Part shown: positions 1 through 42,316 of the stretch, piece by piece | Layout of the letters: every line of letters begins with the position of its first letter | Numbering within the stretch: position 1 is the first letter of the stretch | Origin: Bacilli bacterium | GTDB lineage: Bacteria; Bacillota_I; Bacilli_A; RF39; UBA660 | Length of the DNA stretch: 42,316 nt | Reading direction: 5' to 3' | NCBI GenBank assembly: GCA_022795155.1 | Contig: JAAWGF010000013.1 | Span: 1-42,316 of the forward strand | Notes under the pieces: model-generated | What the model was told of the DNA's origin: nothing | Database searches by the model: none | Seen by the model: only the letters and a program-made list of their open reading frames with translations | Program-made: the position numbers and the translations under genes

Positions 1-816
1 AGTATTATTTTAAAAATTCCTTATGAAAAAATAAAAGGTAATATTGAGATTATTGAATCAGAAAAAAGAGTTACTAATTACAAAGAAAAAATAAATAGAT
101 GCGATGTCGTAGCAAGGGTGAGAATTTGTTCCTTAGGGAAAGTCAATTTAGAAATGAATTTAGGATTTGATAAAACTGATATTGAACGTAATTTAGGTTT
201 TATAAGTTATTTATTTTCTAGTTATTTAAGAAGTGGTGAAGATTACTTAAATATCGAACCAATTATCCAACTAAATTTTAATGACTATGATATTGATAGT
301 AATAATAAAGATGTAATAGATATATACATGATGATGAATAAGAATGGTAATATTTTAACTGATAAGTTACAAATGTATGAGATTAATATTGAAAAATGCC
401 TTAAGATTTGGTATGATGGAGATATAGAAAAATATAAGAAATTAGATAGAGAAATTATCAAAGTATGTGCGTTAATGGATATGACTGAAGATAATTTATT
501 TATGAAATGTTTAGGGGAAATCGATATGGATGAGAATGTAAAAAAAGATATAGAAGCAACGGAGAGACTATTAAGCGCGGAAGAAACGATAATGGCCTAT
601 TATGGATCCGAAGAGGAGCAAAGAAAACGAGAGAAATGGCGCATGCAGAATGCGATTGATATGGCAATTAAAGAAGCACGTGAGAAAGCACTTGAACAAG
701 GGAAAAAAGAAGAGAAAACTGATATTGTTAAAAATATGTTAAATGAAAATATTGATATAGATACCATATCACGACTTACAGGACTAACTAAAGAGCAAAT
801 CGAATCTTTAAAATAG
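1..816 (+). CDS. Rpn-family PD-(D/E)XK nuclease / putative transposase, 5' end missing
   Basis: The reading frame is open from base 1 to the TAG at 814-816, so the gene begins outside the window. The visible 271 codons carry a PD-(D/E)XK-like core: a D in 'INRCDVV' (residues about 32-38 of the visible part), then 'GKVNLEMN' where the family usually has E-x-Q. A 'SGEDYLN' block follows that is also present in the truncated gene at the right edge. The C-terminal third is charged and helical and ends in a short helix-turn-helix-like tail (DIDTISRLTGLTKEQIESL), a common ending for Rpn/PDDEXK putative transposases. Family members promote RecA-independent recombination or act in phage defence. E-x-N instead of E-x-Q could weaken catalysis. 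The family call is from motif recognition, without a search. Confidence 0.72.
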   Translation, partial: SIILKIPYEKIKGNIEIIESEKRVTNYKEKINRCDVVARVRICSLGKVNLEMNLGFDKTDIERNLGFISYLFSSYLRSGEDYLNIEPIIQLNFNDYDIDSNNKDVIDIYMMMNKNGNILTDKLQMYEINIEKCLKIWYDGDIEKYKKLDREIIKVCALMDMTEDNLFMKCLGEIDMDENVKKDIEATERLLSAEETIMAYYGSEEEQRKREKWRMQNAIDMAIKEAREKALEQGKKEEKTDIVKNMLNENIDIDTISRLTGLTKEQIESLK

Positions 817-838
817 AAATATTTTAAAGATTTTTATT
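803..838 (+). terminator. Intrinsic terminator of the left-edge nuclease gene
   Basis: A perfect 12-bp inverted repeat (803-814 with 821-832, loop 815-820) overlaps the stop codon and runs into a T-rich stretch. It separates the nuclease gene from the rnf operon. Confidence 0.75.
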
Positions 839-849
839 TAATTAGCATC

Positions 850-878
850 TTTTTTTTTGATTAAAAAAAAGGTATAAT
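850..878 (+). promoter_or_regulatory. Possible promoter of the rnf operon
   Basis: A perfect -10 hexamer TATAAT lies at 873-878, 24 bases before the likely rnfC start. The region at -35 distance is a T run without a clear TTGACA match, so only the -10 is well supported. Confidence 0.4.
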
Positions 879-902
879 ATAATAAAAGAATGGAGCATGG
901 TT

Positions 903-2183
903 ATGGTAACAGGTTTTAGAATTTCTAGTAAAAAAAGTATGTCTTTAAAAAATAAGTTAGAAGAATATTTGAATCCTGAGTATGTTTATATACCGCTAGT
1001 TAGTGGTTTTGACACGAATATTAGTGTTTTTGTTAAAAAAAACGATTATGTTTATAAAGAAACGATGCTAGGTAAAAGACAAGGAAATTTTCCAATTCCT
1101 CTTTTATCGAGTGTGAGTGGTACTGTAGTTGGTTTTGAAGAAAAATATTATTTAAATGGTGAAAAAATAAAATGTGTTGTTATTCAAAATGATTTTAAAG
1201 AATTAGTAGAAAAAAAGGAACCAGTATGTGATGATATTACCAAAATTAGTAAAGATAAATTTCTAGATATTTTAAAAAGTAATGCGATTGTTGGTTTAGG
1301 TGGGGCTAATTTTCCAACTTTTGCTAAATATGATACAGATAAACAAATTAAAACTTTAATTGTAAATGCAGTAGAATGTGAACCTTATATTACGGCTGAT
1401 TATATGCTTGTTATAGATCATGCTGAAGAAATTTTAGAAGGTGTAAACGCTATTTTAAAAATCAATAATATTAGTGAAGCTTATATCACTATTAAGAAAA
1501 CAAATACGAAAATGATTAATGCCTTTAATAAATATATTGGTACATTTCCTAATATTAAAATTTATTTAATGCCTAATCTTTATCCAATGGGATGGGAAAA
1601 AAGTATTGTCAAGGAAGTGTTAAAAAAATCTTATGAGCGATTACCAATTGAGGTAAATGCAGTTGTTAACAATGTTTCGACAATTTATGCAATTTATGAG
1701 AGTTTAAAATATAATAAACCCTTGATTTCTAGAATTGTTACTTTTACTGGGGAAGGATTAGAAAAGCCAATTAATATTAAGGTAAAATTTGGGACATTAG
1801 CCAGTGAAGTTATTAAAAAGTATTGTAAGTATAAAAATACTAATGATTTATTATTTATCGCTGGTGGACCAATGATGGGAAACAGTATGAAATGTGATGA
1901 TTTAGTTATTACACCAAATTTAAATTGTGTCTTAGTTTTACCAAAATTGAAGCAAGATGAAGCTATTGAATGTTTAAGATGTGGACTTTGTGTTAAATAT
2001 TGTCCAGCTAAATTAGCGCCGGTTTTAATTAAAAATGATTGTGAAAATCCTGAATCTTTAAAAAAATATGAAGTAAACCGTTGCATTGATTGTGGCCTAT
2101 GTACTTATGTTTGTCCATCAAAAATAAGAGTTAGAGATTATGTTCAAAAGGCTAAAGATACAATTAGGAGGGAGAATAAATAA
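903..2183 (+). CDS. rnfC: Rnf electron transport complex subunit C
   Basis: RnfC is the peripheral subunit that passes electrons between NAD(H) and the membrane part of the ferredoxin:NAD+ oxidoreductase. The glycine-rich 'VGLGGANFPTF' segment (residues about 130-140) matches the nucleotide/flavin-binding region shared with NuoF and RnfC. Two 4Fe-4S motifs follow, CLRCGLCVKYCP (about 357) and CIDCGLCTYVCP (about 394). An in-frame ATG at 897 is only 1 base behind the GGAG at 892-895. The ATG at 903 is spaced 7 bases from it and is preferred, giving 426 aa, close to the usual length. The stop overlaps the rnfD start by one base (TAATG), so the two are translationally coupled. First gene of the operon. 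Confidence 0.93.
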   Translation: MVTGFRISSKKSMSLKNKLEEYLNPEYVYIPLVSGFDTNISVFVKKNDYVYKETMLGKRQGNFPIPLLSSVSGTVVGFEEKYYLNGEKIKCVVIQNDFKELVEKKEPVCDDITKISKDKFLDILKSNAIVGLGGANFPTFAKYDTDKQIKTLIVNAVECEPYITADYMLVIDHAEEILEGVNAILKINNISEAYITIKKTNTKMINAFNKYIGTFPNIKIYLMPNLYPMGWEKSIVKEVLKKSYERLPIEVNAVVNNVSTIYAIYESLKYNKPLISRIVTFTGEGLEKPINIKVKFGTLASEVIKKYCKYKNTNDLLFIAGGPMMGNSMKCDDLVITPNLNCVLVLPKLKQDEAIECLRCGLCVKYCPAKLAPVLIKNDCENPESLKKYEVNRCIDCGLCTYVCPSKIRVRDYVQKAKDTIRRENK

Positions 2184-3955
2184 TGAAAACATTCGAAACA
2201 TCAAAAGGTCCATTTTTAAATTCCAAAAATAAAACATCAAAGATGATGCTTCATTTATTTATTGCTCTTTTACCAATTATTATTTTTGCTTTTTATAAAA
2301 ATGGTGTTATTCCATATCGAGCTGGTTTAACGGATATAAAGGGTTTATTATTACCACTTATGGTTATTATACTACCTGCCTTAACTTCTTTTGCAACAGA
2401 AATGTTATATGCAAGTATTTTTTTAAAAACGGATGCGTTAAAATATGTTAAAAATTCTTTTAGTTTTTACCCTGGCTTATTTTTAGGACTTATTATGCCA
2501 CTAAATACGCCATTTTCGATGCTCATTTTAGGAGCATTTATTGCAACCCTTGTGGGTAAACTGTTATTTGGCGGATTTGGAAACAATATTTTTAATCCAG
2601 CCTTAGTTGGAAGAATATTTATAATAACAGCTTATGCGATTACTTTTGGAAAATATGCTTATCATAATAGTTATGAATTAGATACAATTGCTTCATCAAC
2701 GCCACTTACGAATGCCAGTATAGTTGAGGGAATTGGTAGTTATAATGAATTAGTTAGGCCTTATGGGAGTTTGATGAATTTTTTTGTTGGGACAGTTCCC
2801 GGAGCGGTTGGTGAAACTAGCGCTTTACTTTGTATAATAGCTTTTATTTATTTAACTGTAACAAAAACAATCAAATGGCGAATTCCTGTTTTTTATGTTG
2901 GAACTGTTTTCATAATGGCTTTTATTATTGGGCTTTTTAATGACTTAGAACGTACTTATTCCTTATTTCAGATATTAAGCGGTGGTTTAATGTTTGGTGC
3001 TGTTTTTATGGCAACTGATCCTGTTACTAGCCCAACTACTTATGTTGGTCAAGCTTTATATGGAATTTCACTCGGAATTCTTACGATTGTATTTAGACAC
3101 TTAACCCCTTATCCAGAAGGTGTCCTAACAAGTATTTTAACTATGAATATGTTAGTATTTATAATTGATAAAATCGGTGTTAAATCACGTTTTGAACTAA
3201 AAAAATCAATACCATATTTTAGTACCCTAATTGTTATTCTTTTAGCTATTAGTTGTTATATCGGTTTTAGTTTTCATAAGAGTAATAATACAGAAATTGA
3301 TCCAAATTTTGAAATTTATTCTAAAGAAGTAACAGGTAATACTATAACTTATATGGTTGGACAAAAAGGTTACAGTAGTACATTAAAGGCTAAGATTGTT
3401 ATTAAAGATGATAATGTTATTTCTTATGAAGTCTTAGAACAAAATGATAGTTATTATTCAAAAATTACGCAAGCAAACTATTTAAATACATTAATTGAAA
3501 ATCAAACTAAACTTAATGAAGTTGATACAATTGCGGGCGTAACATTTACATCAAATGGTTTAAAGAAAATGCTCAATTATACGTTAGAAGATTATAAAGA
3601 AAATGGTAATGAAGAAATAAAAGGTGAGGTTGTTATTGATAAAGATTTTGAAGTTTTAGAACACAATATAAATGGAAATGTGCATGAATATATTGTTTCT
3701 AAAAAAGGCTTTTCTAGCAAATTAAAATTAAATATTACAATTATTGACAATATCATAACGAATGTGGTTGTTTTAGAACAAAATGATAGTTATTATAACA
3801 AAATTTTAGAGAGTGATTATATTAATTATTTAATTAATAATCAAATCAAGTTAGAAAATGTTGATACAGTTGCTGGAGCAACAATTACATCTTCATCTTT
3901 AAAACAGGCATTAATTGAAACTTTAAAAATACATATGGGTGATACTAATGGGTAA
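2183..3955 (+). CDS. rnfD: RnfD fused to a tandem RnfG-like FMN-binding region
   Basis: Residues about 1-340 are a multi-pass RnfD: the 'SSTPL' block near residue 172 corresponds to the covalent-FMN SGATPL site with Thr kept, and 'VPGAVGETSALL' is a family hallmark. A further membrane helix at about 345-365 (YFSTLIVILLAISCYIGF) is followed by two repeats of about 100 residues. Each repeat contains 'VLEQNDSYY' and an RnfG-type flavin motif, AGVTFTS (about 450) and AGATITS (about 564). RnfG is normally a separate protein with one such domain; here it appears fused, with its own helix, and duplicated. The second repeat has the better motif, while the first has Val for Ala. Total 590 aa against roughly 310-350 for a normal RnfD. 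Covalent flavin would need ApbE, which is not in the window. Confidence 0.88.
   Translation: MKTFETSKGPFLNSKNKTSKMMLHLFIALLPIIIFAFYKNGVIPYRAGLTDIKGLLLPLMVIILPALTSFATEMLYASIFLKTDALKYVKNSFSFYPGLFLGLIMPLNTPFSMLILGAFIATLVGKLLFGGFGNNIFNPALVGRIFIITAYAITFGKYAYHNSYELDTIASSTPLTNASIVEGIGSYNELVRPYGSLMNFFVGTVPGAVGETSALLCIIAFIYLTVTKTIKWRIPVFYVGTVFIMAFIIGLFNDLERTYSLFQILSGGLMFGAVFMATDPVTSPTTYVGQALYGISLGILTIVFRHLTPYPEGVLTSILTMNMLVFIIDKIGVKSRFELKKSIPYFSTLIVILLAISCYIGFSFHKSNNTEIDPNFEIYSKEVTGNTITYMVGQKGYSSTLKAKIVIKDDNVISYEVLEQNDSYYSKITQANYLNTLIENQTKLNEVDTIAGVTFTSNGLKKMLNYTLEDYKENGNEEIKGEVVIDKDFEVLEHNINGNVHEYIVSKKGFSSKLKLNITIIDNIITNVVVLEQNDSYYNKILESDYINYLINNQIKLENVDTVAGATITSSSLKQALIETLKIHMGDTNG
3432..3800 (+). 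repeat. Direct repeat encoding the duplicated FMN-domain motif
   Basis: The stretch coding for 'VLEQNDSYY' occurs near 3432-3462 and again near 3768-3800 in the same frame, with a core of more than 20 identical bases. It marks the duplication of the RnfG-like domain within the rnfD fusion. Confidence 0.75.
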
Positions 3956-4040
3956 AAAAATAAAGTCTGTTTTAGCATTAACTTTAACCGCATTAGTTTG
4001 TTCAACGTTAATTTATTTAGTATTTAGGGGGACAAATTAA
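3948..4040 (+). CDS. 30-aa single-helix membrane peptide in the rnf operon
   Basis: The ATG at 3948 overlaps the last 8 bases of the rnfD fusion gene and the stop is TAA at 4038-4040, which overlaps the next gene's ATG (TAATG). The product begins MGKKIKS and is then a continuous hydrophobic helix ending LVFRGTN. Overlaps at both ends and the charge pattern (positive N-terminus, one helix) support a real translated gene. It sits where rnfG usually starts and looks like the membrane anchor of RnfG without its domain. It could be a remnant left when the FMN domains moved onto RnfD, or a small accessory subunit. No homologue recognised. Confidence 0.6.
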   Translation: MGKKIKSVLALTLTALVCSTLIYLVFRGTN

Positions 4041-4870
4041 TGGAAGTAAGCTTTCAAATTGATGATTTTTTAAGTGTTAGTAAAGAAATTGGTTCTTTAG
4101 ATGATGCTAGTTTAAAAGAATATGTAATAAGTAGGGTTTTATGGTTAGAAAAAAGAACAAAGGAACAGAAACTAGGTATAACAGATGATAATAGAATTTT
4201 ATCTATTTATAAAGGTTATATTTCCTCTAATAGCCCAATAAAATCTTCTAAAAGTGCCGAAGCATTTTATTTAGATAATATAAATATTTATTATGATTTT
4301 ATCAAGCAATATAAGGAACACATTAATGAAGATAATCTTATTAAGATGTTTCAAGATTTACAAAATTATTTTACTGATACTTTTGGACTTACAGGTAGTC
4401 AAAAAAAGCGTAATGAAGTTTATTGTGAATACTCATCCGAATTACAAAATAAATTGTTTGATGTTGAAGGATTATCTGTTCATAAACTAACCGAAAAAGG
4501 TGCTGCTATGTGTTTGGAAAGATCAGCAATTTTACAAAATATTCTAAGCTTGTTAGGATTAAATAGTTATTTTATTTATGGTAAATTAGAAAAATTTGCT
4601 ATTGATAATGTGACATCAGAATTACATTCTTATAATATCGTTAAAATTACTAGCGATGATTATTTAATTTATGATATTTCTAATCCTTTATCGCTTGAAT
4701 ATGATAATACTAAATATTATTTTCCAGCTATTAATGTCATAGGAGAAGGACAACTTAATGATTTGATTGATGGTTGTAATTATGTTTTTGATAATAAGCA
4801 AGTTGAAAATTTATTTGATTGTAAAGCAACTGTTTTAAACGAAATAAAAAGGATTTATACAATTGGTTAG
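4040..4870 (+). CDS. Transglutaminase-like protein inside the rnf operon
   Basis: 276 aa, no signal peptide or membrane helix, so probably cytoplasmic. The C-terminal half has a transglutaminase-like pattern: 'AAMCLERSAILQNILSLLG' (Cys158), 'ELHSYNIVKI' (His196) and 'LIYDISNP' (Asp212). Spacings of 38 and 16 residues are right for a Cys-His-Asp triad in this fold. The N-terminal half is helical and unrecognised. It begins with the TAATG overlap behind a GGGGGA ribosome-binding site and ends 9 bases before rnfE, so it is co-translated with Rnf subunits. The substrate is unknown. Processing or modification of an Rnf subunit is a guess from context, and it could also be an unrelated passenger. 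Confidence 0.6.
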   Translation: MEVSFQIDDFLSVSKEIGSLDDASLKEYVISRVLWLEKRTKEQKLGITDDNRILSIYKGYISSNSPIKSSKSAEAFYLDNINIYYDFIKQYKEHINEDNLIKMFQDLQNYFTDTFGLTGSQKKRNEVYCEYSSELQNKLFDVEGLSVHKLTEKGAAMCLERSAILQNILSLLGLNSYFIYGKLEKFAIDNVTSELHSYNIVKITSDDYLIYDISNPLSLEYDNTKYYFPAINVIGEGQLNDLIDGCNYVFDNKQVENLFDCKATVLNEIKRIYTIG

Positions 4871-4879
4871 GAGGGTACT

Positions 4880-5518
4880 ATGAAACAAATATTTAAGACA
4901 ATGGTTAATGAAAATCCATTATTTGTTTTAATGCTTGGACTTTGTCCAGCTTTAGCTGTAACAACAAATTTTGAAAGTGCTTATATGATGGGACTATGCT
5001 TTTTAATAGTTGTAGTTGTTTCCAATGTCATCATAAGTGTTATAAAAAAATTGATTCCTGATAATGTTAGGATACCTGTCTACATTTTAATTATTGGGAC
5101 GGTTGTTACAATATTAGAGATATTATTAAGTAAATATTTACCTAAATTATCAGAACAGTTAGGTGTTTACTTGTCATTAATTGTTGTTAACTGTGTTGTT
5201 TTAGGACGGGCTTTATCTGTAGCTAGTAAAAAAGATATTGCTTACACTTTAAAAGATAGTATTGGAATTGGCCTTGGATTTACTATTTCTTTAATGCTGA
5301 TTGGAGCTATTAGAGAAATATTAGGTACTAATACAATTACTTTTATGAGTAGTTTAAGTGAATTAACTGGTTATCGAGCTGTTTATAAGGTTTATCCTGC
5401 TATGAGCTTGTTGCCAAATCCGATTTTTTCATCAGGGGCTGGAGCTTTTCTAGTATTAGGTTTTTTAGTGGCCTTATTTAATGCTTTTAAAAAGGAGGAA
5501 AACCATGAATCTGATTAG
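4880..5518 (+). CDS. rnfE: Rnf electron transport complex subunit E
   Basis: RnfE is an integral membrane subunit that, with RnfA, holds a 2Fe-2S cluster within the bilayer in the Rnf/Nqr family. 212 aa with about six helices. 'NPLFVLMLGLCPALAVT' and 'VVNCVVLGRA' carry the two conserved half-channel cysteines. The start is preceded by AGGAGGG that overlaps the upstream stop. The 3' end overlaps rnfA by 14 bases. Confidence 0.95.
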   Translation: MKQIFKTMVNENPLFVLMLGLCPALAVTTNFESAYMMGLCFLIVVVVSNVIISVIKKLIPDNVRIPVYILIIGTVVTILEILLSKYLPKLSEQLGVYLSLIVVNCVVLGRALSVASKKDIAYTLKDSIGIGLGFTISLMLIGAIREILGTNTITFMSSLSELTGYRAVYKVYPAMSLLPNPIFSSGAGAFLVLGFLVALFNAFKKEENHESD

Positions 5519-6074
5519 TTTATTTATCGTAAGTTTGCTAACGGAAAATATTGTTTTAACAAAATTTTTAGGTATGTGTCCTTTTTTTGGAACATCAAAA
5601 GCTGAAAAGAATGCCTTATCGATGGGATTATCAGTAATGATAGTGGTTGTTTTATCTAGTTTAATTACTTTTTTCATTAATAAATATATTTTAATTCCAA
5701 CCGATACGGTTTATTTAAGAACGATTATCTTTATTTTAGTTATTGCCGCAATTGTTCAAATTGTCGAGATTATTTTAAAAAAATATTATTCAATTATTTA
5801 TAAGAATTTAGGATTATATTTACCACTTATTACAACTAATTGTGCAGTATTAGGAACCGTTTTACTTGCTTCTAATAATAATTATAATTTAATAGAAACT
5901 CTAGTTTTTAGCATTGGTAGTAGTTTAGGTTTTACTTTAGTTATTTATATTTTTTCGAGTATTCGTGAAAGATTAGAACATTGTAATATTCCTAAAAATT
6001 TTAAAGGTTATCCGATTGCGTTAATTACGGCATCTATTATGGCACTTGTATTTGCTCGTTTTGTAGGTGTATAA
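5505..6074 (+). CDS. rnfA: Rnf electron transport complex subunit A
   Basis: Membrane subunit paralogous to RnfE, 189 aa, about six helices. 'TENIVLTKFLGMCPFFGTS' and 'LITTNCAVLGT' contain the two cysteines expected to ligate the shared 2Fe-2S cluster. An ATG at 5481 is in frame, but the strong AAGGAGG at 5492-5498 lies between it and the ATG at 5505, which is therefore chosen and matches the usual N-terminus MNLISLF. Overlaps rnfE by 14 bases and abuts the Cys-rich peptide gene directly. Confidence 0.95.
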   Translation: MNLISLFIVSLLTENIVLTKFLGMCPFFGTSKAEKNALSMGLSVMIVVVLSSLITFFINKYILIPTDTVYLRTIIFILVIAAIVQIVEIILKKYYSIIYKNLGLYLPLITTNCAVLGTVLLASNNNYNLIETLVFSIGSSLGFTLVIYIFSSIRERLEHCNIPKNFKGYPIALITASIMALVFARFVGV

Positions 6075-6185
6075 ATGGCTTATTTAATTTTGATTATCTT
6101 AATTATTTTAAATATTATTCTATATAGACTTAATAAATGTAAGAGCAATTGCGCTACTTGTTTAAAATGTAAGGGTGATAAATAA
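6075..6185 (+). CDS. 36-aa Cys-rich single-helix membrane peptide in the rnf operon
   Basis: The ATG at 6075 follows the rnfA stop with no gap and the stop TAA (6183-6185) overlaps the rnfB ATG. Residues 3-17 form one membrane helix. The tail 'CKSNCATCLKC' has four cysteines (22, 26, 29, 32) in the pattern C-x3-C-x2-C-x2-C. Small one-helix, four-cysteine proteins are known as NqrM, which matures the iron site of the homologous Na+-NQR, and as FeoB-associated Cys-rich proteins. By analogy this one may deliver iron or a cluster to RnfA/RnfE, or it may be an electron-carrying subunit. The function is inference, while the ORF is well supported by its exact packing. Confidence 0.65.
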   Translation: MAYLILIILIILNIILYRLNKCKSNCATCLKCKGDK

Positions 6186-6445
6186 TGATTGGTATTTTAA
6201 TTGTAACTTTACTGGCGTTTTTTCTTAGTCTTATTATTGTTATTTTAGATTCTAAACTACAAAATAAAAGAGAAGGAAAGATTTTAGAATTATTACCTGG
6301 CTACAATTGTGGAGCCTGTGGTTTTGGAAGTTGTAGTGGCATGGCTAAAAAGATATGTGAAGATATTAACGCTTATAAAAAATGTAAGCCACTTAAGGGT
6401 GAGAATTTAGAAAAGATGCAAGCCTATATTAATAGTTTAAAATAA
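6185..6445 (+). CDS. rnfB: Minimal RnfB: membrane helix plus one Fe-S domain
   Basis: RnfB normally couples ferredoxin oxidation to the membrane subunits and has an N-terminal helix, a Fe4S domain and further ferredoxin modules (about 180-330 aa). This one has 86 aa: helix at 4-21, then 'LPGYNCGACGFGSCSGMA' with Cys42, Cys45, Cys50 and Cys67 in the C-x2-C-x4-C-x16-C pattern of the Fe4S domain. There is no CxxCxxCxxxC ferredoxin motif, and a stop plus terminator follow at once, so this is not an assembly of two pieces. Electrons from ferredoxin must enter another way, perhaps directly or through a separate carrier. Last gene of the rnf operon. Confidence 0.85.
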   Translation: MIGILIVTLLAFFLSLIIVILDSKLQNKREGKILELLPGYNCGACGFGSCSGMAKKICEDINAYKKCKPLKGENLEKMQAYINSLK

Positions 6446-6446
6446 T

Positions 6447-6475
6447 AAAATTTATCAAATTGATAAATTTTTTTG
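6447..6475 (+). terminator. Intrinsic terminator of the rnf operon
   Basis: Inverted repeat 6447-6458 with 6460-6471 followed by a T run, 2 bases after rnfB. Confidence 0.75.
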
Positions 6476-6495
6476 TTGTTATTTCTTTAAAGATA

Positions 6496-6523
6496 TTGTA
6501 AAATTTTTAATAAATAGTATAAT
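6496..6523 (+). promoter_or_regulatory. SigA-type promoter of gmk
   Basis: TTGTAA at 6496-6501 and TATAAT at 6518-6523 with a 16-bp spacer, 26 bases before the gmk ATG and just after the rnf terminator. Confidence 0.65.
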
Positions 6524-6549
6524 GGTAATAATTAAAAAGGGGAAATAAT

Positions 6550-7215
6550 ATGAGTTTAGTAAAAAAGAATAAGAAAGGTTCATTAATTATTATATCTGGA
6601 ACTACTTGTGCAGGAAAGGGGACAGTAATTAAAGAGCTTTTAAAGAATAATGATAATTTAGTTTTATCAACATCTTATACTTCAAGAGAGATGCGTAAAG
6701 GTGATATTGTAGATGTTACATACCATTTTGTTAGTAAGAAGCAGTTTGAACAAAAAATAGCTAATGGTGATTTTTTAGAGTATGCATTAGTTCATGATTA
6801 CTATTATGGAACACCTAAAGCGGAAATTGAGCAACAACTAAACAGTGGTAAAGATGTTATTTTAGAAATTGAGGTACAAGGTGCTAAAATTATTAAGGAA
6901 AAGTTTCCCGAAACGATTTTAATTTTTGTTTTAGCGCCTTCAATGCAAGAATTAAAAAGACGGATTATTGCTAGAGGTAGTGAAACAAAAACGCAAATTA
7001 TTCGGAGATTTAAAACGGCTTATCAGGAATTAAACGAGATATCAAAATATAATTATGTAGTTATTAATAATGATGTTATTGACGCGGTTAAAAAAATTGA
7101 AGCTATTTTGATTTCGGAAAAATGTCGTGTTGATAGAATTGAAGAACTTGATATTGAAAATCAGGAAGAGTTTATGCATGAGCTATTGATGGATAGTCAT
7201 TTAGATAGTAAGTAA
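6550..7215 (+). CDS. gmk: Guanylate kinase
   Basis: Phosphorylates GMP to GDP with ATP. 221 aa, slightly longer than usual at both ends. P-loop 'SGTTCAGKG' at residues 16-24 (most homologues have SGPSGVGKG), GMP-binding 'TSREMRKGD' near 44-52 and 'YYGTPKAEIE', lid region 'IIARGSETKTQIIRRF'. The P-loop variant keeps the essential GK-G. Its start has GGGGAA 6-8 bases upstream. It has its own promoter; trhP1 follows with a separate promoter. Confidence 0.93.
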   Translation: MSLVKKNKKGSLIIISGTTCAGKGTVIKELLKNNDNLVLSTSYTSREMRKGDIVDVTYHFVSKKQFEQKIANGDFLEYALVHDYYYGTPKAEIEQQLNSGKDVILEIEVQGAKIIKEKFPETILIFVLAPSMQELKRRIIARGSETKTQIIRRFKTAYQELNEISKYNYVVINNDVIDAVKKIEAILISEKCRVDRIEELDIENQEEFMHELLMDSHLDSK

Positions 7216-7221
7216 TCACAT

Positions 7222-7250
7222 TTGAATTAGATTCTATTTTATGATATACT
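7222..7250 (+). promoter_or_regulatory. SigA-type promoter with extended -10 before trhP1
   Basis: TTGAAT (7222-7227), 17-bp spacer, TATACT (7245-7250) with a TG one base upstream of the -10. Confidence 0.7.
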
Positions 7251-7268
7251 AGCGATTGGAGTGAAAAA

Positions 7269-8153
7269 ATGAGTAAAAAGATTATAATCGCTAAGTCTAC
7301 GAGACAAATAAATAATTTGCTTAATATATGTGATGGATTTATAATTGGTATAAAAGATTTGAGTGTTAATTTACCATGTTATTTTACTATGGAAGAAGCA
7401 AAAAAAATTATAACTCTATGTTTAGAAAATGAAAAAGAAATTTTTGTTAGTCTAAATAGAAATATGCATAATGACCAATTATCTGAATTGACTACTATTT
7501 TAAAGGAATTATCTAATTTACAAATCACTGGTTTAATTTTTTATGATATTGCGATTATTAATTTAAATCAAGAATTAGGTTTAAATTTAAAATTGATTTG
7601 GAATCAAGAGCATTTGGCTACTAATTATTGTACGATTAATTATTGGCATAAAAAAGGCGTATATGCTAGTTATTTATCTAGTGAATTAACAATTGATGAA
7701 ATTTTTTTTATAAGGAAAAAAACAAGCTGTTTACTTATGATGAATGTATTTGGATTTATACCTATGTTTACTTCTAAAAGGCCACTTGTTAAAAATTATT
7801 TAGATAAATTTTCTTTAAATGATAAATCCAAAATAAATTATTTAGAAAAAGAAGGTAATATTTATCCTATTATAAGTGAAGATGTTACAACAGTTTATTC
7901 TAGTAAAATATTAAATTTATTAATGGAATTTTTTAATTTATCTAAAGTAGGAATAGATTATTTCGTATTTAATAGTTTTAACATAAATGAAGATGTTTTT
8001 AAAGAAATCATAGAACTTTTTAATGAGTCTAATGGTCTTACTGATAATTGCTTATTTGAGAGGGTAAATATGCTATTAAATTATAATATCGATACAGGTT
8101 TTTTATATAAAGATACAGTTTATAAGGTGAAAAAAAATGGACAAAAAGGATAA
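7269..8153 (+). CDS. trhP1: U32-family tRNA hydroxylation protein 1 (TrhP1/YrrN-like)
   Basis: 294 aa, a peptidase-U32-family protein without the Cys-rich signature of its downstream partner. The segments 'CDGFIIGIKDLSV', 'EIFVSLNRNMHN' and 'LKLIWNQEHLATNY' follow the TIM-barrel layout of the short partner. In Bacillus subtilis the pair YrrN/YrrO (TrhP1/TrhP2) is needed for prephenate-dependent 5-hydroxyuridine at tRNA position 34. The 17-base overlap with the longer U32 gene and the nearby greA match the known yrrN-yrrO-udk-greA order. The assignment rests mostly on this context. Confidence 0.72.
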   Translation: MSKKIIIAKSTRQINNLLNICDGFIIGIKDLSVNLPCYFTMEEAKKIITLCLENEKEIFVSLNRNMHNDQLSELTTILKELSNLQITGLIFYDIAIINLNQELGLNLKLIWNQEHLATNYCTINYWHKKGVYASYLSSELTIDEIFFIRKKTSCLLMMNVFGFIPMFTSKRPLVKNYLDKFSLNDKSKINYLEKEGNIYPIISEDVTTVYSSKILNLLMEFFNLSKVGIDYFVFNSFNINEDVFKEIIELFNESNGLTDNCLFERVNMLLNYNIDTGFLYKDTVYKVKKNGQKG

Positions 8154-9342
8154 ACCAGAATTATTAGCGCCTGCAGGTGATTTAGAACGACTTAAAATTG
8201 CTCTTTTATATGGAGCTGATGCAGTTTATGTCGGTGGAGATTTATTTAGCCTTAGGGCTAATGCGATAAATTTTTCTTTAGAAGAATTAGAAGAAGCTGT
8301 ATTATTTACTCATAGTCTTTCAAAAAAATTATATGTTACTGTAAATATTGCATTACATAATAAAGAAGCGGATAAAATAATTAATTATTTAGAAGCCCTA
8401 GATAAAATTGGTGTAGACGCTATTATCGTAAGCGATCCTTTTATTATCGATTTAGCTATTAAAAGAACGAAAATACCTGTTCATTTGTCGACACAACAGT
8501 CAACTTTAAATTATGAGGCAATCAAGTTTTTTAAGCGTGAAGGCGTTTCACGTATTGTTTTAGCCCGTGAGGTTAGTGCGTCTGATATTAAATTAATTAA
8601 AGAAAAGGTTGATATTGAATTAGAGTGTTTTGTTCATGGTGCAATGTGTGCATCTTATAGTGGTAGATGTGTTTTATCGAACTTTTTAACAGCTCGTGAT
8701 TCTAATCGTGGGGGTTGTAGCCAAATTTGTCGCTGGGATTTTAAATTATTAAATGAATTTCAAAATCAGTTGCAAGGTGAAAAAGATTTTACGTTTTGTA
8801 CTAAAGATTTATCACTTTTAAAACATATTCCTGATTTAATTGAATTAGGTGTAGATTCTTTTAAAATTGAAGGTAGAATGCGATCGACTTATTATATTGC
8901 GACTGTGGTCAATATTTATCGTCGTGTGATTGATGAATATTTTTATGATAAAAAAAATTATCACTATAATGTAGAATATGAGAAAATTTTAAGGAATTGT
9001 GCTAATAGAGATTCTGTCCCTCAATTTTTTGATGGTGATTGTGGTGTTGATTGCCAATATTATAATGGTCGAGTTGAAGTATCAAATCAAGATTTTTTAG
9101 GTATTGTTTTAAGTTATGATGAGCAAACTAAATTAGCAGTTATAGAACAACGCAATTATTTTAAACAGGGCGATATCGTTGAATTTTTTGGACCTAATAC
9201 TGAACCATTTTCTGTTAAAATTTCTGAAATATATGATGAGTTTAATAATATAATTGATATAGTAAGACATCCTAAACAAATTGTAAAACTAAAATTACAG
9301 ATAAAAGTTCGTCGAAATGATATGATGCGAATAAAAAAATAA
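8137..9342 (+). CDS. trhP2: U32-family tRNA hydroxylation protein 2 (TrhP2/YrrO-like)
   Basis: 401 aa. It opens with 'PELLAPAGDLERLKIALLYGADAVYVGG', typical of U32 proteins, and has the U32 signature 'ECFVHGAMCASYSGRCVLS' near 165-183, then 'NRGGCSQICRW', whose cysteines are metal/cluster ligands in this family. 'DSFKIEGRMRS' is also conserved. The C-terminal beta-barrel (about 325-395) is present. The old peptidase name is doubtful; with TrhP1 it acts in wobble-uridine hydroxylation. It overlaps trhP1 by 17 bases, with GGTGAA just upstream of the ATG. Confidence 0.88.
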   Translation: MDKKDKPELLAPAGDLERLKIALLYGADAVYVGGDLFSLRANAINFSLEELEEAVLFTHSLSKKLYVTVNIALHNKEADKIINYLEALDKIGVDAIIVSDPFIIDLAIKRTKIPVHLSTQQSTLNYEAIKFFKREGVSRIVLAREVSASDIKLIKEKVDIELECFVHGAMCASYSGRCVLSNFLTARDSNRGGCSQICRWDFKLLNEFQNQLQGEKDFTFCTKDLSLLKHIPDLIELGVDSFKIEGRMRSTYYIATVVNIYRRVIDEYFYDKKNYHYNVEYEKILRNCANRDSVPQFFDGDCGVDCQYYNGRVEVSNQDFLGIVLSYDEQTKLAVIEQRNYFKQGDIVEFFGPNTEPFSVKISEIYDEFNNIIDIVRHPKQIVKLKLQIKVRRNDMMRIKK

Positions 9343-9360
9343 AGGAGGAATTTATTAAAA

Positions 9361-9888
9361 GTGTTAGAAGAGTTAAATATAATTGAATTTTGTTTTAAGA
9401 ACCAATCTAACGATTATCAAAAATTATTGGAACAGCAACCAATTTGTTTATCAGGATATTCAATTTATGTTAACGATTATGATGGCTCATTACGGTCATT
9501 AATTCAAAGTTATGAAAGCGAATGTGCCCAATTTCCTTCGGTTTTTGAACTTAAACTTCATGAAAAAGCAGCTTGCTTGGCCATTGCTATTAAGAAAAAT
9601 CCTTATTTTTTCGTTAAAAATCATCTTGGTTTTAATGAATATACTTATATTAATAGTTTATTTGCTGTTGATGTAGCCTTAAAGTTTTGTGAACGTAATT
9701 TGCCATTTGAACTTCAAACTAATTTTGAACAATTATGCTTAAATAGTGAAGTTCAGTATACAAAAGAGTTATTAGCAAAAATTTTAGAATATAAGAATGT
9801 GATGGCTATTAATATTAGTGATAATATTAAAATGGAAGTTGATTTGTTATTATCGGTTTTAAAATCTAAACTAAATGTCAAAAAATAA
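9361..9888 (+). CDS. Hypothetical 175-aa protein after trhP2
   Basis: No family recognised. It starts at GTG, 11 bases behind a strong AAAGGAGG that directly follows the trhP2 stop, so it is in the same operon. The protein is soluble, without membrane segments, with five or six scattered cysteines and a helical pattern in the second half (KELLAKILEYKNVM, VDLLLSVLKSKL). In Bacillus the place between yrrO and greA is held by udk; this protein has no P-loop and is not a uridine kinase. Confidence 0.7.
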   Translation: MLEELNIIEFCFKNQSNDYQKLLEQQPICLSGYSIYVNDYDGSLRSLIQSYESECAQFPSVFELKLHEKAACLAIAIKKNPYFFVKNHLGFNEYTYINSLFAVDVALKFCERNLPFELQTNFEQLCLNSEVQYTKELLAKILEYKNVMAINISDNIKMEVDLLLSVLKSKLNVKK

Positions 9889-9906
9889 TTAAAATTCGTC
9901 ATTAAA

Positions 9907-9945
9907 ATTTTATTTTTGAATATAATATTCAATATAAAATAAAAT
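9907..9945 (+). repeat. Imperfect inverted repeat between the hypothetical gene and greA
   Basis: The left arm 9907-9923 pairs with 9925-9945, including TTGAATAT/ATATTCAA around a one-base centre and an outer ATTTTATTTT/AAAATAAAAT pair. No T tract follows, so it could be a weak terminator or chance in AT-rich DNA. Confidence 0.35.
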
Positions 9946-9964
9946 TAAAAAATTTTAAAAATTG

Positions 9965-9993
9965 TTGACAAAATAATAAATAAGTAGTATTAT
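9965..9993 (+). promoter_or_regulatory. Near-consensus SigA promoter of greA
   Basis: TTGACA (9965-9970), 17-bp spacer, TATTAT (9988-9993); greA begins 52 bases further on. Confidence 0.75.
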
Positions 9994-10045
9994 TTTGTAG
10001 ACTTGTGAAAGAGATAAAATTGAAAAAATTATGAGGTGAAAAAAC

Positions 10046-10522
10046 ATGTCAAATTCAGATACAAAAGAAATTTATTTAACCGAAGCTGGTTTAAAAGATA
10101 TGGAAAAGGAATTAGAATTCTTAAAATTGGAGAAAAGACCAGAAGTTATTGCTGCCTTAAAAGATGCGCGTGCTTTAGGTGATTTAAGCGAAAATGCTGA
10201 GTATGATGCGGCTAGAACAGAACAAGCACAAGTTGAAGGAAGAATTGCGGAATTAGAAAGAATGCTTGAAAATGCTATTGTAATAAAGGATGTCAAAACT
10301 GATAAGGTATCAATTGGAACAACCGTTACAATTAAGTATGTTGAAGATGAAGATACAGAAGTTTATCAAATTGTGGGTAGTAAAGAAGCTGATCCGTTTG
10401 AAAATAAAATTTCAAATGAATCACCGATTGCCAAAGCTATTATGGGTCTTTCAATAGGAAGTAAAGTAACTGTTGATAGTCCTAATGGAAAATATGATGT
10501 TGAAATTGTAAAAATTGCATGA
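10046..10522 (+). CDS. greA: Transcript cleavage factor GreA
   Basis: 158 aa, the usual length. The N-terminal coiled coil (about 10-77) carries the acidic tip 'LGDLSENAEYDAA' that reaches the RNA polymerase active site and stimulates cleavage of backtracked RNA. The C-terminal FKBP-like domain shows 'ISNESPIAKAIMG' and 'GSKVTVDSPNG'. Own near-consensus promoter and terminator, so it is monocistronic. RBS GAGGTGAA. It ends in TGA, which confirms TGA as a stop. Confidence 0.96.
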   Translation: MSNSDTKEIYLTEAGLKDMEKELEFLKLEKRPEVIAALKDARALGDLSENAEYDAARTEQAQVEGRIAELERMLENAIVIKDVKTDKVSIGTTVTIKYVEDEDTEVYQIVGSKEADPFENKISNESPIAKAIMGLSIGSKVTVDSPNGKYDVEIVKIA

Positions 10523-10540
10523 GCACATATGTGCTTTTTT
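10522..10540 (+). terminator. Intrinsic terminator of greA
   Basis: Palindrome AGCACATATGTGCT (10522-10535) followed by a T run; it begins at the greA stop codon. Confidence 0.8.
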
Positions 10541-10560
10541 CTATATGAAATTAAAAAAGA

Positions 10561-10589
10561 TTGTAAAATAGGTAAAAATATTATATACT
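10561..10589 (+). promoter_or_regulatory. SigA-type promoter of tig
   Basis: TTGTAA (10561-10566), 17-bp spacer, TATACT (10584-10589), 30 bases before the tig start. Confidence 0.65.
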
Positions 10590-10618
10590 ATAGTAGTATT
10601 AGTTTGAGGAGGATTTAA

Positions 10619-11869
10619 ATGGCAAATAAAAATGAAAAGGAAATAGTAATTAAAGTAGAGGGTCAAAAATGGCAAGATGCTTTAGATAAGGCTTATATGA
10701 AAGCTAACAAGACAGCTAAAATTGCAGGTTTTAGACCTGGTAAAGCTCCAAAAGAAATATTTTTAAAGAAATATGGTAAGGAATCTTTATATAATGATGC
10801 TATGAATTTGTGCGTTGATGATGCATATGATCAAATGTTAAAAGATAATGCGAATTTAGAAATTGTTGCTCAACCAGTGTTAAGTTTAAATTCAATTGAT
10901 GAAAATGGTGTAGAGTTTAAATTTATTTTAACATTAAAACCTGTTGTTAAATTAGGTCAATATAAAAATTTGGGAGTAAAAAAAGATACAGTTAAAGTAA
11001 CTAAAAAAGAAATAAGTGAAAATATTGAAAGTATGCGTAAAAGATATGCTGAAAATGTTCCAAAAGAAGGTAAATTAGAAGATGGCGATATTGCTATTAT
11101 TGATTTTGAAGGATTTAAAGATGATGTAGCTTTTGAAGGCGGTAAAGGTGAGAACTATTCTTTAACGATTGGTTCAAATACTTTTATTCCTGGATTTGAA
11201 GAACAGTTAATTGGTATGGAAAAAGGTGAAGAAAGAAGTATTAATTTAACTTTCCCTAGTGATTATCACAGTGAGGATTTAAAAGGCAAACCTGTTGTTT
11301 TCAAAGTTAAATTAAATGAAATTAAAACGGTTAAAATACCAGACTTAGATGATGATTTTTTTGCTGATCTAGGTTTAGAAGGTATTAATTCTAAAGAGGC
11401 TTTAGAAAAGCAAGTTGAAGAAAATTTAACTGCTCAAAAGGAGCAAACAGCCGAAAATAAATATTTTGATGATTTATTAGAAGCTGCCAGTAAAAATGTT
11501 GAAGTTGATATACCACATGTTATGATTCATGAAGAAATTGAACGTATGTTAAAGCAATATGAAGAAAATTTAAAGATGCAAGGATTAACGCTAGAACAAT
11601 TTTATCAATTTACGCATTCTAATGAGCAAGCATTAAAAGATCAAATGCATGAAGAAGCAGAAAAGCGTGTATTATATCGTTTAATGTTAGAAGAAATCGC
11701 TAAGAGTGAAAAAATTGAGATTGATGATACACAAGCTAATGAGGAAGCTGCTAAGCTAGCTAGTAAATATCAATTGCCAAAAGATGAATTTTTAAAGTTA
11801 TTTGGTGGCTTAGAAATGGTTAAATACGATTTGACAATGCGTGGAGCAATGGAAGCTTTAAAAAAATAG
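10619..11869 (+). CDS. tig: Trigger factor, ribosome-bound chaperone
   Basis: 416 aa. The ribosome-docking motif GFRPGKAP is at 37-44. The FKBP-type prolyl isomerase domain (about 145-235) shows 'EDGDIAIIDFEGF', 'FIPGFEEQLIGM' and 'VFKVKLNEI'. The rest is the helical chaperone domain. The N-terminus before the docking loop is some residues shorter than in most homologues (MANKNEKEIVIKVEG). Start set by GAGGAGG upstream. Folds nascent proteins at the exit tunnel. Confidence 0.95.
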   Translation: MANKNEKEIVIKVEGQKWQDALDKAYMKANKTAKIAGFRPGKAPKEIFLKKYGKESLYNDAMNLCVDDAYDQMLKDNANLEIVAQPVLSLNSIDENGVEFKFILTLKPVVKLGQYKNLGVKKDTVKVTKKEISENIESMRKRYAENVPKEGKLEDGDIAIIDFEGFKDDVAFEGGKGENYSLTIGSNTFIPGFEEQLIGMEKGEERSINLTFPSDYHSEDLKGKPVVFKVKLNEIKTVKIPDLDDDFFADLGLEGINSKEALEKQVEENLTAQKEQTAENKYFDDLLEAASKNVEVDIPHVMIHEEIERMLKQYEENLKMQGLTLEQFYQFTHSNEQALKDQMHEEAEKRVLYRLMLEEIAKSEKIEIDDTQANEEAAKLASKYQLPKDEFLKLFGGLEMVKYDLTMRGAMEALKK

Positions 11870-11913
11870 TATAATATTTTAAAAAAATATAGTATAATAA
11901 ATTTGGTGATAAT

Positions 11914-12231
11914 ATGGAAAATATGTGGCAATATATTATAATTATTGTTGTGTTGCTTATTGTTGCACTTGCAATTACAAAGTCCAAGAAAAAAGATTTT
12001 AAGATTGAGGCTAATAGGTTAGTTGAATACTTAGGTGGTAAGGGCAATATTATTAATTATGAAGTGCTTAAGTCACGTTTTGTGGTAACATTAAAAAATA
12101 TTGATATTGTCAATAAAGATGGTATTCAAAAAATTGGGGCTCAGGGAATTGTTGAAATTGACAATCAACTTAAAATTATTTTGGGCGAGGAAGCTAACCA
12201 ATTAAAGAAATATATTGATGATTTAAAGTGA
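11914..12231 (+). CDS. Membrane-anchored EIIB-like domain protein lacking the phospho-cysteine
   Basis: 105 aa: one helix at 6-22, a basic stretch, then a domain matching PTS glucose-type EIIB. 'NRLVEYLGGKGNI' (34-46) and 'IGAQGIVEIDNQLKIILGEEANQL' follow the EIIB order. The active-site block normally reads A-C-I-T-R-L-R; here it is V-L-K-S-R-F-V (51-57), with Leu52 in place of the phosphorylated Cys. There is no EIIC domain or other PTS gene nearby. It cannot act as a normal sugar phosphotransfer protein; a sensing or scaffolding role is a guess. RBS GGTGATAAT. Followed by a terminator. Confidence 0.68.
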   Translation: MENMWQYIIIIVVLLIVALAITKSKKKDFKIEANRLVEYLGGKGNIINYEVLKSRFVVTLKNIDIVNKDGIQKIGAQGIVEIDNQLKIILGEEANQLKKYIDDLK

Positions 12232-12252
12232 TAATTTTCATCACTTTTTTTC
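12225..12252 (+). terminator. Intrinsic terminator after the EIIB-like gene
   Basis: Stem 12225-12232 with 12240-12247, loop of 7, then a T run; overlaps the stop codon. Confidence 0.75.
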
Positions 12253-12310
12253 TTTTTTCGACAAAATTCGCTTCTTAGATATTATATATTGTAATTAAGG
12301 GTGATTTTTA

Positions 12311-13558
12311 ATGAATTTATATACAAATATATTTTTATGTATTATTTATATAACATATCCACTTTTGATGTTTTTATTTTATGTGGCATACAATCGAAAT
12401 TATTGTAAGGAAGAAAATAATTTATTTTTAGATGTAGCTTTAATTAGTTCGTTTTATTTAATTATTAAATTTACAAATCCGATTTTTGGTTATTTTCCAC
12501 CAATTATTTTTAATGTCCCACTTGTTATAGCTTATTTAAAAAAACGAAATATTACAATATTTCTTTTATCTATTATGAGTGTTATTTGTTATACACAACA
12601 TTTTGATTTAAATTTTGTTTTAATAATTATTGAATATATTACTTATTTCTTTTTATATTTAGCATTAATAGAACAAAAAAATTATAATGATAAATATATT
12701 AATTCATTTATTATTATTAAATCTTTCTTTTTTACTTTAATTAGTGTTTATTCTAATTTCTATAATGGAGATAATTATATAGAATTTTTTGCGCAAATAT
12801 TAATATTAATATTAATTTTATATTTGACAATTTATTTTACAACCTTATTATTCGAAAAAGGAGAAGAAATAATTAAGTATCATATGAGCTTAAAAGAGCT
12901 TGAACAATCAAAACAAATTCAAAATTCACTTTTTAAAATTACACATGAAATTAAAAACCCAATTGCGGTATGCAAAGGATATTTGGATATGTTTGATACA
13001 AATAATCCTGATCATAGTACTAAATATGTACCTATATTAAGGGAAGAGATTGAGCGAGTTTTGCTTCTTTTACAAGATTTTTTATCAATAACTAGGGTAA
13101 ATATTGAAAGAGAAGCAATGGATATATATTTGTTAATAGGAGATATTGCGGATGATTTTAAACCTATTTTAAAAAATAAAAATATCAAATTAGATTTAAA
13201 AATACCTGATGATGAACTATATATTAGTGGGGACTACAATCGATTAAAACAAGTTATATTAAATATTATTAAAAATAGTATTGAAGCAATTCCAAGTGAT
13301 AGACATGGGTTAATTAAAATATATACTAAAAAGTCTAAAAATAAAATAAATATTTATATAGCTGATAATGGGGTTGGTATGGATAAAGAAGTTCTTAAGC
13401 ATCTTAATGAACCATTTTTTACAACTAAATGTAATGGAACAGGCTTAGGTGTAACTTTATCATCAGAAATAATTGGAGCCCATGATGGGAAGATAAACTA
13501 TTCTTCGGTTGAAAATCAAGGTACTACTGTCGAGATAATTTTAAATTGTATAAGTTAA
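12311..13558 (+). CDS. Multi-pass membrane histidine kinase (sporulation-kinase-like)
   Basis: 415 aa. Residues 1-185 hold about six membrane helices with no recognised sensor domain. A HisKA region follows with 'HEIKNPIAVCKGYLDMF' (phospho-His near 215), the N box 'LNIIKNSIEAI', G1 'IADNGVGMD', and F/G2 boxes 'EPFFTTKCNGTGLGVTLSSEIIGAHDG'. The layout (six helices directly linked to a kinase) and the 'SEIIGAHDGKI' ending resemble KinB-type kinases that feed phosphorelays. No response regulator lies next to it. With gpr and gerQ in the same window, a role in starting sporulation is possible but is inference. Terminator at 13644; priA follows from its own promoter. Confidence 0.85.
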   Translation: MNLYTNIFLCIIYITYPLLMFLFYVAYNRNYCKEENNLFLDVALISSFYLIIKFTNPIFGYFPPIIFNVPLVIAYLKKRNITIFLLSIMSVICYTQHFDLNFVLIIIEYITYFFLYLALIEQKNYNDKYINSFIIIKSFFFTLISVYSNFYNGDNYIEFFAQILILILILYLTIYFTTLLFEKGEEIIKYHMSLKELEQSKQIQNSLFKITHEIKNPIAVCKGYLDMFDTNNPDHSTKYVPILREEIERVLLLLQDFLSITRVNIEREAMDIYLLIGDIADDFKPILKNKNIKLDLKIPDDELYISGDYNRLKQVILNIIKNSIEAIPSDRHGLIKIYTKKSKNKINIYIADNGVGMDKEVLKHLNEPFFTTKCNGTGLGVTLSSEIIGAHDGKINYSSVENQGTTVEIILNCIS

Positions 13559-13643
13559 ATGTTTGATTTTAATATGTCTTAATTATATATTTGGAATTTA
13601 TTAATAAATTTCAATATTAAAAGAGTAAGACACAATATTTAAT

Positions 13644-13670
13644 AGTTAGAAATTTCTAACTGTTTTTTTC
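13644..13670 (+). terminator. Intrinsic terminator after the histidine kinase gene
   Basis: Perfect 18-bp palindrome (13644-13661) followed by a T run; it is just upstream of the priA -35 box. Confidence 0.75.
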
Positions 13671-13701
13671 TTGACAAACAAATGTTTCGTTATGCTATAA
13701 T
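13671..13701 (+). promoter_or_regulatory. SigA promoter with extended -10 before priA
   Basis: TTGACA (13671-13676), TATAAT (13696-13701) with TG one base upstream. The 19-bp spacer is long, but the extended -10 can compensate. Confidence 0.6.
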
Positions 13702-13716
13702 GGTTATGGTGGTAAT

Positions 13717-15891
13717 ATGACAATTGATGTATTAGTTGAACTAAAATTAAAAAAAGTGGATAAAACTTTTACATATTCAGTACCAAAAGATTTAGAGGAA
13801 CAAATAAAGATTGGAATTAGGGTTTTAGTTCCCTTTGGTAAACAAAAATTAGAAGGTTTTGTTCTAAAAATTAATAATAATTTAAATCCAAGTTTTTCTT
13901 TAAAAGATATTTTAATGATTATTGATAAACATTCGGTTTTAAATAAAGAAATGTTGGAACTTGGAGTATATATTAGTAAAAAGACATTATCACCATTAAT
14001 AAGTTGTTATCAATTGATGTTACCATCTGCTTTAAAGGCTAAAAAAAATGTACAGGTAAATAAAAAATATGTAGTATATCTGAAATTAAATAACGATATT
14101 GATCTTACGGCTTTAACAAATAAGCAAAAGCAAATAATTGATTTATTTAAAGAAAATGACCGTATTTTAAAAAAGGAAGCTACCTTAATTTCTTCTTCTA
14201 TTACAAAAACATTATTGAGTAAGGGAATTATAGTAGAGTATAAAGAAGAAGTATATCGCTTGAATGGGGATATTCAAAAAAAGAAAAGTACAATTAAATT
14301 AAATGCTTCTCAAACTAAGGTTGTTAATGAAGTTATTTCTAATATGAATTTGTTTAAACCATATTTATTGTTTGGTGTTACAGGTAGTGGTAAAACAGAG
14401 GTATATATGCATATTATTGAACATATTATTTCCTTAAATAAGGAAGCAATCGTTTTGGTTCCAGAAATAAGTTTAACACCGCAGATGGTTGATGTTTTTA
14501 GCTCAAGATTTGGTAGTAATGTTGCCATTTTGCATAGTCGCCTTAGTGATGGAGAAAAATATGATGAATGGCGGAAAATTGAACGAAAAGAAGTTAAAAT
14601 TGCTATTGGTGCTAGAAGTGCTATTTTTGCGCCTTTTACAAATCTAGGTATTATTATTATTGATGAAGAACATTCAGAAAACTATAAGCAAGAAAATACG
14701 CCTAAGTATAATGCGATTGATATTGCGATTTGGCGTGCCAAAAAATATAATTGTCCACTTATTTTAGGTAGTGCAACGCCATCAATTGAAAGTTATACAA
14801 GAGTTAAGACTGGAATTTATAATTTATTAGAATTAAAAACTCGTGTTAATAATACTTTACCTAAAGTTAATATGGTTAATATGAAATCAGAAATAAAAAA
14901 AGGTTATAGTGTTTTGTCAGAAGTATTATGTAAAAAAATGGCTGAACGTTTAGAAAAAAAAGAACAAATTATTATTTTATTAAACCGACGTGGCTATTCA
15001 ACTATTTTGACTTGTCATAATTGTGGTCATACAGAAAAGTGTCCTAATTGTGATATACCTTTAACTTATCATAAATCTTCTAATACAATGCGCTGTCATT
15101 ACTGTGGATATGGTTCTAGAAGAATAAGTGTATGTCCAGAATGCAAAAGCCAAGACATTAATGAGTTTGGAATGGGGACACAAAGGCTTGAAGAGTATAT
15201 TCAAAAACAATTTCCCAAAGCTAGGATTGTTCGAATGGATATTGATACTACAACTAAAAAAGGCAGTCATGCAGCAATAATTAACAGTTTTAAAAATCAT
15301 GGTTATGATATTTTAATTGGAACGCAAATGATAGCTAAGGGCCTTGATTTTCCACTTGTTACACTAGTTGGTGTTTTAAATAGTGATGCTTCTTTAAATA
15401 TTCCCGACTTTAGGAGCGGGGAGCGAACATTTCAACTTTTAAACCAAATAGCTGGTCGAGCAGGACGTGGGTCTTTACCAGGTGAGGTAATTATACAAGG
15501 TTTTAATATTGATCATTATAGTATTGTAACATCTTGTAATAATGATTATATTAATTTTTATGAAGAAGAAATGTGTATAAGAAAAACACTAAAATATCCA
15601 CCATATTACAATATCTGTTTAATAAAAATAAGTGGTCAAAATGAGAACTATTTAAATAATGAGGCTAATAAAATAAGAAAATATTTGGATTTAAATTTAT
15701 CTAAAAATGTTGATATTTTTGGTCCAAACTTTTCAAGTATTCCAAAAATTAATAATATTTTTTATATGCAGTTAATTATTAAATATAAGAGAGTTCCCGA
15801 TATTATAGATAAAATTAATTATTTGATTCAAAATTATCAAAATAACAAAAAGGTTAATTTGGAAATAGATTTAAATCCTATAAAAATATAG
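13717..15891 (+). CDS. priA: Primosomal replication restart helicase PriA
   Basis: 724 aa. The N-terminal DNA 3'-end binding domain is followed by a superfamily 2 helicase: Walker A 'GVTGSGKTEVYM' (about 219), 'DEEH' (about 315), 'LGSATPS', 'ILLNRRGYS'. The paired zinc-binding sites 'CHNCGHTEKCPNC' and 'CHYCGYGSRRISVCPEC' (about 432-475) and motifs V-VI 'GTQMIAKGLDFP' and 'QIAGRAGRG' complete it. PriA reloads DnaB at stalled forks. It leads a run with fmt (46-base gap), a common Bacillota arrangement (priA-def-fmt), but def is missing here. Confidence 0.96.
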   Translation: MTIDVLVELKLKKVDKTFTYSVPKDLEEQIKIGIRVLVPFGKQKLEGFVLKINNNLNPSFSLKDILMIIDKHSVLNKEMLELGVYISKKTLSPLISCYQLMLPSALKAKKNVQVNKKYVVYLKLNNDIDLTALTNKQKQIIDLFKENDRILKKEATLISSSITKTLLSKGIIVEYKEEVYRLNGDIQKKKSTIKLNASQTKVVNEVISNMNLFKPYLLFGVTGSGKTEVYMHIIEHIISLNKEAIVLVPEISLTPQMVDVFSSRFGSNVAILHSRLSDGEKYDEWRKIERKEVKIAIGARSAIFAPFTNLGIIIIDEEHSENYKQENTPKYNAIDIAIWRAKKYNCPLILGSATPSIESYTRVKTGIYNLLELKTRVNNTLPKVNMVNMKSEIKKGYSVLSEVLCKKMAERLEKKEQIIILLNRRGYSTILTCHNCGHTEKCPNCDIPLTYHKSSNTMRCHYCGYGSRRISVCPECKSQDINEFGMGTQRLEEYIQKQFPKARIVRMDIDTTTKKGSHAAIINSFKNHGYDILIGTQMIAKGLDFPLVTLVGVLNSDASLNIPDFRSGERTFQLLNQIAGRAGRGSLPGEVIIQGFNIDHYSIVTSCNNDYINFYEEEMCIRKTLKYPPYYNICLIKISGQNENYLNNEANKIRKYLDLNLSKNVDIFGPNFSSIPKINNIFYMQLIIKYKRVPDIIDKINYLIQNYQNNKKVNLEIDLNPIKI

Positions 15892-15937
15892 TTATTTAAA
15901 ATTTTTTGTGATAAAATAATAATAGAGAAGGTGAACA

Positions 15938-16903
15938 ATGAATTTAGATGATATAAAGATTGATAAGGAATTAAAGATTATTTTTATGGGGACACCAACT
16001 TTTAGTGTACCAATTTTAGAAGCTTTAATTAAAGATTATAAAGTTAGAGCGGTCGTAACACAACCTGATAAGGAAGTTGGTCGTGGTGGCAATGTTTCTT
16101 TTTCACCTATAAAGAAAGTTGCAATGGCTAATACTATTTTAACTCTTCAGCCTGATCATATTCGTGATGCTGTAGATGAAATTTTAGCCCTTGAACCCGA
16201 TTTAATTGTTACATGTGCATATGGTCAAATTTTACCTAGAGCTATTTTAGATTATCCAAGGTATGGTTGCATAAATGTTCATGCATCACTTTTGCCTAAA
16301 TATAGAGGTGGGGCGCCTATTCATCGGGCTATTATGGCTGGTGCTAAAAAAACAGGTATTACGATTATGTATATGAATCTTAGGATGGATGAGGGAGATA
16401 TTATTAGTCAATCTGAAATAGAAGTTTCGGAAACAGAAACCGCCTCCTCTTTACATGATAAATTATCTATTTTGGGGGCTAAATTATTAATAGAAACTCT
16501 ACCAAGTATTTTGGCCGGAACTAATAATAGAATACCGCAAGATTCTTCAAAAGCTACTTATGGTTTTATTATTAAAAGAGAAGATGAAAAAATTGATTTT
16601 GGAAAAACAAAAAAAGAAGTTTACAATCAAATTAGAGGTTTAAACTCTTGGCCAGGTAGCTATTGCATGTGTGATGGGAAAATTTTAAAGGTTTGGGAAA
16701 GTTATATAACGGAAAATTATTTTCCTAATAAGTTTAATGGTGAAATAACTAATATCTATAAAGATGGCTTTGGCGTTAAAGTTGAAAATGGGGAGGTTGT
16801 GTTTACCATTGTACAACCAGAAGGGAAACCTAAAATGCATGCTACTGATTTTATTAATGGATTAGCTAATAAAGGAAAAGTAATTGGAAAAGTATTAGAG
16901 TAG
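15938..16903 (+). CDS. fmt: Methionyl-tRNA formyltransferase
   Basis: Formylates initiator Met-tRNA with 10-formyl-tetrahydrofolate. 321 aa. N-terminal hydrolase-like fold 'IIFMGTPTFSVPILEAL', 'VTQPDKEVGRGG'. Catalytic Asn/His in 'INVHASLLPKYRGGAPI' (about 112-125) and Asp in 'MNLRMDEGDIIS'. The C-terminal tRNA-binding domain has 'IRGLNSWPGSY'. Start by AGAAGGTGAA. No peptide deformylase gene is adjacent. Confidence 0.95.
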   Translation: MNLDDIKIDKELKIIFMGTPTFSVPILEALIKDYKVRAVVTQPDKEVGRGGNVSFSPIKKVAMANTILTLQPDHIRDAVDEILALEPDLIVTCAYGQILPRAILDYPRYGCINVHASLLPKYRGGAPIHRAIMAGAKKTGITIMYMNLRMDEGDIISQSEIEVSETETASSLHDKLSILGAKLLIETLPSILAGTNNRIPQDSSKATYGFIIKREDEKIDFGKTKKEVYNQIRGLNSWPGSYCMCDGKILKVWESYITENYFPNKFNGEITNIYKDGFGVKVENGEVVFTIVQPEGKPKMHATDFINGLANKGKVIGKVLE

Positions 16904-16910
16904 GTGTTAT

Positions 16911-17573
16911 ATGGCTGAAAATGAAGAATCTAAGTTGAAAGTTTATTTTAGAAAATTTAAAAAATTATGGGGTGACAAACGTTATAAGTCGATATTTATT
17001 TTGTTATTATATTTTCTTTTTTTTATTATTTTGTTTGCATTTTTAAATTTAAATAAAAATGTTATTGATACTAATTATAAAAAAACTATTAATTTTGAAA
17101 GTTATGATATATATGATTTTTCAGTTAATATTAGTATAAATGGATATATTTATGATATTCAAGGTAAGCGTTATAAAAATAAATACGATTTTATTTATGG
17201 TGAACAGCAATTTAACTTATCATTTGAAGATATTCTTAAAAGTGATTTTGATTCAAATATTATAAATTTATTTAGATATACTCCTGATTTAATTAATAAT
17301 ATGCTTGAAAATTCTATATTGGTATCAGAGAAAAAAATTATAGCTGATAATACAATTGTTAAAGAATATTCATTAGATATAGAAAAATATTTACAAATAT
17401 TAGATTATAGTTTATTAAGTTATAATTTAAATGATAAAATAGTAATTACAGTTAATGAATTAGATAAAGAAATTACAAAGGTTGAACTTAATTTAAGCAA
17501 TTTTTATAAAAATTTAGAGGAAAATTATCAAGAATATAAAATAACAATTAATTATAGTAATTTGAATAATTAA
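16911..17573 (+). CDS. Hypothetical single-pass membrane protein
   Basis: 220 aa, unrecognised. A positive N-terminus (residues 1-26) is followed by one strong helix (about 28-47), then a 170-residue Asn/Ile/Tyr-rich, beta-prone extracellular part without cysteines or enzyme motifs. It starts 8 bases after fmt, in the same operon. The topology suggests an anchored surface or periplasm-side protein. Confidence 0.7.
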   Translation: MAENEESKLKVYFRKFKKLWGDKRYKSIFILLLYFLFFIILFAFLNLNKNVIDTNYKKTINFESYDIYDFSVNISINGYIYDIQGKRYKNKYDFIYGEQQFNLSFEDILKSDFDSNIINLFRYTPDLINNMLENSILVSEKKIIADNTIVKEYSLDIEKYLQILDYSLLSYNLNDKIVITVNELDKEITKVELNLSNFYKNLEENYQEYKITINYSNLNN

Positions 17574-17601
17574 ATTTTAATATAAATAAAGAGGTGGTAG
17601 T

Positions 17602-17904
17602 ATGGATTTAGCAATTTTAATCGTTTTAATGGCAGTTGTAATATTTTTCTTTAAAAGATTTGATAGTTTTATATATTTTGTAGCCGTTGTAGATATATTT
17701 TTACGAATTTTGACATTTATAAAAGTGCATGTTTCGGTACCAGAATTACAGGCTTTGATTGGCAGATATTTTCCAGAGTCGGTACCAGCAATTATAAATA
17801 AGTATACAAATGGTATTGTAAATACGATATTTATTTGGGTATATGCGGTTATATTTATGATATTTTTGTTTTATACAGTTAGAATCTTTTTAAGGAAAAA
17901 GTAG
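17602..17904 (+). CDS. Hypothetical small membrane protein
   Basis: 100 aa with helices at about 3-16, 20-42 and 72-95, ending in basic residues (FLRKK). Strong RBS AGAGGTGG. Last gene of the priA-fmt run, followed by a terminator. No family recognised. Confidence 0.7.
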   Translation: MDLAILIVLMAVVIFFFKRFDSFIYFVAVVDIFLRILTFIKVHVSVPELQALIGRYFPESVPAIINKYTNGIVNTIFIWVYAVIFMIFLFYTVRIFLRKK

Positions 17905-17927
17905 AAATTTTACTTTAAAAAAATTAT

Positions 17928-17955
17928 GGAATTGCAAATGATTGCAGTTCCTTTT
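17928..17955 (+). terminator. Intrinsic terminator of the priA-fmt operon
   Basis: Stem 17928-17937 with 17942-17951 (one G-T pair), ATGA loop, short T run. Confidence 0.65.
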
Positions 17956-17991
17956 GCTTATAAAAGGATGTATTTATATAGAAAAATATCA

Positions 17992-18000
17992 TGTTATAAT
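17992..18000 (+). promoter_or_regulatory. Extended -10 promoter before the HipA-like gene
   Basis: TGtTATAAT at 17992-18000, 25 bases before the start codon; no good -35 match. Confidence 0.5.
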
Positions 18001-18024
18001 AATTGAATTCTAAATAGGTGTCTT

Positions 18025-18801
18025 ATGATATTAAATAGCTCGAGTAAAGTAATTTGTATTCAAAGTATTGGCATTTCAGAAAAAGATGCTGATAAAATTT
18101 ATATACCCAGGAGAATTTTAGCTGAGGAACAGCGATTATCTTTAGATAAACTCGTAATGGTAAATGATGAAATTTATTATATTAAATATGATAATATTAT
18201 AAATGAGTTGATTGGGAGTTTTCTTGCTAAAAAGATTAATTTATATAGTGTTGACTATCAAATTGGTATATTTAATAATAAAGATTATGAGTATTTTTAT
18301 CCAAATGATTACTCAAAATTCAAGATAAATCCATCTAGCATAATATGTCAAAATCCAATTACTTATATGTATTGTTTTAAAAGTAAACTAAAACAATTTG
18401 ATTGCAATTTAATAGATGAATTATTAAAATTGATAGCACTAGATTTAAAAATGGGGCAATTGGATAGGTCTGGTTCCAATTTGATGATTAAGAAAAATAT
18501 TAAAACGGAAGTTGTAGATTTCGCTCCAATTTATGATTATAGTAATAGTTATTTTACTATATTGCCATTCGAATATTATATAAATGTCTATCTTTTTATT
18601 AGAAATAATAATTGTAGTTTAAAAAGATTAACAAAAAAGTTTCCTCAGATAATGGAATATATTGATATTTTAAAAAATATTGATATGGAAGAAATATTAA
18701 AATCAATTGAAAAAGAGAAAAATGTAGAACTAGAATATGATGAAAAAGAATATCGTTTAACTTTAGATAAAGAATATACAAAATTATTAAAAGAAATTTA
18801 A
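18025..18801 (+). CDS. HipA-like kinase-fold protein
   Basis: 258 aa, single gene with its own extended -10 promoter. 'MGQLDRSGSNLMI' (Asp147) followed by 'VVDFAPIYDYSNSY' (Asp165/Asp171) resembles the HipA/CtkA catalytic loop (N-x-D-R-H-x-x-N) and the following 'aPlYD' segment. 'ELIGSFLAKKINLYSVDYQIGI' resembles the earlier HipA part. A clear nucleotide P-loop was not found, and the His of DRH is Ser, so activity is uncertain. No HipB-like DNA-binding partner is adjacent, so it is not a standard toxin-antitoxin pair. The call is from motif memory. Confidence 0.5.
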   Translation: MILNSSSKVICIQSIGISEKDADKIYIPRRILAEEQRLSLDKLVMVNDEIYYIKYDNIINELIGSFLAKKINLYSVDYQIGIFNNKDYEYFYPNDYSKFKINPSSIICQNPITYMYCFKSKLKQFDCNLIDELLKLIALDLKMGQLDRSGSNLMIKKNIKTEVVDFAPIYDYSNSYFTILPFEYYINVYLFIRNNNCSLKRLTKKFPQIMEYIDILKNIDMEEILKSIEKEKNVELEYDEKEYRLTLDKEYTKLLKEI

Positions 18802-18883
18802 AATTTAAATATAAAAAACTTTTAATGGAGCAAATGAAATTAATATTATCTTTTTTATTTGCAATAATGTAAAATTTAATTTT

Positions 18884-18910
18884 TTAGCACTCATATATTG
18901 ACAATGCTAA
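18884..18910 (+). promoter_or_regulatory. CIRCE operator 1 (perfect left half)
   Basis: TTAGCACTC at 18884-18892, 9-base spacer, CAATGCTAA at 18902-18910 (7 of 9 against GAGTGCTAA). It covers the -35 of the hrcA promoter, so HrcA binding would block RNA polymerase. Confidence 0.8.
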
Positions 18911-18926
18911 CATATAATAGTATAAT
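18898..18926 (+). promoter_or_regulatory. SigA promoter of the hrcA operon
   Basis: TTGACA (18898-18903), 17-bp spacer, TATAAT (18921-18926). It is embedded between the two CIRCE sites. Confidence 0.85.
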
Positions 18927-18930
18927 GAAA

Positions 18931-18957
18931 ACAGCACTAGAGATTAAAGAGTGCTAA
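18931..18957 (+). promoter_or_regulatory. CIRCE operator 2 (perfect right half)
   Basis: ACAGCACTA (18931-18939, 6 of 9 against TTAGCACTC), 9-base spacer, perfect GAGTGCTAA at 18949-18957. It lies at the expected transcription start and 5' leader, 15 bases before the hrcA start codon. Confidence 0.8.
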
Positions 18958-18972
18958 AAAGTAGGTGATATA

Positions 18973-19983
18973 TTGTTAAGCAATAGACAAATTGAATTGC
19001 TAAAATTAATTGTTGAGGATTATATTAAGACAGCTAGACCAGTAAGCTCAAAGTCACTATGTGAAATTTTAAATTGTTCAAGTGCTACGATTCGAAATGA
19101 AATGAGTGAACTTGAAGAATTAGGGCTTTTAGAAAAGACACATACATCATCAGGAAGAATTCCAGGTGAAAAAGGGTATCGTTATTATGTAGATAATATT
19201 ATGCAACCGAAAGAATTAACTGGCGATGATATGTTAAAATTGCAAACTATATTTAAAAATAATTCTTTAATGATTAGTGATACAATTATTAAAAGTATGG
19301 AGATAATTTCTGATTTAACACATTATACTTCAATTGTATTAGGTACAGCAGCTAGTGAGAATAAAGTAACAAAGGTAGAAGTTGTTCCACTAGATGATTA
19401 TCATTTTATTGGAATTGTTATTACTGATAAAGGGCATGTTGAACACCGAAATATTGTTTTGGAAGAGCAAGTTTCTTTAGATGAAATAAAACAAATGGTT
19501 GAATTAATTAATAAATTAATTGTTGGGACACCAATAAATGAAGTTAGTAGTAAGTTAGAATTTGAAATTAAACCAATTATTCCTCAATATGTTCATCAAC
19601 ATGAAGTTTTATACAATGCATTTTATAATGCTTTTACGGATTTTACCAACAGTCCAAATATCAGTCTTCATAAACCAAGTAATATTTTAATGGAACCAGA
19701 ATTTGATAACATCGATAAGATTCGACAAATTGTTAGTAAGTTTGATGATAAAGATATTATTAGTAGTATTACTGCCGATGATAGTGAAGGTGACGGTAAC
19801 ATTAAAATTTATATTGGTAGTGAAAATGAATTTGATGATGATATGACTGTTATTAAAACTAAATATAAGGCTAATGGTGAAGAAGGAACAATTGCATTGA
19901 TTGGACCTAAAAGGATGGAATATGATCGCGTTATTACTTTACTTAATTATATAATGGAAAATATTGATGAATCAAAAATGTAA
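18973..19983 (+). CDS. hrcA: Heat-inducible transcription repressor HrcA
   Basis: 336 aa. N-terminal winged helix 'LSNRQIELLKLIVEDYI', 'CSSATIRNEMSELEELGLLEKTHTSSGRIPGEKGYRYYVD' is the HrcA signature; the rest is the dimerisation/GAF-like region. It binds CIRCE and represses its own operon until chaperones are titrated. The start is TTG, set by AGGTGATATA just upstream. First gene of hrcA-grpE-dnaK-tldD-pmbA-dnaJ. Confidence 0.96.
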   Translation: MLSNRQIELLKLIVEDYIKTARPVSSKSLCEILNCSSATIRNEMSELEELGLLEKTHTSSGRIPGEKGYRYYVDNIMQPKELTGDDMLKLQTIFKNNSLMISDTIIKSMEIISDLTHYTSIVLGTAASENKVTKVEVVPLDDYHFIGIVITDKGHVEHRNIVLEEQVSLDEIKQMVELINKLIVGTPINEVSSKLEFEIKPIIPQYVHQHEVLYNAFYNAFTDFTNSPNISLHKPSNILMEPEFDNIDKIRQIVSKFDDKDIISSITADDSEGDGNIKIYIGSENEFDDDMTVIKTKYKANGEEGTIALIGPKRMEYDRVITLLNYIMENIDESKM

Positions 19984-19998
19984 ATAAAGGAGGATACG

Positions 19999-20661
19999 AT
20001 GGAAGAAGAAATAAAAGGTGAAGAGTTTAAAGATAAGGAATGTAACTGTAATCATGAGTGCGATTGCGATTCTGAGTGTACTTGCGATGAAACTTTCGAG
20101 TGTCATAACGGAGACAATAATTGCTGTGATTGTGTAGATAGTGAAGAATCTTCTACTGATGGTGGCGGAGAAAAAAAGAATAAAAAGGATAAAAAAGATA
20201 AACATAAAGAAAGAATAAAAGAATTAGAAGAAAAAATAAAGATGCTAGAAGAACAAAATCTTCGTACGAATGCTGAACTAATTAATTATCGAAAAAGGAA
20301 AGATGAAGAAATTAGTCGAATGCTTAAATATTCGAGTGAGGATATCGTAAGAGAAATTTTACCAATTGTTGATAATTTTGAGCGAGCAATTAGTATGGAT
20401 GATGATAATTTAGAAGATGAAGTATCTAAATTTTTATCAGGGTTTAAAATGATTTATTGCAAGTTAGTTTCCATTTTAGAGAAAAATGGCGTTAAAGCTA
20501 TCGATGGAGGTAATAAACCATTTGATCCAACTTACCATCAAGCTGTTATGACAGAACAAAGAGAAGGCGTAGAAGCTGGTATGGTCATTGAAGTTTTACA
20601 AAAAGGATATTTACTTAAAGATAAAGTTATAAGACCAGCAATGGTTAAAGTTAGTGAATAA
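19999..20661 (+). CDS. grpE: GrpE nucleotide exchange factor with a Cys-rich N-terminal extension
   Basis: 220 aa. Residues 60-220 are ordinary GrpE: coiled coil from about 66, 'LRTNAELINYRKRKDEEI', 'LPIVDNFERAI', 'FDPTYHQAVM', 'VIEVLQKGYLLKDKVIRPAMVKVS'. Residues 1-55 are unusual: acidic, with ten cysteines between about 15 and 46 (CNC, CDC, CTC, CHN, CCDC), then a Gly and Lys-rich linker. The usual N-terminal tail of GrpE is acidic but not Cys-rich. The pattern suggests metal binding or redox sensing; this is inference. Strong AAGGAGG start, 15 bases after hrcA. Confidence 0.95.
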   Translation: MEEEIKGEEFKDKECNCNHECDCDSECTCDETFECHNGDNNCCDCVDSEESSTDGGGEKKNKKDKKDKHKERIKELEEKIKMLEEQNLRTNAELINYRKRKDEEISRMLKYSSEDIVREILPIVDNFERAISMDDDNLEDEVSKFLSGFKMIYCKLVSILEKNGVKAIDGGNKPFDPTYHQAVMTEQREGVEAGMVIEVLQKGYLLKDKVIRPAMVKVSE

Positions 20662-22512
<1,851 letters not shown>

Positions 22513-22528
22513 AAAGTGCATATTGTAA

Positions 22529-22556
22529 CTAAAGTTCTAGGAAACTAGAACTTTAG
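22529..22556 (+). other. Stable intergenic hairpin with a GAAA tetraloop between dnaK and tldD
   Basis: A perfect 12-bp stem (22529-22540 with 22545-22556) capped by GAAA lies 16 bases after dnaK and 21 bases before tldD. There is no T tract, so it is not a standard terminator. A processing or mRNA-stabilising element that separates dnaK levels from the genes behind it is more likely. Confidence 0.75.
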
Positions 22557-22577
22557 TACTACTTATAAGGAGAACTA

Positions 22578-23948
22578 ATGAAAAAAGAACTTTTAGAAAC
22601 TGTAGTAAATGATTGTTTAGAAACTGGGGCTGATTTTTCGGAAGTTTTTTATGAAAATTCTAAGACAAAAATCTATAAGTTAATTGATAGTAAGTTGGAA
22701 GATGTAAGTGTGTCTTATTTAAAAGGGGTAGGAATAAGAATTGCTAAAGATAACAATATAGTTTATGGTCATACTAATGACATATCAATGAGTAATATTC
22801 ATAGTTTGATTTCAAATTTGTGTAATAATTTTTCTAATAAAAGAGTTTTACCTAAAATAAATTTAACGACAGCTAATAATATTGAAAATGTGAAATTAGG
22901 GCATGAAAAATTTAACGATAGTGATAAAAAACAAATATTAAAACATATTGATATGATTTCAAGAAATTATGACAAAAGGATTATTCAAGTTGAGGCTTCA
23001 TTATATGAATATGAACAATTTGTCAGTATTGCTAATAGTCAAGCAAAACATATAAGTGATGCTAGATGTTTTACAAGACTTAATATATCTGTAATTGCTA
23101 AAGATAATATAAATCAAGAAAAAAGCATAGAGAGTTTTATATTGGACGAAAATTATAATGATATAGATGGTGTAAATTTGGAAATCGAAGTAAAAAAATT
23201 AGCCGAATCAGCAATCAAAAAACTATCGGCTAAGCCTTGTCCTAGTGGAGAAATGTCAGTAATAATATCTAATGGTTTTGGAGCTGTAATATTTCACGAA
23301 GCTTGTGGTCATGCAATGGAGGCCACAACTGTTGCTGATGGTATTTCAGTATTATCAAATAAATTAGGCGAAAAAATTGCTAGTGATAAAGTTACAATTA
23401 TTGATGATGGAACTATTCCTAATTTATTTGGGACAACTAATATTGATGATGAAGGCAATTTTACACAAAAAAATATTTTAATTGAAAAAGGTATTTTAAA
23501 GGGTTATTTGATTGATGAATTAAATACTCGTAAAATGAAAATGAAAATTACTGGCTCAGGTAGAAGAGAAAATTACCATTATGCTCCAACTTCAAGAATG
23601 AATAATACATATTTAGTTATTGGTGATGATAAAATAGATGATATGATTAAAAGTATAAAATTTGGAATTTATGCTAAATCACTTGGAGGAGGTAGTGTTA
23701 ATCCTATAACAGGTAATTTTAATTTTGCTGTTAATGAAGCATATTTAATTGAAAACGGTCAAATTACTGATATAGTAAAAGGTGGTAGTTTAATAGGAAA
23801 TACCCTAGATATTTTAAATAAGGTTGAAATGGTTAGCGATGATTTAAATTTTAAACCTGGCTTATGTGGTTCAAAAAGTGGCTATGTTCCTGTAACAATT
23901 GGAGAGCCAACAATAAAGGTTTCTAGTATTTTGGTAGGAGGAGAATAA
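22578..23948 (+). CDS. tldD: TldD metalloprotease subunit
   Basis: 456 aa. The zinc motif HExxxH appears as 'FHEACGHAMEATTVADG' (about 240-245). 'LIDELNTRKMKMKITGSGRRENYHYAPTSRMNNTYL' and 'CGSKSGYVPVTIGEPTIKVSSILVGGE' are conserved TldD regions. TldD forms a heterodimer with PmbA/TldE that trims unfolded peptides and matures some peptide products. It lies between dnaK and dnaJ and is separated from pmbA by one base, so it should be under HrcA control. RBS AAGGAGAA. Confidence 0.93.
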   Translation: MKKELLETVVNDCLETGADFSEVFYENSKTKIYKLIDSKLEDVSVSYLKGVGIRIAKDNNIVYGHTNDISMSNIHSLISNLCNNFSNKRVLPKINLTTANNIENVKLGHEKFNDSDKKQILKHIDMISRNYDKRIIQVEASLYEYEQFVSIANSQAKHISDARCFTRLNISVIAKDNINQEKSIESFILDENYNDIDGVNLEIEVKKLAESAIKKLSAKPCPSGEMSVIISNGFGAVIFHEACGHAMEATTVADGISVLSNKLGEKIASDKVTIIDDGTIPNLFGTTNIDDEGNFTQKNILIEKGILKGYLIDELNTRKMKMKITGSGRRENYHYAPTSRMNNTYLVIGDDKIDDMIKSIKFGIYAKSLGGGSVNPITGNFNFAVNEAYLIENGQITDIVKGGSLIGNTLDILNKVEMVSDDLNFKPGLCGSKSGYVPVTIGEPTIKVSSILVGGE

Positions 23949-23949
23949 G

Positions 23950-25221
23950 ATGATTGATAATTTATTAAATTTAGCTGATGAAGAGGGCCTAAATTTAGAA
24001 ATAGCGATTGATGAAGAACAAAATACAGCGATAGAAACTTTTAATGATCAAGTTAATCAATATGAAATTTCAAATGTAACGATATATAAATTGAAAGGCG
24101 TTTATAATGATAAAGTTGTAAGATTAACAACTGAAGACATAAGTAATCCAAAACTATTGATAGATGAATTAATTAATAATTCTAGAATTATAGATAATAT
24201 GGATGAAACGACATTTGCTAAAAATATTGACATAGAAAATGATTATTCTCCAAATGTAGACGATGACTATAATGTGATAATCAATGATTTACTTAATCTA
24301 AATAGCTATAGGTCTAGTTTTCCTAATCTAAATGTTGTAAATATATATTATACGCATAGATATAATAAGCGAAGTATAATAAATAAGAATGTTGAACTTG
24401 TCGATAGTAGCGTTGCTACATATATATATGGGGAATTGGTATGGTCCGAAAATGGAATTAATCAAACAGGTGTTTTTTCTGTTGTAGATAAATGTTATGA
24501 CAATAATAAATTAAAAAATAAAGTTATTGAAACAATTGAAGACATGAGGCAAAAAATAAATTCAGTATCTTGTAAAAGTGGGAAATATAATATAATTTTA
24601 AAAAATCAACAAGTATTTCAAATATTAAAAGCATTTATTTCTATGTTTGATGCAGAAAAGATTGATAACAAATTATCTCCACTTAATGATGAATATAATA
24701 ATAAAATTTTTGCCAATAATTTGACGATTGTTGAAGATCCTTTAAATAAAAAATTAATTGGTAGAAGATTATTTGATGAAGAGGGTAATAAAACATATTA
24801 TAAAGAAATAATTAAAGATGGTAAGTTTATAACAAAATTATATGATAATAGGATGGCCATGAAAGAGAATACTATGCCAACTGGAACTAGTGGTGGTGTT
24901 AGGAATTTCTATATTTTACCTGGTGATAAAAATTTTGATGAGCTTGTTCATGACTTAAATAATGGTATTATAATTGATGATTTGGCAGGATTACATGCAG
25001 GAGCAAATACTTTAAATGGTGATTTGTCATTGCAAGCAGATGGTTATAAAATAGAGAATGGTAAAATAACAAATGCTCTTAAATCGATTATTTTTCAAAC
25101 AAATATAAAAGAATTATTTAAAAATGTGGTGGAAATAGGTAATGATTTAGAGTTTTATAGCGAAATAGGGGGTTCACCATCTATTTTATGTAAAAATATA
25201 ATGATTGTAGGAAAGGAGTAA
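23950..25221 (+). CDS. pmbA: PmbA/TldE, partner of TldD
   Basis: 423 aa. It is a TldD homologue without HExxxH, as expected for the non-catalytic partner. '[21 protein letters not shown]', '[29 protein letters not shown]' and the C-terminal '[19 protein letters not shown]' are characteristic. Start ATG after AGGAGGAGAATAAG, one base behind tldD; five bases before dnaJ. Confidence 0.9.
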
Positions 25222-25226
25222 GATGT

Positions 25227-26330
25227 ATGAATAAAAGAGATTATTATGAAGTGCTTGGCGTTTCAAAGAGTGCTAGTCAAGACGAAATAAAAAGTGCTTT
25301 TCGAAAATTAGCTAAAAAATATCATCCCGATGTTTCAAAAGAACCAGATGCAGCTGAAAAATTTAAGGAAGCACAAGAAGCTTATGCGGTTTTATCAGAT
25401 GATGCGAAAAGACGTCAATATGATCAATTTGGTCATGCTGCTTTTGATAATAATGGTATGGGTGGAGGAGGATTCGATTTCTCAGGTTTTGATTTCTCCG
25501 ATATTTTTAGTGATATATTTGGTTCTGGATTTGGCTTTGGTGGTGGAAGGGGTTCTTCACAGACAAGGAAATCTAAGGGTCGAGATTCAGTGATGCGTAT
25601 AAATTTAACTTTTGAAGAGGCAGTTTTTGGATGTAAAAAAACTTTGAATTTAGATGTTACAGAAGATTGTGATGGTTGCTCGGGTACGGGTGGTCATGGT
25701 GAAAAATCGTGTCCGACTTGTCATGGTAGCGGGCAAGTAACTTCTGAACAAAGAACTTTATTAGGCACATTTATGACAAGAACAACGTGTTCTAATTGTC
25801 AAGGAAAAGGAAAAGTATTTGATGAAAATTGTTCTAAATGCCGTGGAACAGGTCGAATTAGAAAAAATAAAGATATTGAAGTAAAAATCCCAGCTGGTGT
25901 TGATACTGGCAATCAACTTCGTTTAGCTGGTAAAGGTGAAGCTGGTTATAATGGTGGTCCAAATGGCGATTTATATCTAGAATTCAATGTTAAATCCCAT
26001 GCTTTATTTGAAAGAAGTGAAAATGATATTTATCTTACATTACCTTTAACAATTGTGGATGCTGTTTTAGGTTGTAAAAAAGATATCCCAACCCTTTATG
26101 GTAGTGTTAAATTGACAATACCTGATGGTAGTCAAACAGGGGATAAACATCGTTTAAAGGGAAAAGGTGTAGAAGATGTTCAAACTGGTCGAAAGGGAGA
26201 TATGTATGTGGTTATTAAAGTTATCACACCAACTAAATTATCTAAAGATCAAAAGAAATTGTTTGAACAATTATCTAAAACTAATTTAGAAGATAGTAGT
26301 GAATTTAAAAAATATAAAGAATATTTATAA
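25227..26330 (+). CDS. dnaJ: Chaperone DnaJ (Hsp40)
   Basis: 367 aa, type I DnaJ. The J domain '[18 protein letters not shown]' has HPD at about 32-34. The Gly/Phe region 70-110 is followed by four zinc motifs CxxCxGxG ([32 protein letters not shown]) at about 147-210, then the substrate and dimer domains. Stimulates DnaK ATPase. Last gene of the CIRCE operon. RBS AAAGGAGTAAG. Confidence 0.97.
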
Positions 26331-26331
26331 G

Positions 26332-26356
26332 ACTATATGTTATATATAGTTTTTTT
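26332..26356 (+). terminator. Intrinsic terminator of the hrcA-dnaJ operon
   Basis: Stem ACTATAT (26332-26338) with ATATAGT (26344-26350), then seven T. Confidence 0.7.
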
Positions 26357-26359
26357 CAT

Positions 26360-26383
26360 AAAAAAAACGCGTATAACACGTTT
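26360..26383 (-). terminator. Intrinsic terminator of the minus-strand transglutaminase-like gene
   Basis: On the minus strand, a 7-bp stem (26377-26383 with 26365-26371, one G-U pair) is followed by a run of T; it begins at the stop codon. Confidence 0.7.
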
Positions 26384-27302
26384 ATTTAGCCTCTTTAAAA
26401 ATATTTACATCATAATTATGTTGCCCAGTATTTTTTTCATCAAGTTCTTCTGATGTAATTAAAAAGAAATTGTGAAGTAGTAAATTTTCTTTAGTATTAA
26501 CTACGGGATCATCCCAAGTTAAGTCTAAATGTAACCATTTATTATTAATATAAACAAAGTTCCAAACATGATTATTACTTGATATTTTATAGTTAGGAAT
26601 ATTCATTTTATTTAAAAATAGTGCCATAGCGTCACTATATCCACCACAAATTCCATAGCCTTGTAATAAAGGTCCATATGCTGTTTGCGATTTGTATTTG
26701 GCTATATAGTTTTCGTTATTTAAATTATCAGCTTTTTCACTATCATAGATAGTATTATTAATAATATAATCATGAATAGCTTTTATTTTATCTTCATTTG
26801 TCATATCATTTGTTATAATGGTATTATAAATTTCATCTATTTTTGAATTAAGTTCTAAGATATCGGTATCGCTATATAGTTTATTTACTTTGATAGTAAC
26901 CTTTCCTAAATTATTAATACTTATTTTGATATTACTAAAACTATTATAAGGATGAATAAAATTATTCATATATGATACTGTGACCGCATTATTGGTTATA
27001 TCTTTAGAATCTTTAATACATTCTTCATATTCCATGGTACAAAAATAACTAAATTCGTCCCAACCATTATTTAAGCCACTATAAATAATATTTAAAATAT
27101 CTTGTTTATTTTGAGGCTTAAAATTATCAGTTTGTTTAACAAAACTGTTGTTATAATTTAATTTGTATTCATTAGTATTACCAGCTGTGAATTCTTCTTT
27201 ATATATATAGTTTAGAACAATGTATTCAAATAATTGGTCTTTATAAGTATAAACTATAAAAAGAATAATTGTAGTGATAATAAATATTAATAGTTTTTTC
27301 AT
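26382..27302 (-). CDS. Membrane-anchored transglutaminase-like protein
   Basis: 306 aa. An N-terminal helix (4-18) anchors it or acts as an uncleaved signal. The C-terminal half has the transglutaminase-like triad: 'GYGICGGYSDA' (Cys219), 'NHVWNFVYI' (His245), 'HLDLTWDDP' (Asp260). Families of this kind are secreted proteases or cross-linkers in Bacillota; the substrate is unknown. The in-frame ATG four codons earlier is rejected because the GGTGA ribosome-binding site overlaps it and serves the ATG at 27302. A -10 TATAAT lies on the minus strand at 27319-27324. It stands alone between two terminators. Confidence 0.82.
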   Translation of the reverse strand: MKKLLIFIITTIILFIVYTYKDQLFEYIVLNYIYKEEFTAGNTNEYKLNYNNSFVKQTDNFKPQNKQDILNIIYSGLNNGWDEFSYFCTMEYEECIKDSKDITNNAVTVSYMNNFIHPYNSFSNIKISINNLGKVTIKVNKLYSDTDILELNSKIDEIYNTIITNDMTNEDKIKAIHDYIINNTIYDSEKADNLNNENYIAKYKSQTAYGPLLQGYGICGGYSDAMALFLNKMNIPNYKISSNNHVWNFVYINNKWLHLDLTWDDPVVNTKENLLLHNFFLITSEELDEKNTGQHNYDVNIFKEAK

Positions 27303-27387
27303 ATCTTTCACCATTATTATTATACCAAAAACTTAAAAAAAAAGAAGTACAATTAACAAAATATTTTCGATAAATTATTTATATTTA

Positions 27388-27417
27388 TAAAAAAATCAAT
27401 TCTTCCAAGAATTGATT
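27388..27417 (-). terminator. Intrinsic terminator of rpsT
   Basis: An 11-bp perfect stem (27394-27404 with 27407-27417) followed on the minus strand by a T run; overlaps the stop codon. Confidence 0.8.
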
Positions 27418-27679
27418 AGTTCATAGCGTTAACTTTTTTAGATAAACGAGATTTATTACGAGCTACAAAGTTTTTACTAGCAACTCCTTTAGAAGCGGCT
27501 TTGTCAATTGCTTTAATAGCGGTTTTTAAATTTGCCTGAGCAGATTCTTTATCATTAGCACTAACAGCTCTTTCAACTTTTTTCATAGCTGTTTTCATAG
27601 TTGCTTCATAGTTATTATTACTTACTGTTTCTTTGGCGATAACTTTAATTTTCTTTTTTGCGTTTTTCATGTTTGCCAT
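27416..27679 (-). CDS. rpsT: 30S ribosomal protein S20
   Basis: 87 aa, lysine and alanine-rich three-helix protein: 'MANMKNAKKKIKVIAKE', 'MKTAMKKVERAV', 'IKAIDKAASKGVASKNFVARNKSRLSKKVN'. Binds 16S rRNA early in assembly. Strong RBS GGGAGGTGA. It is divergent from gpr, the same neighbourhood as rpsT-gpr in Bacillus. Confidence 0.95.
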   Translation of the reverse strand: MANMKNAKKKIKVIAKETVSNNNYEATMKTAMKKVERAVSANDKESAQANLKTAIKAIDKAASKGVASKNFVARNKSRLSKKVNAMN

Positions 27680-27711
27680 AATTTCACCTCCCAGTTAATT
27701 CAAGTAATTTA

Positions 27712-27740
27712 ATTTTAACAAAAATTAATAAAAAAAGCAA
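27712..27740 (-). promoter_or_regulatory. Promoter of rpsT
   Basis: On the minus strand: TTGCTT (27740-27735), 17-bp spacer, TAAAAT (27717-27712) with an upstream TG (extended -10). Confidence 0.55.
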
Positions 27741-27822
27741 CAAAAATGATATTTTTATTACAAATATATGCTAAAACAAAATAAAAAATGTTAAATTATC
27801 CACAATATTAGTGGGTGATAAA

Positions 27823-28854
27823 ATGGAACATGATATTGATTTAAGTAAATATCAATTAAGAACGGATTTAGCTATTGAAGCAATCGGTGAAGATAAAATT
27901 GAAGGAATTAGTTGTGAAGAAGAAAAATATGATGATATTAAAATTACTAATGTATATGTTGATGAAATTGGTAGTAAAAAAATTGGGAAAAAAATTGGTG
28001 ATTATATAACGATTGAATTTACAGATATAACTGATTATAATCGAAAAGAAAAAGTGAAAGATATTTTTAGTCTTGAACTAAAAAAGTTATTAAAAAAAAT
28101 CTCAATAAATGATGATGCATCGTGCTTAATTATTGGACTTGGTAATGATAAATCAACGCCAGATGCGTTAGGTCCTCTTACAATTAGTAATATTTTAGTC
28201 ACAAATCATTTGTTTTTATATGGCAATGTAGAGGATGGTTTTAGAAAGGTCTCGGCTATTTCTCCAGGAGTAATGGGTACAACAGGAATTGAAACAAGCG
28301 ATTTAATAACCAGTATTATAAATTCACTTACGGTTGATTTTGTTATTGTAATTGATGCTTTAGCTAGTCAGTCAATAGAGAGAGTTAATCGAACTATTCA
28401 AATGACAGATACTGGTATTCATCCAGGGAGTGGTATTGGTAATAAAAGAAAGGAAATTTCTAAAGATACAATTGGGAAACCTGTTATTGCAATTGGTGTT
28501 CCGACTGTTGTTGATGCGGTCACAATTGTTAGTGATACCATAAATTATATGTATAAGCATTTTTCATATACTAAAGATACCATTAATAAGCCAAGCAATC
28601 GATTAACAGTCGGCAATGTAAATTATTTAAAGAAAGATGTAATTGTTGACGAAGAATTAAAGCATAAATTATTTGGTATGATTGGTAGTTTAAATGATGA
28701 TGAGGTCAAGCAGTTAATATTTGAAGTATTAACACCAATTGGCTACAATTTAATGGTTACACCAAAAGAAGTTGATTTCGAGATGGAAAAATTAAGCGAT
28801 ATTATTGGCAATGGAATTAATAGGGCCTTGCATAAAAATGTCAATAATTTGTAA
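27823..28854 (+). CDS. gpr: Germination protease GPR (spore endopeptidase)
   Basis: 343 aa. GPR degrades small acid-soluble spore proteins during germination and is made as a zymogen in the forespore. 'LSKYQLRTDLAIEA' matches the propeptide cleavage region. 'IIGLGNDKSTPDALGP' and 'VIVIDALAS' hold the two acidic residues proposed as catalytic for family A25; 'SPGVMGTTGIET' and 'IHPGSGIGNKRKEIS' are also typical. The frame runs upstream to a GTG at 27811, but GGTGATAAA sits between it and the ATG at 27823, which is chosen. No convincing SigG box was identified. spoIIP, its usual neighbour, is absent. Confidence 0.94.
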   Translation: MEHDIDLSKYQLRTDLAIEAIGEDKIEGISCEEEKYDDIKITNVYVDEIGSKKIGKKIGDYITIEFTDITDYNRKEKVKDIFSLELKKLLKKISINDDASCLIIGLGNDKSTPDALGPLTISNILVTNHLFLYGNVEDGFRKVSAISPGVMGTTGIETSDLITSIINSLTVDFVIVIDALASQSIERVNRTIQMTDTGIHPGSGIGNKRKEISKDTIGKPVIAIGVPTVVDAVTIVSDTINYMYKHFSYTKDTINKPSNRLTVGNVNYLKKDVIVDEELKHKLFGMIGSLNDDEVKQLIFEVLTPIGYNLMVTPKEVDFEMEKLSDIIGNGINRALHKNVNNL

Positions 28855-28855
28855 G

Positions 28856-28885
28856 TTGCATAAACACCTTTAAAAGTAATATAAT
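28856..28885 (+). promoter_or_regulatory. SigA-type promoter of the GH3 hexosaminidase gene
   Basis: TTGCAT (28856-28861), 18-bp spacer, TATAAT (28880-28885). Confidence 0.55.
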
Positions 28886-28907
28886 TTATTATAAGGAGGA
28901 GTTTTAT

Positions 28908-30266
28908 ATGGGTAAAAGAACAAAACTTATAATTGTTGTTCTCTTATTTATAATAGTTCTATCTATTGTATTTTTAATTAAAAATAGTTCTAATAAGAAT
29001 GAATCTAAATATTTAACGGTGATGGTACTTACTGTATCTGATGATTTGGTTACAGTTAGAGATGGTAATAATATTATTTATACTTTTGATAATATTAATG
29101 ATTTTACGTTAGAATCTGGAGATACAGTTGTTTTAGAATATACAGGTGTTTTAAATAAGGATATATCTAATCAAAGTATTAATGTAATAAATTATACAAC
29201 TTCAAATGAACCAAGCAAAAGAACTATCAATAATGATATATTTGCTGATTTTTATAAAATGGCTCAAACTAAATTAGATTCTCTATCTTTAGATGAAAAA
29301 ATAGGTCAATTATTATTAGTTAGAGTTCCTGATACAAATAAAATAGAAGATTTAAAAAAATATCATTTTGGTGGATATTTGTTATTTGCAAAAGATTTCA
29401 ATTCTAAGACAAAACAAGAAGTAGTTAATATGATTAAAGGGTTTCAAGAGGCTTCTGATATTCCTTTGTTAATTGCGGTTGATGAAGAAGGAGGAAGTGT
29501 AGTTAGATTAAGTTCTAATAAAAATTTAGTTAGTGCTCCTTTTAAATCATCACAACAACTATATAAGGATGGTGGATTTAGTTTAATTAAAGAAGATACA
29601 ATTAATAAAAGTAAAATTTTGCAAGAGCTAGGTATTAATGTTAATTTAGCTCCAGTTGTCGATGTTTCGACTGATCCTAATGATTATATGTATAAAAGAA
29701 CGATTGGTTTAGATACAGTCAAAACAAGTGAATATGCGAAAACAGTAATAGAGGCTAGTAAAAATGGTAAAGTATCTTATACATTAAAGCATTTTCCTGG
29801 TTATGGAAACAATGCCGATACACATACAGGATCAGCAACAGACACAAGAAGTTATGATGATATTTTAAATAATGATTTACCGCCTTTTACGGCTGGTATT
29901 AATGCTGGGGCTGAAGCTGTATTAGTTAGTCATAATATTGTTAGTAGTATTGATCCTAATAATCCAGCTTCATTATCATCTGATATTCATAATTTGCTTA
30001 GAAATAAATTGAATTTTACAGGTGTCATTATTACCGATGACCTATTTATGAAAGCAATAACAGATAATGTTAGTGGGTCAGCGACTGTTAAAGCGATTTT
30101 AGCTGGAAATGATTTATTGATTGTTACAGATTATGCAGAAAGTGTTAAAGATATTAAAGACGCTATAAATGATGGTATTATAAGCGAAGAAGTTCTTGAT
30201 GCTGCTGTTTTAAAAGTGTTAGCATGGAAATATTATAAAGGTTTAATGATTGATAAAATTAAATAA
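28908..30266 (+). CDS. Membrane-anchored GH3 beta-N-acetylhexosaminidase (NagZ-like)
   Basis: 452 aa. A helix at about 5-25 anchors the protein outside the cell. Residues 35-95 form a small beta-rich domain. The rest is a GH3 barrel: 'IGQLLLVRVPD', 'IPLLIAVDEEGGSVVRL', 'LGINVNLAPVVDVS', 'YTLKHFPGYGNNADTHTGSATDTRS' (His of the NagZ acid/base dyad) and 'FTGVIITDDLFMKAI' (nucleophile Asp near 375). Members remove N-acetylglucosamine from peptidoglycan or chitin-type sugars. AAGGAGGAG start. Confidence 0.88.
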   Translation: MGKRTKLIIVVLLFIIVLSIVFLIKNSSNKNESKYLTVMVLTVSDDLVTVRDGNNIIYTFDNINDFTLESGDTVVLEYTGVLNKDISNQSINVINYTTSNEPSKRTINNDIFADFYKMAQTKLDSLSLDEKIGQLLLVRVPDTNKIEDLKKYHFGGYLLFAKDFNSKTKQEVVNMIKGFQEASDIPLLIAVDEEGGSVVRLSSNKNLVSAPFKSSQQLYKDGGFSLIKEDTINKSKILQELGINVNLAPVVDVSTDPNDYMYKRTIGLDTVKTSEYAKTVIEASKNGKVSYTLKHFPGYGNNADTHTGSATDTRSYDDILNNDLPPFTAGINAGAEAVLVSHNIVSSIDPNNPASLSSDIHNLLRNKLNFTGVIITDDLFMKAITDNVSGSATVKAILAGNDLLIVTDYAESVKDIKDAINDGIISEEVLDAAVLKVLAWKYYKGLMIDKIK

Positions 30267-30273
30267 AGTTTTT

Positions 30274-30309
30274 CCTCATGAATAATTTAATCATGGTTTT
30301 TTTTTAGCA
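30274..30309 (+). terminator. Probable terminator of the GH3 gene
   Basis: CATGA (30277-30281) and TCATG flank an AT-rich loop, then nine T. The stem is short, so the call is moderate. Confidence 0.5.
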
Positions 30310-30324
30310 TGGATATTTCAATTA

Positions 30325-30333
30325 TGGTATAAT
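30325..30333 (+). promoter_or_regulatory. Extended -10 promoter before the ChbG-like gene
   Basis: TGgTATAAT at 30325-30333, about 21 bases before the ATG. Confidence 0.5.
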
Positions 30334-30353
30334 ATTTTTAAGGAGGTTATTTT

Positions 30354-31094
30354 ATGAAATTAATTATCAATGCTGATGATTTTGGTTTATCAAAGGGCAT
30401 TAATAAGGGAATAATAGAGGCTTATCAGGCGGGACTTATTAGTTCAACTACAATTATGATAAATATGCCATATGCAGAAGAGGCTATTTCGAAATGGAAG
30501 GAAAATACTTCACTTGGATTAGGACTTCATATTAATTTAACGCAAGGCTCACCTATTTGTAATAATGTTAGCTCTTTAGTAGATGAAAATGGCATTTTTC
30601 ATAAGCATAGAAAGATTGAAAATGGTGAAATAGACATTTCTTATGAAGATGCTTATAGAGAAATAAAAGCACAAATTGATAAATTATTGTCGTATGAAGT
30701 AAGAATAGATCATTTAGATTATCATCATTTTATTCATTTGAATCAATCTATTAGAAAAGCTTTAATAAATTTAGCGTTGGAATATAAATTACCTTTAAGG
30801 ACTGTTGATTCTAATTTTAGAGATGAGGTTAAGCTTAGTGGAATAAAAACACCGGATGAATTTAGTTTTGATTTTTATGGTGATGGCGCAAAATTGGAAA
30901 GCATTGTTAATTTTGTTGAAAAGCATAATGATAGCAATAGTATTGAAATAGTAACACATTGTGGTTATGTTGATGAAGATATGAAAGAGAGAACTTCTTA
31001 TGTATTACGTGAAGTGGAGCTTAATGAATTAAGGAAGCTAAAAACTACCTCTTTCTATAATCAATATAATTTGAGCAAATATAGTGATTTATAG
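30354..31094 (+). CDS. ChbG/YdjC-family carbohydrate deacetylase
   Basis: 246 aa. 'LIINADDFGLSKGINKGI' (Asp pair at about 8-9), 'GLGLHINLTQG' (His near 60) and 'RIDHLDYHHFIH' (about 120-130) supply the metal ligands and catalytic residues of the YdjC fold, which removes acetyl groups from N-acetylated sugars such as diacetylchitobiose. It follows a GH3 hexosaminidase, which fits use or recycling of amino-sugar oligomers. RBS AAGGAGG. Confidence 0.88.
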   Translation: MKLIINADDFGLSKGINKGIIEAYQAGLISSTTIMINMPYAEEAISKWKENTSLGLGLHINLTQGSPICNNVSSLVDENGIFHKHRKIENGEIDISYEDAYREIKAQIDKLLSYEVRIDHLDYHHFIHLNQSIRKALINLALEYKLPLRTVDSNFRDEVKLSGIKTPDEFSFDFYGDGAKLESIVNFVEKHNDSNSIEIVTHCGYVDEDMKERTSYVLREVELNELRKLKTTSFYNQYNLSKYSDL

Positions 31095-31118
31095 TATTTT
31101 GCTTTTAACTAAATATGT

Positions 31119-31173
31119 AATCCCTAGGAAATTTTGATTTAAAAAAACAAAATTATCTATGGGGATTTTTTTA
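31119..31173 (+). terminator. Terminator hairpin after the ChbG-like gene
   Basis: AATCCC...GGGATT closes a long stem with an internal ATTTTG/CAAAAT pair, followed by a T run. Confidence 0.65.
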
Positions 31174-31311
31174 AGTAAAAAAATCAGCCATATTTTAGAC
31201 TGACAATACATTTTAAGTATTGAAAAGTTCGAACAGATTATTTTCTAATGTTTTTAAATGAATAAATAAGATTAGGATATTATATTATTTATCTCTTTTA
31301 ACTATATTTAA
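31174..31311. other. Non-coding stretch upstream of nfo with small inverted repeats
   Basis: The gap 31095-31362 has no gene. Beyond the terminator it contains CAATAC/GTATTG (31204-31209 with 31217-31222) and the 8-bp palindrome GTTCGAAC (31227-31234). No known riboswitch or RNA family was recognised. Confidence 0.5.
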
Positions 31312-31340
31312 TTTACACAAAATTTAATCTATGTTAAAAT
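31312..31340 (+). promoter_or_regulatory. Promoter of nfo
   Basis: TTTACA (31312-31317), 17-bp spacer, TAAAAT (31335-31340) with TG one base upstream. Confidence 0.65.
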
Positions 31341-31362
31341 ATAATAAGAGAAGAGGTATGTT

Positions 31363-32265
31363 ATGTTAATTATAGGATCACATGTTTCATTTAATAAAGA
31401 TAAGCAATTACTTGGTAGTGTTAAAGAAGCATTAAGTTATGGAGCTAATACATTCATGTTTTACACAGGGGCTCCCCAAAATACTAATCGTTCAAATTTG
31501 GATGACAATTTAACTTATGAAGCATATCAATTAATGAAAGAAAATAATATTGTTTTAGAAAATATAGTGGTTCATGCACCTTACATTGTCAATTTAGCCA
31601 ATGCTGAAAATTTTGATTTTAATGTAAGATTTTTAAAAGAAGAACTTAATAGAGTAGAATTATTAGGCGTAAATAAGATAGTAATTCATCCAGGTAGTGC
31701 TTTAAAATTACCTCGCGAACAAGGTCTTAATAACATAGTTGATACTTTAAATACGGTTATTGATGAACATACTAAGGTACAAGTTTTATTAGAGACAATG
31801 GCTGGTAAAGGTTCAGAATTAGGAATTAATTTTGATGAATTAAAGTATATTATTGATAATATGAAATATAAAGATAAAATTGGTGTATGTTTAGATACTT
31901 GTCATTTGAATGATGCTGGCTATAATATAGAAAATTTTGATAAAATTTTAGATGAAGCGGAAGAAAAGATTGGTTTAGATAAAGTAGGTTGTATTCATAT
32001 AAATGACAGTAAAAATGTTATATCTGCTCATAAAGATCGTCATGAAAATTTTGGTATAGGTACTATTGGTTTTGATAATTTAATTAATGTTATTTATAAC
32101 AAAAGAATAGAAAATATTCCAAAAATTCTAGAAACACCTTATGTTACATTCGATGATAATAGTAAAGAAAGATTATATCCACCATATAAGCAAGAAATAG
32201 AAATGATTAAAAATAAAAAAAATAATCCTAATTTAATAGCGCAAATTAGAGATTATTATAAATAA
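31363..32265 (+). CDS. nfo: Endonuclease IV (AP endonuclease)
   Basis: 300 aa. Cuts DNA at abasic sites using three zinc ions. The zinc ligands are in place: 'GSHVSF', 'VVHAPY', 'VIHPGS', 'LLETMAGKGSE', 'CLDTCHLNDAGY', 'IHINDSK', 'HKDRHENFGIGTIG', 'ILETPY'. Single gene with promoter and terminator. In Bacillus, nfo (yqfS) precedes a DUF2624 gene; here a DUF2624 gene is close by but on the other strand. Confidence 0.95.
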   Translation: MLIIGSHVSFNKDKQLLGSVKEALSYGANTFMFYTGAPQNTNRSNLDDNLTYEAYQLMKENNIVLENIVVHAPYIVNLANAENFDFNVRFLKEELNRVELLGVNKIVIHPGSALKLPREQGLNNIVDTLNTVIDEHTKVQVLLETMAGKGSELGINFDELKYIIDNMKYKDKIGVCLDTCHLNDAGYNIENFDKILDEAEEKIGLDKVGCIHINDSKNVISAHKDRHENFGIGTIGFDNLINVIYNKRIENIPKILETPYVTFDDNSKERLYPPYKQEIEMIKNKKNNPNLIAQIRDYYK

Positions 32266-32274
32266 TTTAAATTA

Positions 32275-32307
32275 AAACATTCAGTAATTTTACTAGAATG
32301 TTTTTTT
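32275..32307 (+). terminator. Intrinsic terminator of nfo
   Basis: AAACATTC (32275-32282) pairs with GAATGTTT (32296-32303), with an inner AGTA/TACT pair, then a T run. Confidence 0.75.
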
Positions 32308-32335
32308 CTAAATGAGATAAAATTAAAAAAAGTTA

Positions 32336-32761
32336 TTATATATATTTTATGTTGTTTGTTATTTCTAAATTAGTTAATTTTTTAGTTAGAACTTTTTCTA
32401 ATTTAGAGTCTAATGTTTTATCAAAGTTATCTAAACGTTTATTTTCAAAATCATCTTGTGTTAAACCAAAATCATCAAATAATAACTTATGAATATGATT
32501 AGTAATGGCAATTTCGTTTTTATCTTCATTAGATAGTTCTCTTTTTTTATCCAATTCTTTAAATTTATTTTCATAATACCTTATTTGATCTTCATGCTGT
32601 AAGAACCAATTAGTGCTAGGTCCACCATATATACCAGGTTCTATATAATAAGGATTTTTTTCATTATATAATTTATCTAGTTTTTCAATTACCATATCAA
32701 GCTCAGCTTTTCTTTGAACTGTTCCTTCTAATGTTTGATATAAATCAATTGTATTTATCGT
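32336..32761 (-). pseudogene. 3' part of a split hypothetical gene
   Basis: The frame is open from just after the TAA at 32762-32764 down to 32336 and is the same frame as the upstream part at 32762-33154. The first ATG is at 32695 and has no clear ribosome-binding site. About 141 codons; soluble, charged, with 'EPGIYGGPSTNWFLQHEDQI' as its most distinctive stretch. It reads as the C-terminal half of one protein cut by a single stop. It could also be a separate gene with an unusual start. Family not recognised. Confidence 0.5.
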
Positions 32762-33154
32762 TTACTTTGATGTATCATAATGAAAATTAAATAAGTTTAT
32801 ATAATGATTATTTAGTGGCAAACTAAAATCTAATCCAGGGTATTTGTTTTCATTACTTATAATGTTATATTGATAGTTCTCTTTTTTTAAAATGTTAAGT
32901 GTTCTATAATAAATATTATATATAGATACTTGATTATATATATCTAGTTCACTTAAGGCTTTTCTATCGGTTTTACTAATTTCATTTTTTATAACAGAAA
33001 AATCTAATTCGATTAAAGAATTTAAATATTCTATCATTGAACTTGATAATATTCCTTCATATTTTTTTAGTAATTCTAATAATTCAGTTTTTGTTTTAAC
33101 TTTATTATAAGTAATAAAGTTACTAATATATTTAAATTTTTCTTGATTAGACAT
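32762..33154 (-). CDS. Hypothetical protein, 5' part of an ORF split by one stop
   Basis: 130 aa from ATG 33154, chosen because GGGGGGA lies 8 bases before it; an in-frame ATG at 33178 lies upstream of that site. Helical first half (MSNQEKFKYISNFITYN, TKTELLELLKKYEGIL). It ends at TAA 32762-32764, after which the same frame continues for 141 codons. Combined length would be about 270 residues. No family recognised. Confidence 0.55.
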   Translation of the reverse strand: MSNQEKFKYISNFITYNKVKTKTELLELLKKYEGILSSSMIEYLNSLIELDFSVIKNEISKTDRKALSELDIYNQVSIYNIYYRTLNILKKENYQYNIISNENKYPGLDFSLPLNNHYINLFNFHYDTSK

Positions 33155-33271
33155 ATAAAAAATCCCCCCGTAATCCAAATTATTGATACTTTTGTATAAA
33201 TATCTACAAAAATGATACTATATATTTAATATTTATGTCAAGATTTAGTGAGGGAAATTAATATATAATTT

Positions 33272-33535
33272 TTAACTCAAATAATTTTGATATTTTTTCT
33301 TATATTCATAATAAAGTTTTTCAATTTTTTTGCTTGTTTCATTATCAAATTTTTCTTTTATTTTATTTAAAACATAAGCGTCATTACTTAATATTTGTTT
33401 CCAATCGTTTTTTATTAAGTTAAATATATAATATAACTGTTCTTCATTTAAAATTATATTATTTGAATTAGCAAAATTTTTAATATCTTGCATCGTTAAT
33501 TTATCAATATATCTTTTTATAAAAAAATTTTTCAA
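33272..33535 (-). CDS. DUF2624-family protein (YqfT-like)
   Basis: 87 aa, helical. 'YIDKLTMQDIKNFANSNNIILNEEQLYYIFNLIKNDW' followed by 'IKEKFDNETSKKIEKLYYEYKKKY' matches the layout of DUF2624, known from Bacillus YqfT next to nfo. The function of the family is unknown. The start is TTG at 33533-33535 behind GGTGATAGT. Confidence 0.68.
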   Translation of the reverse strand: MKNFFIKRYIDKLTMQDIKNFANSNNIILNEEQLYYIFNLIKNDWKQILSNDAYVLNKIKEKFDNETSKKIEKLYYEYKKKYQNYLS

Positions 33536-33621
33536 ACTATCACCATTAATAATATATTCTAAACTTGAATATTTAAGAATAAACTTATGTAAATTCCATA
33601 AAATATTATTAGGTGATTTTT

Positions 33622-34248
33622 ATGTATAAAAGTATTTCTCTACCTTATAATTATGATTCTTTGGAGCCTTTTTTAGATAAAGAAACAATCAATATTCATT
33701 ATAATAAACATTATTTAGGTTATTTAAATAAATTAAATAATTTACTTAATAGTGTTGATTATGATTATCGTTATTCGAAAGAAGATTTAGTTAAACATAT
33801 TGATGAAATTCCTTTAAGTATTCGTGATGATGTTTTATATAATTTAGGTGGCGTTATTAATCATGAATTATATTTTTATTCTATGAGTGATAAAAAAGCT
33901 AATATTCCTAGTGGTACTATTAATAAAAAAATAATAGAGCAATTTGGTAGTTTTAATAATTTTAAAAAGAAGTTTATTGAGACCGCTAATTATTTAGTAG
34001 GTTCTGGTTATACGTTTTTAATTGTTAATAATGAAGGTGATTTAGAAATTATTAATACATCTAATCAAGAGACACCATATATTTATGATTTGGTACCTAT
34101 TATGGCATTAGATTTATGGGAGCATGCTTATTATTTGTTATATCAAAATAGGCGTAGTGATTACATAAATAACTTTTTTGAGATTATTGATTTTGTTAAT
34201 ATAAATCAAAATTATGAAAAAGAATTATCTAAAATACAAAAAAAATAA
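33622..34248 (+). CDS. sodA: Superoxide dismutase, Fe/Mn type
   Basis: 208 aa. Metal ligands: His26 in 'IHYNKHYLGYL', His in 'GGVINHELYFYSM', Asp and His in 'MALDLWEHAYYLLYQNRRSDYI'. Converts superoxide to oxygen and hydrogen peroxide. The usual HxxKHHxxY is HYNKHYLGY here, with Tyr replacing the second His. The GTG at 33613 is rejected: it is part of the AGGTGA that serves ATG 33622. The 3' end overlaps the PBP gene by 35 bases. Confidence 0.9.
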   Translation: MYKSISLPYNYDSLEPFLDKETINIHYNKHYLGYLNKLNNLLNSVDYDYRYSKEDLVKHIDEIPLSIRDDVLYNLGGVINHELYFYSMSDKKANIPSGTINKKIIEQFGSFNNFKKKFIETANYLVGSGYTFLIVNNEGDLEIINTSNQETPYIYDLVPIMALDLWEHAYYLLYQNRRSDYINNFFEIIDFVNINQNYEKELSKIQKK

Positions 34249-36295
34249 AAAAACGATTTATAGTGGTAAAAATAAAAAAAATTTAGAAGCAATAATTTCA
34301 AAAAGATATAATGTATTGATTGGACTAGTAATTATACTTAATTCTATTTTATTAATTGGTTTATATTCTATTCAAATTGTTAATCATAATAGCTATATAG
34401 AAAAAAAAGAAAGTTTGAGTACACAACTAGTTGAAGGTTCAACTGCGCCACGTGGTAGAATTTATGATCGAAATGGGAAATTAATCGTTGATAATGAACC
34501 AGTTAAGACGATTACTTATAAAAAAATATCGGGGATTAGTGTTAATGAGGAAGTTGAATTAGCTTATAAGTTATCCGATATATTAGACGTAAATATTAAT
34601 AAGCTTACAAGTGATGATTTAAGGAATTTTTGGATTATAAATAATAGTGATGAAGCAAATAAATTAATAACAGATGCTGAATGGAGCAAACTAAAAGCTA
34701 GAGAACTTACTAATGCTGATATTAATAATTTAAAAAAAGAACGTGTTACTGAAGAAAACTTAAATTCTTTTGATGAAACTAGTAAAAAGGCAGCACTTAT
34801 TTATGCTTTAATGAATATGGGGTATTATTATGATACTAAAGTTTTAAAAAGAGGATCTGATATTAGTGATTTTGAATATGCATATATATCGGAGAATTTA
34901 TCTAATTTAAAAGGTGTAAATACAGAACTTGATTGGGATAGAACTTATCTCTATGGCAATGTATTTCGTTCAATTTTAGGTAATGTATCTACAACATCAA
35001 GTGGAATACCTTATGAGCTTAAAGATTATTATTTGAGTAAGGGTTATAATTTAAATGATCGTGTTGGTTTGAGTTATTTAGAATATCAATATGAGGATTT
35101 TTTACGTGGTAAAAAAAATGTTTATGAATTATCGAATGGTAGTATTTTATCGTTATTAGAAGAAGGTGAAAGAGGTAATGATTTATATTTAACCATTGAT
35201 ATTGATTTGCAAAAGAGTGTTGAAGAAATTTTAGAAGAACAATTAATAATTACTAAAAATGAGCCCAATACAGAATTTTATAATCGGTCATTTGTTATTA
35301 TTACTGACCCAAATACAGGTGAGATTTTAGCTATGGCTGGTAAACAAATTGTTTGGACTAATGATGGATATAAAATATATGATTATACACCAGGAATTTT
35401 AACTTCTCCTGTTGCTGTTGGTTCCGTTGTAAAGGGGGCTTCACATATTGTAGGATATAATACAGGCGCATTACAAATAGGTGAGGTTAGAGACGATAGT
35501 TGTATTAAGATTGCAGCTACTAAGGAAAAATGCTCATGGACATATTTAGGTAGTCTTAATGATATAACTGCTTTAAAACAATCTTCAAATACTTATCAAT
35601 TTCGAACAGCTATTAATGTAGGTAAAGGTTATTATCAATATGATAGTCCTCTAAAAATTGATCCTGAGGCTTTCGATACTTACAGAAAAACGTTTAATCA
35701 GTTTGGTTTAGGTGTTAAAACAGAAATTGATTTGCCAGTCGAAAGTTTAGGTTATATTGGTGATAGTACACAGGCTGGATTACTTTTAGATTTTTCGATT
35801 GGGCAATATGATACTTATACGCCAATTCAACTTTCGCAGTATATTAGTACTATAGCTAATGGTGGTAAGAGATTAAAATTTAATTTATTAAAAGAAGTTA
35901 AATCAAGTACTAATGGTGATAGCATTTATAAATCTGAGCCTACTATTTTAAATGAGGTGGAAACGGAAGAAAGATATTTAAATCGCGTTAAATTAGGTTT
36001 TAGAGAGGTAATTACTGGGGGCACTGGTTATGGGTATATAGATGGTCAATTTAATGCGGCTGGTAAAACAGGTACAAGTCAAAGCTTTATTGATACAGAT
36101 TCTGATGGTAAAATTGATAAAGAGACACTGACTAATACGTTTGTTGCTTATGCGCCTTATGATAATCCTATTGTCACATTTACAGTAATTTCTCCAGATT
36201 ATACACATTACTATAATGGGAATTCTTATGCTTCAGCAGTAAATAAACGAATATCTTATGAAGTTTCAAAAAAATTCTTTGAAATTTATCAATAA
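34214..36295 (+). CDS. Class B penicillin-binding protein (PBP2-type transpeptidase)
   Basis: 693 aa. Cytoplasmic basic tail, one helix (about 31-53), dimerisation domain with 'STAPRGRIYDRNGKLIVDN', then the transpeptidase domain: SxxK as 'VGSVVKG' (Ser about 403), SxN as 'QSSNT' (about 457) and KTG as 'AGKTGTSQSF' (about 618). The PGST/FK context of most PBPs is altered to VGSVVK. Cross-links peptidoglycan, for elongation or spore wall. The ATG at 34214 lies within sodA and lacks a clear RBS, so translation may be coupled to sodA. The sod-pbp neighbourhood resembles sodA-yqgE-pbpA of Bacillus. Confidence 0.92.
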   Translation: MKKNYLKYKKNKKTIYSGKNKKNLEAIISKRYNVLIGLVIILNSILLIGLYSIQIVNHNSYIEKKESLSTQLVEGSTAPRGRIYDRNGKLIVDNEPVKTITYKKISGISVNEEVELAYKLSDILDVNINKLTSDDLRNFWIINNSDEANKLITDAEWSKLKARELTNADINNLKKERVTEENLNSFDETSKKAALIYALMNMGYYYDTKVLKRGSDISDFEYAYISENLSNLKGVNTELDWDRTYLYGNVFRSILGNVSTTSSGIPYELKDYYLSKGYNLNDRVGLSYLEYQYEDFLRGKKNVYELSNGSILSLLEEGERGNDLYLTIDIDLQKSVEEILEEQLIITKNEPNTEFYNRSFVIITDPNTGEILAMAGKQIVWTNDGYKIYDYTPGILTSPVAVGSVVKGASHIVGYNTGALQIGEVRDDSCIKIAATKEKCSWTYLGSLNDITALKQSSNTYQFRTAINVGKGYYQYDSPLKIDPEAFDTYRKTFNQFGLGVKTEIDLPVESLGYIGDSTQAGLLLDFSIGQYDTYTPIQLSQYISTIANGGKRLKFNLLKEVKSSTNGDSIYKSEPTILNEVETEERYLNRVKLGFREVITGGTGYGYIDGQFNAAGKTGTSQSFIDTDSDGKIDKETLTNTFVAYAPYDNPIVTFTVISPDYTHYYNGNSYASAVNKRISYEVSKKFFEIYQ

Positions 36296-36306
36296 TTTGC
36301 TATAAT
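36278..36306 (+). promoter_or_regulatory. Promoter of rpmG-efp within the PBP gene end
   Basis: TTTGAA (36278-36283), 17-bp spacer, TATAAT (36301-36306) with TG one base upstream. Confidence 0.65.
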
Positions 36307-36338
36307 AGTATGTAGTTATCAAAAGGAGGGAAAGACAT

Positions 36339-36506
36339 ATGGCTAAAAAAGGAGAAGCTAGAGAAAGAATTACTTTAAAATGTACTATTTGTGGTGAGCA
36401 AAATTATCGTACCGAAAAAAATAAAAGAAATACTCAAGATCGTTTAGAATTAAATAAATTTTGTTCAAAATGTCAAAAGACAACTGCTCATAAAGAAACA
36501 AAATAA
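36339..36506 (+). CDS. rpmG: 50S ribosomal protein L33
   Basis: 55 aa: '[23 protein letters not shown]' and '[17 protein letters not shown]'. Both CxxC pairs are present, so this is the zinc-binding (C+) form. Strong AAGGAGGG 9 bases before the ATG. It lies 35 bases before efp, and the shared promoter suggests co-transcription. Confidence 0.95.
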
Positions 36507-36541
36507 ATTTAATATTATTACATATTTAGGAGGTGTAGAGA

Positions 36542-37099
36542 GTGGTAAATGCTAATGATATAAAAAACGGAATGACAATATTATTTGAGGATAATATTTA
36601 TGTAGTTTTAGAATTTTCTCATGTTAAACCTGGAAAAGGGGCAGCTTTTGTTAAAGCAAAGCTAAAGAATTTACGTACAGGGTCAATTGTTGAAAAAACT
36701 TTTAATAGTAGCATTAAATTAGAACGTGCGATGATTCAAAAAATTGATATGCAGTATTTATATAGTAGTGGAGAAAGCTATAATTTTATGAATATGGAAA
36801 CGTATGAACAAATAGAAATTCCTGTTAGTCGTTTAGGTGATGATGCTAAATTTTTAAAAGAAAATTTAAGTGTTAATATAACTTTTTATGAAGGTGAAGT
36901 GCTAGGTATAATTTTACCTGATAAAATAGAATATACGATTACTAAAACTGAACCAGCTGTTAAGGGCAACACAACTAATAATGCGACGAAAGAGGCAACA
37001 ATTGAAACTGGATTAATAATTAAAGTTCCATTATTTATTGAAGAGGGCGAAAAGGTTTTAGTTTCAACGAGTGATGGTAAATATGTGTCAAGAGCTTAA
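36542..37099 (+). CDS. efp: Translation elongation factor P
   Basis: 185 aa, three-barrel protein that relieves ribosome stalling at proline runs. Tip loop 'HVKPGKGAAFV' has Lys32 at the modified position, as in Bacillus-type EF-P. Also 'MQYLYSSGESYNFMNMETYEQIEI' and the C-terminal 'ATIETGLIIKVPLFIEEGEKVLVSTSDGKY'. The start is GTG, 8 bases behind AGGAGG. Confidence 0.96.
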   Translation: MVNANDIKNGMTILFEDNIYVVLEFSHVKPGKGAAFVKAKLKNLRTGSIVEKTFNSSIKLERAMIQKIDMQYLYSSGESYNFMNMETYEQIEIPVSRLGDDAKFLKENLSVNITFYEGEVLGIILPDKIEYTITKTEPAVKGNTTNNATKEATIETGLIIKVPLFIEEGEKVLVSTSDGKYVSRA

Positions 37100-37110
37100 A
37101 GCTCTTTTTT
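37090..37110 (+). terminator. Intrinsic terminator of efp
   Basis: AAGAGCTT (37090-37097) with AAGCTCTT (37099-37106) and a T run; contains the stop codon. Confidence 0.75.
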
Positions 37111-37197
37111 ATATATAAGGAAAGTGCGATTTTGAAAATATACAAAAAATACACTAATGATTAACAAAAGTGTATGATAAAAGACATAACTAAAAAG

Positions 37198-37449
37198 TCA
37201 TTTTATAAGGAATGAAGAAGGAACAGCTTGCTCTTTGCCACATCTTTGGCAAGTAAGAGTAGAAACCTTCTTTTTAATTTTAAAATGGTATTTTTTTGTA
37301 GAACATTCATCATAAATAAAATCAGGAACTTTTTCAGTAAAACCACAATTTAAACAAGTAGTTTCAATATCTGAGTTTGTGTCATTATATGATGATTCAT
37401 CAAAGTCAAATTCGAAATCATCTAAGTCATTAGTTAAATCGCTTTTCAT
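37198..37449 (-). CDS. Small zinc-ribbon protein
   Basis: 83 aa. An acidic N-terminal stretch (DLDDFEFDFDESS) is followed by two CxxC pairs, 'CLNCGF' and 'CQRCGKEQAVP', the pattern of a zinc ribbon. The start at 37449 is chosen by GGAGG six bases upstream; a longer reading to 37527 would run through the promoter. Function unknown; perhaps a nucleic-acid or protein-binding adaptor. Confidence 0.75.
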   Translation of the reverse strand: MKSDLTNDLDDFEFDFDESSYNDTNSDIETTCLNCGFTEKVPDFIYDECSTKKYHFKIKKKVSTLTCQRCGKEQAVPSSFLIK

Positions 37450-37477
37450 AAAAAACCTCCAATCATGTGTAATAACT

Positions 37478-37505
37478 CTTATAGTATACCATTTCTTCAT
37501 GACAA
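37478..37505 (-). promoter_or_regulatory. Promoter of the zinc-ribbon gene
   Basis: On the minus strand TTGTCA (37505-37500) is followed by an extended -10 TGgTATACT and, at 16-bp spacing, TATAAG (37483-37478). Either -10 could be used. Confidence 0.5.
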
Positions 37506-37582
37506 ATTGGGCAAAAAAGAGGATCAAAATGAAAATTAATTAAAATTTTAGTTCTCCATTTATTAAATTGTTTTTTATTTAC

Positions 37583-37608
37583 TAAAAAAACTATTCATAT
37601 GAATAGTT
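37583..37608 (-). terminator. Intrinsic terminator of lemA
   Basis: A 20-bp perfect palindrome (37589-37608) followed on the minus strand by a T run; overlaps the stop codon. Confidence 0.8.
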
Positions 37609-38152
37609 ATACTTTAAAATCTTCAGTGTCATCATCAGTCATATCTTTGCCATCAAAATAATTTTTGTGTTCATAGCGACATATTAAAGCTACTATATTA
37701 GATGGAAATTTATGAATTAGTTTGTTATAGTCAGTTACTATATCATTATAGTATTTTCTAAATGCTACAATTTCGGCTTCTGATTCACCAAGTTCGATAT
37801 CGATTTTAACAAATGTATCATTTTGTTTTAATTCAGGATATAGTTCTTTGTATTTATTAAATTCATTAATTAAATCATATAATTTACGATCAAAATCAAA
37901 ATTTGATAATTTTTGAGAACGTAAATTTTCAATATTTTCCATAATATTTTCTTCTACTTTTGTTGCTGTTTTGATTATGGTTATTGATTTATTTAAAAGA
38001 TCAAATCTTTTTCTTAACGTAGAATCAATATTAGCCTCGGCTTCATTCATTCTTATAATGAATGTTTGAAATTTGTTATATAGGCTAGCAAAACCAATAC
38101 CCAAAAGAGCTATTATTACAATAATTATCAGACAAACTGTGAATATTTCCAT
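37607..38152 (-). CDS. lemA: LemA family protein
   Basis: 181 aa. N-terminal helix (3-26), then a long helical bundle: 'NKFQTFIIRMNEAEANIDSTLRKRFDLL' and 'FRKYYNDIVTDYNKLIHKFPSNIVALICRYEHKNYFD' are the LemA pattern. The role of LemA proteins is poorly known; they are membrane-anchored helical bundles. The start at 38152 is chosen because AGGTGA directly precedes it and overlaps the alternative GTG at 38161. Confidence 0.9.
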   Translation of the reverse strand: MEIFTVCLIIIVIIALLGIGFASLYNKFQTFIIRMNEAEANIDSTLRKRFDLLNKSITIIKTATKVEENIMENIENLRSQKLSNFDFDRKLYDLINEFNKYKELYPELKQNDTFVKIDIELGESEAEIVAFRKYYNDIVTDYNKLIHKFPSNIVALICRYEHKNYFDGKDMTDDDTEDFKV

Positions 38153-38169
38153 ATTAATCACCTATGATG

Positions 38170-38198
38170 ATTATAACAAAACTTGATTAATTTTTCAA
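38170..38198 (-). promoter_or_regulatory. Promoter of lemA
   Basis: On the minus strand TTGAAA (38198-38193), 17-bp spacer, TATAAT (38175-38170) with TG one base upstream. Confidence 0.7.
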
Positions 38199-38566
38199 TT
38201 GTTTGGTATGAATTCTGGACTATAATTTATTTTTTCATCAAAAGATATGAAATCAACGTAAATCATAAGTAGCAAATTCCAAGTTCCCGTTGATGGATCA
38301 CTTAGAATAATATGATCTCTACCTGATTGTTCAATAATGCCAACAAATTCACGGTCTCTATATTCATTGGAATCTGGGAAAGTCATATGTACTCTTACTT
38401 TTTTACCTTTATTAAGTCTTAAAATATTTTCAATATATGATTGTTCCATAGGCAGTATATCAAGCGTATTTTGTGCCGTTGTTTGATTTGGGGTAGGGGT
38501 TGGGTTTGTTCCAACATATAATGGTGTTCCTGGAAAATTTTGGCTACTATAGTAATTATTATTCAT
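38195..38566 (-). CDS. gerQ: Spore coat protein GerQ
   Basis: 123 aa. The Asn/Pro/Thr-rich first 35 residues are low complexity; the conserved domain is 'QSYIENILRLNKGKKVRVHMTFPDSNEYRDREFVGIIEQSGRDHIILSDPSTGTWNLLLMIYVDFISFDEKINY', which is the GerQ pattern. GerQ is a coat protein needed for CwlJ cortex hydrolase localisation and is cross-linked by Tgl in Bacillus. Here cwlJ is not adjacent. RBS AAAGGATGA. This gene and gpr are the strongest evidence that the organism makes or descends from spore formers. Confidence 0.92.
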   Translation of the reverse strand: MNNNYYSSQNFPGTPLYVGTNPTPTPNQTTAQNTLDILPMEQSYIENILRLNKGKKVRVHMTFPDSNEYRDREFVGIIEQSGRDHIILSDPSTGTWNLLLMIYVDFISFDEKINYSPEFIPNN

Positions 38567-38590
38567 AAAAAATCATCCTTTCATAAAAAT

Positions 38591-38614
38591 ATATTCTAAG
38601 ATAATTTAGAATAT
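38591..38614. promoter_or_regulatory. Operator-like inverted repeat between gerQ and the divergent gene
   Basis: ATATTCTAA (38591-38599), 6-base spacer, TTAGAATAT (38606-38614): perfect 9-bp arms. It lies 25 bases upstream of gerQ and just before the -35 of the plus-strand gene, so one protein bound here could control both. Confidence 0.45.
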
Positions 38615-38623
38615 TAATGAATA

Positions 38624-38652
38624 TTTACAATTTTTTTTGATTATGCTAATAT
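38624..38652 (+). promoter_or_regulatory. Promoter of the unknown gene at 38669
   Basis: TTTACA (38624-38629), 17-bp spacer, TAATAT (38647-38652) with TG one base upstream. Confidence 0.6.
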
Positions 38653-38668
38653 TAATATAGGTGATAAT

Positions 38669-39385
38669 ATGGATAATAGAATAATTAAATATGAAAATGT
38701 TAGAAATGAGAAATATTACATGATTAATTTACATAGAAATAATGATATAGATATTTTGTTAATTCATGAGTTTGAAACAGATAAAGGCAATGATTATATA
38801 GTGGTTGGAGAATCAAAAGCAGGAATAACTAATGTAACAAGAGAGAGTGCTACTTGGTGTAATCTTATCTCTGAAACTGTATCTGCATATAAAACTAGTG
38901 CTATATTAGAGAATAATGAAGATACATATCAAAAGGTTGTCAATATTCCTTCCTTTTATCTTACGAAAGAAGGTTATGATTTGGTCACACATAAATTTTT
39001 ATTTACTAATAATGAAATCATTAGAACAGTTGGGTTAGTTACAGCAGGAAATTCATCATATAAAGACTATGAAGTTTTAAAATATGATAACAATTTTGCA
39101 TTTATGAGTTTTGATGATTATGATAAAATTTATATTTTGAGACCAGAGGAATTGGAAAATATGAGTATTCAAAGCATGATTTTATTGGTTAAGAATAATT
39201 TAAATAAAGTAAAGCGTTTTATTAGTTTTAATAATAACTATAGTGATTATGTGTGTATAAGTTTGTTTAATTATTCGGGCGTCTCTATTTCAACAAGTGG
39301 TTTAGAGTTGCTAAAATCAGTAGTAAATACAATTGATATATATAATAACATGCGAAAAGAAAATATTGAGACTAAGAAAAAGTAG
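38669..39385 (+). CDS. Hypothetical 238-aa protein divergent from gerQ
   Basis: Not recognised. No signal or membrane segment. Possibly beta-rich first half ('YYMINLHRNNDIDILLIHEF') and a conserved-looking 'SKAGITNVTRESATWCNLISETVSAYKTSAIL'. Only two cysteines. RBS AGGTGATAAT. Convergent with the Tyr-rich gene, with a shared terminator. Confidence 0.75.
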   Translation: MDNRIIKYENVRNEKYYMINLHRNNDIDILLIHEFETDKGNDYIVVGESKAGITNVTRESATWCNLISETVSAYKTSAILENNEDTYQKVVNIPSFYLTKEGYDLVTHKFLFTNNEIIRTVGLVTAGNSSYKDYEVLKYDNNFAFMSFDDYDKIYILRPEELENMSIQSMILLVKNNLNKVKRFISFNNNYSDYVCISLFNYSGVSISTSGLELLKSVVNTIDIYNNMRKENIETKKK

Positions 39386-39408
39386 GGATTTTTGAAATCC
39401 CTACTTTT
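39378..39408. terminator. Bidirectional terminator
   Basis: A perfect 14-bp stem (39378-39391 with 39395-39408) with a 3-base loop, with T runs on both strands. It serves the unknown gene on the plus strand and the Tyr-rich gene on the minus strand. Confidence 0.8.
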
Positions 39409-39414
39409 GTATAT

Positions 39415-39624
39415 TTATCGATAATATGGACCATAATATGGATATGGATAAGGATAATAGTAATTATTGTAATATGGTCTTGGATAGAAAGCTGGTGCTA
39501 AAAGTCCGCCAGTAATTCCTCCTAGAATGAATGGGCCTAAAAATCCGCCACCAATAATTCTATCTTGATTAGATCTTGGTCGGAAATTATTTGGTCGATT
39601 CATGTAATTAACTCCGTAATTCAT
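39415..39624 (-). CDS. Tyr/Pro/Gly-rich miniprotein, coat-like
   Basis: 69 aa. Polar Asn/Arg start, Gly-rich hydrophobic centre 'GGGFLGPFILGGITGGLLAP' (24-43), then a tail of tyrosine and proline (YYYPYPYPYYGPYY). Such composition is typical of small spore-coat or envelope proteins in Bacillota. The nearby gerQ fits this, but no specific family was recognised. Strong RBS AAAGGGGAAA supports expression. Confidence 0.65.
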   Translation of the reverse strand: MNYGVNYMNRPNNFRPRSNQDRIIGGGFLGPFILGGITGGLLAPAFYPRPYYNNYYYPYPYPYYGPYYR

Positions 39625-39678
39625 AAAATTTCCCCTTTCGTAATATACTATGAAAAATTATAGAAAAGAGTGAGACTG

Positions 39679-40788
39679 ATGCAAGAAAAAATCGAAACTT
39701 TATGTGATACAATCACAAACTATTCATTGAAAATTCAAAATGGTGACCGTGTATTAATAACTTATTATTCTAGTGAATGTCATCCATTAGTAAAAGAATT
39801 GATTAATAGGATTACCGATATTGGTGGTGTTTGCTTTACAAAGTTAGTTGATGAAGAAATTAATGCATTGTTAAGTAGTAAAACAAATGATAAAAGAATA
39901 GAATGTCATCGAAAACTAAGAGAGTTTGAAGTTGATAATTATGATTGTTTTGTAAATATTTGTTATAATACTAATGATTATGTTAATAGTAATGTTGATG
40001 CTGAGATAAGAAATAAAATTTTATTATCAACGACAGATATTGATGCAATTCGAACTAATGAAAGACGTTGGGTTCTTTTAAACTATCCATCGCATTTAGA
40101 TGCTTATAAAGCCCATATGACGAATGATACTTTTAAAGAATTTGCTTTTGATGTTATGACAATTAATTACCAAGAAATGTATGAGCGTTTATTACCATTA
40201 AAGGAGTTAATGGAAAAGACCGATGAGGTTAGAATTGTTTCACCAGGTACTGATTTAACTTTTAGTATAAAGGATATTCCTGTCATTCCATGTTGTGGGG
40301 AGTCTAATATTCCAGATGGTGAGATATTTACGGCCCCTATAAAAACAAGCGTTAATGGAACGATTAAGTATAACACTCCATCGCCATATCAAGGGAATGT
40401 TTATAATGATGTTACATTGACTTTTAAAGATGGTAAAATTATTGAGGCAACTTGTAGTGGTGATAATGATGCTTTAAATAAAATTTTTGATACTGATGAT
40501 GGAGCTAGATATGTTGGTGAATTTTCTTTAGGATTAAATCCGAAGATTTTAAATCCGATGGGAGATATTTTATTTGATGAAAAGATTATAGGTAGTATTC
40601 ATTTTACACCAGGAAAATGTTATGATGATGCTGATAATGGGAATACTTCAGCTATTCACTGGGACATGGTATTAATTCAAAGAAAAGAGTATGGTGGTGG
40701 TGAAATTTATTTTGATCATACGCTTATTAGAAAAGATGGTTTATTTGTTCTACCAGAATTAAAACATTTAAATTATAATTTGTTATGA
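39679..40788 (+). CDS. M29-family aminopeptidase (AmpS/PepS-like)
   Basis: 369 aa. Family M29 (thermophilic aminopeptidase T type). Metal-ligand blocks: 'GESNIPDGEIFTAP' (Glu), 'YVGEFSLGLNP' (Glu), 'IGSIHFTPGKCYDD' (His) and 'SAIHWDMVLIQRK' (His, Asp). It removes N-terminal residues from peptides in the cytoplasm. An in-frame GTG at 39670 lies within the GAGTGA that serves ATG 39679, so the latter is preferred. Confidence 0.92.
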   Translation: MQEKIETLCDTITNYSLKIQNGDRVLITYYSSECHPLVKELINRITDIGGVCFTKLVDEEINALLSSKTNDKRIECHRKLREFEVDNYDCFVNICYNTNDYVNSNVDAEIRNKILLSTTDIDAIRTNERRWVLLNYPSHLDAYKAHMTNDTFKEFAFDVMTINYQEMYERLLPLKELMEKTDEVRIVSPGTDLTFSIKDIPVIPCCGESNIPDGEIFTAPIKTSVNGTIKYNTPSPYQGNVYNDVTLTFKDGKIIEATCSGDNDALNKIFDTDDGARYVGEFSLGLNPKILNPMGDILFDEKIIGSIHFTPGKCYDDADNGNTSAIHWDMVLIQRKEYGGGEIYFDHTLIRKDGLFVLPELKHLNYNLL

Positions 40789-40825
40789 AATATGTCTATT
40801 TACATATAATTAAATAGGTGATAAC

Positions 40826-41680
40826 ATGAGGAAGTTTTTTAGTGTAATTGGAATTTTTACACTAGCTATTGTAAGTTTCATTTATACAAATAAAACAATA
40901 GAGGTAGCAAAACAATTTGATAATGTTATGACAACTATTAATGAGATAAGTAGCGATTATTATGTTGACCCAATTGATGGTATGATAATAGATGATGTTA
41001 ATTTTATACCAGGTATAAGTGGACATGAGGTTAATTGTGATAAAAGTTATAAAAGTATGCGGAAATATGGTGGATTTAATAGAAATTTATTAGAATATAA
41101 TGAGATTAAACCAAAAAATAAATTAGAAGATAATTTAGATAAATATATAATTAGTGGTAATAAAAATAAGTCAATGGTAAGTTTAATTTTTATAGTTGAA
41201 GATTCAAATAATATAGATAAAATATTATCAATATTAGAAAATAAGAATATTAAAGCTAATTTTTTTATAGATGGCGCTTGGTTAGAAAAAAATAATGAAT
41301 TATTAAGCGGAATAGTTTCTAAAGGTCATGGTATTGGCAATTTAAGTTATAATCGAAATTATCAAAATAGTTCTTTTGCTTGGATGGACACAATAATTAA
41401 AAGATTATCTCATGAAAAATATGGTTTTTGTTATAGTGAAGAAGATAATAGTGATAATTTAAAGTTATGTGCGATGAACAATAATTTTACAATCAAACCT
41501 AGCATTATTGTTAAGAATTATCCATTAAAAGAAATAAAGAAAAGTATTACAAATGGTAGTATTATTTCTATACCAATTAATAAAAATGTTGAACAGGAAT
41601 TGTCAGCAGTTATTAGTTATATAAATAGTAGAGGTTTAGAAATTGTAACGTTAAAAGAATTATTAAAAGAAACTATCTAA
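40826..41680 (+). CDS. Membrane-anchored NodB-fold protein without metal ligands
   Basis: 284 aa. N-terminal helix (4-22), then a linker with 'FIPGISGHEVNCDKSYKSMRKYGGFNRNLL', then a polysaccharide-deacetylase-like domain. 'NIKANFFIDGAWLEKNNELLSGIVSKGHGIGNLSYN' is the middle of the NodB fold, but the metal His pair of 'GNHSxxH' is Leu and Asn here, and the catalytic TFDDG is 'FIVEDSN'. It is therefore probably a non-enzymatic sugar-binding or structural relative. RBS AGGTGATAAC. Followed by a strong terminator. Confidence 0.75.
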   Translation: MRKFFSVIGIFTLAIVSFIYTNKTIEVAKQFDNVMTTINEISSDYYVDPIDGMIIDDVNFIPGISGHEVNCDKSYKSMRKYGGFNRNLLEYNEIKPKNKLEDNLDKYIISGNKNKSMVSLIFIVEDSNNIDKILSILENKNIKANFFIDGAWLEKNNELLSGIVSKGHGIGNLSYNRNYQNSSFAWMDTIIKRLSHEKYGFCYSEEDNSDNLKLCAMNNNFTIKPSIIVKNYPLKEIKKSITNGSIISIPINKNVEQELSAVISYINSRGLEIVTLKELLKETI

Positions 41681-41708
41681 AATAATAAATAAGTTAATAA
41701 TTTTATAT

Positions 41709-41734
41709 AATTGCGTATTTTACGCAATTTTTTT
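41709..41734 (+). terminator. Intrinsic terminator of the NodB-like gene
   Basis: AATTGCGTA (41709-41717) with TACGCAATT (41721-41729), TTT loop, T run. Confidence 0.8.
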
Positions 41735-41783
41735 AATTTTTATAAAAGGATTCTAGTTAAATTGTGTATATATTTATATATAG

Positions 41784-41792
41784 AAAGGAGGA
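41784..41792 (+). other. Ribosome-binding-site-like sequence without a following start codon
   Basis: AAAGGAGGA is a near-perfect Shine-Dalgarno site, but no ATG/GTG/TTG lies at a normal distance. It may be the remnant of a gene start moved or deleted by rearrangement. Confidence 0.45.
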
Positions 41793-41812
41793 AAATTACT
41801 ACTAAAATACTA

Positions 41813-41841
41813 TTGACGAAAAAAAAGAAAAGAAGTATAAT
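41813..41841 (+). promoter_or_regulatory. Near-consensus SigA promoter before the right-edge nuclease gene
   Basis: TTGACG (41813-41818), 17-bp spacer, TATAAT (41836-41841). The predicted transcript starts near 41848, only about 12-15 bases before the reading frame. Confidence 0.75.
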
Positions 41842-41861
41842 TTAATTGGTAGTTAACTATC

Positions 41862-42316
41862 GTAAAAATATATACATTAGATAATGATTATTTATTTAAG
41901 AAAATATTTAGAAATGAATTATATTTAAAAAAATTATTATTAGGTTTATTTAATATTAAAGCAAATAATATAAGTTATTTAAATACCGAATTAGTAAAAA
42001 CAAATAAAAAGAGTAAAGTAGGAATTGTTGATATGTTACTTAATATTGATGGAGAAATAACTTTATTAGAATTACAAAATATTAATCGTCATAATTTTAA
42101 AGAAAGAATATTATTCTATTCCTCTAGTATTATGATAACGCATGGTTTAAAAAGTGGTGAAGATTACCGAAATTTAAAAAATATTAAAGTATGTGCGATA
42201 ATAAATTATAAAGGATTTAATAATGATATTAAAGATATAATTAAATTAAAAAGAAAAAATAGAATATTTACAGAAAAGTTAGAATTTCAAATCTTTGATT
42301 TAACGAAAGTAGATAT
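41862..42316 (+). CDS. Rpn-family PD-(D/E)XK nuclease / putative transposase, 3' end beyond window
   Basis: The frame opens after a TAG at 41850-41852 and continues past base 42316. The protein 'VKIYTLDNDYLFKKIFRNELYL' is the usual N-terminus of Rpn proteins. The core 'VGIVDMLLNIDGEITLLELQ' supplies the D and E-x-Q of the PD-(D/E)XK fold, followed by 'RILFYSSSIMITHGLKSGEDYRNL', which shares 'SGEDY' with the gene at the left edge. The expected start codon position is GTA at 41862, and no ATG, GTG or TTG occurs in frame until the ATG at 42030. So either the start is mutated (pseudogene) or a rare start is used. The start given is where homology begins. Confidence 0.7.

Follow-up and report, generated by a model that had tools for sequence, protein, structure and literature searches.

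A 36-codon ORF located between rnfA and rnfB in the rnf operon of a Bacilli bacterium encodes, judging from its conservation, a genuine protein belonging to a small new family that we called RnfM. The members of this family have a membrane helix and an invariant three-cysteine core, depend in Bacillota on the presence of rnf, and never coexist in our sample with the two other carriers of such a cysteine core, the protein RseC and a cysteine tail at the end of RnfE. We consider it rather probable that RnfM is dedicated to Rnf and corresponds to one of three exchangeable carriers of a membrane-tethered Fe-S module needed by this complex, most likely for the installation of the RnfA-RnfE cluster.

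The rnf operon of the window and the RnfM family

The rnf operon of the window (the whole stretch of 42,316 nucleotides analyzed here) lies on the forward strand and runs from rnfC through an rnfD with two fused FMN-binding domains and two ORFs without an assigned role to rnfE, rnfA, the peptide ORF and a short rnfB. The rnfC gene (897..2183; TIGR01945, 1.5e-103) is followed by the rnfD fusion (2183..3955), which encodes a single protein of 590 residues matching PF03116 (4e-78) and, in two RnfG-like stretches, PF04205 (FMN_bind). The two halves of the [2Fe-2S] site are provided by RnfE (4880..5518; PF02508, 1.5e-53; PRK12405 RsxE, 4.5e-61), which ends in FKKEENHESD without any cysteine tail, and by RnfA (5505..6074; PF02508, 2.3e-52; TIGR01943, 1.8e-67). 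The short RnfB (6185..6445; PF04060, 1.7e-8) is a protein of 86 aa made of a helix and one Fe-S domain, without the dicluster ferredoxin part. RnfB proteins reduced in this way (about 85-130 residues) were general for the Rnf operons of Bacilli. The operon also includes an ORF of 276 residues (4040-4870) of unassigned function, with a weak match to a CEP76 peptidase-like sequence (E 0.15).

The peptide ORF extends from 6075 to 6185 on the forward strand, stop included, and its product of 36 aa, read directly from the sequence, is MAYLILIILIILNIILYRLNKCKSNCATCLKCKGDK. The stop codon of rnfA ends at 6074 and the ATG of the peptide is at 6075, leaving no gap between them, and the TAA of the peptide (6183-6185) shares one base with the ATG of rnfB (6185). 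A single membrane helix is predicted at residues 3-18 (6081..6128; hydropathy 3.17 over 15 residues); since the positive residues come after this helix, the C-terminus should be cytoplasmic according to the positive-inside rule. The four cysteines, at residues 22, 26, 29, and 32, form the motif C-x3-C-x2-C-x2-C. The length of the ORF, its packing against rnfA, its overlap with rnfB, the helix and the four cysteines had all been described in a first-pass annotation made from the sequence alone, and we confirmed each of them.

Sixty relatives were searched with RnfA and the rnfA-rnfB interval was read. A peptide was present in the same slot in the congeners G001 and G002 (63% and 44% identity, respectively), as well as in further relatives. 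We recovered a short form of 34-43 residues in the congeners and other family members of the window genome, and a long form of 52-82 residues in more distant Bacilli, whose consensus is a helix followed by NKKTPxPxGC...C-x2-C-x4-C. C26, C29, and C32 were invariant in the 14 short forms aligned (14/14), and the core C-x2-C-x(2-9)-C was present in 88/88 members (58 long in-operon, 15 short, and 15 unlinked), including one long member that was counted although its x9 spacing lies outside the scripted x2-x8 pattern. The second spacing ranged from x2 to x9, being mostly x4 or x2. In the window, this core is C26-x2-C29-x2-C32 (6150..6170). An extra upstream cysteine, found in 60 of the 88 members, is optional; its counterpart in the window is C22 (6138..6140), unconserved in alignments A1 and A4. 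The four-cysteine motif initially put forward thus stood for C26, C29, and C32 and not for C22, which gives its first spacing, and the proposed examination of related rnf operons came out in favor of both the ORF and its three cysteines. The sequence of the helix was not conserved; the cysteine core was the sole invariant part of these proteins and the rest was fast-evolving. One helix, the core C-x2-C-x(2-9)-C and occurrence only with rnf define RnfM, and the window peptide has all three.

A profile built from 14 short-form sequences (A4) detected about 30 genomes with E<1e-6 among 193 genomes of the window's family, followed by noise, and the 8 newly found loci that were inspected were all directly downstream of rnfA (8/8). 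The window peptide itself matched at G000:C21:6075-6182 (E=2.8e-14), with a model that includes its own sequence. Pfam contained nothing that matched the window peptide at E<=10, its only match in NCBIfam was below threshold, and searches of Pfam, NCBIfam, and PDB yielded no known family for RnfM. A word-based search of the open-access literature retrieved no peptide between rnfA and rnfB. In one genome (G143), a second RnfM-like ORF (L272) near metal-ATPase-like genes stops before the third cysteine and is perhaps decaying.

Distribution of RnfM, RseC and the RnfE cysteine tail

We ran a long-form profile (A3) on the same 392 Bacillota genomes as the RnfA search. RnfM was detected in 115 of them, all rnfA-positive, and in none of the 259 rnfA-less genomes (Fisher p about 1e-80, the genomes being taken as independent and their relatedness uncorrected). 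Eighteen rnfA-positive genomes had no A3 match. Four of these (G000, G033, G361, and G217) have the short form in the slot, G107 and G274 also have an in-slot peptide, and G272, G368, and G375 combine a long RnfB with a cysteine tail on RnfE. Seven others have only an NQR-like operon, as seen by inspection for three (G293, G145, and G276) and deduced from an equal match strength for four. Leaving out these seven genomes, G028 and G394, each of the 124 resolvable Bacillota Rnf genomes has one of these two carriers and not the other, namely RnfM in 121 and the RnfE tail in 3. In G028, RnfA (L024) is degenerate and lacks the LGxCP cysteine, the operon is truncated and the peptide is missing too.

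Eighteen short-RnfB operons have no peptide between rnfA and rnfB, and their genomes hold an unlinked copy instead. These unlinked copies occur in at least three different neighborhoods, with housekeeping-like genes by eye; no apbE or ferredoxin gene was seen beside them. Their presence in genomes in which the slot is empty indicates that RnfM is more than a spacer or a translational coupler. RnfM was absent from the NQR-like operons found in Bacilli, which combine RnfD/G/E/A with an NqrF-like gene; in those of L159-L168, NqrM, RseC, RnfM and the RnfE cysteine tail were all undetected, so that the known carriers would not account for [2Fe-2S] maturation there.

None of the 49 Rnf operons with a long RnfB has RnfM, which was found only with the short RnfB in our sample. 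In Rnf-bearing Clostridia, Bacteroidota, and Proteobacteria, A3 produced chance-level matches only (E>=0.007), and RseC (PF04246) was detected in none of the 51 Bacilli genomes tested. In many RnfE of Clostridia and a few of Bacilli, the protein terminates with a cytoplasmic tail that contains the core C-x2-C-x(2-5)-C, for instance ACGGKCSGCTSTTCIAK or KGCENCPMAKSCS in Clostridia; such tails were observed at C-termini among L034-L109 (e.g., L098, L109, and L035) and in L280, L281, and L152. Of the 67 non-Bacilli Rnf genomes whose RnfE could be read, 30 have RseC only, 33 the tail only, none has both and four have neither (L044, L070, L072, and L087); these counts come from the data that also suggested the tail rule. 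Most of the genomes are MAGs, and the matching of cysteine motifs was short and partly done by eye.

Three of the four exceptions (L070, L072, and L087) are MAGs without a clear carrier. In L044, a Thermoplasmatota MAG, the N-terminus of RnfE contains CVTCDNC (6315-7002), and in L072, a Clostridia MAG, RnfB ends in NCGACGLCK (7592-8480); both could be further carriers. The RnfE of L070 has two cysteines. All three features were seen post hoc and carry no weight in the carrier counts.

RnfM corresponded to one clade (SH-aLRT 99) of an RnfA tree with 167 rows, in which RseC changed at least seven times and the tail at least five times, L102 being entered as "none" (the RseC search was lacking for its genome) though a tail is present. 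The mutual exclusion has thus been upheld through several independent switches.

Proposed role in Rnf maturation and alternative readings

RnfA and RnfE jointly hold a mid-membrane [2Fe-2S] cluster, in a site opening to the cytoplasm, and insertion of the corresponding cluster in NQR seems to require NqrM; this 2025 review names a maturation protein for NQR only (PMC12174285). The single helix would anchor RnfM in the membrane, with the core C-x2-C-x(2-9)-C exposed to the cytoplasm. Such a tethered core, which in some genomes is incorporated into RnfE, has the features expected of a module for cluster delivery. The same module would be carried by the stand-alone RnfM in Bacilli with a short RnfB, by the RnfE tail in many Clostridia and few Bacilli, and by the N-terminal domain of RseC in other Clostridia, Bacteroidota, and Proteobacteria. 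It would transiently bind iron or an Fe-S cluster beside the membrane and hand it to the RnfA-RnfE heterodimer, as thought for NqrM with NqrD-NqrE. The functional equivalence of the carriers, the delivery to RnfA-RnfE and a role in assembly rather than in electron transfer are what we infer. Since RnfM and RseC have no detectable overall homology, the case for their equivalence is made by the mutual exclusion and a short cysteine motif.

The location of the tail on RnfE, which forms half of the [2Fe-2S] site, argues for delivery to RnfA-RnfE. A common module is suggested by the design shared by RnfM and RseC, with three conserved cysteines and an optional upstream one. The N-terminal domain of E. 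coli RseC is cytoplasmic and contains CX5CX2CX5C; its first cysteine (C20) is unconserved and dispensable, C26, C29, and C35 matter (changing two of these abolishes function), and the isolated domain reconstitutes an oxygen-sensitive Fe-S cluster (PMC11729352). In two-hybrid assays, E. coli RseC interacts with RsxB and RsxD, not with RsxA or RsxE (PMC11729352); these partners, as well as the carrier-less NQR-like systems of Bacilli, count against the proposed delivery mechanism.

RnfM could instead be a small subunit present in stoichiometric amounts, with an Fe-S cluster through which the electrons of ferredoxin would reach the short RnfB or RnfA-RnfE, replacing the missing ferredoxin part. 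The exclusive occurrence of RnfM with the short RnfB (0/49 long-RnfB operons) and the encoding of a membrane-anchored cysteine motif beside rnfB are consistent with such a relay. Nevertheless, three conserved cysteines are too few to stand in for the dicluster domain, organisms with a long RnfB have the same core in RseC or as an RnfE tail, Rnf structures were solved without RseC, and unlinked copies of RnfM are common; we thus regard an electron relay as unlikely. RseC was found in no PDB entry, including the Rnf structures 7zc6, 9eri, and 8ahx. Since these structures lack RseC although A. woodii has rseC (PMC9124969), RseC is probably not a permanent subunit, which argues for assembly over a stoichiometric relay.

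It had also been suggested in the first-pass annotation that the peptide might provide the cluster that the short RnfB lacks. Such a role is unlikely, as three cysteines cannot accommodate the two clusters that are absent and an identical type of core is present in organisms with full-length RnfB; it retains some probability because RnfM was found only with the short RnfB in the sample, a coincidence that is a persistent confound.

The published data on RseC also raise the possibility of a regulatory or sensory peptide, i.e., a membrane Fe-S or redox sensor tuning rnf expression or the stability of the complex. Without rseC, C. ljungdahlii cannot grow autotrophically, as is the case for the rnf deletion, and loss of rseC lowers rnf transcripts during autotrophy; the authors favored transcriptional regulation by RseC, noting that a role at the protein level is possible (PMC9124969). 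Their interpretation counts against the module role proposed here, and the oxygen sensitivity of the RseC cluster (PMC11729352) would also suit a sensor. We find this quite unlikely for RnfM, which has 34-82 residues and no DNA-binding part, whereas the genomes with a tail have the module built into RnfE; an exact one-of-three exclusion is also less expected for a regulator.

A structural or assembly peptide, whose helix would stabilize the RnfA-RnfE dimer and whose cysteines would serve for Zn binding or disulfides instead of Fe-S, would agree with the single helix, the strict dependence on Rnf and the fast evolution of the sequence outside the cysteines. Yet only the cysteine core is invariant, the helix sequence being unconserved, the genomes with a tail add cysteines and no extra helix, and the matching core of RseC reconstitutes an Fe-S cluster (PMC11729352), which makes this explanation very unlikely. 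Finally, a chance or non-coding ORF, conceivable for 36 codons in an AT-rich genome, has a negligible probability and is already refuted by conservation, with homologues in the same slot family-wide, an invariant core and unlinked copies kept only with rnf.

Delivery of iron or a cluster to RnfA-RnfE by RnfM is thus the reading that we prefer. The more general proposition, that every Rnf needs one tethered three-cysteine Fe-S module to install its intramembrane [2Fe-2S] cluster, packaged in at least three ways and with NqrM as its counterpart in Na+-NQR, could in our opinion equally well be right or wrong. Klask et al. listed seven Rnf acetogens without rseC, Blautia and Marvinbryantia among them, as a question to be answered (PMC9124969). 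For these, the one-of-three rule predicts an RnfE cysteine tail or another carrier. If the proposal is correct, RseC would be an Rnf maturation factor instead of a regulator. It would also assign a putative function to an unannotated family of mini-proteins spread across Bacilli, and provide a hint for the design of active Rnf in other hosts.

Comparison with NqrM, RseC and other cysteine-rich membrane proteins

NqrM (DUF539, PF04400) resembles RnfM in being small, with one N-terminal helix followed by four cysteines (C ... C-x(1-3)-C-x(3-5)-C), and it serves NqrD/NqrE, the homologues of RnfE/RnfA, to whose genes RnfM is linked. Some NqrM are close to RnfM in cysteine spacing, such as L212, GSCGGLGNKCSSCSKPC. 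In contrast, RnfM has N-x-x-T-x-x-P (in the long form) in place of GSCGG, and its first cysteine is optional. The GSCGG-type motif was absent from all RnfM and present in the collected NqrM, for the extraction of which it was also used. The window peptide did not match PF04400 at E<=10 and none of 14 Bacilli genomes had a match above the cut-off. Alignment with hhalign gave a probability of 71-88%, but 25 of 150 tail-shuffled (column-shuffled) controls equaled it, and we do not claim homology with NqrM. The parallel with NqrM drawn in the first-pass annotation is thus plausible as a similar role, given the single helix, the cytoplasmic cysteines and the strict dependence on Rnf, but is not supported as kinship. 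Since homology with NqrM is undemonstrated, the name RnfM refers to the likely role of the peptide and not to membership in NqrM.

The FeoB-associated cysteine-rich membrane protein (PF12669) is likewise short, with one helix and a cysteine cluster, and is encoded beside an iron-handling membrane protein. Unlike it, RnfM is tied to rnf in these genomes; the window peptide did not match PF12669, which for some other RnfM was the best Pfam match, though below threshold (at most 24.4 bits for a cut-off of 27). In some Bacilli (L244, L245, and L247), PF12669 matches lie inside long open frames (about 730 residues), which suggests a fusion to FeoB.

The RnfE tail of Clostridia, which comes after a membrane helix, has the core C-x2-C-x(2-5)-C on the cytoplasmic side and in many cases a further cysteine upstream (C-x3-C-x2-C-x4-C), and replaces both RnfM and RseC; it differs from RnfM in being part of RnfE, without a separate gene, and in occurring with a long RnfB. 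The N-terminal domain of RseC/RnfF (PF04246) is a membrane-tethered cytoplasmic three-cysteine core with an optional fourth cysteine upstream, a pattern also seen in RnfM apart from the spacing (C-x2-C-x5-C in RseC versus a second spacing of x2-x9, mostly x4 or x2, in RnfM). RseC has about 140-160 residues and two helices preceded by the cysteine domain, whereas RnfM has 34-82 residues and one helix followed by its core, with no Pfam match. With 36 residues, one helix and no match to PF04246, the window peptide is not a member of RseC. RseC, which is needed for Rnf/Rsx function, never occurred together with RnfM or the RnfE tail in our sample. RseC and the tail, neither of which figured in the first-pass annotation, are probably closer functional counterparts of RnfM than NqrM is.
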